NCBI RefSeq assembly: GCF_009829085.1
Contig: NZ_WUQY01000025.1
Span: forward strand, 1 to 64,000
Origin: Sphingobacterium bovisgrunnientis
GTDB lineage: Bacteria; Bacteroidota; Bacteroidia; Sphingobacteriales; Sphingobacteriaceae
Direction: 5' to 3'
Length of the DNA: 64,000 nucleotides
Below, piece by piece: positions 1 through 64,000 of this stretch. Under the pieces are notes generated by a model. The model was not told the DNA's origin. It saw only the letters and a list, made by a program, of their open reading frames with translations, and made no database searches. A program made the position numbers and the translations under genes. Every line of letters begins with the position of its first letter. Position 1 is the stretch's first letter.

Positions 1-91
1 AATAAGTAAGAAAATAGCCATAAAACGAATTAGAATTAACAAATAAAATTAAATATCCGTTTTACCGGACAACAATGTTTTTTTTGTATTC

Positions 92-2284
92 TTAAATACT
101 CGTAATTTCCAATATCGAACTTTTTATACTACCTCTCAAGTACCAATCTAATCCGACTTTCATAAGATAATCCCCAGAGAAAGTCTGTTCATTTCTATTG
201 AATTGAGGTTTTTGATTTGGCATCAAATTGATTTCTTTAATGGTGTGTTTTTTATTCGGATCCAAACCTTTCAAGACTAGTTTGCTAAACACATCACCAG
301 AAAGTATATTCAGGTTGTAATTGAACAATACAGCTTTAGATTTATCCTCAGAAATAGTCATCCATGCTGCAGTATTGTTGTTGTAAGGAGATAATAAACG
401 ATAAATTTCACCCTGACCAATCACTTTTTGTAGTCTATTGAAATTCTTTACTGCTTCTTGGCAATAAGTTAATTTGTCTCCGCTAAATTTCTCTAATTCG
501 ATATCAAAACCTAATTTCCCGCTCATTGCTACGTCTGTACGGAATTTGATGGGCTGTTTACCCCAAGATGTTACGTGTGCACACTGTGCTGCGAAAGGGA
601 AAAAGTACGAGTACGAATATTGCAAGTACACACGCTGCAATCCATCAGTATTATCACTTGGCCAAAATTCTTGAAAGTACTTCAAACCACCGTATTCTGC
701 TCTACCGCCACCACCGCTACACCACATCATTTCTAATTCTGGATATTTGCTTCTGAAGCGCTCAAGAACACTGTATAAACCATTCACATAGTCTACAACA
801 AGATTATTCTGATTATCCTTCAGGTAAGGTGAGTGTTGGTTAGTCATGTAGCGATTACAATCCCACTTGATGTACGCGATGTCCTTGCCATCTTGCATGA
901 TTTTATCCAATACATTATATACGTAATCCTGGACTTTTGGATTGGTCATATCCAATACCAATTGTTGTCTACGCTCATGGATATCACGATTTGGAAGTTT
1001 CCATACCCAGTCAGGGTGCTTTTCGTACAACTCACTTTTTGCACTAATCATTTCTGGTTCTACCCAGATACCAAATTTCACAACTTATCATGCGCTAATT
1101 TTACGAGATGCCCAATTCCATTGTCAATTTTTCCTTGTTTGGTTCCCAGTCACCTAAACTTGTATGGTCATTATTACGAGGATATTTGTTACCAAACCAT
1201 CCATCGTCTAGCAAGAATAAATCAATTCCAAGTTTTTAGCATCGCCAAACATATGATCTAGTTTTTTCTCATCAAAGTCAAAATAGGTGGCTTCCCAGTT
1301 ATTTAACAATGTTGTTCTCTTTTCACGACCTTTTCTAGATACCGTAGTCCAAAGCCCATTTGTGTAAATTACGACTTGCTTGACCTTTACCTTTCGTCGT
1401 AAAGGTATAGATGAATGATGGGGTCTTAAATTCTTTGCCTGCAGCCAAATTATATGCAGAAGAATAGTTGTTGATACCAGGAAGGCTTTGAAGTAAATAA
1501 CTAAATCTTCACTGTATTTTACCTTTTCGAAAGTCAATTTGAAATTTCCTGACCAAGCGAGAGTACCTGCAATCACAGTTCCTTCATCTTCTGTTGCGGG
1601 TTTGTCAACAGATAATAAGAATGATGGTAAATCAAAGTTTGTAGCTCTTGTCCCTAATTTTGATTCTATTCGGTGAATTCCTTGCGGAAGTAAAACCTCT
1701 TCGTTGCGCATTTCATTGATCCAATCGCCGTAAAAGTGTTGCAAATAATACTTTTCTACATTCAATTGCAATGCGGCTGAAGCGTAATTTTCCAATACCA
1801 CAGGTTTCTTTTCTTTATTAAGTTACGTGGACCAGGATTCTATCACATTTTCTTTTTGGAATGCCTTGAAAAATAATTTTACTTGGATAGAGTATTTTGG
1901 ATCTATCAATTCAATTGTTGTCGTTGTCACATTCCCATCAGCTGCTTTTTGATGTGAAACATACTCCAAATCTAAGGAAGTATTACCATCTGCTTGTTTT
2001 ATCTGTAAAGCTGGCTCTCGAACAATGTACATTCCTCCTGTTATCCATGTGTCAATTTCCGCATTTAGCAATTGCTGATAATCTCCTTTATTAGATAAGG
2101 CTTCACCCAAATATATTTGATGTAAAGTTTTGGCTGAACTTACACGAAATACTAGCGCAGAGTTTTGCGTTTCAATCACAATATCTTGGCCTTTTGAATG
2201 GAAAGATATTGTAAAAATCAGAAGAAGACTAAATCCAAATTTTGAAACAAAAGCATTCAGATTGGTTGATTTTTGTTTACTCAT
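92..2284 (-). pseudogene. GH36 alpha-galactosidase, decayed
   Basis: Read in pieces, this is a full-length secreted family 36 alpha-galactosidase of about 730 residues. An N-terminal signal peptide and beta-sandwich lie at 1823-2284, the middle at about 1208-1801 and the catalytic barrel plus C-terminal domain at 92-1081. The catalytic part keeps KWDCN (nucleophile Asp), the CSGGGGR loop and SDNTD (acid/base Asp). I count six lesions: an in-frame TAA at 1823-1825; single-base losses near 1495-1497, 1233-1237, 1128-1132 and 1085; and one base gained near 1331-1337. In the alternative frames the expected residues continue, for example LLDDGWFG followed by GDWEPNK between 1145 and 1235. No complete enzyme can be made. 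Most shifts fall in short A/T runs, so a local sequencing fault is possible, but no other gene in the window is broken. Confidence 0.9.
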
Positions 2285-2486
2285 AATGTTGTTATGTTGA
2301 TTATAAAAATGGCTCTCTAAAAAAAGTAATAATTTTATCTTATAGATTAAATAAATAAAAGCGTAATGCTATTGTTACTATAATTGCAATATAATATAAA
2401 CACTTTTTTATCATAAAATTAATTTTAGCGATGTTATGCAAAATTATTTTATAACTCGTTGTACTGATAAAAATAGATGGTAGCAC

Positions 2487-2528
2487 AAAAAAAATAGCGC
2501 CAACATTTACCTAAATGTTGGCGCTATT
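2487..2528 (-). terminator. intrinsic terminator after the first L,D-transpeptidase gene
   Basis: A perfect 17-bp stem (2493-2509 with 2512-2528, core GCGCCAACATTTA) has a 2-nt loop. On the minus strand it is followed by a run of eight T. It lies just downstream of the transpeptidase stop. Confidence 0.85.
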
Positions 2529-2560
2529 AAAACAATTATAAATTTTATGAGATTGGATAT

Positions 2561-3358
2561 TTAATAAGTAGAATAAGCACTATCAATGTCATTGACAACA
2601 TCTCTTTGAGCCAATAGCGTATTCGTTGATTTCTTTAATATTTTTGAGCTGGCTAAATATGATGGATCTTCAGCATAAATAAACACCATAGTTCCGTTCT
2701 TTATAGTATTAATGATAGGTTTATTCAGCTCTCTTGGCAGAGCAGGACAACCGTAGCTTCTCCCTAATCTACCTGTGGCATTGATTACAGATTGACTGCA
2801 ATAATCCGCACCATGTATGACTACTGCTCTTGGTTTAGCTTGATCATTAATTCCTTTTTCCAAACCGTGTAACACCAATGAATAACCATTTCCACCCATA
2901 TAGGTATTTTCTGTCGTATAGAACCCTAAAGAACTTTGAAACGAACCGTGTCTATTTGAAAACGAAGTAGCATATTTTTCGCCACTATTTCGGCCGTGAG
3001 ATACAATTGTATTATACAATACTTTCTTATTTTTCATGTCGATGACATGCATGCGTTTTTCTGTAGATGGTAGTGTAAAGTCTATAACCGTGATAATATC
3101 CTTGTTTTTAAATTCCAAATTTTCGTAACCTATCATCGCTTTATCGAAGGCTTCGAATTTTAATTTACCATCTAAACCAATTTCCTCATATAAGATCTCA
3201 GATGCAGATCTCGTATCTACATAAGCGGAATCTTTTTTAATATTATGTGGAATATTCGCCGTTTCTTGCGGTTGAAGGTAGGTTGCTGCGGTTTGACTGA
3301 TTATAGTGACAAGTCCTATACAGGTTGTTACTAAAGTAATAATTTTTGTTTTTCTCAT
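2561..3358 (-). CDS. Murein L,D-transpeptidase family protein (YkuD_2 type)
   Basis: This is a predicted exported L,D-transpeptidase-type enzyme acting on peptidoglycan stem peptides in the periplasm. A signal/anchor segment spans residues 1-25. The catalytic region carries IHGADYC (His182) and GRSYGCPAL (Cys204), the His/Cys arrangement of this family in Bacteroidota and Proteobacteria. The 265-residue length is normal. It is followed by a strong terminator and preceded by about 85 bp that separate it from a second, unrelated-looking L,D-transpeptidase on the same strand. Substrate and cross-link type cannot be read from the sequence. Confidence 0.85.
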   Translation of the reverse strand: MRKTKIITLVTTCIGLVTIISQTAATYLQPQETANIPHNIKKDSAYVDTRSASEILYEEIGLDGKLKFEAFDKAMIGYENLEFKNKDIITVIDFTLPSTEKRMHVIDMKNKKVLYNTIVSHGRNSGEKYATSFSNRHGSFQSSLGFYTTENTYMGGNGYSLVLHGLEKGINDQAKPRAVVIHGADYCSQSVINATGRLGRSYGCPALPRELNKPIINTIKNGTMVFIYAEDPSYLASSKILKKSTNTLLAQRDVVNDIDSAYSTY

Positions 3359-3445
3359 AAGCGCACTTTATCCTTTCGTGATGTACAAAGTTCGTTATCA
3401 ATTATTTATAAAAACGTTAAGAAATGTTAAATCCTTAACTTATGG

Positions 3446-4477
3446 TTAATCTATGACAATTACTAATGAAGAAAAAGGTTTCACCCAGTCATAAATAAAC
3501 TTTGAATGTGAGGAAGCATTGCGCACACACATATGTGAACGCGGCACTGTACCTAGACTCCAACTAGTCTCAATTATCTGTCCTTTGGGATTATTAACAG
3601 GCACACCATGTATATATGCTCCATTTGTAAAACGTGATGCCCAAGGCGCAAATCCTTCAATACTTGTCGTACCATCCTTGTAATAAAACATCTTCGCTTT
3701 TTGTTCTTGTACCAAAAACATTCCTACAGGAGTTTCCATTGCATATGGAGGGTTATGTTTACCTGTGGTTGCTTTATTCATGCTACGGATGTACCACGTG
3801 TCATCAATATGATCCAACGCACAGATATTTTGATTGGTCACATCAACTACCACTATATGCTTGAATGATAATGTGTCTCCTAAAGCCTTTACATATCGAT
3901 TTGGAATATCCCATTCACCTTCAAAATTACTTAAACCTTTGACACGAACCATCTTGAGCGTATCGCTAGATAAAATTTTAACTAATGAGCCATCGCGACC
4001 ATATATGGAGGGAAGTTTAGTCTCGCCAACTTGGTATAAAGGAGCAGACTGATAACGTTCTGTGCCCAATGTGTCTGACACCCTTTTGTACGCATTTCGT
4101 TTGAAATTCGCTACTGTTGGTGCTTCTCCATGTTTGTTCTTATAATTTGAAACCAATCCATATTGATTGTGCTCACGCTGAAAATTCTCGATATAAGCTA
4201 GTTTTTCTTTGATCTTTTCCCATTGAAAAACGCGGAACGTGTCATTGTATTCATATTGGTCCTCAAGGGTGTATTTGTCGTATTTCAGCTCTTTTTTGAG
4301 TTTTATATCCGCAGCAGTTCTTGGACGTTTTTTTTCGGCTTCATCCTGCTCTTTGCGTACATTTTCAATACTGTCTTGTTTAGCTTTTTCAATCTCTTCG
4401 GGTGTTTTCTCTTTTTTCGAAGAATTACAAGAGATGATAAATTGTGTGATAAGTGCAAATAGTAGTATGTAGCGCAT
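3446..4477 (-). CDS. L,D-transpeptidase lipoprotein (YkuD domain)
   Basis: The 343-residue protein starts with a lipoprotein signal peptide ending in ISC (Cys17). A highly charged Lys/Glu stretch of about 60 residues follows, likely a coil reaching from the membrane to the wall. The C-terminal YkuD domain has YIHGVPV (His290) and SHMCVR (Cys317), the catalytic pair of L,D-transpeptidases that make 3-3 cross-links or attach proteins to peptidoglycan. The residues after the lipid Cys are Asn-Ser-Ser-Lys-Lys without an acidic export signal, which fits periplasmic retention. It is tandem with the other L,D-transpeptidase gene and downstream of an unknown membrane protein on the same strand. Confidence 0.85.
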   Translation of the reverse strand: MRYILLFALITQFIISCNSSKKEKTPEEIEKAKQDSIENVRKEQDEAEKKRPRTAADIKLKKELKYDKYTLEDQYEYNDTFRVFQWEKIKEKLAYIENFQREHNQYGLVSNYKNKHGEAPTVANFKRNAYKRVSDTLGTERYQSAPLYQVGETKLPSIYGRDGSLVKILSSDTLKMVRVKGLSNFEGEWDIPNRYVKALGDTLSFKHIVVVDVTNQNICALDHIDDTWYIRSMNKATTGKHNPPYAMETPVGMFLVQEQKAKMFYYKDGTTSIEGFAPWASRFTNGAYIHGVPVNNPKGQIIETSWSLGTVPRSHMCVRNASSHSKFIYDWVKPFSSLVIVID

Positions 4478-4527
4478 ATAGCGTATAATTGATTTTAATG
4501 TAAGTGATTAAATCAAATATATTAAAA

Positions 4528-5130
4528 TTAAATTATTGGGAATAATTTTGTTTCAATCTCTCGATCAAATAATTGCAACTTGTCGAAGAAAGGCTTTGTT
4601 TGCGGATTTTGTGCGATTACATAAGGAATAAAGTAGTTTTCCGCTTGCGTATGCAATATGTAATAGCCAAATAATACACCATTGTTCTTTTGCACAGATT
4701 TTACTTCCGAAACTCTTTTTACGTCGTTTAATAAATTGAAAGACTGAACTTTGTTGTTGTTGTCTTCAACTTGAATTTCATGAGTTAGGCTGTTGTAAAT
4801 CATGCGTTGATTTTTACTTGCTTTCAGATGATTGTTCAAAATGAAAAATTGACCAATCAAATAAAGACTTACAGGGAGCATTATTAAGGCAATTTTGAAT
4901 TTACTAGCCAATATAATGGTAATTAATAATAGTAAAATACCAACGCCAACTGTAATAAGTGTTTTCTTTACAGCAGATTTGTAGATGGATAAAGGGGCAC
5001 TTATTTCAATAATTTCGGAAGGAGAGGACAATCGTTGAGTCGTACTCCATGATCCAAAAAGATTTAGCTTACGCACAATTGAAAAGATGAGCATAGCAAT
5101 AAGGGCAACTATAATGATGATTTTTATCAT
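4528..5130 (-). CDS. Unknown membrane protein, PH-like C-terminal region
   Basis: I do not recognise this 200-residue protein. It has an N-terminal hydrophobic segment (residues 1-20) and two further membrane segments at about residues 60-100. A soluble C-terminal half of alternating polar and hydrophobic strands follows; it resembles small PH-like membrane-protein domains but this is only an impression. It starts 9 bp after panB and is probably co-transcribed with it and perhaps with the following L,D-transpeptidase. No catalytic motif is visible. Confidence 0.6.
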   Translation of the reverse strand: MIKIIIIVALIAMLIFSIVRKLNLFGSWSTTQRLSSPSEIIEISAPLSIYKSAVKKTLITVGVGILLLLITIILASKFKIALIMLPVSLYLIGQFFILNNHLKASKNQRMIYNSLTHEIQVEDNNNKVQSFNLLNDVKRVSEVKSVQKNNGVLFGYYILHTQAENYFIPYVIAQNPQTKPFFDKLQLFDREIETKLFPII

Positions 5131-5139
5131 CCAGTGTTT

Positions 5140-5955
5140 TTAATATTGTTCTTTTTCGTTTGGATAATCCTTTGATTTAACATCCGCTACGTATTGCGCT
5201 GTAGCATTGGTTATAGTGTCAAATAGATTCGCGTATTGACGCAAAAATTTTGGTTTAAAATCTTTTGTCATACCTAACATATCATTGACTACTAATACCT
5301 GCCCGTCACAACCATTCCCTGCACCGATTCCTACTGTTGGGATTTGCAAGGACTTCGAAACTTCTTCTGCTAATTTAGCTGGAATTTTTTCCAATACAAT
5401 AGCAAAACATCCAGCTTCTTGCAAGGCTAGAGCATCGGTTTTTAAACGTTCGGCTTCAGCTTCTTCTTTTGCGCGCACACCAAAATCTCCAAACTTATAG
5501 ATTGATTGAGGAGTCAAACCCAAATGTCCACATACTGGAATGCCTGCATTCACAATCTTTTTGATATTATCAATAATCTCTTCGCCACCTTCCAATTTCA
5601 GTGCATGCGCTCCTGATTCCTTCATCATTCGCACAGCAGCTTCGTAAGCTTTTTCGGTAGATCCTTGGTATTCTCCAAAAGGTAAATCAGCCAGTACCAT
5701 CGCTCTTTTTGCACCACGCGCTACAGCAGCGGCATGATAGATCATGTGGTCTAATGTGATGGGAAGTGTCGTTTCATAGCCAGCAAACACATTCGCCGCC
5801 GAATCACCTACCAAAATAACGTCAACTCCTGCTTCATCCAATGCTCGCGCCATAGAATAATCATAGCTTGTAAGCATACTGATTTTTTCGCCTCTGGATT
5901 TCATATCGCGTAATGCAGAGGTAGTGATACGTTTTATGGGTTTGTGTACAGACAT
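5140..5955 (-). CDS. panB: 3-methyl-2-oxobutanoate hydroxymethyltransferase
   Basis: PanB transfers a hydroxymethyl group from methylenetetrahydrofolate to 2-oxoisovalerate, giving ketopantoate, the first step of pantothenate and CoA synthesis in the cytoplasm. Family blocks are clear: MLTSYDYSMARALD near the start, VGDSAANV and LADLPFGEY with the metal-binding Asp residues, LEGG, GHLGLTPQS and GIGAGNGCDGQ. I chose the ATG at 5955 (MSVHKPIKR). The frame stays open upstream to 6075, but those extra residues do not look like PanB and overlap the divergent gene. The length of 271 residues is near the E. coli enzyme. It heads a minus-strand run with an unknown membrane protein. Confidence 0.95.
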   Translation of the reverse strand: MSVHKPIKRITTSALRDMKSRGEKISMLTSYDYSMARALDEAGVDVILVGDSAANVFAGYETTLPITLDHMIYHAAAVARGAKRAMVLADLPFGEYQGSTEKAYEAAVRMMKESGAHALKLEGGEEIIDNIKKIVNAGIPVCGHLGLTPQSIYKFGDFGVRAKEEAEAERLKTDALALQEAGCFAIVLEKIPAKLAEEVSKSLQIPTVGIGAGNGCDGQVLVVNDMLGMTKDFKPKFLRQYANLFDTITNATAQYVADVKSKDYPNEKEQY

Positions 5956-6066
5956 GTTCTCTCTTAGTTTAGTTGCAAAATTATAAATAAAAATAGCTAT
6001 CCCTTCATAATATTGTAAAAACCTCAAATATCCAAAATACTCGTATTGTTTTGTTATTTTTGCAAT

Positions 6067-6810
6067 ATGACGCAAAACGAAAACCGTTTATTTAAATTTC
6101 CGAAGTTCGCAGAACTTATTATTCACGAGGATGACAATCTAATTGTAATTAATAAACCTCCATTTATTGCATCATTGGATCAACGCGAGGGTGGTGAAAT
6201 CAATATTTTGCGCTTAGCAAAAAAGTACCATGCAGACGCACAAGTTTGTCACCGACTAGATAAAGATACTTCGGGCGTGTTATTGATTGCCAAAAATCCT
6301 GAAACCTACCGTTTGGTTTCTATTGAATTTGAAAAACGTCGTGTCAATAAAATATATCATGCTATTATCCAAGGTACGCATGTCTTCAATGATTTAAAAG
6401 TTGATTTACCTATTTTGAATCAAGGAAATAAAAATGTTTCTATAGATAGAGCAAATGGTAAACCAGCGGAGACGATCTTTAATAGCTTGACTTATTTTAA
6501 ACATTTTACCTTAGTGGAATGTAGACCAATCACGGGACGTATGCACCAGATACGTATTCACTTAGCGACGCAGCATGCTGCCATTGTAGGGGATGCGATG
6601 TACCGTGGCAAGCCAGTTTATCTTTCTCAAATCAAAAAACGTGGTTTCACAATGGGAAAAGAACAAGAAGAATTACCAATTATGAAACGTTTTGCTTTAC
6701 ATTCCAAAAAAGTTGATTTTACTATCGATGGCAAGCACTATGCATTCGAAGCTGAGTATCCAAAAGATTTTGCTACTTTACTTAAACAATTGGAGAAATT
6801 TGATTCTTAA
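6067..6810 (+). CDS. RluA-family pseudouridine synthase
   Basis: This predicted RNA pseudouridine synthase has the catalytic motif HRLDKDTSG with Asp65, the later block GRMHQIRIHLA, and a C-terminal LHSKKVDF segment, as in the RluA/RluC/RluD group. At 247 residues it lacks an obvious N-terminal S4 domain, so the target (rRNA or tRNA) is uncertain. I start at the ATG at 6067, since seven extra upstream codons add nothing family-like. A -7-like TATTTTTG lies at 6055-6062, which would place the transcript start at or next to the ATG. The gene is divergent from panB and followed 16 bp later by a thioredoxin-like gene. Confidence 0.9.
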   Translation: MTQNENRLFKFPKFAELIIHEDDNLIVINKPPFIASLDQREGGEINILRLAKKYHADAQVCHRLDKDTSGVLLIAKNPETYRLVSIEFEKRRVNKIYHAIIQGTHVFNDLKVDLPILNQGNKNVSIDRANGKPAETIFNSLTYFKHFTLVECRPITGRMHQIRIHLATQHAAIVGDAMYRGKPVYLSQIKKRGFTMGKEQEELPIMKRFALHSKKVDFTIDGKHYAFEAEYPKDFATLLKQLEKFDS

Positions 6811-6826
6811 GTTTTAGATTTAAACT

Positions 6827-7432
6827 ATGGAAAATAAACGTAGTAAAAGACGGATTTGGAATTATGTGATATGGGCTATTTTATTTGGTCTTATATTATT
6901 GCCAAGTAGTCGCATTTTTATTCAGCAACAGTTAATGAAATTAGGTTTTTTTAAGCCTAAATTGGAAAATGTGGATAAACCTGCTTCAGAACAGAATTCA
7001 AGTCAACCGACTTCTGAATCATTAGGAAGGGTATCATTTAAGGATGAATCAGGTAAATTATATAATGTTGATGAGCTAAAAGGTAAAGTATTATTTATCA
7101 ATTTTTGGGCGACTTGGTGTCCGCCTTGTAAAGCTGAAATGCCTTCCATTGAAACATTATACAATAAATTCAAAGGAAACGATAAGGTTCAATTTTTGCT
7201 TGTAGAAATTGAAAATGATATAGAAGGGGCAAACAAATTTTTGCAGCAACAGAATCTTAATCTACCTATCGTTTATCCAAATAGTAGTATACCTAATGAG
7301 TGGCTTTCGGGAGCTATTCCTACAACCATAATTTTAGATAAAAATGGTGAATTAGCTGGAAGAGAGCAAGGTATGCGTGATTACAGTGCAAAATCAATTG
7401 AAGATTTTATTCAAAATCTAATAAATCAATAA
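6827..7432 (+). CDS. Membrane-anchored TlpA-like thioredoxin
   Basis: This is a thiol-disulfide oxidoreductase anchored in the inner membrane with its catalytic domain in the periplasm. One membrane segment lies at residues 11-27 after a positively charged N-terminus, followed by a Ser/Gln-rich linker (about 50-66). The thioredoxin fold carries WCPPC (Cys98, Cys101) and the cis-Pro block AIPTTIILD. Such proteins reduce cytochrome c maturation partners or other periplasmic thiols; the partner here is unknown. It lies between the pseudouridine synthase and pyrF with short gaps and is probably co-transcribed. Confidence 0.88.
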   Translation: MENKRSKRRIWNYVIWAILFGLILLPSSRIFIQQQLMKLGFFKPKLENVDKPASEQNSSQPTSESLGRVSFKDESGKLYNVDELKGKVLFINFWATWCPPCKAEMPSIETLYNKFKGNDKVQFLLVEIENDIEGANKFLQQQNLNLPIVYPNSSIPNEWLSGAIPTTIILDKNGELAGREQGMRDYSAKSIEDFIQNLINQ

Positions 7433-7438
7433 AATTTT

Positions 7439-8272
7439 ATGACAAGACAAGAACTTATCGAGCAGATCAAGGAGAAACGTTCATTCCTTTGTGTAGGTCT
7501 TGATACAGATATAACAAAAATTCCAGAACATCTTTTGGGGGAAGAAGATCCTATATTTACGTTTAATAAAGCAATTATTGAAGCAACGGAAGACTTGTGT
7601 GTGGCTTATAAACCGAATATTGCTTTCTACGAGAGCTATGGCGTACAAGGATGGCATTCTTTACAAAAGACATGGCAAATTCTTCCCAAGAATTGTTTTA
7701 GTATAGCTGATGCAAAACGTGGTGATATTGGAAATACTTCAAAAATGTACGCGCAAGCATTTTTCGATCAAGCGCAATCTGGAATGTCCTTCGATTCGAT
7801 CACTATAGCACCTTATATGGGGAAGGATTCGGTTACACCGTTTTTGGATTTCGACGAAAAATGGGCTATTGTGTTGGCTTTGACCTCAAACGAAGGTTCT
7901 AAAGATTTTCAAAATTTCATCAATTCAAATGAAAAGCAGCTTTTTCAAGAAGTGATTGATAAAGTAAACTGTTGGGGTAGTATAGAAAATCTTATGTACG
8001 TGGTAGGAGCTACCCGAGGTGAAGCTTTCTTAGAGATTCGTAAACATGCGCCTGATCATTTTTTATTAGTGCCTGGTGTAGGTGCACAAGGAGGTTCCTT
8101 GCACGAAGTGTGTAAGTATGGAATGAATAAGGACTGCGGCTTATTAGTAAACAGTACACGCGGAATTATTTATGCATCCTCAGGAAAGGATTATGCTGAA
8201 AAGGCACGCGAAGAGGCTATTAAATTACAACAAGAAATGGAAAAGGAATTAATTATTGCTGGTGTCATTTAA
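7439..8272 (+). CDS. pyrF: Orotidine-5'-phosphate decarboxylase, type 2
   Basis: PyrF decarboxylates OMP to UMP, the last step of de novo pyrimidine synthesis. The catalytic block [10 protein letters not shown] is at residues 91-100 (Lys93). FLCVGLDTD near the N-terminus, VVGATR and the phosphate-binding [11 protein letters not shown] complete the family signature. The length of 277 residues fits the longer subfamily found in Bacteroidota and Actinobacteria. It begins 6 bp after the thioredoxin gene and is the last gene of that run, followed by a hairpin. Confidence 0.95.
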
Positions 8273-8294
8273 TCAAAAACATAATAAAAAATTT

Positions 8295-8325
8295 AGTAAG
8301 CCAACATATAAAATGTTGGCTTACT
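8295..8325 (+). terminator. hairpin after pyrF
   Basis: A perfect 13-bp stem (8295-8307 with 8313-8325, core AAGCCAACAT) has a 5-nt loop. The T-run that follows is interrupted (a T7 run begins about 14 nt later), so termination on the plus strand is probable but not certain. Confidence 0.6.
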
Positions 8326-8705
8326 TGTAGATAAGATATTTTTTTATATTTTCTTGTTACAATTGACTTTAATTATGTGATGATAATCACATTTTTTTAT
8401 AAAAACTTGTTTCTTATTGATTAATATGTTTGTGACCGCTAAAGCTCATAAATCTAATACTTGTGAAAATTATATAATTTAATGTGAATAAGCTTTTCTT
8501 TCTTGTAAAGTATTGTTTTTTAGGAAAATAAATAAACTCTAATCGTTGTAAAAGAATCACTCCAATTAGTTATCAAAATGTTTATATAGGCTTTTGAAAT
8601 GTATTTATGTTGTTTATTTGTGTTGTAATTATTACCTAATGTTCTTAGCAAAAGACATTGTTGTGGTAGTAATTTAATTATTAACGCAACTTTAAACTTA
8701 CGCTT
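8326..8705. other. AT-rich intergenic region before the 96-residue orphan
   Basis: No open frame or RNA gene was recognised in these 380 bases. The only clear structure is a perfect palindrome at 8375-8392. No convincing TTTG/TAnnTTTG promoter pair was found near the following gene. Confidence 0.5.
8375..8398. promoter_or_regulatory. CRP/FNR-family-like palindrome
   Basis: The sequence TGTGATGATAATCACA (8376-8391) matches the classical CRP operator pattern TGTGA-N6-TCACA exactly, with the symmetric T and A inside it. The wider 7-bp arms (8375-8381 and 8386-8392) have a GATA loop. A run of seven T follows, so it could instead be a short terminator. It lies about 100 bp after pyrF and 314 bp before the next gene. 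Confidence 0.4.
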
Positions 8706-8996
8706 ATGGAAGCTTACAGAATCAGGGTAATTGAATCATTGCAATTATTAGGCGAAATTAGGAATCAATTGTTTACACAGATTGTAAATATTGCCTCAGA
8801 TGGAGAGTTAAAAGAAATTTTGGATGTATTTGAGGAAGGTGATTATTACGATTTTGAAATGGATCAATTTGAAAATTCTTCAGATGTTAATATTTTAAAA
8901 TTAATGCAGCTTTGTAAGAATATTGAAATGGCCTTCGATAGTATTCAAAATGTAAATGCTGTTGGAGACGAAGAAATTTTCCTGTCTGCATCCTAA
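8706..8996 (+). CDS. Small acidic protein of unknown function
   Basis: I do not recognise this 96-residue protein. It is acidic, has no signal peptide or membrane segment and looks mainly helical, with an Asp/Glu-rich middle (EEGDYYDFEMDQFE, about residues 53-66). It starts at an ATG after a long AT-rich leader and is followed by a hairpin shared with the convergent pstB, which supports it being a real gene. It stands alone, with no operon partner. It might be a small regulatory or stress protein, but nothing in the sequence says so. Confidence 0.65.
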   Translation: MEAYRIRVIESLQLLGEIRNQLFTQIVNIASDGELKEILDVFEEGDYYDFEMDQFENSSDVNILKLMQLCKNIEMAFDSIQNVNAVGDEEIFLSAS

Positions 8997-9117
8997 TTAT
9001 ATTCGAAATTTTTATCTATCAAAATAGATTATGGTTTTTGATAGATATATCCAACACTTTTTGAGATATTAGTTGTATTATCTCTAATGATTAGTTATAA
9101 TACATTTAAAATGAAGA

Positions 9118-9147
9118 TGCCAATCTTAATTTGATTGGCACCTTTTA
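9118..9147. terminator. shared terminator between the orphan gene and pstB
   Basis: An 8-bp stem TGCCAATC/GATTGGCA (9118-9125 and 9133-9140) is followed on the plus strand by CCTTTTATT. On the minus strand the following bases are only moderately T-rich. Confidence 0.6.
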
Positions 9148-9957
9148 TTAACTTATATATCCTTTTACGTATTGCTGAGTTATTGGATTTTGAGGATTCA
9201 TCAATACATCTTCGGTCTTTCCAAATTCTACTACCTCACCGTTATAAACGAATATTATATAGTCTGAGACACGACGTGCTTGACGAAGGATATGTGTTAC
9301 TAGTACGATTGTATAATCTTTCTTTAAATCGATTAATAGGTTTTCAATAGTTTGTGTGGATATAGGGTCCAATGCTGAAGTACTCTCATCACCAAGTATT
9401 ATTTCGGGCTGAACAGCCAATCCACGTGCTAAACACAATCTTTGTTGCTGACCAATGGATAATCCTGTTGCCGAACTATCAAGACGATCTTTTACTTCAT
9501 CCCAAAGTCCCACATTTCGGAGTTGAGTCTCTACAATTTGCTCCAAAACCTTTTTGTTTTTCTCGCCATGAATTTTAGGACCATAAGCTACATTCTCAAA
9601 AATAGACATGGGTAGAGGGAATGGTCTTTGCGAAAGCAATCCCATTTTCTTACGTATATGTGTGACTTCAGCATCTTTCGCGTAAATATCTTCACCATTT
9701 ACCAAAACCGAACCTGTAACATTCACTTCTTTGGAATCATCCATCAGACGATTTAATGTTTTCAGTAATGTAGTTTTACCACAACCTGATGGACCAATAA
9801 TAGAAGTAATTGAATTATTGGGAAAATCAAGATTGATATTCTTTAATATATGTGCTCCTTCGATATGTACATTCAAATCCTTGATTTGAATATGTGGTGT
9901 ATTGGGAAGGACTATATTTTGTGTTTCTTTTGTTTCGATGCTAGAATGTGCGTGCAT
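9148..9957 (-). CDS. pstB: Phosphate ABC transporter ATP-binding protein
   Basis: PstB is the ATPase of the high-affinity phosphate importer. Walker A is GPSGCGKTT (residues 55-63), the Q-loop region is LLSQRPFPLP, the signature is LSIGQQQR (166-173) and Walker B runs into GDESTSALDP (189-198). Two positions differ from the usual family wording: the signature has Ile for the first Gly of LSGGQ, and the residue after the catalytic Glu is Ser rather than Pro. Both catalytic acidic residues are present. The start overlaps pstA by 46 bp. The operon order is pstS, pstC, pstA, pstB. No phoU follows. Confidence 0.93.
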   Translation of the reverse strand: MHAHSSIETKETQNIVLPNTPHIQIKDLNVHIEGAHILKNINLDFPNNSITSIIGPSGCGKTTLLKTLNRLMDDSKEVNVTGSVLVNGEDIYAKDAEVTHIRKKMGLLSQRPFPLPMSIFENVAYGPKIHGEKNKKVLEQIVETQLRNVGLWDEVKDRLDSSATGLSIGQQQRLCLARGLAVQPEIILGDESTSALDPISTQTIENLLIDLKKDYTIVLVTHILRQARRVSDYIIFVYNGEVVEFGKTEDVLMNPQNPITQQYVKGYIS

Positions 9958-10766
9958 ATGACAATAATAAGAATGATCAATGTAAGTACTAAAGCAGAAG
10001 CGTAGGCTCTACCTTGTACTTCTGGAATAGGACTACTTAATTGAAAAAATATGGCTAATGGTAAAGTTGCTGCTGGTTCATCAATGTATTTTGGTAGATT
10101 ATCCGAAAAACCTGTTGTTAATAGTACGCCTGCAACATCGCCTATAGCACGGCCGAATGCCAATAATATAGCCGTAAAAATTCCTGGTTTGATATATTTG
10201 AGTAATACTTTAGCAGTTTCCCAAGTGGTAGCACCCAAAGATTTTGTTACATTTTTTAAATCAATAGGAATAGTTTTCAATAATTCATCTAGTGTCCGTA
10301 CAACGATAGGAATTGTTAATAATGTAATGGTGATTACGCCACCCAACAAAGAGGCACGTATACCAAGCCAAACCATAATACTAAAAGCTATAGCTCCGTA
10401 AACAATAGATGGTATACCAAATAATACATCGAATAATAATTTGGAAGACTTTTCAAGAAATGAACCTTTCTTAACGTACATATTTAGGTACAAAGCGATT
10501 GGGATACCTACTATTGTTGCTAAAACTGTAGAAAGACCTGCAAGATATAAAGATCCCAAAATAGCATTAAAAATTCCACCACCTTTTCCAATGTAAAATC
10601 CACCTTGAGGAGATTGAGAAATCATTTCCCAACTGATGTAGGGCAATCCTTTGTACAGGATAATTCCAATGATTAGAAATAAAGAACCTGTAATACTGAT
10701 GCCCGAAATTTGCATCAATATCTTAGCGATTTTTTCGCTTCTTAATCTTCTGTTAATATTTGACAT
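9912..10766 (-). CDS. pstA: Phosphate ABC transporter permease PstA
   Basis: One of two permease subunits forming the membrane channel of the phosphate importer. It is 284 residues long with about six hydrophobic membrane segments and the permease EAA-type loop SLGATTWETAKVLL, which docks onto PstB. GRAIGDVAGVLL is typical of PstA. The start codon overlaps the pstC stop (TAATG), so the two are translationally coupled. Confidence 0.93.
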   Translation of the reverse strand: MSNINRRLRSEKIAKILMQISGISITGSLFLIIGIILYKGLPYISWEMISQSPQGGFYIGKGGGIFNAILGSLYLAGLSTVLATIVGIPIALYLNMYVKKGSFLEKSSKLLFDVLFGIPSIVYGAIAFSIMVWLGIRASLLGGVITITLLTIPIVVRTLDELLKTIPIDLKNVTKSLGATTWETAKVLLKYIKPGIFTAILLAFGRAIGDVAGVLLTTGFSDNLPKYIDEPAATLPLAIFFQLSSPIPEVQGRAYASALVLTLIILIIVICTHILASKQKKHKI

Positions 10767-11653
10767 TAAGCGTGTTCCTCCAATCTATTTAAAATAATTC
10801 TTGAAATGAGGTTAAACCCAAAAATAATTACAAATAGGAGCAATGCTGCAAACATTAACGCCGCGTCATACAATGGAATTGACATCATTTCACCAAAATT
10901 ATTAGCAATCAAAGCGGGGATTGGATAACCTGCATCAAATAAGGATTGAGGTACTTTAGGTATATTACCACAAACCATCAATACGGCAACCGTTTCACCG
11001 AACGCACGTGAGACTGCTAACACGATAGAGGCTATAATTCCAGGTTTCGCCTTGCGCAATACAACTTTTTGGATAGTTTCCCATTTTGTTGCACCTAAGG
11101 ATAGGGATGCTGCCTTTAGTTCATTAGGGATAGTTTTTAAAACTTCCACCATAATACTAATCATTATCGGAAATATCATTACAGACAGCACAATGCCTCC
11201 TGCAAGAACAGAATAACCAGTGGTACTTACATTGAATATCGGTGCAATCCATTCTGAAATTAATGGAACAACAAACAATACCCCCCATACACCGTAAAGT
11301 ACTGGAGGAATTGCTGCCAATACATTCATTAATGGCAATACGGATTTGCGCAATCTATCAGAAGCATATTCGACCAAGTAGGTTGCAGCTAGTATACATA
11401 ATGGAACTGATATGATTAATGATATGAAGGTAACCCACAATGTGCCCATGATAAAAGGAAGGAAACCGAAATTTCCTTTTTGCGGTGACCATACTTTTTC
11501 GGTTAAGATGGAGAATAAATTCACACTGTCAAGTAAAGGAGAAGCTTTCAGTGCTAAACCAATAATAATTAATACGACCACAGATAATGATATGATTAAA
11601 AGTGACCGCGACAGATTTTTGGCAATAGAATCTTTTAGTAATCTAAGTTTCAT
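10766..11653 (-). CDS. pstC: Phosphate ABC transporter permease PstC
   Basis: This is the second permease subunit, 295 residues, with about six membrane segments. The docking loop reads SLGATKWETIQKVVL and is followed by SRAFGETVAVLM, the PstC version of the motif. Its start overlaps the pstS stop by one base (TAATG), and its stop overlaps the pstA start in the same way. This indicates a tightly coupled operon. Confidence 0.93.
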   Translation of the reverse strand: MKLRLLKDSIAKNLSRSLLIISLSVVVLIIIGLALKASPLLDSVNLFSILTEKVWSPQKGNFGFLPFIMGTLWVTFISLIISVPLCILAATYLVEYASDRLRKSVLPLMNVLAAIPPVLYGVWGVLFVVPLISEWIAPIFNVSTTGYSVLAGGIVLSVMIFPIMISIMVEVLKTIPNELKAASLSLGATKWETIQKVVLRKAKPGIIASIVLAVSRAFGETVAVLMVCGNIPKVPQSLFDAGYPIPALIANNFGEMMSIPLYDAALMFAALLLFVIIFGFNLISRIILNRLEEHA

Positions 11654-12624
11654 TATCTGTTTAATTTATCTAATTCGTGTGCGCGTTGTTGATCTGTGAG
11701 CGGCACATATCCATTTTCTAATAAATAGCCTTGTTGATTTTTATCCAAAATGAAACGAATGAATTCTTTTATTAGTTTACTATTATTATCATTCTTGATG
11801 ACAAATAAAAGCTCGCGCGTAGGAGGAGAAGGGTATTTACCCAAAGCGACAGCTTCCGTCAGTTCATCGAGATCTGCATAGAAATTTTCTTCTGGATCAA
11901 TTTTGCCATTCTTGTTTTGATCGATCGGGATCACTTCAATATTAGCCGTGGTTTTCTTGGTTTGAAGGTCATATATATAATTAATATTGTTAAAACCTAT
12001 CGCATTTGGACTATCTTTAATTGCTTGTGCTACGCCCGGATCACCAAATATTCCAACACCTTTAAGATCTTCTTGGGTTTTATCGAAAAATTTAGCCCAA
12101 GTTTCTGCCGCTCCAGCCGCGTCAGAGCGTACATAAACTCCTAGAGGAGAATGTGAAAATCTATTATCGATAGCTTTCCAAGTTTTATATCTCGAATGTA
12201 TAAAGATTTTCTCTAACTCTTCTTGTGTCAAACCTCTTCCTTTGATTAAGTTTGCGTTGGGATGGCTTGAGTTGAAAGTCCCCAATACAGCATCTTTAGC
12301 TACGAAAATTGGGTAAGCGCCTTTCTCGACTTCTTGTGGATGCAAATCACGAGACACTAGACCTATATCGGTCATATTCGTAAGTACATCGGCTATTCCT
12401 TTTCCTGCACCACCTGCAGAAATATTAAAACGTACGTTAGGATGTAATTTTTTGAAATCTTCCCCCCATAATACAACAATCGGGTATAATGCAAATGCCC
12501 CAGAAATGGAGATTGTCCCCACAAATCCAGTCTTTTCATCATAACCCTCTTTGACTTTAGGTGCGCATGCACTGCATATAATTGAAAGAATTAATACTTT
12601 AGTTAATGATTTTGTTAATTTCAT
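11653..12624 (-). CDS. pstS: Phosphate-binding lipoprotein PstS
   Basis: PstS captures inorganic phosphate and delivers it to PstC/PstA. The protein (323 residues) has a signal peptide with two candidate lipid cysteines (CSAC, residues 17-20). It then has the binding-protein blocks TISISGAFALYP, SAGGAGKGIADV (phosphate loop) and DIGLVSRDL. The later stretch VYVRSDAAGAAETWAKFF also fits the phosphate-binding family. It is the first gene of the operon and is divergent from the sulfite reductase gene, with 164 bp between them. Confidence 0.9.
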   Translation of the reverse strand: MKLTKSLTKVLILSIICSACAPKVKEGYDEKTGFVGTISISGAFALYPIVVLWGEDFKKLHPNVRFNISAGGAGKGIADVLTNMTDIGLVSRDLHPQEVEKGAYPIFVAKDAVLGTFNSSHPNANLIKGRGLTQEELEKIFIHSRYKTWKAIDNRFSHSPLGVYVRSDAAGAAETWAKFFDKTQEDLKGVGIFGDPGVAQAIKDSPNAIGFNNINYIYDLQTKKTTANIEVIPIDQNKNGKIDPEENFYADLDELTEAVALGKYPSPPTRELLFVIKNDNNSKLIKEFIRFILDKNQQGYLLENGYVPLTDQQRAHELDKLNR

Positions 12625-12788
12625 TAATTATATTTACGAATATTATAAAATAAAATATTTCTACAAATATATACTAAATTGGTAGAATATATAGCTTTTA
12701 TAGCTTTTATTTTTTACCTTTGTACCGTGTTATTTGAAAAAGTAACAGTAGAAGAGATTTAAACGAGGAATGCTACTTACTTTAAACC
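12625..12788. promoter_or_regulatory. divergent promoter region of pstS and the sulfate cluster
   Basis: A -7-type TATATTTG reads toward pstS (plus-strand 12664-12671). A -7-type TACCTTTG reads toward the sulfite reductase gene (12715-12722). I see no good -33 TTTG for either at the usual spacing, so both may need an activator. Between them is a 9-bp tandem repeat, TAGCTTTTA twice (12692-12709). Confidence 0.45.
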
Positions 12789-14894
12789 ATGCAAAGTTTT
12801 AGAACAGAATTAGAAAACCCAGTTGTAGAGCAAGAGATTATAGAACTCGAGCGTAAGATTAGAGCTTATCAGGAAGGACAAATTCCAGATGAGAAGTTTC
12901 GTTCGTTACGATTGGCAAGAGGAGTGTATGGACAGCGCCAACCGGGGGTACAAATGGTGCGCATTAAATTACCTTTTGGTAAAGTTACTTTTAAGCAAAT
13001 ATTAAAAATTGCAGATATTTCGGATGAATATGCTTCCAAAAATTTGCACTTGACTACACGTCAAGATATACAAATACACTACGTTAGTTTAGATAAAACA
13101 CCAGAATTGTGGGCTAAATTAGCAGAAGATGATATTACGCTGCGTGAGGCATGTGGTAATACTGTTCGTAATGTGACAGCATCGCCTACAGCAGGAATCG
13201 ATCCATTAGAGCCATTTGATGTATCACCATATGCGCATAAAACTTTCGAATATTTCTTACGAAACCCGATTTGTGCCGAAATGGGACGTAAAATTAAGAT
13301 TTCCTTTTCTAGTTCAGACCGAGATACAGCATTCTCTTATATACATGACTTTGGATTTATTCCGAAAGTGAAAATTGTAAATGGAGAAGAGGTAAGAGGT
13401 TTCAAAGTATTGCTTGGTGGTGGGTTAGGCTCACAGCCTTTATTGGCGCACGAAATCTTTGATTTCTTAGCAGAAGATCAAATTATTCCTTACATGGAAG
13501 CGACTTTACGTGTATTTGATCGTCATGGCGAACGCAATAACCGTAATAAAGCGCGTTTCAAATACCTAGTTCAAAAATTAGGTTTGGAAGAAGTATTGCG
13601 TTTGATTGAAGAAGAAAAAGTAGCTATCAAAAATAAATCTGTTGTTGTAAACAGAGAAGCTATACAGCAGCCTGCAGCGCCAACTTCGGTAGTGACACCT
13701 GTAGAACCAATTGATGCCGCAAAATATCAAGTATGGCGCGCCACTAATGTTTTTGAACAAAAACAAAAAGGTTTTTTTGGTGTGTATGTGAAAATTTTGA
13801 CTGGTGATATTCCGACTTCAAAAGCGAGAGAATTAGTTGCTGGAATCCGCGATCACATTGCAGATGATATTCGTATTACACAAAATCAAAATTTACTTTT
13901 CAAATATGTACGTGAGGAGTCATTGCCACACTTGTTTAATTTGTTTACACAATTAGGCATAGCAAATGCTGGTTTTGATAGTACAGCAGACGTAACGACT
14001 TGTCCTGGTACGGATACCTGTAATTTGGGTATTTCAAATTCTACCGAAATGGCGCGCGTTATTGAGCAATATATCCATGAATTCCATGAGGAATTTGTGT
14101 ACGAGCAAGATTTGAAAATCAAGATTTCGGGTTGTATGAACTCTTGCGGTCAACATGGTTTGGCACATATTGGTTTTCATGGTAGCTCCGTAAAAGCTGA
14201 AGGAAAAGTAGTTCCGGCAGCACAAGTTATGTTAGGTGGAGGTACAATTGGTGATGGTAAAGGTCGTGTCGCAGAGCGTGTTATCAAGGTTCCGACAAAG
14301 CGTGTGTTGCAAGTGGTTGACTTGGTTTTAGTTGATTACAAACAAAATAGATTAGGAGAAGAAAACTTTCATGCGTATTATGATCGTCAAGGAAAAGACT
14401 ATTTCTATCGCTTGTTAAAACCACTTTCTGATTTGACTACATTGACGGCAGATGAGTTTGTTGATTGGGGTCATGAAGGTACATTCGCAACCGCTATTGG
14501 TGTAGGAGAATGTGCTGGTGTGGTTATCGACTTAGTGGCTACACTTTTATTAGAATCAGAAGAAAAAATTGAATGGGCGAACAAAGCTTTTGACAATAGT
14601 CAATATGCAGATGCAATTTACCATGCCTACAGTGCATTTGTGTGGACTGCAAAAGCTCTATTATTGGATAAAGGTGTAAATGCAAGTACGCAAACTGCAG
14701 TTATCAATGAGTTTGATGCACGCTATGTGCAAGAAGGACTTTTTTCTTTCCCTACATCATTCGCAGAGCGCGTCTTGCAAATAAATAAATATGAACCTTC
14801 TAAAGAGTTTGCTGAAGTATTCATCAAGCAAGCAACAGCTTTTTCTTATGAAGCTGCAGAACGTAGAGAGTCATTACGCGTAGTAAACAGTTAA
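12789..14894 (+). CDS. Siroheme sulfite reductase with HEPN-like C-terminal domain
   Basis: This is the assimilatory sulfite (or nitrite) reductase reducing sulfite to sulfide in the cytoplasm. The first 550 residues hold the duplicated ferredoxin-like and siroheme/4Fe-4S halves. LTTRQDIQIH is the siroheme-contacting block of the first half. The cluster ligands are Cys405 and Cys411 (TTCPGTDTC) and Cys449 and Cys453 (CMNSC). Residues from about 560 to 701 form an extra all-helical domain (YADAIYHAYSAFVWTAKALL), which I read as HEPN-like; simple enzymes of this family end near 550-570. The cys neighbours favour sulfite over nitrite. No flavoprotein subunit is nearby, so ferredoxin is the likely donor. 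It leads a co-directional cluster. Confidence 0.9.
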   Translation: MQSFRTELENPVVEQEIIELERKIRAYQEGQIPDEKFRSLRLARGVYGQRQPGVQMVRIKLPFGKVTFKQILKIADISDEYASKNLHLTTRQDIQIHYVSLDKTPELWAKLAEDDITLREACGNTVRNVTASPTAGIDPLEPFDVSPYAHKTFEYFLRNPICAEMGRKIKISFSSSDRDTAFSYIHDFGFIPKVKIVNGEEVRGFKVLLGGGLGSQPLLAHEIFDFLAEDQIIPYMEATLRVFDRHGERNNRNKARFKYLVQKLGLEEVLRLIEEEKVAIKNKSVVVNREAIQQPAAPTSVVTPVEPIDAAKYQVWRATNVFEQKQKGFFGVYVKILTGDIPTSKARELVAGIRDHIADDIRITQNQNLLFKYVREESLPHLFNLFTQLGIANAGFDSTADVTTCPGTDTCNLGISNSTEMARVIEQYIHEFHEEFVYEQDLKIKISGCMNSCGQHGLAHIGFHGSSVKAEGKVVPAAQVMLGGGTIGDGKGRVAERVIKVPTKRVLQVVDLVLVDYKQNRLGEENFHAYYDRQGKDYFYRLLKPLSDLTTLTADEFVDWGHEGTFATAIGVGECAGVVIDLVATLLLESEEKIEWANKAFDNSQYADAIYHAYSAFVWTAKALLLDKGVNASTQTAVINEFDARYVQEGLFSFPTSFAERVLQINKYEPSKEFAEVFIKQATAFSYEAAERRESLRVVNS

Positions 14895-14905
14895 GGAGAG
14901 GTAGA

Positions 14906-15673
14906 ATGAGTGAAGTGAAACCATTTGTAACACTAGTCGGAGCTGGTCCAGGTGATCCCGATTTGATTACATTAAAAGGTATTAAAGCCATCAAAGAAGC
15001 TGATGTAATTCTGTACGATGCTTTGGTAAATGAAGAATTATTAGATTATGCAAAAGAATCTTGTACAAAGATTTATGTAGGTAAACGTGCAGAACGGATG
15101 TCTACTTCACAAGATTATATCAATAAATTATTAGTTGACTATGCGTTGACGCATGGTCATGTCGTAAGGTTGAAAGGTGGAGATCCATTTGTATTTGGAC
15201 GTGGTGGAGAAGAGTTAGATTATATTCGTCAATTTGATATTCCAACGGCTGTTGTACCTGGGATTTCTTCTTCGGTAGGTTTGACTGGTTTGCAACAAAT
15301 TCCATTGACCTATCGCGGCATAAGTGAGAGTTTTTGGGTGATAACAGGTTCAACTTCAGATGGACTTTTGTCGGAAGATTTACGTCATGCTGTTAAAACT
15401 AATGCTACAGTAGTAGTTCTGATGGGTTATTCTAAGTTGCAAAAAATCATTGAATTATATCAAGAAAATGGTAGAGGTAATTTACCAATAGCATTGATTC
15501 AAAATGGTTCGTTAGAAAATGAGCGTTTAGCAATTGGTACGATAGATACCATTATGGAACAAGTTCATAAAAATCTTTTAGGTGTGCCTGCAATTATTGT
15601 TTTGGGTGAAGTGGTTGCAAAGCACCAATCTTTCCAAAAGTTAAAACAAGAGATCCAACATTTAGAAGCTTAA
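14906..15673 (+). CDS. cobA: Uroporphyrinogen-III C-methyltransferase
   Basis: SUMT methylates uroporphyrinogen III twice with S-adenosylmethionine to give precorrin-2, the first committed step to siroheme. Recognisable blocks are VTLVGAGPGDPDLITLKG at the N-terminus, VRLKGGDPFVFGRGGEE and VVPGISSSVG. The length of 255 residues fits a stand-alone enzyme. A strong ribosome site (GGAGAGG) sits just before the ATG, and the stop is directly followed by the ATG of the next siroheme gene. The product supplies the sulfite reductase encoded upstream. Confidence 0.93.
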   Translation: MSEVKPFVTLVGAGPGDPDLITLKGIKAIKEADVILYDALVNEELLDYAKESCTKIYVGKRAERMSTSQDYINKLLVDYALTHGHVVRLKGGDPFVFGRGGEELDYIRQFDIPTAVVPGISSSVGLTGLQQIPLTYRGISESFWVITGSTSDGLLSEDLRHAVKTNATVVVLMGYSKLQKIIELYQENGRGNLPIALIQNGSLENERLAIGTIDTIMEQVHKNLLGVPAIIVLGEVVAKHQSFQKLKQEIQHLEA

Positions 15674-16249
15674 ATGAATACGCTGTTTCCAATTTTCGTT
15701 AAAATGAACCAGATTCAAACCCTTTTAGTGGGGGCTGGACCGGTTGGTTTGGAGAAATTGCAAGCTATATTTCGTAGTTCTCCATTAGCGAAAGTAAAGA
15801 TTGTTGCGGAACAAATTATCCCAGAAGTTTTTGAATTCATTGCGGATAAAGAAACAATTCAATTAGAGCGACGTAGCTTTCAAGAGTCGGATTTGGATGG
15901 AAAGGATTTGGTTGTAGTAGCGAGTAACAATCCTGAATTAAATAAGCAGATTCGTGATTTGACTACTAAACGCCATATTATGTTGAATGTAGCGGATAAA
16001 CCAGATTTATGTGATTTCTACTTGGGATCTATCGTCCAAAAAGGAAACTTAAAAATTGGTATTTCAACAAATGGTAAATCACCGACAATGGCAAAACGAT
16101 TAAAAGAATTTTTTAATGAGATATTGCCAGAAGAAATTGACGAAACATTGGAGTTGTTGCAAGAATATAGAAATCAATTGCGTGGTGATTTGGAACATAA
16201 GATTAAGCAGTTAAATGCGCATACACAAGAAATAGTAAGTAAGAAATAG
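15674..16249 (+). CDS. Precorrin-2 dehydrogenase / sirohydrochlorin ferrochelatase-like
   Basis: This corresponds to the NAD-dependent half of CysG, or Met8p. It oxidises precorrin-2 to sirohydrochlorin and may insert iron to finish siroheme. The NAD-binding start LLVGAGPVGLEK follows a short strand. The block NVADKPDLCDFYLGSIVQKG and the STNGKSPTMAKRLKE stretch are family hallmarks. The start codon directly abuts the cobA stop, so the two are coupled. The length of 191 residues is normal for the stand-alone version. Confidence 0.9.
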   Translation: MNTLFPIFVKMNQIQTLLVGAGPVGLEKLQAIFRSSPLAKVKIVAEQIIPEVFEFIADKETIQLERRSFQESDLDGKDLVVVASNNPELNKQIRDLTTKRHIMLNVADKPDLCDFYLGSIVQKGNLKIGISTNGKSPTMAKRLKEFFNEILPEEIDETLELLQEYRNQLRGDLEHKIKQLNAHTQEIVSKK

Positions 16250-16252
16250 GGT

Positions 16253-16951
16253 ATGATTGATCATTTGAGAGCAAGTTTAAAAGGTTTGAATGCTGCACAA
16301 ATTATCCAATATATCACGGATAATTATGGCAATAGAGCTGTTTTTTCAACATCTTTCGGTATAGAAGATCAGGTGCTGACGCAGTTAATTGATGATGCAG
16401 GTGGGAAGATCGATGTTTTCACTTTGGAGACTGGACGTTTATTTCCAGAAACTTACTATGTGTGGAACAGAACTTTAGAACGTTACAAATTACCGATAAA
16501 GGCGTATTATCCGCAATCGGCTTTAGTAGAGGAAATGGTCACTAAAAAAGGACCATCAAGCTTTTACGAAAGTGTAGAGAATAGAAAAGAATGTTGTTTC
16601 ATTCGCAAAATTGAGCCATTAAAACGTGCGATTCAAGGTTACGAAATCTGGGTAACAGGTATTCGTGCAGAGCAATCAGCTAACCGTGAAGATATGGATT
16701 TTATTGAGTGGGATGAAGCGAATCAAATTATAAAGATTCATCCATTATTCCAATGGACATTAAGCGATGTGGAATCTCATTTAAAGCAGTATAATGTTCC
16801 TTATAATCCATTGCACGACAAAGGATTTCCAAGCATTGGCTGTCAGCCTTGTACACGTGCTGTGGCACCTGGTGAAGATTTTCGTGCTGGACGCTGGTGG
16901 TGGGAAGATAAGAGCAAGAAAGAATGTGGCTTGCATGTTACCAGCAAATAA
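16253..16951 (+). CDS. cysH: Adenylylsulfate reductase, Fe-S type
   Basis: This enzyme reduces activated sulfate to sulfite using thioredoxin. The nucleotide-binding block FSTSFGIEDQ is at residues 31-40. Cysteines 114-115 (KECC) and 197-200 (CQPC) are the 4Fe-4S ligands that mark enzymes preferring APS over PAPS. The catalytic Cys225 lies in KKECGLH at the C-terminus. No APS kinase (cysC) is in the cluster, which agrees with direct use of APS. It starts 3 bp after the siroheme gene and is followed by cysD and cysN. Confidence 0.92.
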   Translation: MIDHLRASLKGLNAAQIIQYITDNYGNRAVFSTSFGIEDQVLTQLIDDAGGKIDVFTLETGRLFPETYYVWNRTLERYKLPIKAYYPQSALVEEMVTKKGPSSFYESVENRKECCFIRKIEPLKRAIQGYEIWVTGIRAEQSANREDMDFIEWDEANQIIKIHPLFQWTLSDVESHLKQYNVPYNPLHDKGFPSIGCQPCTRAVAPGEDFRAGRWWWEDKSKKECGLHVTSK

Positions 16952-16995
16952 AATAGATACATAAGATAGAAAATATATACGATTAAGGGTTAAGA

Positions 16996-17886
16996 ATGGA
17001 TTATTTAGATCATTTGGAGGCGGAAGCCATTTATATTCTGCGAGAGGTTGCAGGGCAGTTTGAGAATCCTGCACTTTTGTTTTCAGGTGGAAAAGATAGT
17101 ATTACATTAGTTCATTTAGCGAAGAAAGCTTTTAGACCAGGCAAATTCCCTTTTCCGTTGGTACATATAGATACGGGGCACAATTTTCCAGAAACCATAC
17201 AATATAGAGATTGGTTGGTGGAGCAATTGGGTGAAAAGTTAATTGTCGGTTTGGTGCAAGAAAGTATTGATCAAGGAAAGGTAATCGAGCAAAAAGGTAA
17301 AAATGCAAGCCGAAATGCTTTACAAACGGTTACACTTTTGGATACTATTGAGAAAAATGGTTTTGATGCGTGTATCGGTGGTGCACGTCGTGATGAAGAG
17401 AAAGCAAGAGCGAAAGAACGTATTTTCTCGGTTCGTGATGAGTTTGGACAATGGGATCCTAAGCGTCAACGACCAGAACTTTGGAATATCTTTAATGGTA
17501 AAATTCATAAGGGAGAGAATGTTCGTATTTTCCCAATCTCTAATTGGACGGAATTGGATGTATGGAATTACATCAAACGTGAAAATATCGCGTTGCCTTC
17601 AATCTATTTCAGTCACGAGCGTGATGTAGTGTGGCGCAATGGGCAATGGATGGCTGCAGCTGAGTGTTTAAATATTGATTCGGATGATTTGGTTGAACAT
17701 AAATCTGTACGCTTCAGGACAGTAGGAGATATGACATGTACAGCTGCTGTAGGTTCTGTTGCTACAGAATTAGACGATATTATCGAAGAAATCAAAGCTT
17801 CAACTGTGAGTGAGCGTGGTGCCCGTATGGACGATAAAGTATCCGAAGCAGCGATGGAAGAACGTAAAAAACAAGGTTATTTTTAA
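16996..17886 (+). CDS. cysD: Sulfate adenylyltransferase subunit 2
   Basis: CysD is the catalytic ATP sulfurylase subunit that makes APS from sulfate and ATP, driven by GTP hydrolysis in CysN. The PP-loop SGGKDS is at residues 30-35. The blocks GGARRDEEKARAKERIFS, PISNWTELDVW and the C-terminal GARMDDKVSEAAMEERKKQGYF region (about 275-296) are typical. The length of 296 residues is close to the E. coli protein. A 99-bp spacer with an unusual periodic hairpin separates it from cysN. Confidence 0.94.
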   Translation: MDYLDHLEAEAIYILREVAGQFENPALLFSGGKDSITLVHLAKKAFRPGKFPFPLVHIDTGHNFPETIQYRDWLVEQLGEKLIVGLVQESIDQGKVIEQKGKNASRNALQTVTLLDTIEKNGFDACIGGARRDEEKARAKERIFSVRDEFGQWDPKRQRPELWNIFNGKIHKGENVRIFPISNWTELDVWNYIKRENIALPSIYFSHERDVVWRNGQWMAAAECLNIDSDDLVEHKSVRFRTVGDMTCTAAVGSVATELDDIIEEIKASTVSERGARMDDKVSEAAMEERKKQGYF

Positions 17887-17889
17887 AAG

Positions 17890-17979
17890 AGTATTTAGTA
17901 GAAAGTATTTAGTACAGAGACTTTTGTTGAGACTAAGCTTTCTAAAATCTAAATACTAAAATCTAAATACTGTAGTACT
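17890..17979. repeat. 14-bp periodic inverted repeat between cysD and cysN
   Basis: The right arm is a perfect tandem duplication of AAAATCTAAATACT (17944-17957 and 17958-17971). The left arm carries two copies of AGTATTTAGTA on the same 14-base spacing (17890-17900 and 17904-17914). The arms are complementary in the 9-base core AGTATTTAG, so the spacer transcript can fold into a long imperfect hairpin around a loop of roughly 25-30 bases. It lies inside an otherwise co-directional operon. Confidence 0.75.
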
Positions 17980-17985
17980 ATAACT

Positions 17986-19230
17986 ATGAATATTCTAAAA
18001 TTTATCACGGCTGGTTCTGTTGACGATGGAAAAAGTACCTTAATTGGCCGTTTGCTATATGATACCAACTCGATTTTAGATGACCAATTGGAGGCTATCC
18101 AAAAGGCGAATCGCAAGAACGATGATGGAACTGTGGATTTGGCAATCTTGACCGATGGTCTAAAAGCCGAACGCGAGCAAGGTATCACCATTGATGTGGC
18201 GTACAAATATTTCCAAACGGAAAATCGTAAGTTCATCATTGCGGATGCGCCAGGACATATCCAGTATACACGTAACATGATCACGGGAACGTCCAATTCG
18301 GATTTAATTATTATCCTTATTGATGCACGTAAAGGTGTAATCGAACAAACGAAACGTCACTCTTTTATTGCGAAGCTTTTATCGCTAAAACAAGTATTGG
18401 TTTGTGTCAACAAAATGGATATGGTGGATTATGCGGAGGATGTATATGAAACTATTAAAGCTGACTATTTGCAATTAGCAAAAAACCTTAAGTTGGAAAA
18501 TGTTGATTTCATACCAGTTTCGGCATTGAAAGGGGATAATATCGTTGACAAATCTTCCCGTATTGCTTGGTATGAGGGACCAACTTTGTTGGAATACCTA
18601 GAGCAAGTTGAATTCGAGGAAAGCAATGTCGATACGTGGCGTTTTCCGGTGCAATGGGTAATCCGTCCACAGTCGGAAGATTATCCGGATTACCGTGGTT
18701 ATGCAGGACGTGTGATTGGTGAAGGCGTAAAAGTAGGAGAGTCTGTGGTGATTTTGCCTAGCGGTGTACAAACAACCATTGAACGCATAGAATTAGATCA
18801 AAATGAATTACAAGCTGCACATGATGGTCAATCGGTGGTATTGCATCTTAAAGATGATGTAGATATTTCGCGTGGTGATTTTATTGTGTCTGCGAATAAA
18901 CCTGCTCATGCCGAACGCGGATTTGAAGCAAATATCTCATGGTTTGAAAATAAAGCTTTGGATACAAATCAAGTGTATTTATTACAAAATCAAACCAAAG
19001 TCACTAAAATCAAAATTCCTGAAGTGCAGTACAAATTTGATGTTAATACGCAAGAACGCATCTACGATGAAGATATCCGTTTAAATGATATTGGTCGTGT
19101 ATCCGTTAAAGCTGCTGAGGAAGTTGTTTTTGATTTAAACCGTGATTTTCCAGGTAATGCACGTGGTATTATTATCGATCCACGCAATAACCTTACGGTA
19201 GGCGCATTGACGGTAGAAGAGTTATTATAA
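17986..19230 (+). CDS. cysN: Sulfate adenylyltransferase subunit 1 (GTPase)
   Basis: CysN is the regulatory GTPase of ATP sulfurylase, related to EF-Tu. G-motifs are GSVDDGKST (residues 10-18), the switch region EREQGITIDVAY, DAPGH (88-92) and NKMD (143-146). Domains 2 and 3 (beta barrels) fill the rest of the 414 residues. There is no C-terminal APS kinase fusion (no CysC part), which again fits an APS-reducing pathway. A strong terminator follows, closing the sulfate cluster. Confidence 0.94.
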   Translation: MNILKFITAGSVDDGKSTLIGRLLYDTNSILDDQLEAIQKANRKNDDGTVDLAILTDGLKAEREQGITIDVAYKYFQTENRKFIIADAPGHIQYTRNMITGTSNSDLIIILIDARKGVIEQTKRHSFIAKLLSLKQVLVCVNKMDMVDYAEDVYETIKADYLQLAKNLKLENVDFIPVSALKGDNIVDKSSRIAWYEGPTLLEYLEQVEFEESNVDTWRFPVQWVIRPQSEDYPDYRGYAGRVIGEGVKVGESVVILPSGVQTTIERIELDQNELQAAHDGQSVVLHLKDDVDISRGDFIVSANKPAHAERGFEANISWFENKALDTNQVYLLQNQTKVTKIKIPEVQYKFDVNTQERIYDEDIRLNDIGRVSVKAAEEVVFDLNRDFPGNARGIIIDPRNNLTVGALTVEELL

Positions 19231-19251
19231 TATTTTTTAGATTTTATAAGT

Positions 19252-19312
19252 CAACCCCCAAATAGTTAAAGCTATTTGGGGGTTGTTGCTTATTAGATGC
19301 TTATCTTTTTTT
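19252..19312 (+). terminator. terminator of the sulfate cluster
   Basis: A perfect 14-bp stem (19252-19265 with 19272-19285, core CAACCCCCAAATAG) lies just after the cysN stop and just before the end of the convergent hydrolase gene. A T-rich tract follows, with the strongest T-run at about 19304-19313. Confidence 0.8.
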
Positions 19313-19316
19313 TTAT

Positions 19317-20141
19317 TTACATTTCTAACAAAAATCCATTCATTTCTCTATTAAAAGCTAAAGGATCTTCCAAATTTGGAAGATGTCCGGTGTTTGGTAT
19401 TTCAACGAAGACTGAGTCTTTAATACCTTGATGTAGCTCTTCCAATAGGTTCTTAGGTGTGATTTTGTCTTGTTCACCGCGGATAACTAGGGTTGGAATG
19501 GTTATTTTAGAAAGAAGTTCGGTAGAATCTGTGCGAGAGGCTAGAGCCAGTTGTGAAGCACAGATATTGCGCACGGAATTACGACGAATACTGCTTTTGA
19601 TTAATTCTATGACCTCTTCGTTTTCTTGAATGGTTTTCTTCGTAAAGAGGTTATCTATAAAAGCAATGGCAAATGGTCTACGACCATAGCGTAAAATCGC
19701 TTGTATGCTATCAAAACGTTTTTGTTTGCCTGCATTGTCATCGGCTCTATGGTGCGTGTCCGAAAGTATTAATCCTGCAATTTTTTCGGGGAACAGTTCA
19801 TAAGCACGTAATGCGATATAACCACCCATGCTCACGCCACAAAGTATCACCTTTTGCAATTCGAGTTTGTCAATGAAAGCTTCCAAATCTTTGGCAAATA
19901 CATCAATGCTAAAAAATCCATGGCCAGCCGTACTCAGCCCATGCCCCCGCACATCGATGGCAATACCTGTGATATTATCTTCGAGAGATTCGAGTTGATA
20001 CTTCCATGAATTTTTGTTGAAAGGAAATCCATGTATAAATATTATGACCTTTTCTTCGGGTTCTGTAGCCTTTTTAATATAGTATGAAATGTTTATGTCG
20101 TGAATCTGAGCTTTTCCAGATCGAATTGTGCGCTCTGCCAT
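19317..20141 (-). CDS. Alpha/beta-fold hydrolase
   Basis: This is a 274-residue cytoplasmic alpha/beta hydrolase without a signal peptide. The oxyanion block is FIHGFPFNKNSW. The nucleophile elbow is CGVSMGGY (Ser104). A likely acid Asp lies in RGEQDKITP and the His in NTGHLPNLEDP, so the catalytic triad is complete. This arrangement covers esterases, lactonases and C-C hydrolases, and the substrate cannot be told. It is monocistronic and convergent with the sulfate cluster. Confidence 0.85.
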   Translation of the reverse strand: MAERTIRSGKAQIHDINISYYIKKATEPEEKVIIFIHGFPFNKNSWKYQLESLEDNITGIAIDVRGHGLSTAGHGFFSIDVFAKDLEAFIDKLELQKVILCGVSMGGYIALRAYELFPEKIAGLILSDTHHRADDNAGKQKRFDSIQAILRYGRRPFAIAFIDNLFTKKTIQENEEVIELIKSSIRRNSVRNICASQLALASRTDSTELLSKITIPTLVIRGEQDKITPKNLLEELHQGIKDSVFVEIPNTGHLPNLEDPLAFNREMNGFLLEM

Positions 20142-20226
20142 ATAAATGTAAGTGAAAATTATTTATTTATGTATCAACAATATACCAATAAATGTGCGTC
20201 TAAAGTAGAAAAAATATGAGAAAAAG

Positions 20227-20257
20227 TTTGAAATAAATAAAAATCTCCTCATATTTG
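20227..20257 (+). promoter_or_regulatory. promoter of the first tRNA-Arg
   Basis: TTTG (20227-20230), a 19-base spacer and CATATTTG (20250-20257) give the Bacteroidota -33/-7 pattern with one mismatch. The spacing to the tRNA is the same as in the second copy. Confidence 0.7.
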
Positions 20258-20302
20258 CATCACCAAAACGGAAAGACGCAGAGTCAGAAAGTCAAGGTAA
20301 AA

Positions 20303-20376
<74 letters not shown>

Positions 20377-20382
20377 CAGCAA

Positions 20383-20414
20383 AGCATCTAGTATTTACTA
20401 GGTGCTTTTTTTTT
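20383..20414 (+). terminator. terminator of the first tRNA-Arg
   Basis: An 11-bp stem (20383-20393 with 20396-20406, one G-T pair, core CATCTAGTA) has a 2-nt loop and is followed by nine T. Confidence 0.85.
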
Positions 20415-20417
20415 GTA

Positions 20418-21311
20418 TTAGGATCTTGGGTGGTATTGTATGATGATGGATTGTAAGTAATCTTTATCTATATGTGTATAGATTTCTGTAGTGGTAATGC
20501 TCTCGTGACCCAGCATATCTTGTACAGCGCGTAAATCTGCTCCACCTTCGACCAAATGCGAAGCGAAACTATGCCGGAATGTGTGCGGACTTATTTTTTT
20601 ATTCAAGCCTATCTTAGCCGCCAAATCTTTGATGATAATAAATACCATCACACGTGATAAAGGTGCGCCGCGACGATTTAAAAAGACGAAATCTTCATTG
20701 CCAGTTTTGATAGGTAGGTCAGGGCGTGCCTCTTCCAAATATATTTTAAGATATTTTCGGGCTTGGTGTCCGATAGGGATTAAGCGCTCTTTATTTCCCT
20801 TACCTTCTATTTTAATAAATTCGACTTCAAGATGCAGATTAGAAATCTTTAAATTAATTAATTCACTAACACGAAGACCACAACCATACAAAACTTCGAG
20901 CATGGCTTTATTTCGTGTGCCTTCAGCTTGCGAAAGGTCAATGGCGTTTATTAGGTTGTCAATTTCTGCTACATCCAATACATCAGGTATTTTACGCTCA
21001 AGACGAGGTGTTTCAATTAACGCGGCTGGATTGTTTTCGAAATTGTATTCCAATTGCAAGAAATTGAAAAAAGATTTTAGTCCAGAAATAATACGCGCTT
21101 GAGAATAAGGGGAAATATTGAATGCATTGATCCAAACAAGAAAGTTTTGAAAATCTTTAGTCGTTAGTTTGTCTATGGAGATAACGTTGTCTTCACAATA
21201 TATTTTTAATTTCTCCACATCGTTAATATACGCGACAATAGAATTTTTCGACAAATTGCGTTCAAATGCTAAAAATTTTTTGAAATCTCTCAATAAACTA
21301 TTCCAATTCAT
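20418..21311 (-). CDS. xerD: Site-specific tyrosine recombinase
   Basis: This XerD-type recombinase resolves chromosome dimers at the replication terminus with a partner recombinase. An N-terminal SAM-like DNA-binding domain covers residues 1-90. The catalytic residues are in place: Arg147 (GCGLRVSEL), Lys171 (GKGNKERLIP), His243 and Arg246 (HTFRHSFA), His269 (GHESITTT) and Tyr278 (IYTHI). The length of 297 residues is exactly that of a housekeeping Xer protein. Its place beside a tRNA gene could suggest an integrase, but I see no att repeat or mobile cargo. Confidence 0.92.
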   Translation of the reverse strand: MNWNSLLRDFKKFLAFERNLSKNSIVAYINDVEKLKIYCEDNVISIDKLTTKDFQNFLVWINAFNISPYSQARIISGLKSFFNFLQLEYNFENNPAALIETPRLERKIPDVLDVAEIDNLINAIDLSQAEGTRNKAMLEVLYGCGLRVSELINLKISNLHLEVEFIKIEGKGNKERLIPIGHQARKYLKIYLEEARPDLPIKTGNEDFVFLNRRGAPLSRVMVFIIIKDLAAKIGLNKKISPHTFRHSFASHLVEGGADLRAVQDMLGHESITTTEIYTHIDKDYLQSIIIQYHPRS

Positions 21312-21404
21312 CCAAAATTCTTAAAAAATGTAAAAAATATATGTTAAAGTTTTTCTTACCAATTATTAATATTTAATTTGTATAATATTTAACGCTCTAA
21401 ATTA

Positions 21405-24269
21405 ATGAAATTTTTAAAACCTCTAGCAGTAGCATTTTTATTGCCTGCCACATTTGGCTCGTTGCATGCTAAATCTAATTTTAATGCAACGCTTTCAAAG
21501 GAAGTAAGAAGCATATTAAGTCAAGACACGTTAGCGTGGTCTGAACCTTTACCATTTGATAAGGATGTGAAGGTAGGTAAATTAAAGAATGGATTTACAT
21601 ATTATATCCGCAAAAATACTGAGCCTGAAAAACGTGTAACTATGTACTTAGGTATTAAAGTTGGTTCAATTCTGGAAACGGAAAAAGAAAGAGGGTTGGC
21701 GCACTTTTTAGAGCATATGAATTTCAATGGTCTTAAACATTTTCCGAAAAATGAATTAATAAACTATCTACAAAAAGCAGGTGTTCGTTTTGGATCTGAT
21801 TTAAATGCGTATACAGGTTTCAACGAAACTGTTTACCAATTGCCAATTCCATCGGATGATCCTGAATTATTAAAAAATGGTTTACAGGTGATGCGCGATT
21901 GGGCACAGGATGCTATGTTGCAATCAGACGAGATAGACAAAGAGCGTGGTATTATTATGGAAGAAATGCGTGGTAGCCGTGGTGCTGGTCAACGTATTCA
22001 AGACCAGATGTTGCCTTTGTTGTTTAATGGGTCATTGTATGCGCAACGTTTGCCTATTGGAACAGAGGAAGTGGTTACTGGTTTTGATCACCAACTCATT
22101 CGCGATTTCAAAGACCGTTGGTACAGACCGGATTTGCAATCCATCATTATCGTAGGAGATATCGATCCGCAGGCAATCGAAAAGGAAGTGGTACGCTTAT
22201 TTTCGGATATGAAAGTGGTTAAAAAACCTGTTGAAAGAAAGGATTTTGGAATTGATTTGTTAAACAAAAATGAATTCAAAGTAATTACTGACGCAGAAAT
22301 GCCACAAACTGTGGCACGTATTATCATCAAACATCCCGATACCAAGGTTAGAACGGTTGCTGATTACCGCACTTCACTTTTAGAAGGTGTTTTCAATCAG
22401 GTCATCAATGCACGATTGCGCGAAATTGCGCAAAAACCTGATGCTCCTTTCTTACAGTCTATTATATCAATTGATGATTTCATGAATCTGTTTCACAGCA
22501 TGACGCTTGCCGTTGTTCCGAAGCCAGAGAAATTGGAAGAGAGCATGAAGACGGTGGTTCGTGAATTAAAGCGATTTGAAAAATTTGGTATTACAGAAGG
22601 AGAATTCCAACGTGCTATTTCAATGTACAGTAAAAGCAATGAAATGTCTTATCAAGAACGTGATAAAGTAAAATCTGATACATATGTAAACAATTACTTG
22701 AGTCATTTCTTGAAAGGAGATGCTGCGTTGAGCGTAGAGGATGAATATCATTTAACAAAGCAATTGTTGCCAACGTTGACTTTGAAAGAAGTAGAAGCAA
22801 TAGGTAATAAATATTATGCAGAAACCAACCGTGATATTATAATTGTTGGTCCAGAGAAGGATAAAGATAAAATGCCGACAGAATCTATTGTAACCAATTG
22901 GTTTGATGCTGTAGGCAAAGAGTCATTAACGGCGTATGAAGATCAAGTTTCTGATTTACCTCTGTTATCAGCAGTTCCAGCGAAAGGCTCTGTTAAATCT
23001 ACAAAAGCTATCGATGCAATCGGAAGTAAAGAATTGACATTGAATAATGGTGTCAAAGTGGTTTTAAAACCTACAACATTTAAAAATGACCAAATCCTTA
23101 TTTCAGCTTTCAGCGAAGGTGGTCATTCGTTATACGATGACAAAGATTATTTCAATGCATCTAATGCATCGGGCATTGTGAGTGCATCGGGAGTAGGTCA
23201 ATTGAACGCTGTTGAAATACGTAAATACCTTGCAGGCAAGAATGTTCGTATTTCGCCATATATCAATGAAAGATTTGAGGGTATTTCTGGAAGTACAGAC
23301 AAAGAAGGTTTAACAACTGCTTTTGAACTGATTCACGGTTATTTCACGCAGCCTCGTCTTGATGAGGATATTTTCCAGGGTATAATTGCGCAAACAGTGG
23401 CATCTATGGAAAATAGAGACAGCGATCCAGCATTCGTTTATAGAACTGCAATCAACAAGGCGCTGTATGGTGATAATATTCGCAAAAACAATGCTTCACC
23501 TGAACAAATCAAATCTATTTCTAAAGAAAGAACTTTAGAGATTTTCAAAGAAAGATTTGCTGATGCTTCTGGTTTTACTTTCACCATCGTAGGTTCATTT
23601 ACCGAAGAAGAAATCAAACCTTATTTGGAACAGTATTTAGCATCATTGCCTGCATCGAATAATGTAGAACAAGCTAGAGATTTGAAGATATTGCCACCAG
23701 CAAAAGGTCTTGAGGTAGTTGTTAAGAAAGGTAAAGAAGCAAAAGCTCAAGTAAGCATGGCTTTCATGGGCGATTACAGCTATTCTGAGGACGAAAACAA
23801 TAGCATGGACGCTTTAGAATCTGTTCTTACAATCAAATTGTTGGAGCGTCTACGCGAGGATGAAAGTGGAGTCTACGGTACTGGGGCTTCAGCTTCATAT
23901 TCTAAATTTCCAACGGGCAGATATACGTTCAATATTGGTTTCGGAACAAGTGTAGACAAATACCAAGCTTTGATTAATTCAGCACTTGACGAAGTAAACA
24001 AAATCAAAAAAGATGGTCCTACTCAAGTCGATTTAGATAAATTCATTATTGAAAAAACTCGTCAGTATGAATTGGATTTGAAAGAGAATAACTACTGGAT
24101 GGGTGAAATTTCTGGAGCTTACCGATTGAAAGAGGATCCTACTGCAGTTTTAAAATATTTAGAAGCTGTTAAAAAAGTGAGTGTTTCTTCTGTCAAAGCT
24201 GTTGCTGAGAAATATTTAAAAGAAGATCGTTTGTTTAAATTTATTCTTCTACCCGAAGAAAGTAACTAA
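21405..24269 (+). CDS. Exported M16-family zinc metallopeptidase
   Basis: This is a large periplasmic peptidase of the insulinase/pitrilysin family. A signal peptide covers residues 1-22. The zinc motif HxxEH is HFLEH (100-104) within GLAHFLEHMNFNG, and a distal Glu follows in RGIIMEEM. The first catalytic M16 half and its partner domain are followed by a second, inactive half from about residue 540, giving 954 residues, the usual two-unit layout. It is monocistronic with its own terminator. Confidence 0.9.
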   Translation: MKFLKPLAVAFLLPATFGSLHAKSNFNATLSKEVRSILSQDTLAWSEPLPFDKDVKVGKLKNGFTYYIRKNTEPEKRVTMYLGIKVGSILETEKERGLAHFLEHMNFNGLKHFPKNELINYLQKAGVRFGSDLNAYTGFNETVYQLPIPSDDPELLKNGLQVMRDWAQDAMLQSDEIDKERGIIMEEMRGSRGAGQRIQDQMLPLLFNGSLYAQRLPIGTEEVVTGFDHQLIRDFKDRWYRPDLQSIIIVGDIDPQAIEKEVVRLFSDMKVVKKPVERKDFGIDLLNKNEFKVITDAEMPQTVARIIIKHPDTKVRTVADYRTSLLEGVFNQVINARLREIAQKPDAPFLQSIISIDDFMNLFHSMTLAVVPKPEKLEESMKTVVRELKRFEKFGITEGEFQRAISMYSKSNEMSYQERDKVKSDTYVNNYLSHFLKGDAALSVEDEYHLTKQLLPTLTLKEVEAIGNKYYAETNRDIIIVGPEKDKDKMPTESIVTNWFDAVGKESLTAYEDQVSDLPLLSAVPAKGSVKSTKAIDAIGSKELTLNNGVKVVLKPTTFKNDQILISAFSEGGHSLYDDKDYFNASNASGIVSASGVGQLNAVEIRKYLAGKNVRISPYINERFEGISGSTDKEGLTTAFELIHGYFTQPRLDEDIFQGIIAQTVASMENRDSDPAFVYRTAINKALYGDNIRKNNASPEQIKSISKERTLEIFKERFADASGFTFTIVGSFTEEEIKPYLEQYLASLPASNNVEQARDLKILPPAKGLEVVVKKGKEAKAQVSMAFMGDYSYSEDENNSMDALESVLTIKLLERLREDESGVYGTGASASYSKFPTGRYTFNIGFGTSVDKYQALINSALDEVNKIKKDGPTQVDLDKFIIEKTRQYELDLKENNYWMGEISGAYRLKEDPTAVLKYLEAVKKVSVSSVKAVAEKYLKEDRLFKFILLPEESN

Positions 24270-24290
24270 TAAGACACATCTTAATACCAA

Positions 24291-24321
24291 AAATGCGGAT
24301 CTTCAAACTCCGCATTTTTTT
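24291..24321 (+). terminator. terminator of the M16 peptidase gene
   Basis: A 9-bp stem AAATGCGGA/TCCGCATTT (24291-24299 and 24309-24317) is followed by T's to 24321. Confidence 0.85.
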
Positions 24322-24383
24322 GGTCAAATAATTCGTGAAGTTATCCGCAATGATCCAAAATCAAATGCCTGTTTTCTACAAAA

Positions 24384-24419
24384 CACAAAAGCCTTCAAAA
24401 TTTTTTGAAGGCTTTTGTG
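24384..24419 (-). terminator. terminator of accA
   Basis: A perfect 17-bp stem (24384-24400 with 24403-24419, core AAAAGCCTTCAAAA) has a 2-nt loop, just after the accA stop on the minus strand. It could act in both directions. Confidence 0.75.
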
Positions 24420-24445
24420 CTCTATGTAAAGTGGTAAACTTACTT

Positions 24446-25399
24446 TTATTCGTTTACAACACCCATTTTACTAAATTTATCTATTCTTTCTGTAACCAAT
24501 GTATCCGAATCTTTAGCACTTAATATAGTTAAATCTGCTAAAATCTGAGCTTTTACATTGTTTGCTGCTTCTTCAGGATTTTGGTGTGCGCCACCCATTG
24601 GTTCAGGGATAATACCATCGATTAAGCCGTTTGCTAACATATCATTACCCGTTAACTTCAATGCTTCTGCAGCACGTTCTTTATGATCCCAACTTCTCCA
24701 TAATATCGAAGAACATGATTCTGGTGAGATTACCGAATACCATGTGTTTTCCATCATGTATACGCGATCCCCGATACCAATACCTAATGCACCACCCGAT
24801 GCACCTTCACCGATTACGATACAGATTACAGGAACTTTCAACACAGACATTTCCAATAGGTTGCGCGCAATAGCTTCACCTTGACCTCTTTCTTCAGCTT
24901 CTAATCCAGGATAAGCACCCATTGTGTCAATTAAAGTAACAATAGGCTTATTAAATTTTTCAGCCATCTTCATCAATCGCAAGGCTTTTCTATATCCTTC
25001 AGGATTTGCCATACCAAAGTTACGGTATTGTCTTTCTTTGGTGTTTTTTCCCTTTTGATGGCCGATTACCATTACAGATTGTCCGCCGATAGACGCAAAT
25101 CCACCAATGATAGCTTTATCATCTTTTACAGTACGATCACCATGTAATTCTACGAACTCATCACAGATCATTTCGATATAGTCAAAAGTTTGTGGTCTTT
25201 CTGGATGTCTTGACATCTGTACTTTTTGCCACCCAGTCATATTTTTGTATATATCTATTTTTGTTTGCTCTAGTTTTTCCTCCAGCTCACGTACCGTAGC
25301 ACTCATGTCCACTTTAGTTTTCTCAGCTACCTGATTAACTTTTTCTATTTGTGTTTGCAAATCTGCAATCGGCTTTTCAAAATCAAATGACGTATTCAT
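24446..25399 (-). CDS. accA: Acetyl-CoA carboxylase carboxyltransferase subunit alpha
   Basis: AccA is one half of the carboxyltransferase that moves the carboxyl group from biotin to acetyl-CoA, making malonyl-CoA for fatty-acid synthesis. A coiled-coil N-terminus (about residues 10-50) precedes the crotonase-fold core with [26 protein letters not shown] and [12 protein letters not shown]. The ATG at 25399 (MNTSFDF) gives 317 residues, matching the family; four upstream codons in frame are not needed. It is a single gene in this window, convergent with the M16 peptidase. Confidence 0.95.
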
Positions 25400-25534
25400 A
25401 TAAAATAACACTGTAGTTTATTCTGGCTAAGTTACTGTATTTTTTAGTTAAATTAAAACAGTTTTTCAAGCTGCAGTTAATAGTTTGGATTGTTAAAAAA
25501 TTAGTAGTTTAGCATTTTGCTGGAAAATGTCTAT

Positions 25535-26407
25535 ATGAGCACCATGGAGAAAAAAAGAATGAATATTCCTTATGTCTTTATATTAAAAATCATCGCTGTC
25601 GTTATTTCATTGACGATATTCATTATGTTTCCTGAAATAAAGGATAGAGAAATACTAACACAAATGGTCACAGGTTTGAACTCATTTTTAGTGCCCAGTA
25701 TCATTTTATCTATTCTTCGATTTTTAATTATTTCACTCTATAATGCGCGCCATGCAAATCGCTCTGTTAGAGGAAATTTTGTCCTAGGAATTAACCGCTT
25801 GACAGCTATGATCAATGCTGTTTTGTTTGTCATTGCCGTTATGGTCGCTTTTGGAAAAAATCCAATTGAATTCGTAACAAGTTTGACAATTGTTGCCATG
25901 GCTATCGCTGTGTTGTTTAGAGATTATATCACCAACATGATAAGTGGTTTGTTTATAATGTTTTCTGAACAATTATCCGTTGGCGATAGGATTAAAGTTG
26001 GTGAACACAGAGGTCGAATTGTAGATGTAACTTTTGCTAATATTATTTTACAGAATGAAGAGGATGATATTGTGATGGTACCTAATAATATGGTTTTTAC
26101 CAATTCGATGGTGAATCTTTCTGCACATAGATCAAATCTTTTCACTGTTAAATTTGAATTGCCATTGCATGTAGCTACAGATGTGGAAACGTTGGAAAAG
26201 GAAATTCAAAAGACCTTATTAAACCACCCGAATCTTGATGAAGACAATCCTCCATCTTTGCACGTAGTAGAAATAGGGAAGGACTTTGTTCGTTATAAAA
26301 TAGAATTGTATGCAGTAAGTGCGAGCAATAAATTACACCGTGTTATTGAAAACGAAATCTTACGCGAAATACTGATATTCGAACATTCTCGAACTAAATC
26401 ATCCTAA
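25535..26407 (+). CDS. MscS-family mechanosensitive channel
   Basis: This small-conductance mechanosensitive channel protein of about 290 residues has three membrane segments (roughly residues 12-30, 45-68 and 85-105). The pore helix and beta domain follow: FRDYITNMISGLFIMFSEQ, then VGDRIKVGEHRGRIVDV and IVMVPNNMVF, all standard for MscS. It would open under hypo-osmotic stress in the inner membrane. The first ATG at 25535 is preferred; a second ATG is 9 bases later. Its 3' end overlaps coaA by 14 bp in convergent orientation. Confidence 0.87.
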   Translation: MSTMEKKRMNIPYVFILKIIAVVISLTIFIMFPEIKDREILTQMVTGLNSFLVPSIILSILRFLIISLYNARHANRSVRGNFVLGINRLTAMINAVLFVIAVMVAFGKNPIEFVTSLTIVAMAIAVLFRDYITNMISGLFIMFSEQLSVGDRIKVGEHRGRIVDVTFANIILQNEEDDIVMVPNNMVFTNSMVNLSAHRSNLFTVKFELPLHVATDVETLEKEIQKTLLNHPNLDEDNPPSLHVVEIGKDFVRYKIELYAVSASNKLHRVIENEILREILIFEHSRTKSS

Positions 26408-27350
26408 CTTTCACACTTTCCACGAAGTGGTGAGAGCCTTTCTGAAGAATTAAATCTGCTCTATATTTGGTAGGCAAAATGTTGTTATGAAGATTTGGCT
26501 TGTTAATTTCAGTCCAAATCTGAAATGCCATCTGCTTACTTTCTTCTAATGTCAAGTTCGCGTACTTATGAAAATAGGAAGAAGGATCCTGAAATGCAGT
26601 AGCTCGTAGAGACTCAAAACGACTGATATACCATTCGATAATATCTTCTTCTTTGGCATCCACATAGACAGAAAAATCAAAGAAGTCAGAAACGAAGACT
26701 TTGTTACTTTGCCCTTTTTGTGAATTTACCTGTAAAACGTTTATACCTTCCACGATTAAAATGTCAGGATTTTGAATTAGTAAAGTATCGTCAGGCAAAA
26801 TATCGTATTCCAAATGGGAATACACTGGAACAATATGAGTTGTTATACCAGATTTTACAGCAGTAAGAAAATTTAATAGTTTCTTGGTGTCGTAACTTTC
26901 CGGGAAACCTTTGCGATTTAAAATCCCGCGTTCTGATAATATTTTATTGGGGTACAGAAAACCATCAGTTGTGACTAAAGATACTTTGGGTTTGCTCGGA
27001 AGAAAGGAAAGTACTTTTTGTAAAACTCTCGCTGTTGTACTCTTACCGACTGCAACAGAACCTGCGATTCCGATTATAAATGGTAACTTTTGCTGGTTGC
27101 GCTGATAAAAAGCATTACTTGCATTGCGTATTTCATCGTAATTTTTGATGTGAATTTCGATCAAATGAGCCAACGGGAAATATATTTCTTCTATTTCTTC
27201 CGTATTTAACGGCTCATTTACCGCATGCATTTGACTAAGATCATTTGAGTTCAAACTATGATTGAAGTGTCCATTCAGCCCTTTCCACTCTTCTCTATCA
27301 AATTCTTGATACGGACTACTCAATATTTTTTCTTCTTGAATGAATGACAT
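26394..27350 (-). CDS. coaA: Type I pantothenate kinase
   Basis: CoaA phosphorylates pantothenate, the controlling step of CoA synthesis. The P-loop GSVAVGKST is at residues 97-105. VTTDGFLYPN, RKGFPESYD and LIVEGINVLQ are family blocks. The 318-residue length is as expected. Bacteroidota often use the unrelated type III kinase, so a bacterial type I enzyme is of some note. Together with panB at 5.1-6 kb it covers two steps of the same pathway. Confidence 0.93.
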   Translation of the reverse strand: MSFIQEEKILSSPYQEFDREEWKGLNGHFNHSLNSNDLSQMHAVNEPLNTEEIEEIYFPLAHLIEIHIKNYDEIRNASNAFYQRNQQKLPFIIGIAGSVAVGKSTTARVLQKVLSFLPSKPKVSLVTTDGFLYPNKILSERGILNRKGFPESYDTKKLLNFLTAVKSGITTHIVPVYSHLEYDILPDDTLLIQNPDILIVEGINVLQVNSQKGQSNKVFVSDFFDFSVYVDAKEEDIIEWYISRFESLRATAFQDPSSYFHKYANLTLEESKQMAFQIWTEINKPNLHNNILPTKYRADLILQKGSHHFVESVKVRMI

Positions 27351-27420
27351 TAGTCTTTTTATTTATTGCGGCAAATATACGACCTTGCGGTAAATATTAT
27401 GGCAAGTTTTAGTATATAAA

Positions 27421-27786
27421 TTAGTCCAAAAGGCCTTCAATAATCAAAGAACCTGTCGCTGGATTGGTCGCTAATGGCACATTGTATAGGTCCGAAATAC
27501 GCATTAACATTTGAATATCAGGTTCATGTGGGTGTTTGCCAAGTGGATCTCTAAAAAATATAATCCCAGCTATTTTACCTTCAGCTGCCATTGCTGCAAT
27601 TTGCGCATCACCTCCTTTAGGACCGCTTAATTTAAGTTCTACCTCTAATCCTGTTTGAAGAATCAACGAACCTGTAGTTCCTGTAGCTACGATATGTGCT
27701 TTTCTCAAAAATTCGATATGATCTTTGACAAAACCGACCATTTCCGCTTTTTTTCCGTCGTGCGCTATTATTGCTATCGTTTTCAT
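27421..27786 (-). CDS. mgsA: Methylglyoxal synthase
   Basis: MgsA turns dihydroxyacetone phosphate into methylglyoxal and phosphate, a bypass of lower glycolysis used when phosphate is short. Family motifs are AHDGKK (residues 9-13), ATGTTG, SGPKGGDAQI (catalytic Asp60), FRDPLGKHPHEPD (His87, Asp90) and ATNPATGS. At 121 residues it is shorter than the E. coli enzyme but within the range of compact family members. It starts 19 bp after the SpmA-SpmB fusion gene and is probably co-transcribed with it. Confidence 0.93.
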   Translation of the reverse strand: MKTIAIIAHDGKKAEMVGFVKDHIEFLRKAHIVATGTTGSLILQTGLEVELKLSGPKGGDAQIAAMAAEGKIAGIIFFRDPLGKHPHEPDIQMLMRISDLYNVPLATNPATGSLIIEGLLD

Positions 27787-27805
27787 ATTATAATTGATTT
27801 AGGTT

Positions 27806-29038
27806 TTATCCAAAAAATAAATAAGCAAGTACGATGGCCGCAATCAAACCGACCAAATCCGCGATTAATCCACATACCAATGCGTGTCTGGTGTTCTTGA
27901 TTCCTACTGATCCAAAATATACCGCTAAGACATAAAATGTTGTTTCTGAAGAGCCCTGAATGATACTTGCCAATCTGCCTTGAAAAGAATCAACACCATA
28001 CGTTTGCATGACATCAACCATCAAACCTCTTGCACCGCCGCCACTCAATGTCTTCATTAATCCAACGGGAAGAGCAGGTACAAATTGTGTATCTAATCCT
28101 AGAGCAGCAACTAATGAACCAATTCCGTTTACGATGTAATCCATACAGCCAGTCGTACGAAATGCCGATATAGCGACTAGAATAGCTATTAAGAACGGAA
28201 TAATCATCACAGCAGTAGAAAAACCTTCTTTTGCTCCGTCAATAAATGCATCATATACATTTATTTTCTTTGCTGCGCCATAGGCTATAAACAAAATAAT
28301 AATAGAAAAGATTAGTAAGCCTCCAATCAATCCCGTTACTTTTTGCATCTGGTCAGGAGGGAGGTCTTTCAAGCCAAAGTACAATACACACATCAACCCT
28401 ATGAAGATACTTAGGAAAACGAGTATTGGGAGTTTAAATAAATTGATTTTCTGAAAAGCAGCCACTGCTAGCATACCAGACAAGAAAGAAATAAATGTAC
28501 CTATCAGTGCGGGAATAAATATATCTGCTGGATTCTCTGCACCGGCTGCCATACGCAAAGCAATTACAGATGTTGGAATCAGCGTAATTCCAGCAGTATT
28601 CAGCACCAAAAACATAATTTGAGAATTGGTCGCTGTTTCTTTATCTGGGTTTAATTCCTGCAATTCTTTCATGGCTTTCAAACCTACTGGCGTCGCCGCA
28701 TTATCAAGTCCCAGCATGTTTGCTGAAAAGTTCATAATAATGGACCCATTAGCAGGGTGACCTTTCGGAATTCCGGGAAATAATTTTCCGAAAAATGGAT
28801 AAACGCCTTTGGCGAAAACTGAAATCATTCCGGCTTTTTCACCGACTTTCATGATGCCAAGCCAAAAGGTCATGATACCAACTAAGCCAATGGAAAGTTC
28901 AGCTCCAGTTTTAGCACTATCAAATAATCCGTTTAAAAGGTTTGAGAAGATTTCTGTATCACCAAAAAATATAAGTTTAATTAAGGCTACTATAAAAGCA
29001 ATAATAAAAAAGGCAATCCAGACGTAATTTAAGGCCAT
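27806..29038 (-). CDS. SpmA-SpmB fused nucleoside-recognition membrane protein
   Basis: This 410-residue inner-membrane protein joins two nucleoside-recognition (Gate) domains that are separate SpmA and SpmB proteins in Bacillus. The first half has the hallmark NFSANMLGLDNAATPVGLKA. The second half starts near residue 235 and has the paired block KTLSGGGARGLMVDV and SSETTFYVLAVYFG. About ten membrane segments are visible. The fused form occurs in many non-sporulating bacteria; its substrate is unknown. It lies directly upstream of mgsA. Confidence 0.85.
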   Translation of the reverse strand: MALNYVWIAFFIIAFIVALIKLIFFGDTEIFSNLLNGLFDSAKTGAELSIGLVGIMTFWLGIMKVGEKAGMISVFAKGVYPFFGKLFPGIPKGHPANGSIIMNFSANMLGLDNAATPVGLKAMKELQELNPDKETATNSQIMFLVLNTAGITLIPTSVIALRMAAGAENPADIFIPALIGTFISFLSGMLAVAAFQKINLFKLPILVFLSIFIGLMCVLYFGLKDLPPDQMQKVTGLIGGLLIFSIIILFIAYGAAKKINVYDAFIDGAKEGFSTAVMIIPFLIAILVAISAFRTTGCMDYIVNGIGSLVAALGLDTQFVPALPVGLMKTLSGGGARGLMVDVMQTYGVDSFQGRLASIIQGSSETTFYVLAVYFGSVGIKNTRHALVCGLIADLVGLIAAIVLAYLFFG

Positions 29039-29163
29039 AAAATATGTATTTCATCGTAAATGTAAGAGTTATCAAGCATTCTCACAATTGACATAAATAG
29101 TTTTTGATGAATATACTAAAATTAGCTTTGAAATAACAATGATGCTGGTAAGAAAGACTATAA

Positions 29164-30438
29164 TTAGGATTGTAATGTTTGGATAATAGCTGAAGCTTTT
29201 AGCAAACACTCGTTGTATTCATTTTCTGCTTCGGCATCAATTGTAATGGCACCTCCAGTATGAAAAGATAGATATTGCTGGCTTTGATTGTATAAAATAG
29301 TGCGAATAATAACGTTAAAGTCAAAATCTCCTGAAGGCGAAAAATAACCAACAGTGCCTGAATAAACACCACGACGAGAGTTTTCGTATCGGTCACATAA
29401 TTTCATTGCGGAGATCTTTGGCGCGCCCGTCATAGATCCTGGGGGAAATATATTTTTGATTGCTAGGACATCATTTATCTCATTACTTATAGTGCAAGTA
29501 ATAGTTGAGATGAGTTGATGTACTTGCTTGAAACTATGGACTTCAAGTTTTCGTTCAGCCGCTACAGTTCCAGGAAGAGCGGATCGTGTCATATCATTAC
29601 GAACCAAGTCTACAATCATCACATTTTCTGCAATTTCTTTGGGATTGTTGCGTAGTTGTTCGATGTTTTGTTGATCTTCTTTAATAGATTTTCCGCGAGG
29701 TGCTGTTCCTTTTATGGGTTGAGAAATCAAAGTGTTTTCTCTTTTTGCCAAAAAGCGTTCTGGTGAAGCAGATAAAATAAACTTATCGTTGAGCTTAAAA
29801 AAAGTGGAAAATGGAGTAGGAGAAATCGTGTTTAATTTCTGATAAACATCAAATGGATTGATTACGGCATTCTCTGCAAAAAATTCTTGGCACAGATTCA
29901 CTTCGTAAATATCTCCTCGACGAATATGCGAAATCATATGCTCAAAAGCATCGAAATATTCTTCTTTTGAAAAGCGATGTTGAATGTTAAGTTTTGAAGA
30001 TGGTACACGAGTCTCTATATCACTTTTAAAATCCAAAATCGCATTGAAGATTATTTCTGGAGAATCAGCGTCTATTTCTACTGAATTTTTTAAAAACTTG
30101 ATTAGGGTTTTGGGAATAAAGAAATAGCAATTTGGAAATTGGAGTGGATTTGGGAATGATGTCGTTAAATCTTCAATCTGATTCTTTAAATCGTAACCAA
30201 AAAAACCAAACATCCACTGCTTAGGATGTTTGGTTTTAAATTTTTCAAGTTCTTCGAAAGTATTTGTATCACTTTCGAAAATATATGTAGCTTCTACAGC
30301 TAGAGTAGCTTCAATAGAAGAAAATTCATCTTGATAACCATTTGATTGAAGATAACAAACTTGTTCAAACTGTTGTGCCCAAGCTAACGCTTTAGACTCA
30401 AAATCTGGAATATGTACTTCAAAAATGGCTTTTGCCAT
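29164..30438 (-). CDS. pabB: Aminodeoxychorismate synthase component I
   Basis: PabB converts chorismate to aminodeoxychorismate for folate synthesis. The chorismate-enzyme core carries PIKGT with Lys243, which marks PabB rather than anthranilate synthase (PIAGT). ENVMIVDLVRND and PPGSMTGAPK follow. The length of 424 residues is close to E. coli PabB. The glutaminase partner is not adjacent. It starts 3 bp after the purA stop, so it is very likely co-transcribed with purA. Confidence 0.92.
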   Translation of the reverse strand: MAKAIFEVHIPDFESKALAWAQQFEQVCYLQSNGYQDEFSSIEATLAVEATYIFESDTNTFEELEKFKTKHPKQWMFGFFGYDLKNQIEDLTTSFPNPLQFPNCYFFIPKTLIKFLKNSVEIDADSPEIIFNAILDFKSDIETRVPSSKLNIQHRFSKEEYFDAFEHMISHIRRGDIYEVNLCQEFFAENAVINPFDVYQKLNTISPTPFSTFFKLNDKFILSASPERFLAKRENTLISQPIKGTAPRGKSIKEDQQNIEQLRNNPKEIAENVMIVDLVRNDMTRSALPGTVAAERKLEVHSFKQVHQLISTITCTISNEINDVLAIKNIFPPGSMTGAPKISAMKLCDRYENSRRGVYSGTVGYFSPSGDFDFNVIIRTILYNQSQQYLSFHTGGAITIDAEAENEYNECLLKASAIIQTLQS

Positions 30439-30441
30439 GTC

Positions 30442-31716
30442 TTATTTCAATACAATAGTTTGTGTACGATCCGGACCTACAGACAAATATTTGATTGGCA
30501 CTTCTAATGCTTTTTCTAAATATGCGATGTAGTTTGCTAATGCAGTAGGGATTTCTTCTTTCGTACGAATACCAGTCAAATCTTGGTTCCAGCCTTCGAT
30601 CTCTTCTAAGATTGGCTCAGGTTTGATAGAATTAATGTCGTATGGCATGTAATCGATTACTTGTCCATCATATTTGTAATGTGTACAAGCATAGATTTTT
30701 TCGAAAGTATCTAATACGTCAGCTTTCATCATCACCAATTCCGTTACGCCATTTAACATAATAGCATATTTCAATGCAGGAATATCAATCCAGCCTGTAC
30801 GACGCGCACGCCCCGTAGTAGCTCCGAATTCATGACCTAATTGACGTAATTGCTCGCCCACTTCATTGTCCAATTCTGTAGGAAAAGGACCGCCACCTAC
30901 ACGAGTACAGTATGCTTTGAAGATACCCAATACTTCACCAATTTTGTTTGGAGCAATACCAAGACCTGTACAAGCACCAGCTGTAGTTGTATTCGAAGAA
31001 GTCACAAATGGATAAGAACCGAAGTCGATATCTAATAATGTACCTTGTGCGCCTTCAGCTAATACTTTTTTGCCTTCTTTTAAATATTGGTTTACCAAGT
31101 GCTCTGAATCCACATGTGGAATAGATTTGATAAATTCGATAGCAGCTAAGAAAGCATCTTCACGCTCTTGGAAATCTGCGATTTCACCGTGGTGTGAAAG
31201 GATTTCTAAGTGTTTAGCTTTCAATTTCTCATAACGTTCTTGGAAGTCAGGTAATGTAGTATCACCCACACGTAGGCCATTACGTCCAGTTTTGTCCATA
31301 TAAGTAGGACCGATACCTTTCAAAGTAGAACCAATTTTTCCAGCGCCCATTTTAGATTCTGAAGCAGCATCTAATAATTGGTGTGTAGGAAGAATTAAGT
31401 GCGCTTTACGTGCTAACACTAATTTTCCGTCACCTACAGGATCGAAACCTGCAGCTTTAAGATTGTCTAATTCTCTTTTTAAAATAATAGGGTCGATTAC
31501 TACACCGTTACCAATTAAATTTAAAGTCGTTTTATTAAAGATACCTGAAGGAATAGTGTTTAAAACAAATTTCTTGTTGTCAAACTCTAACGTGTGTCCG
31601 GCATTAGGACCCCCTTGGAAACGAGCGATCAAATCATACTGTGGACACAATACATCCACAATTTTACCTTTACCTTCGTCGCCCCATTGTAAGCCCAATA
31701 GCACATCAACTTGCAT
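30442..31716 (-). CDS. purA: Adenylosuccinate synthetase
   Basis: PurA joins IMP and aspartate using GTP, the first step from IMP toward AMP. The N-terminus has the family P-loop and catalytic Asp/His: GLQWGDEGKGKIVD and GGPNAGHT. Further blocks are GIGPTYMDK, EGAQGTLLDIDFG and GRARRTGW. The length of 424 residues is normal. It leads a two-gene unit with pabB; a terminator separates it from fur upstream. Confidence 0.96.
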   Translation of the reverse strand: MQVDVLLGLQWGDEGKGKIVDVLCPQYDLIARFQGGPNAGHTLEFDNKKFVLNTIPSGIFNKTTLNLIGNGVVIDPIILKRELDNLKAAGFDPVGDGKLVLARKAHLILPTHQLLDAASESKMGAGKIGSTLKGIGPTYMDKTGRNGLRVGDTTLPDFQERYEKLKAKHLEILSHHGEIADFQEREDAFLAAIEFIKSIPHVDSEHLVNQYLKEGKKVLAEGAQGTLLDIDFGSYPFVTSSNTTTAGACTGLGIAPNKIGEVLGIFKAYCTRVGGGPFPTELDNEVGEQLRQLGHEFGATTGRARRTGWIDIPALKYAIMLNGVTELVMMKADVLDTFEKIYACTHYKYDGQVIDYMPYDINSIKPEPILEEIEGWNQDLTGIRTKEEIPTALANYIAYLEKALEVPIKYLSVGPDRTQTIVLK

Positions 31717-31763
31717 AGCGTATTATTTTGAATTTATGATTGAAATTTTGTACAAATTCTATT

Positions 31764-31805
31764 AAAAAAATAATGTTCGGAAATAGGTTAATCCATTTTC
31801 CGAAC
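31764..31805 (-). terminator. terminator of fur
   Basis: A perfect 9-bp stem GTTCGGAAA/TTTCCGAAC (31775-31783 and 31797-31805) is followed on the minus strand by a seven-T run. It separates fur from purA. Confidence 0.8.
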
Positions 31806-31842
31806 AAATTTACTATTATTAGTAAAGTATAGAGAATTAAAT

Positions 31843-32331
31843 TTAAATTACTTCGTGTAGATCTTCTCTTTTCTCCGAACCCTTCATTGCTTGACACGTA
31901 GCACAGATGCCATATAGATTTAAAGAGTGGTGTTTAATATCGAATTTTAATAAATCACCAATCATACTTTGAATTTGGTGAATGCGAGGGTCACAAAATT
32001 CAACCACTTTATTACACTCAATACATATCACGTGGTCATGTTGTTTATAACCATATGATTTTTCAAATTGAGCCATATTTCTTCCAAATTGGTGTTTAGT
32101 CACCAAATCACAAGAAACTAATAATTCTAAGGTATTGTATACTGTAGCACGACTCACACGGTACTTTTTGTTTTTCATGTGGATGTATAGAGACTCCACA
32201 TCAAAATGATCCGTACGTGAATAGATTTCTTCTAGGATGGCATAACGCTCAGGAGTCTTTCTTAGGTTTTTGTTCTCTAAGTAAGCCTCAAATATTTTTT
32301 TTACGGTTTCGTAGTTTTCTCCCTGATTCAT
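31843..32331 (-). CDS. fur: Fur-family transcriptional regulator
   Basis: This is a metal-responsive repressor of the Fur family. The winged helix has [11 protein letters not shown] and [12 protein letters not shown] (recognition helix). The metal-binding part has [15 protein letters not shown] with the first CxxC and GICATCQ with the second, as in proteins with a structural zinc site. The length of 162 residues is normal. Whether it senses iron, zinc or peroxide cannot be fixed from these motifs. It is on the same strand as the RelA/SpoT gene upstream. Confidence 0.88.
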
Positions 32332-32350
32332 ATTGTTTTTTGCTCCTAAG

Positions 32351-32358
32351 CAAATTTA
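32351..32358 (-). promoter_or_regulatory. -7-type element before fur
   Basis: On the minus strand the sequence reads TAAATTTG, a match to TAnnTTTG, about 20 bases before the fur ATG. No matching -33 TTTG was found at 19 bases. Confidence 0.4.
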
Positions 32359-32409
32359 CCAAATAAAATATTAATAACGGAATGTTTGCGAATTGTGAGA
32401 ATTAAATTA

Positions 32410-34617
32410 TTAATTCTCCGATTCATAACGCGTCACGCTCGTTATTCCAGATACCAATTTTAGTCGGTTTATTAAGCTTTCCAATTGTTCAATATTATTG
32501 ATGTTCACCATAATATTACCTTCAAAAATACCATCGTTACTCGTGATGCTTAAGGAACGAATGTTTACATTGAATTCCTGTGATATGACATTGGTTAATT
32601 TATTCACTAATCCTACATCATCAATACCAATAATGCGTATACCTGTAATAAACGAATGTTCAACAAGTGATGATACCCATTTAGCTTTCAATATACGATA
32701 GCCATAATTTGCCATCAATTTTGATGCATTAGGGCAGGAGGTACGGTGTATTTTTATACCTTCATTGACTGTCAAAAATCCAAATATATCATCGCCAGGT
32801 ATAGGGTTACAACATGCCGCTAAGGTATAATCTAGCTTTTGTAAGTCGTCGCCAATTAAAATTGTATCTGCATTCTTTTTGTCTATTTTTTCAACCAGTC
32901 CAGTTATGTGCGAATTAAAATGATTTGATGTTAATTCGTGCGTTTTTTCGCTAACAACGTATTCTCTTAAGTTTTTAATGTCAATTATACCTTTCGCAAC
33001 GTTGTAGAAAAGGTCTTGTGAGCTTGGGTACTTAAAGAAATTAGCAATTTTGTTGATATTATCCGTATTATACGTCAACTTAAGCGATTTCATTTTTCGC
33101 TCTAAAATTTCTTTCCCATCTTCAGCCACACGTCTCTTGTCTTCTTTCAAAGAAGATTTAATTTTAGACTTCGCTTTGGCTGTGACAACAAAATTTAGCC
33201 AATCTTCTTTCGGTGTTTGCTTACTCGAAGTGATAATTTCTACTTGATCGCCATTTTGTAAAGGGTGACTGAGTGGCACTAACTTGTGATTTACTTTGGC
33301 GCCAATACAGGTTGCACCAATATCACTATGGATTTCGAAAGCAAAATCTAGAGCTGTCGCACTGTTTGGAAGCTGAATTAAAGTACCCTTTGGCGTGAAA
33401 ATAAATATTTCATCCGAGAATAAATTCATTTTGAAGTCATCCAAGAAATCCAATGCATTTTGTTCTGGATTACTTAGTACGTCTCGTACTTTTTGAATCC
33501 ATTGATCTAAACCATTATCAGAAGAAGATTCTTTATATTTCCAATGCGCTGCGAAACCTTTTTCTGCGATTTCGTTCATACGTTTAGTACGGATTTGCAC
33601 TTCCACCCATTGGCCGCGAGGTCCCATTACCGTTGTGTGCAAGGATTCATACCCGTTACCTTTTGGTGTAGAGACCCAGTCGCGCAAACGATCTGGATTT
33701 GGACGATACAGATCCGTAATAATAGAATATACTTTCCAGCATTCGGTTTTTTCCTTCTCGTATTCGGTGTCGATTATGACACGAATGGCAAACAAATCAT
33801 ACACTTCTTCAAATGGAATAGATTTCTTACGCATCTTATTCCAAATAGAATGAATGGATTTTGGTCTGCCAAAAACAGTGGCATTTATGTTTTGTTCGAG
33901 CAAAAACTCTTTGACAGGAGCAATAAAATCAGCTACAAACTTTTCGCGTTCCGCTTTCTTCTCGTTGAGTTTTTTCGCGATAAATTTGTACGTATCTGGA
34001 TCCGTGTATTTCATCGACAAATCTTCCAATTCAGATTTAATCGCATACAATCCAAGCCGGTGTGCAAGAGGAGCGTACAGGTAACTTGTTTCAGAAGCTA
34101 TTTTCAATTGCTTATGGCGTGCCATAAATTCCATAGTACGCATATTGTGCAAACGATCTGCTAGTTTGATTAAGATTACGCGCACATCATCTGCTAATGT
34201 CAATAGCATTTTACGAAAATTCTCAGCCTGAATAGAACTATTCGGGTCAAAAACGCCAGATATCTTCGTGAGTCCATCAATAATCTTTGCGACCTTTTTC
34301 CCAAATTGTGCTTCTATTTCTTCGAGAGTAATTGAGGTATCTTCGACTACATCATGTAACAAGGAACATACAATAGAAGTCGTCCCTAGTCCAATTTCTT
34401 CAGCCGCTATTTGGGCAACAGCTATAGGATGATAGATATACGGTTCGCCAGATTTGCGACGCATATCTTTGTGACTTTCTAATGCTAAATCAAAAGCTTT
34501 TCTTATTTCCTGTTTGTCGCCCTTTTGTAGTGTTGGTTTACAAGCTCTTAGTAATGCTCTGTATCGTTTTCTTATTTCTTTGTTTTCCGCTTCAATATCA
34601 ATCACATATTCTTCCAT
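32410..34617 (-). CDS. Bifunctional (p)ppGpp synthetase/hydrolase
   Basis: This 735-residue RelA/SpoT homologue makes and removes the alarmone (p)ppGpp. The HD hydrolase domain has the intact motif LLHDVVEDT and KLADRLHNMRTM, so hydrolase activity is expected. The synthetase domain follows (GRPKSIHSIWNKM, YDLFAIRVI, GNGYESLHTTV). Then come a TGS domain (IFTPKGTLIQLPNSATALDF), a helical and zinc-finger-like region (CCNPIPGDD), and a C-terminal ACT domain. A long-form RSH protein is often the main stringent-response enzyme; I see only this one in the window. Confidence 0.94.
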   Translation of the reverse strand: MEEYVIDIEAENKEIRKRYRALLRACKPTLQKGDKQEIRKAFDLALESHKDMRRKSGEPYIYHPIAVAQIAAEEIGLGTTSIVCSLLHDVVEDTSITLEEIEAQFGKKVAKIIDGLTKISGVFDPNSSIQAENFRKMLLTLADDVRVILIKLADRLHNMRTMEFMARHKQLKIASETSYLYAPLAHRLGLYAIKSELEDLSMKYTDPDTYKFIAKKLNEKKAEREKFVADFIAPVKEFLLEQNINATVFGRPKSIHSIWNKMRKKSIPFEEVYDLFAIRVIIDTEYEKEKTECWKVYSIITDLYRPNPDRLRDWVSTPKGNGYESLHTTVMGPRGQWVEVQIRTKRMNEIAEKGFAAHWKYKESSSDNGLDQWIQKVRDVLSNPEQNALDFLDDFKMNLFSDEIFIFTPKGTLIQLPNSATALDFAFEIHSDIGATCIGAKVNHKLVPLSHPLQNGDQVEIITSSKQTPKEDWLNFVVTAKAKSKIKSSLKEDKRRVAEDGKEILERKMKSLKLTYNTDNINKIANFFKYPSSQDLFYNVAKGIIDIKNLREYVVSEKTHELTSNHFNSHITGLVEKIDKKNADTILIGDDLQKLDYTLAACCNPIPGDDIFGFLTVNEGIKIHRTSCPNASKLMANYGYRILKAKWVSSLVEHSFITGIRIIGIDDVGLVNKLTNVISQEFNVNIRSLSITSNDGIFEGNIMVNINNIEQLESLINRLKLVSGITSVTRYESEN

Positions 34618-34753
34618 AAGAACCTCTTAAAAATTTCGAAATCTCCCTCAAAAAAGTTATTTTTATAACATAATGAATAAGTTATATAAAAAGACTCTTA
34701 TTCATGTCTAAATATAAAGATTAATTCTTTTATTGTTTGAGATAAAATTGAAA

Positions 34754-35416
34754 ATGTTAATGTTTCGTCTACAAAAGATAAGTTTGAGTTTATTTTTTAT
34801 TTTGCTATTACATACTGTATGTAATGGGCAACAAGCTATGACTCCATTGACTGTACCTCATTATGGTGAGGGAACAGGCGAAACATTAGCATATTACGGA
34901 ACTACAAAACTCGAAACAGGAGAAGTGTTACCATGGTTTCCTATTGAGACAGTGTTTGTCTATGCAGAACGCAAATGGAAAAGTGTAGCAGATAAGGAGC
35001 GTTATTTGCGTCTTAAACGTAATGTTTTACGTGTATTACCATACGCCATCTATGCGCAGAAACGCTATGAGCAATTGGACAGAGAACTTGCGTTAGCCAA
35101 TTCGAAGAAGGAGGAACGCGCTCTAATCAAAGCTTGTGAACGTGAGATTAAAGAGAAAATTAATAACGAAGTAAAAGAATTGTCTGTCTCTCAAGGGAAA
35201 ATATTAATCAAACTCATAGAGCGACAAACGGGTAATACAAGTTATGAATTACTCAAAGATATGAAAGGGAGTATTACTGCTTCCGTATATCAAGGTATGG
35301 CTCGTCTTTTTGGTCATAATCTAAAAAGTGTCTATAACGCACAGGAAGAGTTTGAAATCGAGAATATAATACGTGAATACGAGGTCATAAGACCTATTAA
35401 TAAACCATTTCAATAA
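34754..35416 (+). CDS. DUF4294 family exported protein
   Basis: This 220-residue protein has an N-terminal signal peptide ending near VCNGQ. Its DUF4294 region is marked by LRLKRNVLRVLPYAIYA, QGKILIKLIERQTG and LKSVYNAQEE. A charged helix of about 40 residues (EKINNEVKELS) sits in the middle. The family is confined to Bacteroidota and has no known function. The start is ambiguous between ATGs at 34754 and 34760. It is divergent from the RelA/SpoT gene and 9 bp before the peroxidase-like gene, so the two may be one transcript. Confidence 0.8.
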   Translation: MLMFRLQKISLSLFFILLLHTVCNGQQAMTPLTVPHYGEGTGETLAYYGTTKLETGEVLPWFPIETVFVYAERKWKSVADKERYLRLKRNVLRVLPYAIYAQKRYEQLDRELALANSKKEERALIKACEREIKEKINNEVKELSVSQGKILIKLIERQTGNTSYELLKDMKGSITASVYQGMARLFGHNLKSVYNAQEEFEIENIIREYEVIRPINKPFQ

Positions 35417-35425
35417 TAGTCAACT

Positions 35426-35923
35426 ATGAGTACAAATACGATATATGATTTTAAAGTTCTAGAATTTTCTGGTAATTATAAGTCGTTATCGGATTATAGA
35501 GGAAAAGTATTGTTGATTGTCAACACGGCAAGTGGCTGTTATTTCCGGAAACAATTCAAAACTTTAGAGAAACTTTATCACCAATATAAGGATCGAGGAT
35601 TTGAAATTTTAGCCTTTCCATCCAATGATTTTGCAAATCAAGAACCACGTACAGGCTCAAATTTGGAGACCTATTGTCGCATTCAGGAAGGGGCTACTTT
35701 TCCTGTATTTAAGCGAATACATGTGAAGGGAGATTTCGTGGATCCTCTGTATAAATTTCTGTCACATAAATCAGAGAATGGTGTAGTGGACAGTGTTCCC
35801 TTATGGAACTTTCATAAATATTTGGTGGACAAGGAAGGTAAAGTCGTGGACTTCTATTATCCATTTACCAGTCCAACATCTTCTACAATAAACAGACAAA
35901 TCGAATCTCTTTTAGAAAAGTAA
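35426..35923 (+). CDS. Divergent glutathione peroxidase-family protein
   Basis: The 165-residue protein has the thioredoxin-like fold of glutathione peroxidases. The peroxidatic Cys is Cys38 (NTASGCYF) and the paired Trp127-Asn128 (WNF) is present. The usual FPCNQF block reads FPSNDF (residues 64-69), so the catalytic-tetrad Gln is replaced by Asp68 and the preceding Cys is Ser. Activity may be altered, or the protein may use another Gln; this cannot be told here. It lies between a DUF4294 gene and bshB1, both on the same strand. Confidence 0.8.
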   Translation: MSTNTIYDFKVLEFSGNYKSLSDYRGKVLLIVNTASGCYFRKQFKTLEKLYHQYKDRGFEILAFPSNDFANQEPRTGSNLETYCRIQEGATFPVFKRIHVKGDFVDPLYKFLSHKSENGVVDSVPLWNFHKYLVDKEGKVVDFYYPFTSPTSSTINRQIESLLEK

Positions 35924-35939
35924 GTCTTTCATTATTCTG

Positions 35940-35947
35940 TATATTTG
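35940..35947 (+). promoter_or_regulatory. -7-type element before bshB1
   Basis: TATATTTG matches TAnnTTTG and lies 16 bases before the bshB1 ATG. No -33 TTTG is visible at the right distance, so this is a weak call. Confidence 0.35.
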
Positions 35948-35963
35948 AAAAAAAATTAGGACT

Positions 35964-36683
35964 ATGAAATTAGACTTAGTGGTAATGACTGTGCATCCTG
36001 ATGATGCTGAATTGGGTGCAGGTGGTACCATTGCAAAATATGTTGCTGAAGGTAAAAAGGTTGGTATAATTGATCTGACGCGTGGTGAGTTAGGAACACG
36101 AGGTACTGCTATGACTCGCGCTGAAGAAGCGGCCGAAGCAGCTCGCATTTTAGGTGTTGCAGTACGCGAAAATATTGAGCTTCGTGATGGGTTTTTTCAA
36201 AATAATGAAGAATCACAATTAGTTATTATTAAAACAATACGTAAATATCAGCCCGAAATTGTAATTACAAACGCCTTTGACGATCGTCATCCAGATCATG
36301 GACGTGCTAGTAAATTGGTGAATGATGCTTTGTTTTTGGCTGGCTTGCGAAGAATTGAAACTGAATTGGATGGTTTAAAACAAGAAGCTTTTAGACCAAG
36401 ATTGCAACTGCAATTGATTCAAGACAAATACATTCAGCCAGATATTGTCTTGGATGTGACCAAATATTGGGATATAAAAGAAAAATCAATTTTAGCTTAT
36501 AAAACTCAGTTTAACTCATCAGGAGAAGATGATGAACCCCAAACGTATATTTCATCACCAGATTTTATGGAATCAACAAGGGGTAGAGGTCGCGAGTTTG
36601 GTAGAAATATACAAGTTCCTTTTGCAGAAGGTTTTACAGCTCGAAAGATATTGGGAGTTTCCGATATTTTTGAATTAAAATAG
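35964..36683 (+). CDS. bshB1: Bacillithiol biosynthesis deacetylase BshB1
   Basis: BshB1 removes the acetyl group from GlcNAc-malate, the second step in making the low-molecular-weight thiol bacillithiol. The LmbE-type zinc motif HPDDAELGAGGT is at residues 11-22 and a second HPDHG lies near residue 110. DLTRGELGTRGT is also a family block. The length of 239 residues is normal. BshA and BshC are not in this window. A long convergent hairpin follows, and trxA is on the other side. Confidence 0.92.
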   Translation: MKLDLVVMTVHPDDAELGAGGTIAKYVAEGKKVGIIDLTRGELGTRGTAMTRAEEAAEAARILGVAVRENIELRDGFFQNNEESQLVIIKTIRKYQPEIVITNAFDDRHPDHGRASKLVNDALFLAGLRRIETELDGLKQEAFRPRLQLQLIQDKYIQPDIVLDVTKYWDIKEKSILAYKTQFNSSGEDDEPQTYISSPDFMESTRGRGREFGRNIQVPFAEGFTARKILGVSDIFELK

Positions 36684-36684
36684 T

Positions 36685-36730
36685 ATACAAATACAAAGGG
36701 ATTCCATTTGGAATCCCTTTGTATTTGTAT
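36685..36730. terminator. 21-bp hairpin between bshB1 and trxA
   Basis: Two perfectly complementary 21-base arms (36685-36705 and 36710-36730, core AAAGGGATTCC) flank the loop ATTT. This is a bidirectional terminator for convergent genes. There is no long T-run after it on either strand. Confidence 0.7.
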
Positions 36731-36743
36731 CAAACTATATTGA

Positions 36744-37061
36744 TTACAATTGTTTGTCTAATTTCTCAGTTAAAACAGATTTAGGCACTGCGCCAATTTG
36801 TTTGTCAACGATTTCACCGTTTTTGAAGAACAATAATGCAGGGATATTTCTGATACCAAAACGAACTGAAATATCTGGGTTGTTGTCCACATTTACTTTA
36901 CCTACAACTGCTTTACCTTCGTATTCGTTAGCAATTTCGTCAACCACAGGACCAACCATACGACATGGACCACACCATTCTGCCCAAAAATCGATCAACA
37001 CTGGTTTATCTGCTTTTAATACAAGCTCTTCGAAGTTGCTATCTGTAATTTCTAATGCCAT
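36744..37061 (-). CDS. trxA: Thioredoxin
   Basis: This cytoplasmic thioredoxin of 105 residues has the WCGPC active site (Cys30, Cys33) and the cis-Pro loop IRNIPALLFF. It reduces protein disulfides and is the usual electron donor for the APS reductase encoded in the sulfate cluster. It is downstream of dnaE on the same strand with a 92-bp gap. Confidence 0.95.
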   Translation of the reverse strand: MALEITDSNFEELVLKADKPVLIDFWAEWCGPCRMVGPVVDEIANEYEGKAVVGKVNVDNNPDISVRFGIRNIPALLFFKNGEIVDKQIGAVPKSVLTEKLDKQL

Positions 37062-37153
37062 AATAATACTCTATTTAAATTTATTCAGTAACAAATATAG
37101 CTATTTGAAGGGAATATAAACCGTAATGCAATTGTAATAAAATCTATACCCTA

Positions 37154-40100
37154 TCAATTTAATTTATATTTAACGCCTTCCATTTCTTCAATGGTTTCAA
37201 GTAATTCGTTGGTGATTTTAATTTTTTTAGACTTCGCAGGCATTTCTACCATGATATTTTCTTTGACATCAACCACCATAAATTTCAATGAACACGTGGC
37301 AACTTCACCTTCGGGCACAGTTGATTCGACGAGGTCGTGAATCTTGTGAATCATTTCATCATTAAGTTGATGTAAAGCGATTTGAATAGTGAAATCTTTT
37401 GCGAACTTGTCTCGCAATTCAGACAAAAGTTGAATGCTTTTAAGCTCAAAACCCCAGTTGCCAACTTGTCGGAAACGCTCTTGTACTAAGCCACGAATTT
37501 GAACGAAATAGCCATCTTCCAAATAACTTTTGAACTTCACGTAATCTTCACCAAAAACAGCAATATCGTAAGAGTCTGAATAATCTTCGATAATAAATGA
37601 TCCAAAAGGTTTTCCAGCTTTTGAGACGCGATGTGCTGCATTTGCAATGATTCCACCAATTACGATTTCTTTATTTTTGATCTTGTTAAATTCCAATAAT
37701 ACCTCTTCATCGACTTCAGAAGCTTTAACTTTATTTATCAATTGTAATTCTGACACTCTATTTTGACAGAAATGATTTATTTCAAATTTGTAATTGTCGA
37801 GTGGGTGAGAGGTAAGGTAAATACCAATCACATCTTTTTCGTATTTTAATTTTTCAATCAGTCCCCACGGTTGGCAAGGTGCTAAAACTGGTTCTGGCAA
37901 TGCTGTTGCTGCACCACCTCCAAATAATGAAGCTTGTGCTGAACTTTCATTTTCTTTAAAACGTTGCGCAAACTTTACCGCTTTTTCAATTCCAGTTGTG
38001 TTGTCTCCATCTTTGAAGAAATATTGTGCACGATGCGTATCAGTAAAGCCATCGAATCCACCGGCATAGGCCAATGACTCAAAAGCTTTTTTATTGGCTG
38101 CACGCAAATCAATACGTTTAGCAAAGTCAAATATGGACTTATAGGGGCCTTCGCTGCGTGTCTGCACAATTGTGTCGACCGCACCAGCACCTACACCTTT
38201 AACCGCACCTATACCAAATCGAATTGCACCAATTTCGTTTACTGTAAACTTATAATGTGACTCATTGACATCTGGACCTAATACTGTTAAGCCCATTCGC
38301 TTACACTCTTCCATAAAAAAGGTCACTTGCTTGATATCGTTCATGTTATTCGATAGTACAGCAGCCATATATTCCGCAGGATAATGTGCTTTCAAATACG
38401 CAGTTTGATAGGCAACCCAAGCATAACACGTAGAGTGTGATTTGTTGAAAGCATAACTCGCAAAAGCTTCCCAGTCGGTCCAAATTTTTTCTAAGACTTT
38501 TGGACTATGCCCTTTTTCAGCTGCTTGATTTACGAATTTAGGCTTCATTTTATCCAAAACCACTTTTTGCTTTTTACCCATTGCTTTACGCAAAACGTCG
38601 GCATCACCTTTGGAGAAGCCAGCCAATTTTTGGGATAAAAGCATTACCTGCTCTTGGTAAACCGTAATACCGTAAGTTTCTTTTAAGTACTCTTCGCAAG
38701 CATCTAAATCATAGGTAATAGGCTCAATTCCATGTTTACGCTTAATAAACGAAGGTATGTACTCCATCGGGCCTGGACGATATAAGGCATTCATGGCGAT
38801 TAAATCGGCAAATACAGTTGGCTTAAGTTCCTTCATGTATTTCTGCATTCCCGGAGATTCGTACTGGAATACCCCGATTGTTTCACCACGCTGGAAAAGT
38901 TCGTAAGTCAATTCGTCGTCGATAGGAAAGTTGTCAGGATCTAATTCTATACCATGTCTCAAACGAACGTTTGCAACAGTATCCTTGATAAGGGTTAATG
39001 TTTTTAACCCCAAAAAGTCCATTTTGAGTAATCCCGCACTTTCAACGACTGAGTTGTCAAATTGCGTAACGTATAAATCCGAATCTTTCGCTAGTGAAAC
39101 AGGAACAAAGTTTGTAATATCATCTGGTGTAATAATTACACCACAGGCGTGGATACCCGTATTTCGCATCGAGCCTTCTAATACACGCGCTTGCTTGATG
39201 ATTTCTGCTTCCAATCCAGCACCATCTGCCATCGACTTCAGCTTATTTACAGCTTCAAACTCTTCCGTACGAAGCACTTCCTTCAGCGCTTTCTCATCCA
39301 TATTAAAGATTTTGTTTAGCTTTAAATTTGGAATAAGCTTCGCAATTTCATTGGTATCAGCCAACGGTAAATCTAGTACACGTCCAGTATCTTTAATCGA
39401 TGATTTGGCAGCCATTGTACCATACGTAATTATTTGCGCAACTTGAGATGCACCGTATTTATCAATTACATATTGCATCACACGACCACGACCTTCATCG
39501 TCAAAGTCAATATCAATATCGGGCATCGATACACGGTCTGGATTCAAGAAACGCTCAAAAAGTAAATCGTACATAATAGGGTCTAAGTTTGTAATACCCA
39601 AACAGTACGCTACAGCTGAACCAGCCGCTGAGCCACGTCCTGGACCTACAGAAACGCCCATTCTTCGAGCTTCTGCGATGAAATCCTGTACAATTAAGAA
39701 ATAACCGGGATATCCAGTACGTTCGATTGTTTCTAACTCAAAGTCCAAACGTTCTGTAATTTCTGCAGTTAATTCTTTGTATCTTCTTTTGGCACCCTCG
39801 TATGTTAGATGGCGAAGGAAAGCATTTTCTCCTCTTTTTCCACCATCAACATCATCTTCAGCGTGTATGAATTCATCTGGAATTTCGAACTTCGGTAGAA
39901 GTACATCGCGGTAAAGTGAATAAATCTCCACTTTATCAATTACTTCTTGAATATTGATTATGGCATCAGGTAAATCTGCAAATGCCTTTTTCATTTCATG
40001 CGAAGATTTGAAATAATATTCTTGGTTTGGTAAACCAAAGCGAAACCCTCTACCACGACCTACTGGTGTGGTGAGCTTTTCACCGTCTTTTACACACAAT

Positions 40101-41572
40101 AAAATGTCATGTGCGTGTGCATCAGCTTTATTTACGTAATAAGTATTATTGGTAGCGATTAACTTGACATCATGTTTTTTAGCAAGTGAAATAAGCGTAT
40201 CATTCACACGGTTCTCATCTTCTTGACCGTGACGCATGATCTCCATATAAAAATCATCGCCAAATTGTTCCTTCCACCAAAGAAGAGCTTCTTCGGCTTG
40301 ATTCTCGCCAATATTTAATACCTTATTTGGCACTTCACCTTGCAAATTTCCGGAAAGTACAATCAAATTTTCCTTATACTGTTCCACAACTGCTTTGTCA
40401 ATACGTGGGACGTAATAAAATCCTTCCGTATATGCGATGGAAGCCATTTTGGCTAAGTTATGATATCCAGCTTTATTCTTAGCTAAGAACACAACTTGAT
40501 AACCATTGTCCTTACGAGTTTTATCTTTACGGTCTTCACAAATAAAAAATTCACAACCTACGATTGGCTTTATTGGTTTGGCCGTTGGTTCTTCACCAGC
40601 TTCAATTGCTTCTTGATTTTTAGCCTCTACCTCTTTATTGTGACCAAGAACTTTACTTACAAAATGAAATGCCCCCATCATATTTCCATGATCAGTCAAC
40701 GCTACAGCTGGCATATTGTGTTTCGCTGCTGCAGAAACTAGATCACCAATAGAAATGGTTGATTGCAATACAGAAAATTGTGAATGGTTGTGCAAATGTG
40801 CAAATGCTGCTTCTTGTAATGCTTCTAATGTCTCAGAATCTACTTCAATAATAGAAGAAGATTTCTCTCGGCTACGGATAGCATCTGAAGCTGCTTTGAG
40901 GTTTACATGTTTTAGTCCAACTGTAGGAATAACAGAAGGATTATGTTTTTTAAAATCTACAAAATAACCTGTATCAACTTGCAGTTCTTCGGCCGTAAAG
41001 ACTTCACGACGTACTAACTCAAAAAAACAACGTGTAGTCGCCTCCACATCGGCTGTTGCATTATGTGCCTCAGCAAATGGAACACCAAACAAATAGGAGT
41101 GAAGTTCTGTTAAGTTCGGTAATTTAAATCGGCCACCACGTCCTCCGGGTAACTTTAATAATTCAGCGGTAACCTCTGTACAGGTGTCAAGAACCGGCAT
41201 CTGGGACATCGGCGAATCCACAGCATAGCGATAAAACTCACAGCCCATGATGTTCAAATCGAAGCCAATATTTTGGCCTACTACAAATTTAGCTTTGGCT
41301 AATGCTTCGTTGAATTTTACCAATACTTCTGGTAAAGGTACACCTTGTTCTGTAGCTAATTCTGTCGAAATACCATGAATTTTCTCAGAATCAAATGGTA
41401 TATTAAATCCATCGGGTTTGATCAAATAATCTTGATGTTCGATTAGATTACCCATTTCATCATGCAATTGCCAAGCTATCTGAATACATCTAGGCCAATT
41501 GTCTGTATCTGTGATAGGCGCATCCCAACGTTTTGGTAAACCTGTTGTCTCGGTATCAAAAATTATATACAT
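37154..41572 (-). CDS. dnaE: DNA polymerase III alpha subunit with N-terminal 3'-5' exonuclease
   Basis: This 1,472-residue protein is the replicative polymerase catalytic subunit. Residues 1-190 are a DEDDh proofreading exonuclease (MYIIFDTETTG with Asp6 and Glu8; HNATADVEA with the later His/Asp), normally a separate epsilon subunit. The PHP domain follows at about residue 255 (FAHLHNHSQFSVLQ). The polymerase core carries PDIDIDFDDEGRG with the catalytic Asp residues. The C-terminal part has the helix-hairpin-helix and OB-like region. I start at the ATG at 41572. The fusion fits the DnaE layout of Bacteroidota. Confidence 0.94.
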   Translation of the reverse strand: MYIIFDTETTGLPKRWDAPITDTDNWPRCIQIAWQLHDEMGNLIEHQDYLIKPDGFNIPFDSEKIHGISTELATEQGVPLPEVLVKFNEALAKAKFVVGQNIGFDLNIMGCEFYRYAVDSPMSQMPVLDTCTEVTAELLKLPGGRGGRFKLPNLTELHSYLFGVPFAEAHNATADVEATTRCFFELVRREVFTAEELQVDTGYFVDFKKHNPSVIPTVGLKHVNLKAASDAIRSREKSSSIIEVDSETLEALQEAAFAHLHNHSQFSVLQSTISIGDLVSAAAKHNMPAVALTDHGNMMGAFHFVSKVLGHNKEVEAKNQEAIEAGEEPTAKPIKPIVGCEFFICEDRKDKTRKDNGYQVVFLAKNKAGYHNLAKMASIAYTEGFYYVPRIDKAVVEQYKENLIVLSGNLQGEVPNKVLNIGENQAEEALLWWKEQFGDDFYMEIMRHGQEDENRVNDTLISLAKKHDVKLIATNNTYYVNKADAHAHDILLCVKDGEKLTTPVGRGRGFRFGLPNQEYYFKSSHEMKKAFADLPDAIINIQEVIDKVEIYSLYRDVLLPKFEIPDEFIHAEDDVDGGKRGENAFLRHLTYEGAKRRYKELTAEITERLDFELETIERTGYPGYFLIVQDFIAEARRMGVSVGPGRGSAAGSAVAYCLGITNLDPIMYDLLFERFLNPDRVSMPDIDIDFDDEGRGRVMQYVIDKYGASQVAQIITYGTMAAKSSIKDTGRVLDLPLADTNEIAKLIPNLKLNKIFNMDEKALKEVLRTEEFEAVNKLKSMADGAGLEAEIIKQARVLEGSMRNTGIHACGVIITPDDITNFVPVSLAKDSDLYVTQFDNSVVESAGLLKMDFLGLKTLTLIKDTVANVRLRHGIELDPDNFPIDDELTYELFQRGETIGVFQYESPGMQKYMKELKPTVFADLIAMNALYRPGPMEYIPSFIKRKHGIEPITYDLDACEEYLKETYGITVYQEQVMLLSQKLAGFSKGDADVLRKAMGKKQKVVLDKMKPKFVNQAAEKGHSPKVLEKIWTDWEAFASYAFNKSHSTCYAWVAYQTAYLKAHYPAEYMAAVLSNNMNDIKQVTFFMEECKRMGLTVLGPDVNESHYKFTVNEIGAIRFGIGAVKGVGAGAVDTIVQTRSEGPYKSIFDFAKRIDLRAANKKAFESLAYAGGFDGFTDTHRAQYFFKDGDNTTGIEKAVKFAQRFKENESSAQASLFGGGAATALPEPVLAPCQPWGLIEKLKYEKDVIGIYLTSHPLDNYKFEINHFCQNRVSELQLINKVKASEVDEEVLLEFNKIKNKEIVIGGIIANAAHRVSKAGKPFGSFIIEDYSDSYDIAVFGEDYVKFKSYLEDGYFVQIRGLVQERFRQVGNWGFELKSIQLLSELRDKFAKDFTIQIALHQLNDEMIHKIHDLVESTVPEGEVATCSLKFMVVDVKENIMVEMPAKSKKIKITNELLETIEEMEGVKYKLN

Positions 41573-41998
41573 ATCTCTTACTCTTCCTCGCTTGAACAAA
41601 CAAAATTACTCAAACTTACCTGCATTTTTTAGATAAATTTCAATAGGTAATTCTTAGGTTTTGTAATTCAATATAGTAAAAATTAACAGAGTTTTATAAA
41701 GGACTAAATTTAAAATTTATCAATTTATATGACTTGATTTGCAACAAAGGAATTGTAGTACTAGTATTATTTTTTGTTTCAAACTCTTTATAACAAAATA
41801 AAATTAATGCTTGTTTTTTAAAACAATATGTAAGATATAGTTTTTAATAATTTCATGGAAAAATTTGTATAAATACATTTTTAGTATAATTATATACCAT
41901 ATTACAATTTTTTGACAATTTATTTGTGTTTTTAAAAACTAAAATAATTTATAATTGTATAATATTATACTAATTTACTTTTATAAAACACATTTAAT
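41573..41998. other. AT-rich intergenic region between dnaE and the FAS1 gene
   Basis: These 426 bases are very AT-rich, with no open frame or RNA gene that I can support. Two -7-like motifs read toward dnaE (plus-strand 41601-41608 and 41611-41618, reading TAATTTTG and TAAGTTTG on the minus strand). I see no clean promoter for the FAS1 gene. Confidence 0.45.
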
Positions 41999-42949
41999 AT
42001 GGAACTCAATTTATTAAATTTTTCAAAACGCTTTTTAGCAGTATCTATGGTTGGATTATCTTCATTTCTAGTTTCATGTTCGGATGATGAGATTATTGTT
42101 GAGGAGAATAGTTCAATTGTTGATGTAGTGGTTGGGTCTGCTAATTTCTCTACATTAGAATCAGCTGTAATAAAAGCTAATTTATCATCAGTTCTGAATG
42201 GAAATGGGCCATTTACAGTATTTGCGCCAGATAATGAAGCTTTTAACGCTTCTGGGGTTACCTCAAGTGTTATTCAGGATTTATCATCAGATCAGCTTAA
42301 AGAAATTTTATTGTATCATACTTTGAGCTCAAAAGTTAATTCTGCCAGTATTCAAACAGGATCGAATATCGCAGTAGAAACTGCTAATGGTGACGACGTG
42401 TACATCACAAAAAATAGTAATGGTGTATTTGTAAATGGCTGGAAAGTTAAACAAGCTGATATTATGGCGAGCAATGGGGTTATACATTCTCTAGAACGTG
42501 TGTTGATGCCTGCTGCAGGGAACTTAGTAGAAGTCGCGCAGGCAAACGCTAACCTTAGCTATTTGGTTGCAGCTGTTTTGAGGGCAAGTCAAGGCACAAC
42601 AAATGTCGCACAAGTTTTAACATCAGCAGGACCATTTACTGTATTTGCTCCAACAAATCAAGCGTTCATTAATGCTGGATTTCCTACGATAGCAGCTATT
42701 GAGGCTGCTGATCCTAATACTTTAGCTAGTATTTTGACATATCATGTTCTGTCTGCGCGTGCTTTCTCCTCTGATCTTACGAATGGACAAAGTCTGACTA
42801 CTGTCAATGGCGGTACATTATCTGTAGCATTGGGAACGACTGCCACAATTAAAGGTAAGGCAAATACGACTGCATCAGCAATTACATCAGTAAATATTAT
42901 GGCAAGTAATGGTGTTGTTCATTTAATAGATCAGGTGTTACTACCTTAA
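41999..42949 (+). CDS. Surface-type lipoprotein with two FAS1 domains
   Basis: This 316-residue protein has a lipoprotein signal peptide with Cys27. The residues right after it, Ser-Asp-Asp-Glu, resemble the acidic lipoprotein export signal that sends Bacteroidota lipoproteins to the cell surface. Two fasciclin (FAS1) domains follow, at about 40-165 and 175-315. Each has a GPFTVFAP block and an IMASNGV(I/V)H block near its end. Such proteins mediate adhesion or matrix contact. It stands alone with a good terminator. Confidence 0.9.
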   Translation: MELNLLNFSKRFLAVSMVGLSSFLVSCSDDEIIVEENSSIVDVVVGSANFSTLESAVIKANLSSVLNGNGPFTVFAPDNEAFNASGVTSSVIQDLSSDQLKEILLYHTLSSKVNSASIQTGSNIAVETANGDDVYITKNSNGVFVNGWKVKQADIMASNGVIHSLERVLMPAAGNLVEVAQANANLSYLVAAVLRASQGTTNVAQVLTSAGPFTVFAPTNQAFINAGFPTIAAIEAADPNTLASILTYHVLSARAFSSDLTNGQSLTTVNGGTLSVALGTTATIKGKANTTASAITSVNIMASNGVVHLIDQVLLP

Positions 42950-42981
42950 CAAGTAGTTTTTCATAATTTATAATAGTGCTT

Positions 42982-43018
42982 CAAGGCGAACAATTATTTG
43001 TTCGCCTTGTTATTTTTT
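42982..43018 (+). terminator. terminator of the FAS1 gene
   Basis: A 12-bp stem CAAGGCGAACAA/TTGTTCGCCTTG (42982-42993 and 42998-43009) is followed by TTATTTTTTAA. Confidence 0.88.
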
Positions 43019-43151
43019 AATCTATTGATGGTAAGCATAAAATTATATATTCAAAAGTTATTTGGACATAATTATATATCTACAAAAGAGATTTATGCCG
43101 CAATATCTAGTACAGTTTTATAAATGCTGGAGAGTTCAATGAAAAGCATTT

Positions 43152-43185
43152 CAATAAAAAAAAGCATTTCTTATGAAATGCTTTT
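43152..43185 (-). terminator. terminator overlapping the EamA stop codon
   Basis: On the minus strand the stem GAAATGCTTTT pairs with 43160-43170, and the stop codon TAA (43171-43173) sits in the 4-nt loop. A T-run follows. The gene's last codons form part of its own terminator. Confidence 0.75.
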
Positions 43186-44271
43186 CTCTTTTTTCTGTGC
43201 TTTTTCTTTCTCTTTTCGTTGAAAGTCTGCGACCTCTATAATTCGCGGAATACTGCTCTTTGGCGCCATATGGCGTAATTTTTTGAGTTTTTTGCGGTAG
43301 CGAATAGCCCTAAATGTTCGATTATCTTTGTACAAGTTCCAGTTCATCAGTAATACAGACACCAGCACAATGCCTAAACCTGCGATTTGAAGGATGGTGA
43401 CTTGATGATCCGAGAAAAAGTAAACTAACGCTAGTGCTACTATTGGATTGACATAAGCATAAGTACTAACTTCTGTTGCTGGTCTTACTTGCAATAACCA
43501 AATATAGGAGCTAAATGCCAAAATTGATCCCATCAACACGAGATAAATCATAGCGCCCCAATCAGCGGAATGTACCTGTGTATAATCAAATGTGCTGTAT
43601 TCGCCTTTTATGGATGCCACTAGCGTAAACGCAATACCTGCCGTCACCATTTGCCAAGCTGTTTTGACCATTACATTTAGTGATGGTTCTTTCTTTTGGT
43701 CGGCAGATCTTGGTTTTTGATTGTATTTAGAATACAAAGATCCAATCGTCCAACCAATCGTGCCAAGAACTAATACAACCATGGCTGTGATATTCTGAGA
43801 TCGTTCTTCGGCAGGAATGGTGTTTGTCATTAGTTGTTCCGCAAAAAGCATAACTACCCCTGCGAAGCCGAAAGCGAGCCCCAATAATGTGGGTATACTA
43901 GAGAAATTTTCTTTCCATTTTGGCTTGTCCAAAACAATAAACCATATCGCAGTAGCGGCGGATAGGATAGATACAATGCCACTAGATATATATTGCTCTG
44001 ACCAGATAATAGCTGCCATATCCACAAAAAGCAATAAGAATCCAATAAAAACGGCTTGCTTGATTTCAGCTCTGTTGAAAATCGTATAGCCTCGCAATTT
44101 GCAATAGCCCATCAAAAATGTACCAGCTATTATAAATCGTATAGATCCCAAGACAAATGGTGGAAAAGAGCGTAAAGCTTCCTCAATAAAGAAAAAAGTA
44201 GAACCCCATACGATATATACAATCGCGTAGGCTGCTATAATTTTGGCTAAGGATGCTTTTTTTTCTTCCAT
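43171..44271 (-). CDS. EamA/DMT-family transporter
   Basis: This 366-residue inner-membrane protein of the drug/metabolite transporter superfamily has about ten hydrophobic segments in two EamA repeats. The first begins with VYIVWGSTFFFIEEAL and the second with LLQVRPATEVSTYAYVNPIVAL. A charged, Lys/Arg-rich tail (about 325-366) is cytoplasmic. Members export amino acids, nucleosides or metabolites. The Lrp-type regulator directly upstream, whose stop overlaps this start by one base, suggests amino-acid export, but this is inference. Confidence 0.85.
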   Translation of the reverse strand: MEEKKASLAKIIAAYAIVYIVWGSTFFFIEEALRSFPPFVLGSIRFIIAGTFLMGYCKLRGYTIFNRAEIKQAVFIGFLLLFVDMAAIIWSEQYISSGIVSILSAATAIWFIVLDKPKWKENFSSIPTLLGLAFGFAGVVMLFAEQLMTNTIPAEERSQNITAMVVLVLGTIGWTIGSLYSKYNQKPRSADQKKEPSLNVMVKTAWQMVTAGIAFTLVASIKGEYSTFDYTQVHSADWGAMIYLVLMGSILAFSSYIWLLQVRPATEVSTYAYVNPIVALALVYFFSDHQVTILQIAGLGIVLVSVLLMNWNLYKDNRTFRAIRYRKKLKKLRHMAPKSSIPRIIEVADFQRKEKEKAQKKEKSIS

Positions 44272-44753
44272 TATGCGTTTGGATTTGGAATAACTAATTT
44301 TTGTTCTTCTTTTACGGTTTCTAACACAATCGTGGTGCGTGTGGATATGATACCTTCGATTTTTCCCAACGTATTACGCATTAAATCCACTAAGCCAGCA
44401 GCGTCATTTGTGCGGACTTTAATTAGGTAACCATCATCACCTGCGATATCGTGTACTTCTTGTACTTCTGGAATTTCGGCTAAGGTGTAAGCGACACCTT
44501 GCTCGCCAATGATATCCGAAGTTTTGATAAAGATGAAAGAAAGTAAATTTTGATCTAATGCAGATGGGTTGATCTTTGCATTATACTGTAGAATAACTTC
44601 TTTTTGTTCTAATTTTTTAACACGCTCCAAAATAGCTGAAGGCGCCATGCCCAATTCGCGCGCAATATCCGCATTATTTGTACGGGCATTGTTTTGCATA
44701 ATGCGCAATATTTGGTAATCAATGTTATCGAGTGAAATTTCTAATTTTCCCAT
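44271..44753 (-). CDS. Lrp/AsnC-family transcriptional regulator
   Basis: This 160-residue regulator has a helix-turn-helix at about residues 8-55 (NIDYQILRIMQNNARTNN, then SAILERVKKLEQ). A RAM ligand-binding domain follows, with HDIAGDDGYLIKVRT, which usually senses an amino acid. Its stop overlaps the start of the EamA transporter gene by one base, so it is translationally coupled and probably controls that transporter. It is divergent from the large FAD/Fe-S dehydrogenase gene, which it could also regulate. Confidence 0.9.
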   Translation of the reverse strand: MGKLEISLDNIDYQILRIMQNNARTNNADIARELGMAPSAILERVKKLEQKEVILQYNAKINPSALDQNLLSFIFIKTSDIIGEQGVAYTLAEIPEVQEVHDIAGDDGYLIKVRTNDAAGLVDLMRNTLGKIEGIISTRTTIVLETVKEEQKLVIPNPNA

Positions 44754-44998
44754 AATTCTGCAAATTTACTAAATATCAGAATATAATTCAAATTATAATT
44801 TAAAATTAAGAATATAATTCAGTGGTAGGCGAAATGTTTTTATTGATCTGCAATAAGTAGTTGTATAATTGTCAATGCGTTTTTGTGCGTTATTTATAAA
44901 TAAACACGAAAAAACATAAATATTTACATGCAAATACTATCAAAAATAACATACTTTATGTAGATTTGTTATGTTATTGCTCATTTTTTACCAAAAGT

Positions 44999-47914
44999 AT
45001 GTTACTGTCTTTAGAAAAACTGAATACTGAATTAGAGGGGGAGTTGTATTTTCAAGAAAACAATCCTAAACACCAAACTATATTAGTGGCTTATTCAACA
45101 GATGCCTCTGTGTATCAAGAAAAACCATTAGCCGTAGCTATACCACATACCAAAACAGATTTGCTTAAATTAATTGCTTATGCAAATGCAAACCATATGA
45201 CCTTGATTCCGCGTACTGCTGGAACTTCACTAGCGGGACAAGTGGTCGGAAAAGGCATTGTGGTGGATGTATCTAAGTTTTTCAACCAAATACTAGAAGT
45301 TAACAAAAAGGAACAATGGGCGCGCGTACAACCAGGCGTTATTCGTGATGATTTGAATGCTTACTTGAAAACTTTTGGATTAATGTTTGGTCCTGAAACT
45401 TCTACTGCAAATCGTGCAATGGTGGGGGGAATGATCGGCAATAACTCATCGGGTTTGCACTCAATTGTCTGGGGCGATACACGAGAAAATCTATTGGAAG
45501 CAAATGTTTTGTTGAATGATGGTACAGAGGTTATTTTCAGAGAGTTAAATCCTCAAGAATATTTTTCTAAGTTAGCTCAAAAAGATCGTGAAGGCGAAAT
45601 TTATCGTCAACTGAACGACATCATCACTAACAAAGAAAATATTGAACTTATAAATTCGGGCTATCCAAAAAAAGATATTACCCGCCGAAATACAGGCTAC
45701 GCGCTAGATTACTTGGTAGATACGAACCAACCCTTTAACCTGTGTAATTTGTTAGCTGGCTCGGAGGGGACAATTGGTATTGTCACGGAAGCCAAGATTC
45801 AATTAAGACCGTTACCGCCAAAAGAAATCGGCTTGTTGTGCGTGCATTTTGCAGATATGGTGGAATGTATGCACGGGAATGTTGTCGCATTATCGCATAA
45901 TCCCGAAGCATCAGAATTGGTCGACAAATATATATTAGATTTTACTGTAGGACATCCAACCTATCAATATAACCGCTTTTTCATTCAAGGCGATCCGCAA
46001 GCGTTGTTAATCATAGAATTCAGAGCGGATTCTGAAGAAGAAATTATTCGTCTGGCTGATGCTCTGAAACAAGATCTAATCAGCAAAGGATTAGGCTATG
46101 CTTATCCATTGGTATTGGGTGCTACGCAATCGAATTTGGTATGGGATGTCCGTAAAGCTGGGCTTGGTCTGATACGTAATCTCCCTGGAGATGAGCAACC
46201 TGTCAATTTAATAGAGGATTGTGCGGTGTCTCCGTCGGATCTGCCAGCCTATGTCGCTGATGTACAGCAATTATTAAAGGACGAGGGTGTTCATGCTTCG
46301 TACTATGCGCATGCAGGAGCAGGCGAATTGCATATTGAGCCTTTTGTTAATCTAAAATCTCCAGAAGGTCGTCGTCAATTTCGCTCGATTTTGGAGAAAA
46401 CAACAGATTTAGTGGTGAAATACAATGGTTCATTGAGTGGTGAGCATGGCGATGGACGTTTGCGCGGTGAATTCATCGGAAAAGTATTGGGTGAGAAGGT
46501 GTACGCCTTGTTGCAGGATGTGAAAAATATCTTCGACCCTAAAGGAATTTTCAACGCCAATAAGATTGTCAATACGCCACCAATGGACACGTCCTTGCGC
46601 TATGATAAAGTCGTGGATGGTAAAGAAATCAAAACATATTTTGATTTCACAAAAGATGAAAGCATTCTGCGTTTAGCAGAGAAGTGTTCGGGTTCTGGAG
46701 ATTGTCGTAAGACTGAAATTTCAGGTGGTACAATGTGTCCTTCGTTCATGGCGACACGTAATGAGAAAGATACGACACGTGCACGTGCCAATATGTTGCG
46801 TCAGTTTTTGACAAATTCGACAAAACAAAATCGTTTTGATCACGAAGAGATAAAGGAAGTGATGGATTTGTGTTTGAGCTGTAAAGGTTGTAAAACAGAA
46901 TGTCCTTCGAGTGTGGATGTTGCTAAGATGAAAGCGGAATTTCTACAGCATTATTACGATGCGAATGGCGCGCCGTTCCGTTCGAAAGTCATTGCTAATT
47001 TTACGAAATCCCAACAATTGGGCTCATTAGTATCACCTTTATACAACTTTTTCTCACAAAATAAATTTACGTCAGGTATCATCAAGCAAGTTGTTGGTTT
47101 TGCGCCTTATCGTTCATTGCCTGAAGTTTCGGGCACTACATTGAAACAGTGGTTGAAGAAACAAAATACACCGACATCTAAGCGCAAAGTGTATTTGTTC
47201 TGTGATGAATTTACGGATTATAACGACACTAGTATTGGACAAACAGCCTACAAGCTATTGACGGCTTTGGGTTATGAGGTTTTATTTGCACCACACAAAG
47301 AAAGTGGACGTACGTATTTATCAAAAGGTTTCGTGAAAGCCGCGAAAAAACTGGCAAACACGAATGTGTCGATGTTGAAAGATAAAATATCGGCAGAGAC
47401 GCCACTTTTGGGCGTTGAGCCTTCAGCCATAATAACTTTCCGTGATGAGTATTTGACGTTGGTAGACGCAGATTTGAAAATTGATGCACAAAAAATTGCA
47501 GCTAATACTTTCATGGTAGATGAATTTTTAGCGCAAGAAATCGATAAAGGTCACATTCATGCGGAGCAATTTTCGGCAGAAAAGCAACATATAAAACTAC
47601 ATGGTCACTGTTACCAAAAGGCTTTTCATTTGGTTGGATATACCGAAAAGGTATTATCACTTCCTTCAAATTACACGGTGGAAGTAATTCCTTCGGGCTG
47701 TTGTGGTATGGCAGGATCATTCGGTTACGAGAAGGAGCATTATGATATTTCGATGAAAGTAGCGGAATTGGTATTGTTGCCAGCAGTTCGATCAGCGAAT
47801 GCGGATACAATTATTGCGGCAGCAGGTACTTCGTGTCGTCACCAAATTAAAGATGGTGCAGCGCGTAAATCATATCATCCAGTTGAAATTTTATATAATG
47901 CTTTAATTAAATAA
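44999..47914 (+). CDS. FAD-binding oxidase fused to Fe-S/CCG reductase, D-lactate dehydrogenase-like
   Basis: This 971-residue protein joins a GlcD-type FAD domain (residues about 40-540) and a GlpC-type iron-sulfur part. The FAD domain has PRTAGTSLAGQ, GNNSSGLHS and LAGSEGTIGIV. The linker has a modified Cys cluster (CSGSGDCRKTE with a later CPSF) and a canonical CxxCxxCxxxCP (CLSCKGCKTECP). The C-terminus has two CCG-type motifs (GHCYQKAF and PSGCCGMAGSFGY). Proteins of this layout oxidise D-lactate, glycolate or related 2-hydroxy acids. I start at the ATG at 44999; the frame is open earlier, but without an ATG. It is divergent from the Lrp gene. Confidence 0.87.
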   Translation: MLLSLEKLNTELEGELYFQENNPKHQTILVAYSTDASVYQEKPLAVAIPHTKTDLLKLIAYANANHMTLIPRTAGTSLAGQVVGKGIVVDVSKFFNQILEVNKKEQWARVQPGVIRDDLNAYLKTFGLMFGPETSTANRAMVGGMIGNNSSGLHSIVWGDTRENLLEANVLLNDGTEVIFRELNPQEYFSKLAQKDREGEIYRQLNDIITNKENIELINSGYPKKDITRRNTGYALDYLVDTNQPFNLCNLLAGSEGTIGIVTEAKIQLRPLPPKEIGLLCVHFADMVECMHGNVVALSHNPEASELVDKYILDFTVGHPTYQYNRFFIQGDPQALLIIEFRADSEEEIIRLADALKQDLISKGLGYAYPLVLGATQSNLVWDVRKAGLGLIRNLPGDEQPVNLIEDCAVSPSDLPAYVADVQQLLKDEGVHASYYAHAGAGELHIEPFVNLKSPEGRRQFRSILEKTTDLVVKYNGSLSGEHGDGRLRGEFIGKVLGEKVYALLQDVKNIFDPKGIFNANKIVNTPPMDTSLRYDKVVDGKEIKTYFDFTKDESILRLAEKCSGSGDCRKTEISGGTMCPSFMATRNEKDTTRARANMLRQFLTNSTKQNRFDHEEIKEVMDLCLSCKGCKTECPSSVDVAKMKAEFLQHYYDANGAPFRSKVIANFTKSQQLGSLVSPLYNFFSQNKFTSGIIKQVVGFAPYRSLPEVSGTTLKQWLKKQNTPTSKRKVYLFCDEFTDYNDTSIGQTAYKLLTALGYEVLFAPHKESGRTYLSKGFVKAAKKLANTNVSMLKDKISAETPLLGVEPSAIITFRDEYLTLVDADLKIDAQKIAANTFMVDEFLAQEIDKGHIHAEQFSAEKQHIKLHGHCYQKAFHLVGYTEKVLSLPSNYTVEVIPSGCCGMAGSFGYEKEHYDISMKVAELVLLPAVRSANADTIIAAAGTSCRHQIKDGAARKSYHPVEILYNALIK

Positions 47915-47957
47915 AACTTTATTGTAATTTGAATGCTTTAACTAGTAAAGTAAAACT

Positions 47958-48584
47958 ATGAAAGCTATAAAATCCATATTTGCAACAGGCGTAATCACTG
48001 CTTTGATTTTATCGAGTTGTGGTAATTCCACTAATTCAGAGAAGTCTGGCAATACAGCCCCTTCTTTAGAGAAATTAACAAACGACAAGGCTGCAGTCAA
48101 GCAACAGTTGTTTTTACGTATTGTGGATGAGTCTCAAACAGATTCGTCACATGTGTATGTTGCAAAATCAGTTTTTGAGCAAGATACGGTAGGTTTGCAA
48201 GTCGAAGTTCTCAAAAATATCACACCAGGTGTGAATAGACAAGGTAGACCTGTAGAAGATGGATTTGTAAAAGGTGCGATCAAACTGTCTTCAATTGGCG
48301 CAGAATCGGATGCTTTAGTGAAATCTTTAGCAACAATATTTGGAGCGCAATCAGCTGGAGCTTTCGCGAGTTCAACCATCTTACCAACAGTATTTTCGTC
48401 GAACACAGTAGCTGTAGATTTAAGTACAAAGTCTACGTATAGCTTTAAATTATTCTTTGACAATGCTGTAGCTGAACCAGCTGAAGTGTTTGCAACACTG
48501 GATTTGTACAAAAGATCTTTTGAAATAGGTGAAAAGGACGCTTCGTATAGAGCTGGATTGCTTTCTGCATTAGAAGGAAAATAA
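47958..48584 (+). CDS. Orphan lipoprotein
   Basis: I do not recognise this 208-residue protein. It has a lipoprotein signal peptide (ILSSCGN, Cys21) without an acidic export signal, so it probably faces the periplasm. A Ser/Asn-rich linker follows. The body, from about residue 48, looks like a mixed alpha/beta domain with mainly beta segments, and I find no catalytic motif. It is 43 bp after the dehydrogenase gene on the same strand and may be co-transcribed with it. Confidence 0.65.
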   Translation: MKAIKSIFATGVITALILSSCGNSTNSEKSGNTAPSLEKLTNDKAAVKQQLFLRIVDESQTDSSHVYVAKSVFEQDTVGLQVEVLKNITPGVNRQGRPVEDGFVKGAIKLSSIGAESDALVKSLATIFGAQSAGAFASSTILPTVFSSNTVAVDLSTKSTYSFKLFFDNAVAEPAEVFATLDLYKRSFEIGEKDASYRAGLLSALEGK

Positions 48585-48592
48585 AATATTTT

Positions 48593-48660
48593 AACTGTCT
48601 GCTATATTATAAAGTGATTTCGATTTTATTATGGAATCTATTTTGGATAGCAGACAGTTT
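48593..48660. terminator. large hairpin between the orphan lipoprotein and the MocR gene
   Basis: A 13-bp perfect stem (48593-48605 with 48647-48659, core CTGTCTGCTAT) encloses about 41 bases. It is followed on the plus strand by a short T-run. The genes are convergent here. The loop is long for an ordinary terminator. Confidence 0.6.
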
Positions 48661-50142
48661 TTACTTATATATATCTTCATAAATAGCTTTACTCAATAAG
48701 TTTATTGCTTCTTCCGCTTCAGTTTCTGTTAAATGTGCAAACCCCAAGCGCATTCCCGTTAAATTTTGATTTTGGTACAATAAATAATTTGGAAGAGTAA
48801 GGCCTTTCGATAGACAATATTTAGCAATAGATAATAATGGTATTTGCTTACTAAATTGAATCCAAAATGCCAATCCCATTTCTGGTTTTTCAAACTGAAG
48901 ATTTTTTTCTAGATATTGTTCCAAGAGCAAAGAAAAATTATCCCGACGCTTATGGTATATTTTAGTCAATTTTTCGAGTTGTCGTAGTAGAAATCCTTCT
49001 TTGATGAATTCTGCTAATGTTTCGTCAATTAAGTAAGTTGATGTGGACTGACTTATTTTTTTAACTTTTGAAAGTTCCGTAATCAAATTTTCTGGTGCAA
49101 TAACGAATCCGAGATCATAAGGATGTGGCAATAAATTCTTAAAAGAATTTACATAAATAACCCAACCTTGTGCATCTATACTTTTTAAGGTGTTTGGCGG
49201 CGTCTTTGTGTACACGAAATCCGTATTATTGTCATCTTCAATTATTGCAAATTGATATTGTTGAGACAAGGTCAGCAGCTTACTTTTATTGGTTTGTAAT
49301 AGAGCAGTTGTCGTTGGGTATAGGCTATTTGTTTGAATGTAAAGTGCACGAATTGTCTCGTTTTGGAGAATCTCTTCCAAATGATGTATATCAATTCCTT
49401 GCGAATTTGTCTTGACTGTGATTAAGTCCACCGGTCTTTCCTTTAACTTCATATTGACTTCAAAATTGCCAAGTTGAGGGACAATAACTTTGTCGTTTGA
49501 TCTAAGGAGAGTGTGAAAAATATTTTGAATAGACAGTTGATTATTCTGAAAAGTGACAATTTGATTTGTTTGAATGGCTAATCTTTTTGTAATATATAAG
49601 TAGTTTTGAATTTGATTTTTCAAACTCTTACTTTCTGTAAATAAATCTTTGTTTAGCTGTCTGGAAGTTCTTTTTTTGCTAGAAGCTGCACTGAAAATTT
49701 GATTTAAACTTTTCAAATTATTTAATCTATAATCCGGAGTTCCGTCGGTAAAATACAAATCCGTCTGTATGGATTGATAAGGTGAGTCCAACACATAATT
49801 TGTCTCTACAGGGAATGCAGTTTTTGTAGGAGTGTTGGTTGTTTCTATGAGTTGCTGTGTTTTAGATTTTATCTTTTTCGACGAAACAATAGCACCCTTT
49901 TGAGGTATAATATCTACCCAACCTTGAGCGGAAAGCTCTTCGTATGCAGCTACTGTAGTCTGGCGATGAACATACAGTTTTTCGCTTAGCGTCCGAGTTC
50001 CTGGAAGTTTTTCACCAGTTTTAATCGCTTTGGTATGAATGGCATTAATGATTCCCTGCGAAATTTGTAAATAAAGTGCTGTGGAATCTTGTTTATTTAA
50101 TTTTATAAAAGTGAGTATACTTTGTAAAACTGGACTAATCAT
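48661..50142 (-). CDS. MocR/GntR-type regulator with degenerate aminotransferase domain
   Basis: This is a 493-residue chimera. A GntR winged helix covers residues 10-80 (IKTGEKLPGTRTLSEKLYVHRQT), and a type I aminotransferase fold fills the rest. The PLP lysine is probably Lys335 (NSFKNLLP). The phosphate-contacting Arg after it is replaced by Asp (YDLGF), and the EDDYDSEF block reads EDDNNTDF, so the Tyr is gone. It may bind a different ligand, or PLP weakly. Its gene is divergent from a TonB receptor gene, a common regulator/target arrangement. Confidence 0.85.
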   Translation of the reverse strand: MISPVLQSILTFIKLNKQDSTALYLQISQGIINAIHTKAIKTGEKLPGTRTLSEKLYVHRQTTVAAYEELSAQGWVDIIPQKGAIVSSKKIKSKTQQLIETTNTPTKTAFPVETNYVLDSPYQSIQTDLYFTDGTPDYRLNNLKSLNQIFSAASSKKRTSRQLNKDLFTESKSLKNQIQNYLYITKRLAIQTNQIVTFQNNQLSIQNIFHTLLRSNDKVIVPQLGNFEVNMKLKERPVDLITVKTNSQGIDIHHLEEILQNETIRALYIQTNSLYPTTTALLQTNKSKLLTLSQQYQFAIIEDDNNTDFVYTKTPPNTLKSIDAQGWVIYVNSFKNLLPHPYDLGFVIAPENLITELSKVKKISQSTSTYLIDETLAEFIKEGFLLRQLEKLTKIYHKRRDNFSLLLEQYLEKNLQFEKPEMGLAFWIQFSKQIPLLSIAKYCLSKGLTLPNYLLYQNQNLTGMRLGFAHLTETEAEEAINLLSKAIYEDIYK

Positions 50143-50216
50143 TATATTTAAACTGGACTAAGTTATTTGACTCGAAAGATAGCACTTTTGCAGCACTAAA
50201 AATAATTATTAGCTAT

Positions 50217-52115
50217 ATGCAAATGTATAAATCGAGTTTAATTCTTTGTAGCGTTTTGTTAGCACAAAGTTCCTTTGGTCAGGAAAATAAAGTTTTACGA
50301 ACGGATTCTATTTCCGAAGTTGTAATAGCAGAAAATAGGCTACAAATTCCATTTAACGAAAGAAATAAGAATATAGAAATCATTACGAAAGAAGAAATTG
50401 CCAAACTTTCTGTGAAATCTGTAAATGAGGTGCTTGCCTATATGAATGGCGTGGATGTCCGCCAGCGTGGACCTTTTGGTACGCAGGCGGACATAAGTAT
50501 TGACGGCGGAACATTTGAACAAGCCTTAATTTTGCTGAATGGCATAAAAATTTCTGATCCGCAGACTGGTCATCATACCATGAATATTCCGGTAGCCTTG
50601 GATGCTATCAAGCGCATTGAGGTATTGCGTGGACCTATGGCGCGTGTATATGGTATTAATGCGCTTACGGGCGCGATTAACATCGTGACGAAATCTTTCA
50701 CGAATAATTCGCTGTCTGTACATTTACAAAGCGGTTCTTCTTTTGAAAATAAAGAAGAGGGGGATGGGACAGGGAAGTATTGGGGTGGAGGAGCTCAAGT
50801 CGTTGGTCAAGTCGGAAATGAGCAATTCCACAATCTGATTTCTTTCTCCACCCAAAAATCCAATGGACAGCGTTATAATAGTTCCACAGAAGATATACGT
50901 GCTTATTACCAAGGTGCATTTGAGGTAAATAAATCAAATTCATTAGATTGGTCAGCTGGTTATATTGCCAATGAATTTGGAGCAAATGGTTATTATGCTG
51001 CGCCAGGCGACAAGGAATCCTATGAATTGGTGAAGACTTTTATGGCTCATTTTTCCACAAAACATTATATAGGTGAGAAGTTTTACATCAGCCCACGCGT
51101 TTCTAATCGATATAACACAGACGATTACCGTTATTTCCGAAATGATCTGAGTAAAGCGCGCTCAGAACATAAGAACAACGCTTTGTCATTCGAGTTGAAT
51201 AGTAGATTGACTACGGATATTGGTGATTTTGGACTAGGATTGGAAGTACGAGACGAGGATATTAAAAGTACGAATTTGGGGAATCACGATCGCGAAAATT
51301 TTGGTTCTTATTTAGAATACAGAACTACATTGCTTCCGAAAATTACGTTGCATTTGGGTACTTACAGTAATTATAACAGTCAGTATGGTTGGGAATTATT
51401 TCCGGGGGTAGATGTAGGTTATCAATTTGTTCCGAATTGGAAATTGAATGTAAATGTTGGCAAAAGTCAGCGTGTACCATCTTTTACGGATTTGTACCTC
51501 AAGCAACCAGCTAATATTGGGAATCCTGAATTACGATCGGAATATGCGTGGCAGTATGAGTCATCCTTACAAGGTAAAATAGGTGAAACGCAATTGGAAA
51601 TACGTTACTTTTACCGTGATATTAATGATTTTGTAGACTGGACTAAGAATGCTGGAAATACTACTGATCCTACTGAAGTCAGTAAAATTCCATTTCAACC
51701 TTCAAATTTAGGAAATCAGAAGATGCATGGTGTCAGTGTTTCTGTAAGTCGTACGTATATTTTACAACAAGACAGAACACTTAAGTATAGTTTGGGTTAC
51801 AATAATCTATCGCCGGAAGAGTTGACGTATCAAACTGGAATTATTTCGAAATATGTGCTAGAGAGTTTGAAACATCAAGCTTTGCTTCGAATAATCTATA
51901 GTGCGCCATATTGGGAGTTTAGTACGGGTAATCGTTGGATTAAACGGGAACTAAATGATCCCTATTTTGTATCGGATGTAAGATTAGGTTACAAGTTGAA
52001 GCAGTGGAACGTGTATACAGATATTACGAATATTGCAAATGCTTCATACCAAGAATCAGGAGCTGTTGTGATGCCGAAGCGATGGTTCACTTTGGGGCTT
52101 AGATACGCTTTATAG
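50217..52115 (+). CDS. TonB-dependent receptor
   Basis: This 632-residue outer-membrane receptor has a signal peptide (ending near SSFGQ), a short TonB-box-like region (DSISEVVI) and a plug domain (NEVLAYMNGVDVRQRGPFGTQ, VLRGPMARVYGINALTGAI). A 22-strand barrel ends with an aromatic-rich C-terminus (RWFTLGLRYAL). It lacks the carboxypeptidase-like extension of SusC-type receptors and has the size of BtuB-like or siderophore receptors. The substrate is unknown. It has no lipoprotein partner and is divergent from the MocR-type regulator. Confidence 0.9.
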   Translation: MQMYKSSLILCSVLLAQSSFGQENKVLRTDSISEVVIAENRLQIPFNERNKNIEIITKEEIAKLSVKSVNEVLAYMNGVDVRQRGPFGTQADISIDGGTFEQALILLNGIKISDPQTGHHTMNIPVALDAIKRIEVLRGPMARVYGINALTGAINIVTKSFTNNSLSVHLQSGSSFENKEEGDGTGKYWGGGAQVVGQVGNEQFHNLISFSTQKSNGQRYNSSTEDIRAYYQGAFEVNKSNSLDWSAGYIANEFGANGYYAAPGDKESYELVKTFMAHFSTKHYIGEKFYISPRVSNRYNTDDYRYFRNDLSKARSEHKNNALSFELNSRLTTDIGDFGLGLEVRDEDIKSTNLGNHDRENFGSYLEYRTTLLPKITLHLGTYSNYNSQYGWELFPGVDVGYQFVPNWKLNVNVGKSQRVPSFTDLYLKQPANIGNPELRSEYAWQYESSLQGKIGETQLEIRYFYRDINDFVDWTKNAGNTTDPTEVSKIPFQPSNLGNQKMHGVSVSVSRTYILQQDRTLKYSLGYNNLSPEELTYQTGIISKYVLESLKHQALLRIIYSAPYWEFSTGNRWIKRELNDPYFVSDVRLGYKLKQWNVYTDITNIANASYQESGAVVMPKRWFTLGLRYAL

Positions 52116-52223
52116 AGTCAAAATACCTATTCATTGGTATTATTTGCTTGTGGTTTTATTCGTAGGTTTGAATAGTTTAAAACGCTACTACCAATAAATT
52201 ATAAGTTTAAATTATTTTAAACA

Positions 52224-52252
52224 AAAAAGCATCTGAATTTCAGATGCTTTTT
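52224..52252. terminator. terminator between the TonB receptor gene and gapA
   Basis: A 14-bp stem with core AAGCATCTGAA/TTCAGATGCTT and A/T flanks can terminate in both directions. On the plus strand it is followed by TTTTTG, and the flanking A-run gives T's on the minus strand. Confidence 0.85.
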
Positions 52253-52272
52253 GTATGTAAAGACTGGTTTAC

Positions 52273-54127
<1,855 letters not shown>

Positions 54128-54135
54128 ATGGAATA

Positions 54136-55119
54136 TTATTTGTTCATAATGTTTGCGATTTCTAACAATTCATCGTCCAATTTGAACTCTTTATTGTTTA
54201 ACGCTTCTTCTAATGGAGTTATTATCATTTGGTTGCCACGGATACCAATAGTGCCACGCGTATTGCCTTTCAACAATTCATTTACAGCAGTATATCCCAT
54301 GCGTGTAGCGAGTACTCTGTCGAAGCTCGATGGAGAACCTCCACGTTGCAAATGCCCTAAGATACTAACTTTTATGTCAAGATGATTAATTTTTTCTTTT
54401 ACAATTTTTGCTACGTTGTATGCACCACCATTTTTATCACCTTCTGCGATGATGACGATCATAGATGTTTTTTGGCGTGCTTCCGCAAACTCCAATTCTT
54501 CTATTAGGTTGTCGATACCCGAATTTAATTCAGGCAGTAAGATGGATTCTGCTCCTCCACCTACACCGGCATTCAATGCAATACATCCCGAATCTCTACC
54601 CATTACTTCTACGAAGAAAACGCGATTGTGCGAGGACGCTGTGTCACGAATTTTGTCAATAGCCTCGATTACGGTATTATTTGCAGTATCGTATCCTAAT
54701 GTATAATCTGTGCCGTATAGATCGTTATCAATAGTTCCTGGTATACACATTACAGGAATGTCAAATTCTTTAGAGAAAAAATCTGCACCAGTAAAAGTAC
54801 CGTCACCGCCGATAGCCACCAAAGCATCTATTCCTTCTGCTTTAAGATTTTCGTAAGCCTTTTGTCTACCTTCTTTGGTCTTAAATTCTAAGCAACGAGC
54901 TGATTTTAATATTGTACCGCCCTTTTGTATGATTGAACTTACTGAGCGACGGTTCATGTCTACAAAAGAACCATCGATTAAGCCTTGATATCCATGATAA
55001 ATTCCAGTAACAGCTATATTGTTATAAATAGCAGTTCTCACTACCGCTCTGATTGCGGCATTCATGCCAGGTGCGTCACCACCTGATGTAAAAACTCCAA
55101 TTCTTTTAATATTTTTCAA
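54136..55119 (-). CDS. pfkA: 6-phosphofructokinase (ATP)
   Basis: PfkA phosphorylates fructose-6-phosphate, the committing step of glycolysis. The ATP site is FTSGGDAPGMNAAIR at the N-terminus. The catalytic block is IPGTIDNDL followed by the GYDTA loop, and the effector and sugar-binding part is VEVMGRDSGC. GGDGT in IGGDGTFTGA marks an ATP-using enzyme. The length of 327 residues is standard. It heads the three-gene glycolytic unit. Confidence 0.95.
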   Translation of the reverse strand: MKNIKRIGVFTSGGDAPGMNAAIRAVVRTAIYNNIAVTGIYHGYQGLIDGSFVDMNRRSVSSIIQKGGTILKSARCLEFKTKEGRQKAYENLKAEGIDALVAIGGDGTFTGADFFSKEFDIPVMCIPGTIDNDLYGTDYTLGYDTANNTVIEAIDKIRDTASSHNRVFFVEVMGRDSGCIALNAGVGGGAESILLPELNSGIDNLIEELEFAEARQKTSMIVIIAEGDKNGGAYNVAKIVKEKINHLDIKVSILGHLQRGGSPSSFDRVLATRMGYTAVNELLKGNTRGTIGIRGNQMIITPLEEALNNKEFKLDDELLEIANIMNK

Positions 55120-55376
55120 AGTAATTTAGATTAAGTTCCCACGAATATAATGTGTATTTTTTACACTATTAAATATTTATGGATATTTTTTTGTTTGTTT
55201 GGCAATTTTTATTCATCTTGTCGCTGTTAATCAAGATTATCCTATGAAGAATATGTGTGATTAACTTTCACTGTATTATTTATTATACAGTATTTAGGAA
55301 TTAAAATTTAATAATGTAAGTGAGTCGATTTCATATAAATCGCCATTTATAATTGTAATAATTAATAGGGCAAATC

Positions 55377-56033
55377 ATGTTATCATTTTTTACAGTTGAT
55401 TGTTTGATCTTCACTTTTCATGAAGGTAAATTGAAGGTCTTATTGAATGAAAGAAATGAATATCCTTACCGTGATTGGTGGGCTATGCCTGGTTATTTTG
55501 TGGACAAACAAGAAGAGATGGAACAGGCTGTAAATCGTATTGCTTACGAACATACGGGACTAAAAAACATCTACTTGGAGCAATTGGCTGCCATGGCAGG
55601 ACTAAAACGTCACCCTGAAGGACGTATTCTTACCGTGGCGTATATGGCATTAGTTCGCTATGATGATGTCAAGAATAAGGTGAAGCCAGTCACAAATTAC
55701 ATGCGTCAAGCTAAATGGTTTGATGTGAATGATGTCCCAGAATTAGCTTTTGACCACAATGACATCCTAAGTTTGGGTCTTAAGAAACTGAAACGTAATT
55801 TGAATTACTCTACAGCACCATTCGAATTATTATCCGAAAAATTTACTTTAACACAGTTGCAACAAATATACGAAGCTATCTTAGGGGAGACGTTGGACAA
55901 ACGTAACTTTAGAAAGCGTATGAGCAATTTGGGTTATCTCAAAGAATTAGAAGAATTTCAAACGGGCGTTTCCTATCGCGCTGCCAGATTATACAAACTG
56001 GATAAACGTAAATTCTTGAAACTGTTTACCTAA
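55377..56033 (+). CDS. Nudix-fold winged-helix regulator with degenerate catalytic box
   Basis: The 218-residue protein has an N-terminal Nudix domain (about 1-135) and a C-terminal winged helix (about 140-218, from FELLSEKFTLTQLQQIYEA). This is the layout of NrtR/AraR-like regulators. The Nudix box (residues 40-62) has lost key positions: the box Gly is Tyr40, the RE pair is Arg54-Ile55 and the EE pair is Glu58-His59. Hydrolase activity is therefore unlikely, and ligand-sensing regulation is more likely. The target is not evident. It is alone between pfkA (divergent) and the TetR-led efflux operon. Confidence 0.87.
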   Translation: MLSFFTVDCLIFTFHEGKLKVLLNERNEYPYRDWWAMPGYFVDKQEEMEQAVNRIAYEHTGLKNIYLEQLAAMAGLKRHPEGRILTVAYMALVRYDDVKNKVKPVTNYMRQAKWFDVNDVPELAFDHNDILSLGLKKLKRNLNYSTAPFELLSEKFTLTQLQQIYEAILGETLDKRNFRKRMSNLGYLKELEEFQTGVSYRAARLYKLDKRKFLKLFT

Positions 56034-56128
56034 CAGTTTATAAACTTAACAAAACTTTTTTGTCAAGGAATTGTATTTTTTTAATGCAATGCTACATTCT
56101 ATTTAAACCTTTTGTATTTTTGAACATT

Positions 56129-56147
56129 CTTTTGTAAAAGTCAAAAG
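56129..56147. promoter_or_regulatory. candidate operator before the TetR gene
   Basis: An inverted repeat CTTTTG / CAAAAG (56129-56134 and 56142-56147) with 7 bases between lies 13 bp before the regulator's ATG, just after a -7-like TATTTTTG (56115-56122). It may be the binding site for autorepression. Confidence 0.35.
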
Positions 56148-56160
56148 TTAAAAATATAAA

Positions 56161-56766
56161 ATGGATAAAAGAAAAGAGGAAATTATTGAGGTTGCAATAC
56201 GTCGTTTTTCGCATTATGGTTTTTCAAAAACTACCATGAATGAGATTGCGGATGACGTAAAAATCACAAAAGCGAATCTGTATTATTATTATCCTGACAA
56301 GATTGCTTTAATAAAAGATGTGATTTGCTCGATTTCAAATACGTTATTAGCAAAAGAACAGGAGATAGTTAAAAGTTACGATGGCGACCTTTTGGGTAGC
56401 TTATTTGCATTATTAGATTTTCGTGCAGAGCATATGCGTAAACATTACATGTTGTATATCAACGAGAATCTTGATTGGATAAGAGATGAATCATTTACAG
56501 AATTTATTGAGAAAATTGAATGTAGAGATTTGGAAGTTTTGCAATCGCTCATGAACAAAGCTGTCTTGGATGGAAGCTTAAAGATGGAAAATGTGGACGA
56601 GTCTACCGCTATCTTGCGCAGTGTAATAAAAGGCTTAGCGTTGAATCATACGGTAAGGGATATTGTTTGTGGAATTCCAAACATTGATAATATCAATAAA
56701 ATATTAGATAGTCAGAAGAAGGCTGTCAATTTAATTTTTGAAGAACGAATTGTTACTAATATATAA
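56161..56766 (+). CDS. TetR/AcrR-family repressor
   Basis: This 201-residue repressor has the TetR helix-turn-helix at about residues 5-50 (RRFSHYGFSKTTMNEIADD, then ANLYYYYPDKIALI). Its stop is 1 bp before the TolC-family gene's ATG, so it is the first gene of the efflux operon and probably controls it. The ligand domain is not recognised. No frameshift or other oddity is seen. Confidence 0.9.
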   Translation: MDKRKEEIIEVAIRRFSHYGFSKTTMNEIADDVKITKANLYYYYPDKIALIKDVICSISNTLLAKEQEIVKSYDGDLLGSLFALLDFRAEHMRKHYMLYINENLDWIRDESFTEFIEKIECRDLEVLQSLMNKAVLDGSLKMENVDESTAILRSVIKGLALNHTVRDIVCGIPNIDNINKILDSQKKAVNLIFEERIVTNI

Positions 56767-56767
56767 A

Positions 56768-58111
56768 ATGAAAAGGATCAGAATAATAGCTGTTTTATTA
56801 GCCGGTCTGTTCAGTGCTTCTTATGCAAGTGCGCAAGAGGTTTTGACTTTACAAGATGCTATAAAATATGCGTTGCAAAACAAAGCCGATGCTAAAAAAT
56901 CAGCTTTGGAATTAGAGAATTCCGAATATTTGATTGATGAAGTGCGTGCTGGTGCATTACCGCAGGTCAATGCTAGCGGAACACTTACTTATAATCCATT
57001 ATTACAAAAGAGCGCTTTACCAGCAGAAATTTTTGGAGGGGAGCCAGGTGAAACAATAATGGTAGCATTCGGTCAGAAATGGCAAACAAACGCTGCAGTA
57101 TCTGTATCACAACAGATTTTTAACCAATCTTTATTCACAGGCTTAAAGGCCGCTAAATCTACTCGTGAGTTTTATCAGATAAATAATACGCTTACAGAAG
57201 AGAATCTTATCGAAAAGGTAGCGAATTCTTATTACCAAGTATTTCAGACACAATTGCAACTGAAAACATTAGATATAAACCTTGAAAGCACAAAGAAGAC
57301 ACGCGATGTAATTAAAGGTTTGGTAGATGCAGGTCTTGGTAAGAAAATTGATTTGGATCGTACTTCGGTAGCTGTAAACAATTTAGAATCACAAAGACAG
57401 CAAGTATTGAATGCATTAGAATTGCAAGAGAATGCGTTGAAATTTGCAATTGGTATGGAAATCACAAAGGATGTTGTGTTGCCAGAAGAGACTTTTGATA
57501 TTTCGTTAGAGAAAATTTATGAGACTGCCGATGTAAATAGCCGTACTGAAATTGCACTTTTGAATAAACAAAGTGAATTATTAGAATTAAATCGTAAATC
57601 CATTGTTTCTAATTATTATCCTTCACTTTCTTTTACTGGTAATTTTGGCTATTTAGGTATGGGAAATATATTCCCGACTTTTGGTAAAGATGGATTCAAA
57701 TGGTCTAATTTCTCGGGTATAGGATTGAATCTTTCTATTCCAATTTTTAATGGTGGTGCTACTAAATCTAGAATTAATCAAGCTAATATAGAAATCAGAA
57801 AAACTCAAGTAGAGATTGATGACGCCAAATTAGGACTTTCATTGGCAAATGAAAATGCGAAAACACAAATCAAGAATTCGCTTTTAACAATTAATACGAA
57901 CAGAAGTAACGTAAATTTAGCTAAAGAAGTATTGGATAATACTAATAATAACTATAAAAATGGTTTAGCTACTTTGACAGAATTGCTTGATGCGGAGAAT
58001 GCCTATGCAGATGCACAAAACAATTTAAATACTGCTTTATTGAATTATAAAGTAGCTGAAGTGCAGTTGATAAAATCAAACGGTCAATTAAAAACATTAA
58101 TAAACGAATAA
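56768..58111 (+). CDS. TolC-family outer-membrane efflux channel
   Basis: This 447-residue protein has a signal peptide (ending near SYASAQ) and the repeated long helices of TolC-type channels: LTLQDAIKYALQNK at the start and a second repeat starting near residue 215, with ATLTELLDAENAYADAQNN near the end. It forms the outer-membrane exit duct. I start at 56768; the frame is open to 56738 but those codons overlap the TetR gene. It is followed by the adaptor and pump genes. Confidence 0.92.
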   Translation: MKRIRIIAVLLAGLFSASYASAQEVLTLQDAIKYALQNKADAKKSALELENSEYLIDEVRAGALPQVNASGTLTYNPLLQKSALPAEIFGGEPGETIMVAFGQKWQTNAAVSVSQQIFNQSLFTGLKAAKSTREFYQINNTLTEENLIEKVANSYYQVFQTQLQLKTLDINLESTKKTRDVIKGLVDAGLGKKIDLDRTSVAVNNLESQRQQVLNALELQENALKFAIGMEITKDVVLPEETFDISLEKIYETADVNSRTEIALLNKQSELLELNRKSIVSNYYPSLSFTGNFGYLGMGNIFPTFGKDGFKWSNFSGIGLNLSIPIFNGGATKSRINQANIEIRKTQVEIDDAKLGLSLANENAKTQIKNSLLTINTNRSNVNLAKEVLDNTNNNYKNGLATLTELLDAENAYADAQNNLNTALLNYKVAEVQLIKSNGQLKTLINE

Positions 58112-58132
58112 GACAATAATCTAAATAAGAAT

Positions 58133-59188
58133 ATGAAACGTGCTATAATTACGGTAATTATTATTGCTGCGGCTTTAGGAGGTATCTTTGTTATCTTAAA
58201 TAAAAATAAAGCGAAAAACGAGGCTGTAACTGCAGAAGCAGCTAAAACAAATGCATATGTTGCGGTACGTATTGATACGGCTCGTTTGGATAATATCAAT
58301 CTTGCCAATTCGGCGAATGGCACTTTCCAACCGAAGCAAGAAGTTACTGTGGGTGCAGAAGCTTCAGGCAGAGTTGTACGTGTGTTGGTAGACGAAGGTT
58401 CACGTGTGAGTGCTGGACAAACATTAGCGGTAATCGAAGGTGATAAGTTGAATGTAAATGTGTCTAATGCACAGGCAAACTATGATAATGCACAACAAAA
58501 TCTTCAACGTTTTGAGAGTGCGTACAAAACTGGTGGTGTGACACAACAACAATTGGATCAAGCGAGATTACAATTTGAAACGGCTAAGAACAATTTGCAA
58601 AGTTCAAAGTTGACAGCTGGTGATGTAACCATCAAAACTTCGGTAGCAGGTATTGTAAATTCTCGCAAAATCGAGCCAGGTACTTATGTTAGTCCAGGAA
58701 CTCCAGCTTTTGAAATTGTAAATGTCAGCACGTTAAAATTGCGTGTAAATGTGGATGAGAAAAACGTAGCTGCATTACGCGTTGGTCAGTCTGTTGATAT
58801 TACAGCTTCAGTATATACAGATAAAACCTATACGGGTAAAATCACATTCATTGCACCTAAATCGGATGGTAGCTTAAATTTCCCTGTTGAAATTGAATTA
58901 CCAAATGCAGGTGGAGAATTGCGTGCAGGTATGTATGGTACTGCAACTTTTGGTGGTAGTACTTCCGCTAGCACTTTAGTTATTCCTCGTTCTGCTTTTG
59001 TTGGTTCAGTGAGTGATAATAGAGTTTTCGTTGCGAAGAATGGCAAAGCTATCGAGACAAAAGTTGTTTCTGGTAGAAACTTTGGTGATAATATCGAAGT
59101 GTTGAGCGGACTGAATGCTGGTGATCAAGTAATTATTTCTGGACAAATTAATTTGTTGGATCAAACTGCAATCGAAATTATTAAGTAA
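58133..59188 (+). CDS. RND efflux periplasmic adaptor (MFP) subunit
   Basis: This 351-residue protein has an N-terminal membrane anchor (residues 1-20) and the biotinyl-lipoyl-like and helical-hairpin regions of membrane fusion proteins (KQEVTVGAEASGRVVRVLVDEG, then a coiled coil with AQANYDNAQQNLQRFE). A beta-barrel and membrane-proximal domain follow. It bridges the inner-membrane pump and the outer-membrane channel. It lies 21 bp after the TolC gene and 22 bp before the pump gene. Confidence 0.92.
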   Translation: MKRAIITVIIIAAALGGIFVILNKNKAKNEAVTAEAAKTNAYVAVRIDTARLDNINLANSANGTFQPKQEVTVGAEASGRVVRVLVDEGSRVSAGQTLAVIEGDKLNVNVSNAQANYDNAQQNLQRFESAYKTGGVTQQQLDQARLQFETAKNNLQSSKLTAGDVTIKTSVAGIVNSRKIEPGTYVSPGTPAFEIVNVSTLKLRVNVDEKNVAALRVGQSVDITASVYTDKTYTGKITFIAPKSDGSLNFPVEIELPNAGGELRAGMYGTATFGGSTSASTLVIPRSAFVGSVSDNRVFVAKNGKAIETKVVSGRNFGDNIEVLSGLNAGDQVIISGQINLLDQTAIEIIK

Positions 59189-59210
59189 TTAGATTGAGTA
59201 AATAGTAGTT

Positions 59211-62200
59211 ATGAAAATATCTGAAATATCGATAAAACGACCTAGTATCATTTTGGTGTTATTCATCATCTTGACGCTAGGTGGTATATTCTCGTACTCG
59301 CAGATGGGGTATGAGTTGATTCCTAAGTTCGAAGTAAACGTGATTACCGTACAGACGGTGTATCCTGGTGCTTCACCTACGGAAGTAGAAAATACGGTAA
59401 CGAAAAAAATCGAAGATGCAGTTGCGTCTTTGGAGATGGTAAAGAAGATCGAGTCTACTTCGATGGAAAACGTTTCTGTCGTGATGATTACGCTGAATAA
59501 TGGTGCGGATGTCAACTTCTTGTTGACCGATGCACAGCGGAAGATCAATTCGATATTGAACGACTTACCAGACGATGTGAATGCACCATCCCTGAATAAA
59601 TTCTCTTTGGATGATGTGGCTATCATGAGTTTGGCGGTGACATCCAATTTATCAGAGAAAGAACTTTACGACTTATTGGATTCTAAAATTCAACCTGTAT
59701 TTGCGCGTGTAAACGGTGTGGCTAAGGTGGATATGATTGGTGGTGAGGAACGTGAAATTCAGGTAAAAGTAGATCCGGCGAAAATCGAAGGTTATGGGCT
59801 TTCATTATCAGCAGTTCAGCAAGCTATTGCTTCCTCAAACTTGGATTTTCCTACAGGTAATGTTGCTTCACAACAGAATAGAACAACTATTCGTCTTGCA
59901 GGTAAAGTAACAACTATTGATGAGTTGCGTAATTTACCATTGACTACACCAGCCGGTATAACAATATTCCTGCGTGATATCGCAGATATTCAGGATGGAG
60001 TAGCAGAAATTGAGAAGATTGCTCGTGTTGATCGTAAAAACACAATTATGTTGCAGGTTTTCAAGCAGTCTGATGCAAATGCTGTAGCGGTATCTGAATT
60101 AGTTCGTAAAACAATTGCTGATGTGGATAAAGATGGAAATGTCATCAGTGGTATAGAGAAAGATTATGCCGCGCAAGGAATTAAAATCGATGTAGCGAAT
60201 GACTCTTCTGAATTTACGTTGAAAGCTGCGGGTAACGTAATCTTTGACTTGGTATTGGCAATTGTGTTGGTAGGACTTATCATGTTGTTCTTCTTACACT
60301 CCTTGCGTAATGCTGCGATTACAATGGTTGCTATTCCATTATCACTGATCGGTACTTTCATTGGTTTGTACTTGATGGGTTATACACTGAATTTGATGTC
60401 TCTATTAGGGCTTTCATTGGTAGTAGGTATCTTGGTGGATGATGCGATTGTTGTTATTGAGAATATTCACCGTCATATGGAGATGGGTAAAAGTAAGGTT
60501 CGTGCAGCTTATGATGGAGCAGCAGAAATCGGCTTTACAGTTGTTGCGATTACATTGGTAATTGTGGTTGTATTCTTACCTATTGCGATGTCAACAGGTT
60601 TGGTAGCTAATATCTTGGCTCAATTCTGTGTGACTGTAATTATTTCGACCATGTTATCACTATTGGTTTCCTTTACATTGGTTCCTTGGTTGTATTCTCG
60701 TTTCGGAAAATTAGAACATATCAATAAGTATTCATTTTTCGGTAAAATCATTCACGGTTTTGAGTCTGGATTAGATGCTTTCACGCATAAGATTTCAGAT
60801 ATCTTGAGATGGTCTTTGCGTAGTAGATTGAATAAGTTTTTAACCTTATTGGTTTCAGTTGTACTTTTCGCGGGATCTATATCGTTAGCTGTAATGGGTT
60901 ATATCGGTTCCGACTTCTTCCCATCTTCGGATAGAGGAGAGTTCATGTTGCAATTTGAATTAGAAAAAGATGCGACATTGGAACGTACGAATGCATTGGT
61001 TCGTCAAGCGGAAGATATTTTAGCGAACAAAGCAGAAATCAAAAAAACGATTACGACTGTCGGTCAATCTTCGGACGGTGGTATGAGCGCGGCTACGGGA
61101 TCACGTTATAAAGCTGAGATTCACGTTATCATGACGGATGAGGCGAAGAAAGTAACCGATTCGAAAGTGTTCGCTGTAAAATTGCGTAATGAATTGTTGC
61201 CAATTTTGATTGGTTCTAAAATTGTCAGTGTGCCAATGGGAATTATGGGCCCTGAGCAAGCACCATTGAAATTAACGATTATTGGTTCTTCGATCGAAGA
61301 TGCACAAGAATTTGCCTTGCAGGCAGCTGATTTGTTGAGACAAGTGCCAGGAAGTAGAGATGTGAAGTTGACTTCTGAATCTGGTAACCCCGAAATCAGT
61401 GTGCAAGTAGACCGTGAGAAAATGACTTCTCTTGGATTGAACGTAGCGTCTGTAGGTATGACAATGCAAACGGCATTCTCGGGTAATACAGATAACAAAT
61501 TCCGTGCAGGTGATAACGAATACGACATCAATATTCAATTTGATGACAAGGGGCGTTCGAGTTTAGATGACGTTAAGAAATTGAAATTTATAAACAATTC
61601 GGGGCAATCTATTTCTTTGGATCAGTTTGCAACGGTTGAATACAGTTCAGGGCCTACATTATTGGAGCGTCGTGACAAATCTCCAGCGGTATCAGTGCAA
61701 GGTGGTGTGATTGGTCGTCCTACAGGTACAATCGCTGCAGAGTGGGAAGCGAAGTTTTCAGAATTGCCACGTAAAGCAGGTGTAACGTATGTGTGGGGTG
61801 GTAATATGGAGAATCAGTCTGAAGGTTTTGGTACATTAGGGGTAGCTTTAATTGCTTCTATCTTATTGGTATATTTGGTGATGGTTGCTTTATACGACAA
61901 TTTTGCAACGCCATTTGTGGTATTATTCTCAATTCCATTGTCATTTATCGGTGCATTATTATTCTTGGCATTGACCAATCAATCCTTAAACATCTTTACC
62001 ATTTTAGGTATTATCATGTTGATTGGTTTGGTGGCGAAGAATGCGATCATGCTTGTCGACTTTGCAAATCACCGTAAAGAAGATGGTTACAATACGCACG
62101 ATGCTTTAGTTGCTGCTAACCACGCACGTCTTCGTCCAATTTTGATGACAACAATTGCGATGGTATTTGGTATGATTCCTATTGCGATGGCTACAGGTGA

Positions 62201-62417
62201 TGGTGCTGATATGAATAGAGGTCTTGCTATCGTTATTATCGGTGGATTGTTGTCTTCGATGTTCTTGACATTAGTAGTTGTACCTGTTGTGTATTCTATT
62301 ATGGACGGTTTACAACGTCGTTTTAGCAAAGGAGAAAAAATCAATTACGCAGAAGCTATGGTTGCGGATTACGTGCCAAATGAGCATTATGTTGATGAAT
62401 CTCAAATAAAACACTAA
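59211..62417 (+). CDS. RND efflux pump permease (AcrB-like)
   Basis: This 1,068-residue pump subunit has twelve membrane segments in two repeats with large periplasmic loops. The N-terminal part has SIKRPSIILVLFIILTLGGI. The fourth segment has VGILVDDAIVVIENI with the paired Asp residues needed for proton relay. Later blocks are PSSDRGEFM, and GLVAKNAIMLVDFAN in the second repeat. It should work with the TolC and adaptor proteins as a tripartite exporter of hydrophobic or toxic compounds. Substrates cannot be read. Confidence 0.95.
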   Translation: MKISEISIKRPSIILVLFIILTLGGIFSYSQMGYELIPKFEVNVITVQTVYPGASPTEVENTVTKKIEDAVASLEMVKKIESTSMENVSVVMITLNNGADVNFLLTDAQRKINSILNDLPDDVNAPSLNKFSLDDVAIMSLAVTSNLSEKELYDLLDSKIQPVFARVNGVAKVDMIGGEEREIQVKVDPAKIEGYGLSLSAVQQAIASSNLDFPTGNVASQQNRTTIRLAGKVTTIDELRNLPLTTPAGITIFLRDIADIQDGVAEIEKIARVDRKNTIMLQVFKQSDANAVAVSELVRKTIADVDKDGNVISGIEKDYAAQGIKIDVANDSSEFTLKAAGNVIFDLVLAIVLVGLIMLFFLHSLRNAAITMVAIPLSLIGTFIGLYLMGYTLNLMSLLGLSLVVGILVDDAIVVIENIHRHMEMGKSKVRAAYDGAAEIGFTVVAITLVIVVVFLPIAMSTGLVANILAQFCVTVIISTMLSLLVSFTLVPWLYSRFGKLEHINKYSFFGKIIHGFESGLDAFTHKISDILRWSLRSRLNKFLTLLVSVVLFAGSISLAVMGYIGSDFFPSSDRGEFMLQFELEKDATLERTNALVRQAEDILANKAEIKKTITTVGQSSDGGMSAATGSRYKAEIHVIMTDEAKKVTDSKVFAVKLRNELLPILIGSKIVSVPMGIMGPEQAPLKLTIIGSSIEDAQEFALQAADLLRQVPGSRDVKLTSESGNPEISVQVDREKMTSLGLNVASVGMTMQTAFSGNTDNKFRAGDNEYDINIQFDDKGRSSLDDVKKLKFINNSGQSISLDQFATVEYSSGPTLLERRDKSPAVSVQGGVIGRPTGTIAAEWEAKFSELPRKAGVTYVWGGNMENQSEGFGTLGVALIASILLVYLVMVALYDNFATPFVVLFSIPLSFIGALLFLALTNQSLNIFTILGIIMLIGLVAKNAIMLVDFANHRKEDGYNTHDALVAANHARLRPILMTTIAMVFGMIPIAMATGDGADMNRGLAIVIIGGLLSSMFLTLVVVPVVYSIMDGLQRRFSKGEKINYAEAMVADYVPNEHYVDESQIKH

Positions 62418-62437
62418 TAATTGGATAATAAATCATT

Positions 62438-62466
62438 AAAAAGGAGGAATTTACCCTCCTTTTTTT
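62438..62466 (+). terminator. terminator of the efflux operon
   Basis: A 10-bp stem AAAAAGGAGG/CCTCCTTTTT (62438-62447 and 62455-62464) runs into a T tract to 62466. Confidence 0.85.
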
Positions 62467-62530
62467 ATTGCTGAAAGTCACGGAGTTAGTTTGTAAATAA
62501 AAATTTATTGCTATATTCAGCCATAAAAAA

Positions 62531-62561
62531 TTTGGTATTAACGGCTTTTTAGCTATATTTG
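62531..62561 (+). promoter_or_regulatory. promoter of the second tRNA-Arg
   Basis: TTTG (62531-62534), a 19-base spacer and TATATTTG (62554-62561) match the Bacteroidota promoter exactly. A 16-base stretch after it (GCATCACCAAAACGGA) is shared with the first copy. Confidence 0.8.
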
Positions 62562-62606
62562 CATCACCAAAACGGATAAGGTTATACCGCAAAAGTGATG
62601 GTTCAA

Positions 62607-62680
<74 letters not shown>

Positions 62681-62693
62681 CTTAGTTAACTGA

Positions 62694-62724
62694 AAGCCTA
62701 ATTCACATAAGGATTAGGCTTTTT
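62694..62724 (+). terminator. terminator of the second tRNA-Arg
   Basis: A 9-bp stem AAGCCTAAT/ATTAGGCTT (62694-62702 and 62713-62721) runs into T's to 62724. Only about 30 bases separate it from the adk start, so adk must either have a promoter in this gap or be read through from the tRNA. Confidence 0.8.
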
Positions 62725-62754
62725 ATTTTGTCACAAAATAAACATAATCAAACT

Positions 62755-63330
62755 ATGCTAAACCTTGTATTATTCGGTCCTCCAGGAGCAGGAAAAGGTA
62801 CTCAATCAGAAAAACTTATTGCTAAATACAATTTGGTACATATTTCTACAGGAGATATTTTTCGTGCACATATCAAGGATCAAACGGAATTAGGTAAACA
62901 AGTAAGCCAAATCATTGCAGATGGTAATTTGGTTCCTGATTCGATCACTATTGCGATGTTGGAAGAAGAAATCAAAAAGAACCCGTTGGCAACAGGTTTT
63001 ATTTTCGATGGTTTCCCACGTACAGTAGCACAAGCAGAAGCATTAGACGCATTTTTGGACAGCATAGATACTTCAATTTCCGGTGTGGTGGCTTTGGATG
63101 TGACAGAGGAAGAGTTGACGCAACGTATCGCTAAACGCCAAGAGATCTCAGGTCGTGCGGATGATGCAGCTGATAAATTGCAAAAACGTATTGAAGAGTA
63201 TTTCAGTAAAACTATTCACGTATTACCATATTACGAAGCGCAAGGTAAATTAACGAAAGTAAATGGTATTGGTGAGATCGAAACTATCTTCGCTGAATTG
63301 TCAGCAGTAATCGATAGTTACCAAGCATAA
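62755..63330 (+). CDS. adk: Adenylate kinase
   Basis: Adk interconverts ATP, ADP and AMP. The P-loop GPPGAGKGTQ is at residues 8-17, followed by STGDIFRAHI (AMP site) and FDGFPRTVAQAEAL. The length of 191 residues is the short form without the full LID insertion. The start at 62755 (MLNLVLFG) is preferred over an upstream TTG at 62728. obgE follows 26 bp later on the same strand. Confidence 0.95.
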   Translation: MLNLVLFGPPGAGKGTQSEKLIAKYNLVHISTGDIFRAHIKDQTELGKQVSQIIADGNLVPDSITIAMLEEEIKKNPLATGFIFDGFPRTVAQAEALDAFLDSIDTSISGVVALDVTEEELTQRIAKRQEISGRADDAADKLQKRIEEYFSKTIHVLPYYEAQGKLTKVNGIGEIETIFAELSAVIDSYQA

Positions 63331-63356
63331 AAAAAATAAATAAGTAATAATACAAT

Positions 63357-64000
63357 ATGGCTCAAGGTTCAAATTTTGTTGATTATGTAAAGGTGTGTTG
63401 TCGTTCGGGGCATGGTGGGGCAGGTTCTTCACATTTGCATCGCGATAAAACTACCATGAAAGGTGGGCCAGACGGTGGTGACGGAGGTCGAGGTGGACAT
63501 ATTATCCTAAAAGGTTCTTCGCAGCACTGGACATTATTACACTTAAAGTTTAGAAAACATATTATTGCTGCCAATGGGGAGCGCGGTGGATCGGCATTGC
63601 GTACAGGTGCTACGGGCAAAGACGAAATCTTGGAAGTGCCTCTAGGAACAGTAGCAAAAGATGCCGAAACAGGTGAAGTAATTTTTGAAATCACCGAAGA
63701 TGGCGAAACGAAAATCTTAACACCAGGTGGTAAAGGTGGTTTGGGAAATAACAATTTCAAATCTGCTACACAGCAAACACCTCGTTTTGCACAGCCGGGT
63801 ATGCCTGGGCAAGAGCAATGGGTGGTGTTAGAGTTAAAAGTATTGGCGGATGTAGGTTTGGTTGGATTCCCGAATGCGGGTAAGTCTACTTTGCTATCTG
63901 TCGTGTCGGCAGCTAAGCCAGAGATTGCAAACTATCCGTTTACGACGCTTGTACCGAATTTGGGTATTGTAGGCTACCGTGACAACAAATCTTTCGTGAT
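63357..64000 (+). CDS. obgE: GTPase Obg (partial, cut by window end)
   Basis: The N-terminal 214 residues of an Obg GTPase are present. The glycine-rich OBG domain ([14 protein letters not shown], then [13 protein letters not shown]) is followed by the G1 block [11 protein letters not shown] near residue 170 and the switch region [12 protein letters not shown]. Obg proteins act in ribosome assembly and stress control. The rest lies beyond the window. It is co-directional with adk. Confidence 0.93.

Follow-up and report, generated by a model that had tools for sequence, protein, structure and literature searches.

A siroheme sulfite reductase of Sphingobacterium bovisgrunnientis with a C-terminal HEPN domain predicted to be non-nucleolytic and widespread in Bacteroidota

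The closest described counterparts of the enzyme reported here are M. tuberculosis NirA (1zj8), E. coli SiRHP, and maize SiR (5h92). For assimilatory enzymes of this kind (aSir), the parts of the Fsr structure paper considered here give a canonical cluster motif and a rule of four basic residues for substrate binding, describe catalysis as running to sulfide without intermediates, and state that N- and C-terminal extensions presumably reinforce dimerisation and contact partners (PMC10229431). According to the covered parts of a 2026 study, four aSiRs, all from outside Bacteroidota, yield S0, possibly protein-SnH, as their direct product (PMC13188885). In those parts, neither paper treats the HEPN-bearing lineage described below. 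The nearest described counterpart of the additional domain is AF0298 of A. fulgidus (2hsb; PF05168, UPF0332). A literature search pairing HEPN with sulfite reductase, sulfite, or siroheme, with preprints and most subscription papers outside its scope, returned only a fungal domain survey naming both separately. No HEPN-sulfite reductase architecture was found in the literature covered; InterPro and Pfam architecture pages may list it. The words 'reductase', 'sulfite', and 'nitrite' are absent from the main text of the HEPN review (PMC3710099).

The gene lies at positions 12789–14894 (plus strand) of the window, the 64,000-nucleotide stretch of S. bovisgrunnientis DNA that was analysed. Its reading frame runs from ATG to a stop codon with no internal stops and encodes 701 aa, in which Pfam recognised NIR_SIR twice and NIR_SIR_ferr twice, followed by HEPN (PF05168) at residues 586–635. 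The first reductase half, delimited by Pfam, comprises residues 47–276 (12927–13616, plus strand) with the predicted substrate-binding residues R58, R127, K168, and K170. The second half covers residues 313–546 (13725–14426, plus strand; Pfam and structure alignment), and the known fold ends there. The [4Fe-4S]/siroheme cysteines C405, C411, C449, and C453 (CX5C...CX3C; 14001–14147, plus strand) were present without exception in the 51 aligned sequences. R58, R127, and K168 were likewise kept in all 51 and K170 in 47, the other four, NirA-like, having Asn. Both the CX5CXnCX3C motif and the four basic residues are thus present in the 701-aa protein, as in NirA, SiRHP, and maize SiR, which it also resembles in fold (Z 27–30). 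AlphaFold2 modelling of the full chain on 72 sequences gave a mean pLDDT of 80.6, and VIA-align matched the core to the solved structures of E. coli SiRHP (Z 30.4), NirA (Z 29.8), and also plant enzymes.

These three known enzymes align only up to residue 546, beyond which the 701-aa protein adds a GECA tetrapeptide and a HEPN domain. None of the solved reductases listed aligned with the model past that residue, and the extension thus found no counterpart in a known sulfite-reductase C-terminal extension. The original prediction, made from the DNA letters alone, was right that the protein extends beyond the core but put the end of the core at about residues 550–570, slightly later than the 539–546 found here.

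With the NCBIfam models for CysI, Sir, NirA, and NiR, the scores of the protein were far under the cut-offs: 124.2 bits for the NADPH sulfite reductase CysI model TIGR02041 (cut-off 756.55) and 206.1 and 240.8 bits for NF007125 and NF007126 (ferredoxin-nitrite reductase and NirA; cut-offs 594 and 523). Lysine at position 170, the residue that sulfite reductases have there, fits a sulfite reductase rather than a nitrite reductase; the title of a tobacco NiR entry with N226K agrees with this Lys/Asn rule. A relative from Aureibacter (Bacteroidota) is annotated as 'nitrite reductase' in its record.

The reductase gene is followed on the plus strand by genes for uroporphyrinogen-III C-methyltransferase of siroheme synthesis (14906–15673; TIGR01469, 270.5 bits, cut-off 185), the siroheme synthase N-terminal domain (precorrin-2 dehydrogenase/ferrochelatase; 15674–16249; TIGR01470, 114.4 bits, cut-off 62.3), the (phospho)adenylylsulfate reductase CysH (16253–16951; NF002537, 274.9 bits, and TIGR02055, 248.9 bits, both above cut-off), CysD (16996–17886; TIGR02039, 425.7 bits, cut-off 396.6), and CysN (17986–19230; TIGR02034, 503.4 bits, cut-off 336.1). 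Judged from these matches, the sulfate-assimilation operon around the reductase gene is complete, and it is of the same kind as the operons of ferredoxin/NirA-type assimilatory reductases. A scan of contigs yielded 80 related loci, named as Sphingobacteriaceae genera, Sphingobacteriales, or Bacteroidetes. Although some were cut by contig ends, the siroheme dehydrogenase was a neighbour in all 80, CysH in 78, the methyltransferase in 73, CysD in 70, and CysN in 69. Because siroheme and CysHDN genes are neighbours both here and in these loci, we take the 701-aa protein as the sulfite reductase of the assimilatory pathway; fold, motifs, and operon together point to an assimilatory siroheme sulfite reductase activity.

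The minus strand of the window carries, at 9148–12624, genes of a phosphate pst-type transporter that read divergently from the sulfate operon. Of their products, PstC scored above its NCBIfam cut-off, and PstS-like and PstB below theirs. In three Sphingobacteriaceae sulfate operons, the siroheme dehydrogenase domain is fused to a TauE/SafE sulfite-exporter domain (L040, 8845–10359; L050, 8845–10374; L070, 8864–10540); the same gene is unfused in the window.

The extension is, by sequence profile and predicted fold, a HEPN domain of the UPF0332/AF0298 type with five helices at residues 579–700 (14523–14888, plus strand; PF05168; fold match 2hsb). PF05168 matched the whole chain with 22.3 bits (gathering cut-off 22, E 1.5e-4) and the extension alone with 25.2 bits. 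Among close relatives, represented in alignments A1 and A2 by the 701-aa protein and 71 of the 80 loci (the remainder omitted as near-duplicates picked by eye), it matched 72 of 72 at E <= 0.01, with a best E of 5.3e-9. AlphaFold2 predicted helices at residues 582–602, 606–627, 635–647, 658–666, and 672–700. When modelled alone, the extension had a mean pLDDT of 82.4, mostly above 90 within the bundle, and matched AF0298/2hsb with Z 15.3 (rmsd 2.8, 117 aligned); in the full model the match covered residues 579–697 with Z 15.7. AF0298 was also the top match of the extension sequence profile (E 0.0025), and of 994 aligned PDB chains ranked by Z, those at ranks 1–3, 5, and 6 were titled HEPN proteins. 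The likeness could in principle have arisen by convergence of an unrelated helical bundle, given that the Pfam score hardly exceeds its cut-off and that helical bundles reach middling structural Z by chance; with PF05168 found throughout the close relatives, AF0298 first by both sequence profile and fold, and further HEPN proteins next in rank, we regard this as extremely improbable. The HEPN-like domain that had been proposed after the core was thus confirmed, and modelling of the full chain predicted the five-helix bundle. Of the roughly 140 helical residues originally expected, the bundle accounts for about 122, the remainder being a linker with the GECA segment. HEPN-bearing reductases of several lineages (L124, L125, L126, L127, L155) finish in [FY]Y[NK]A, an ending that the 701-aa protein lacks.

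Unlike AF0298, the HEPN domain here is fused to a metabolic reductase, is acidic, and is devoid of the Rx4-6H motif of HEPN RNases. The motif was absent from the extension, including the R...H pair expected at residues 658–670 (14760–14798, plus strand), so the check for an RNase site that the original prediction had proposed came out negative for the 701-aa protein. Its residues at the motif columns are Q635, Q664, and E669. Across the 72 close relatives, Gln occupies the upstream His position 635 in 71, position 661 is Leu in 52 and Arg in 13, and Gln 664 and Glu 669 are found in 67 and 69, respectively, and neither R nor H is conserved in the motif columns; the second His of the AF0298 type is replaced by Gln in 71 of the 72. 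R-x4-6-H strings elsewhere in the extension occurred in 23 of the 72, at the turn between helices 1 and 2 or near residues 640–645. In a set of 45 diverse relatives, R-x5-H was found at the aligned site in three, all of a single lineage (L114–L116), and loss of the motif is therefore not universal; ten of the 45 have His at 635. All 72 close relatives had a HEPN net charge between -4 and -10, and the charge was also negative in 44 of the 45 diverse ones, which is unlike an RNA binder as far as charge can tell. In the 701-aa protein, the RNase motif is lost, and the domain is predicted to be non-nucleolytic.

Motif-less HEPN proteins such as MtlR have been proposed to bind RNA, and alternative active sites have been proposed for AF0298-type members, in the parts of the HEPN review considered here (PMC3710099). 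The domain might accordingly still cleave or bind RNA and make the enzyme a moonlighting regulator, a reading with which the R-x5-H of three diverse relatives and the His at 635 of ten would agree. The motif residues of the 701-aa protein, Gln 635 in nearly all close relatives, the scarcity of Arg at 661, and a negative charge throughout speak against it, as do the downstream genes, which are sulfate and siroheme genes. We consider it very unlikely in general, and for the 701-aa protein an active RNase or RNA binder was rejected on the absent motif, the acidic charge, and this gene context.

The phylogenetic spread of the fusion, also marked earlier as worth checking, was assessed in 392 Bacteroidota genomes. 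Whole-protein matches were found in 156, and many of these were partial, falling on siroheme enzymes of other kinds. Profile A2 of the extension, which spans the GECA linker and HEPN, matched 72 genomes: in 64 it was in frame with the reductase in proteins of at least 694 aa, and in 8 only in short reading frames of at most 170 aa. Of the 64 fused cases, 58 were strong (E 8.1e-39 or better) and six divergent (1.8e-6 to 1.1e-14). The E-values of the divergent six are partly due to GECA, and we therefore use 58 as the strict count of fused HEPN. The divergent proteins tested against Pfam were under the cut-off or unmatched (L114, 13.6 bits; L112, 17.7 bits; L118, no match), and A2 did not match genome G386 (L112) at E 0.001. 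The strong 58 are all the genomes of the same genus, family, and class whose reductase match fell below E 1e-200, and each of them has HEPN. In the genome of S. bovisgrunnientis itself, the reductase is the sole PF05168 match. A match was found in 93 plasmid records, of which only four had at least 80% query coverage, and the two such records among the matches listed (H1, H2) were both from Bacteroidota. The arrangement is thus a real lineage-wide architecture and not a local oddity; it had been called unusual, which holds for the HEPN superfamily but not for this enzyme lineage. Mean identity to the 701-aa protein was 0.59 for HEPN versus 0.81 and 0.69 for the two core halves. dN/dS of HEPN was ~0.02–0.10 in the six pairs, of nine, that had a finite HEPN dS, and on this estimate the domain is under purifying selection.

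Core and HEPN are joined by a linker, residues 547–578 (14427–14522, plus strand), which holds the tetrapeptide G573-E574-C575-A576 (14505–14516, plus strand). GECA was found at 573–576 in 54 of 63 aligned siroheme reductases (58 tree sequences and five from plasmid records). It is missing from nine: four NirA-like enzymes, L131 with its fused ThiS, and four enzymes encoded on plasmids of other phyla, which are among the five taken from the 93 plasmid records. Within the 54, which were chosen for having GECA, the columns of all 63 aligned sequences being counted afterwards, 67 positions were invariant. Five runs of three or more were seen, TTRQ 89–92, GGLG 211–214, CPG 405–407, SGC 447–449, and GECA 573–576, the last being the sole invariant stretch past residue 484. 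In all 54, C575 sits 120–125 residues after C453.

Nine relatives of one genus (g74) have no HEPN, their chain stopping one residue past the tetrapeptide, as GECA[AV], with the equivalent of C575 third from the C-terminus. The Cys tail thus belongs to the enzyme, with HEPN behind it, and HEPN is dispensable in this genus. An in-frame TGA near 577–580 of several HEPN-less matches had raised the candidate of a selenocysteine in the tail; it is an ordinary stop after GECA[AV] and not the codon of C575. Reductases of g74 ending in GECA[AV] are those of L117 (2941–3798), L143–L150, and L153; a rhodanese gene follows the one in L117, and L153 is the second GECA-type reductase of genome G456. In a tree of 58 sequences, 53 GECA rows grouped with SH-aLRT 99, by a quick method and in a tree with long branches that meet; L142 of G200, where a contig end truncates the reductase, was excluded and counted neither way. 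The tree fits both an ancestral HEPN with one loss and two gains.

In the AlphaFold2 model, the segments of low confidence besides the chain ends were 38–52, 119–126, 250–253, 410–413, and 567–580. Some of them adjoin cofactor or substrate residues, and the model is compatible with GECA lying at the cofactor pocket; since GECA itself was modelled at low confidence, a position near the cofactor is a guess. A cysteine pair C122-C575 was considered and set aside as evidence. Of the 54 sequences with GECA, 53 also have Cys at 122, five positions ahead of R127, one of the predicted substrate residues. C122 is, however, found as well in three GECA-less siroheme reductases, from Deinococcus, Halomontanus, and Planctomyces plasmid records, and L153, alone among the GECA sequences, has Gly there; the pairing is therefore not exclusive.

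The GECA segment, which the original prediction had overlooked, may matter more than HEPN. It is even conceivable that the tail alone is functional and that HEPN is no more than a cap, neutral or stabilising, as the invariance of GECA in 54 of 54, its place as the sole invariant stretch past residue 484, its retention in the nine HEPN-less relatives, and the lower conservation of HEPN would suggest. The HEPN domain is nevertheless kept in 58 of 58 genomes of the same class with the enzyme and appears to be under purifying selection, and we regard this explanation as unlikely.

Our preferred reading, to which we give a probability of about 0.5, is that HEPN is a domesticated, non-nucleolytic part of a probably CysJ-independent reductase that serves as an oligomer scaffold, as a holder of GECA, or as both. 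A HEPN domain of UPF0332/AF0298 type would have been joined to the C-terminus of the reductase deep in Bacteroidota and would now be a fixed part of the enzyme. Electrons would come from a donor, probably other than CysJ, and sulfite would be reduced at the siroheme-[4Fe-4S] centre. The HEPN bundle would most likely keep the enzyme oligomeric, and it might hold the GECA segment to the core, close to the cofactor pocket. The nine g74 relatives without HEPN, and a HEPN identity lower than that of the core halves, count against a scaffold role; oligomerisation or regulation, the functions first suggested for the domain, remain plausible.

The electron donor was approached through searches for CysJ (threshold 300 bits) in 38 of the 64 genomes with the HEPN-bearing reductase. 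CysJ at or above this threshold was found in one of these 38 versus 8 of 24 others, and in seven of seven others of the same class. The best CysJ match in the genome of S. bovisgrunnientis had 67.3 bits versus a cut-off of 668.15. Within genus g8, CysJ was present in none of six searched genomes with the HEPN-bearing reductase and in all three others; by these matches, the two enzymes appear to substitute for each other even inside one genus. At least one Fer2 protein was found in 37 of the 38 genomes. As 60 of 62 genomes overall have one, the Fer2 search had no discriminating power.

Ferredoxins of the plant type are acidic proteins that bind to basic surfaces. With CysJ in one genome of 38, another donor would have to dock, and HEPN could be the docking platform for it or for another partner (ferredoxin, reductase, cysteine synthase) instead of an oligomer scaffold. 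The near-constant presence of Fer2 proteins would fit this, and partner binding is one of the roles proposed for aSir extensions in the parts considered of the Fsr paper (PMC10229431). HEPN is, however, acidic where ferredoxins prefer basic surfaces, the Fer2 matches do not discriminate, and nine relatives do without the domain; we find a docking role doubtful.

A more speculative role concerns GECA itself. DsrC, whose penultimate Cys binds sulfur according to the parts considered of PMC3397948, likewise belongs to a siroheme sulfite-reductase system and carries a conserved Cys on its C-terminal segment. The analogy is mechanistic only, and no sequence relation is claimed: DsrC acts in trans and has two cysteines, whereas the GECA tail has one, on the same chain as the reductase and, in most members, between two domains. 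By this analogy, C575 could be an in-cis sulfur acceptor, the tail reaching the siroheme and taking the product sulfur as a persulfide, with HEPN as a clamp or gate that holds the arm and offers it to an acceptor downstream. The cysteine is conserved (54 of 54 GECA-type sequences), and the model around it has low pLDDT. We rate this role as distinctly unlikely.

Related loci repeatedly link siroheme reductases with protein-bound sulfur: TusA and ThiS genes follow the HEPN-bearing reductase in L118 (5901–9157) and L119 (5382–7276), L118 also having ThiF and DsrE_2; L131 (2958–5033, Bacteroidota) encodes a siroheme reductase that ends in a domain of the ThiS family (45.7 bits); and L156 of the haloarchaeal Halomontanus (622–4514) encodes a rhodanese-reductase fusion. 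The latter two thus also have an extra domain on a siroheme sulfite reductase, there a sulfur carrier or sulfurtransferase and in the 701-aa protein HEPN. The arrangement in L118 and L119 looks like a protein-bound sulfur relay, and in L156 a gene of the F420 hydrogenase/dehydrogenase beta-subunit type comes directly after the fusion.

If the sulfur-acceptor role were true, the GECA cysteine would give an assimilatory sulfite reductase its own arm for delivering sulfur, and GECA is a testable handle on whether such enzymes let sulfide go free or hand on sulfur in the zero-valent state. Enzymes bearing HEPN in this way can be misnamed, as the 'nitrite reductase' of Aureibacter illustrates. A toxin/RNase fold that has become a constant element of a central metabolic enzyme in many Bacteroidota is a clear case of domestication.
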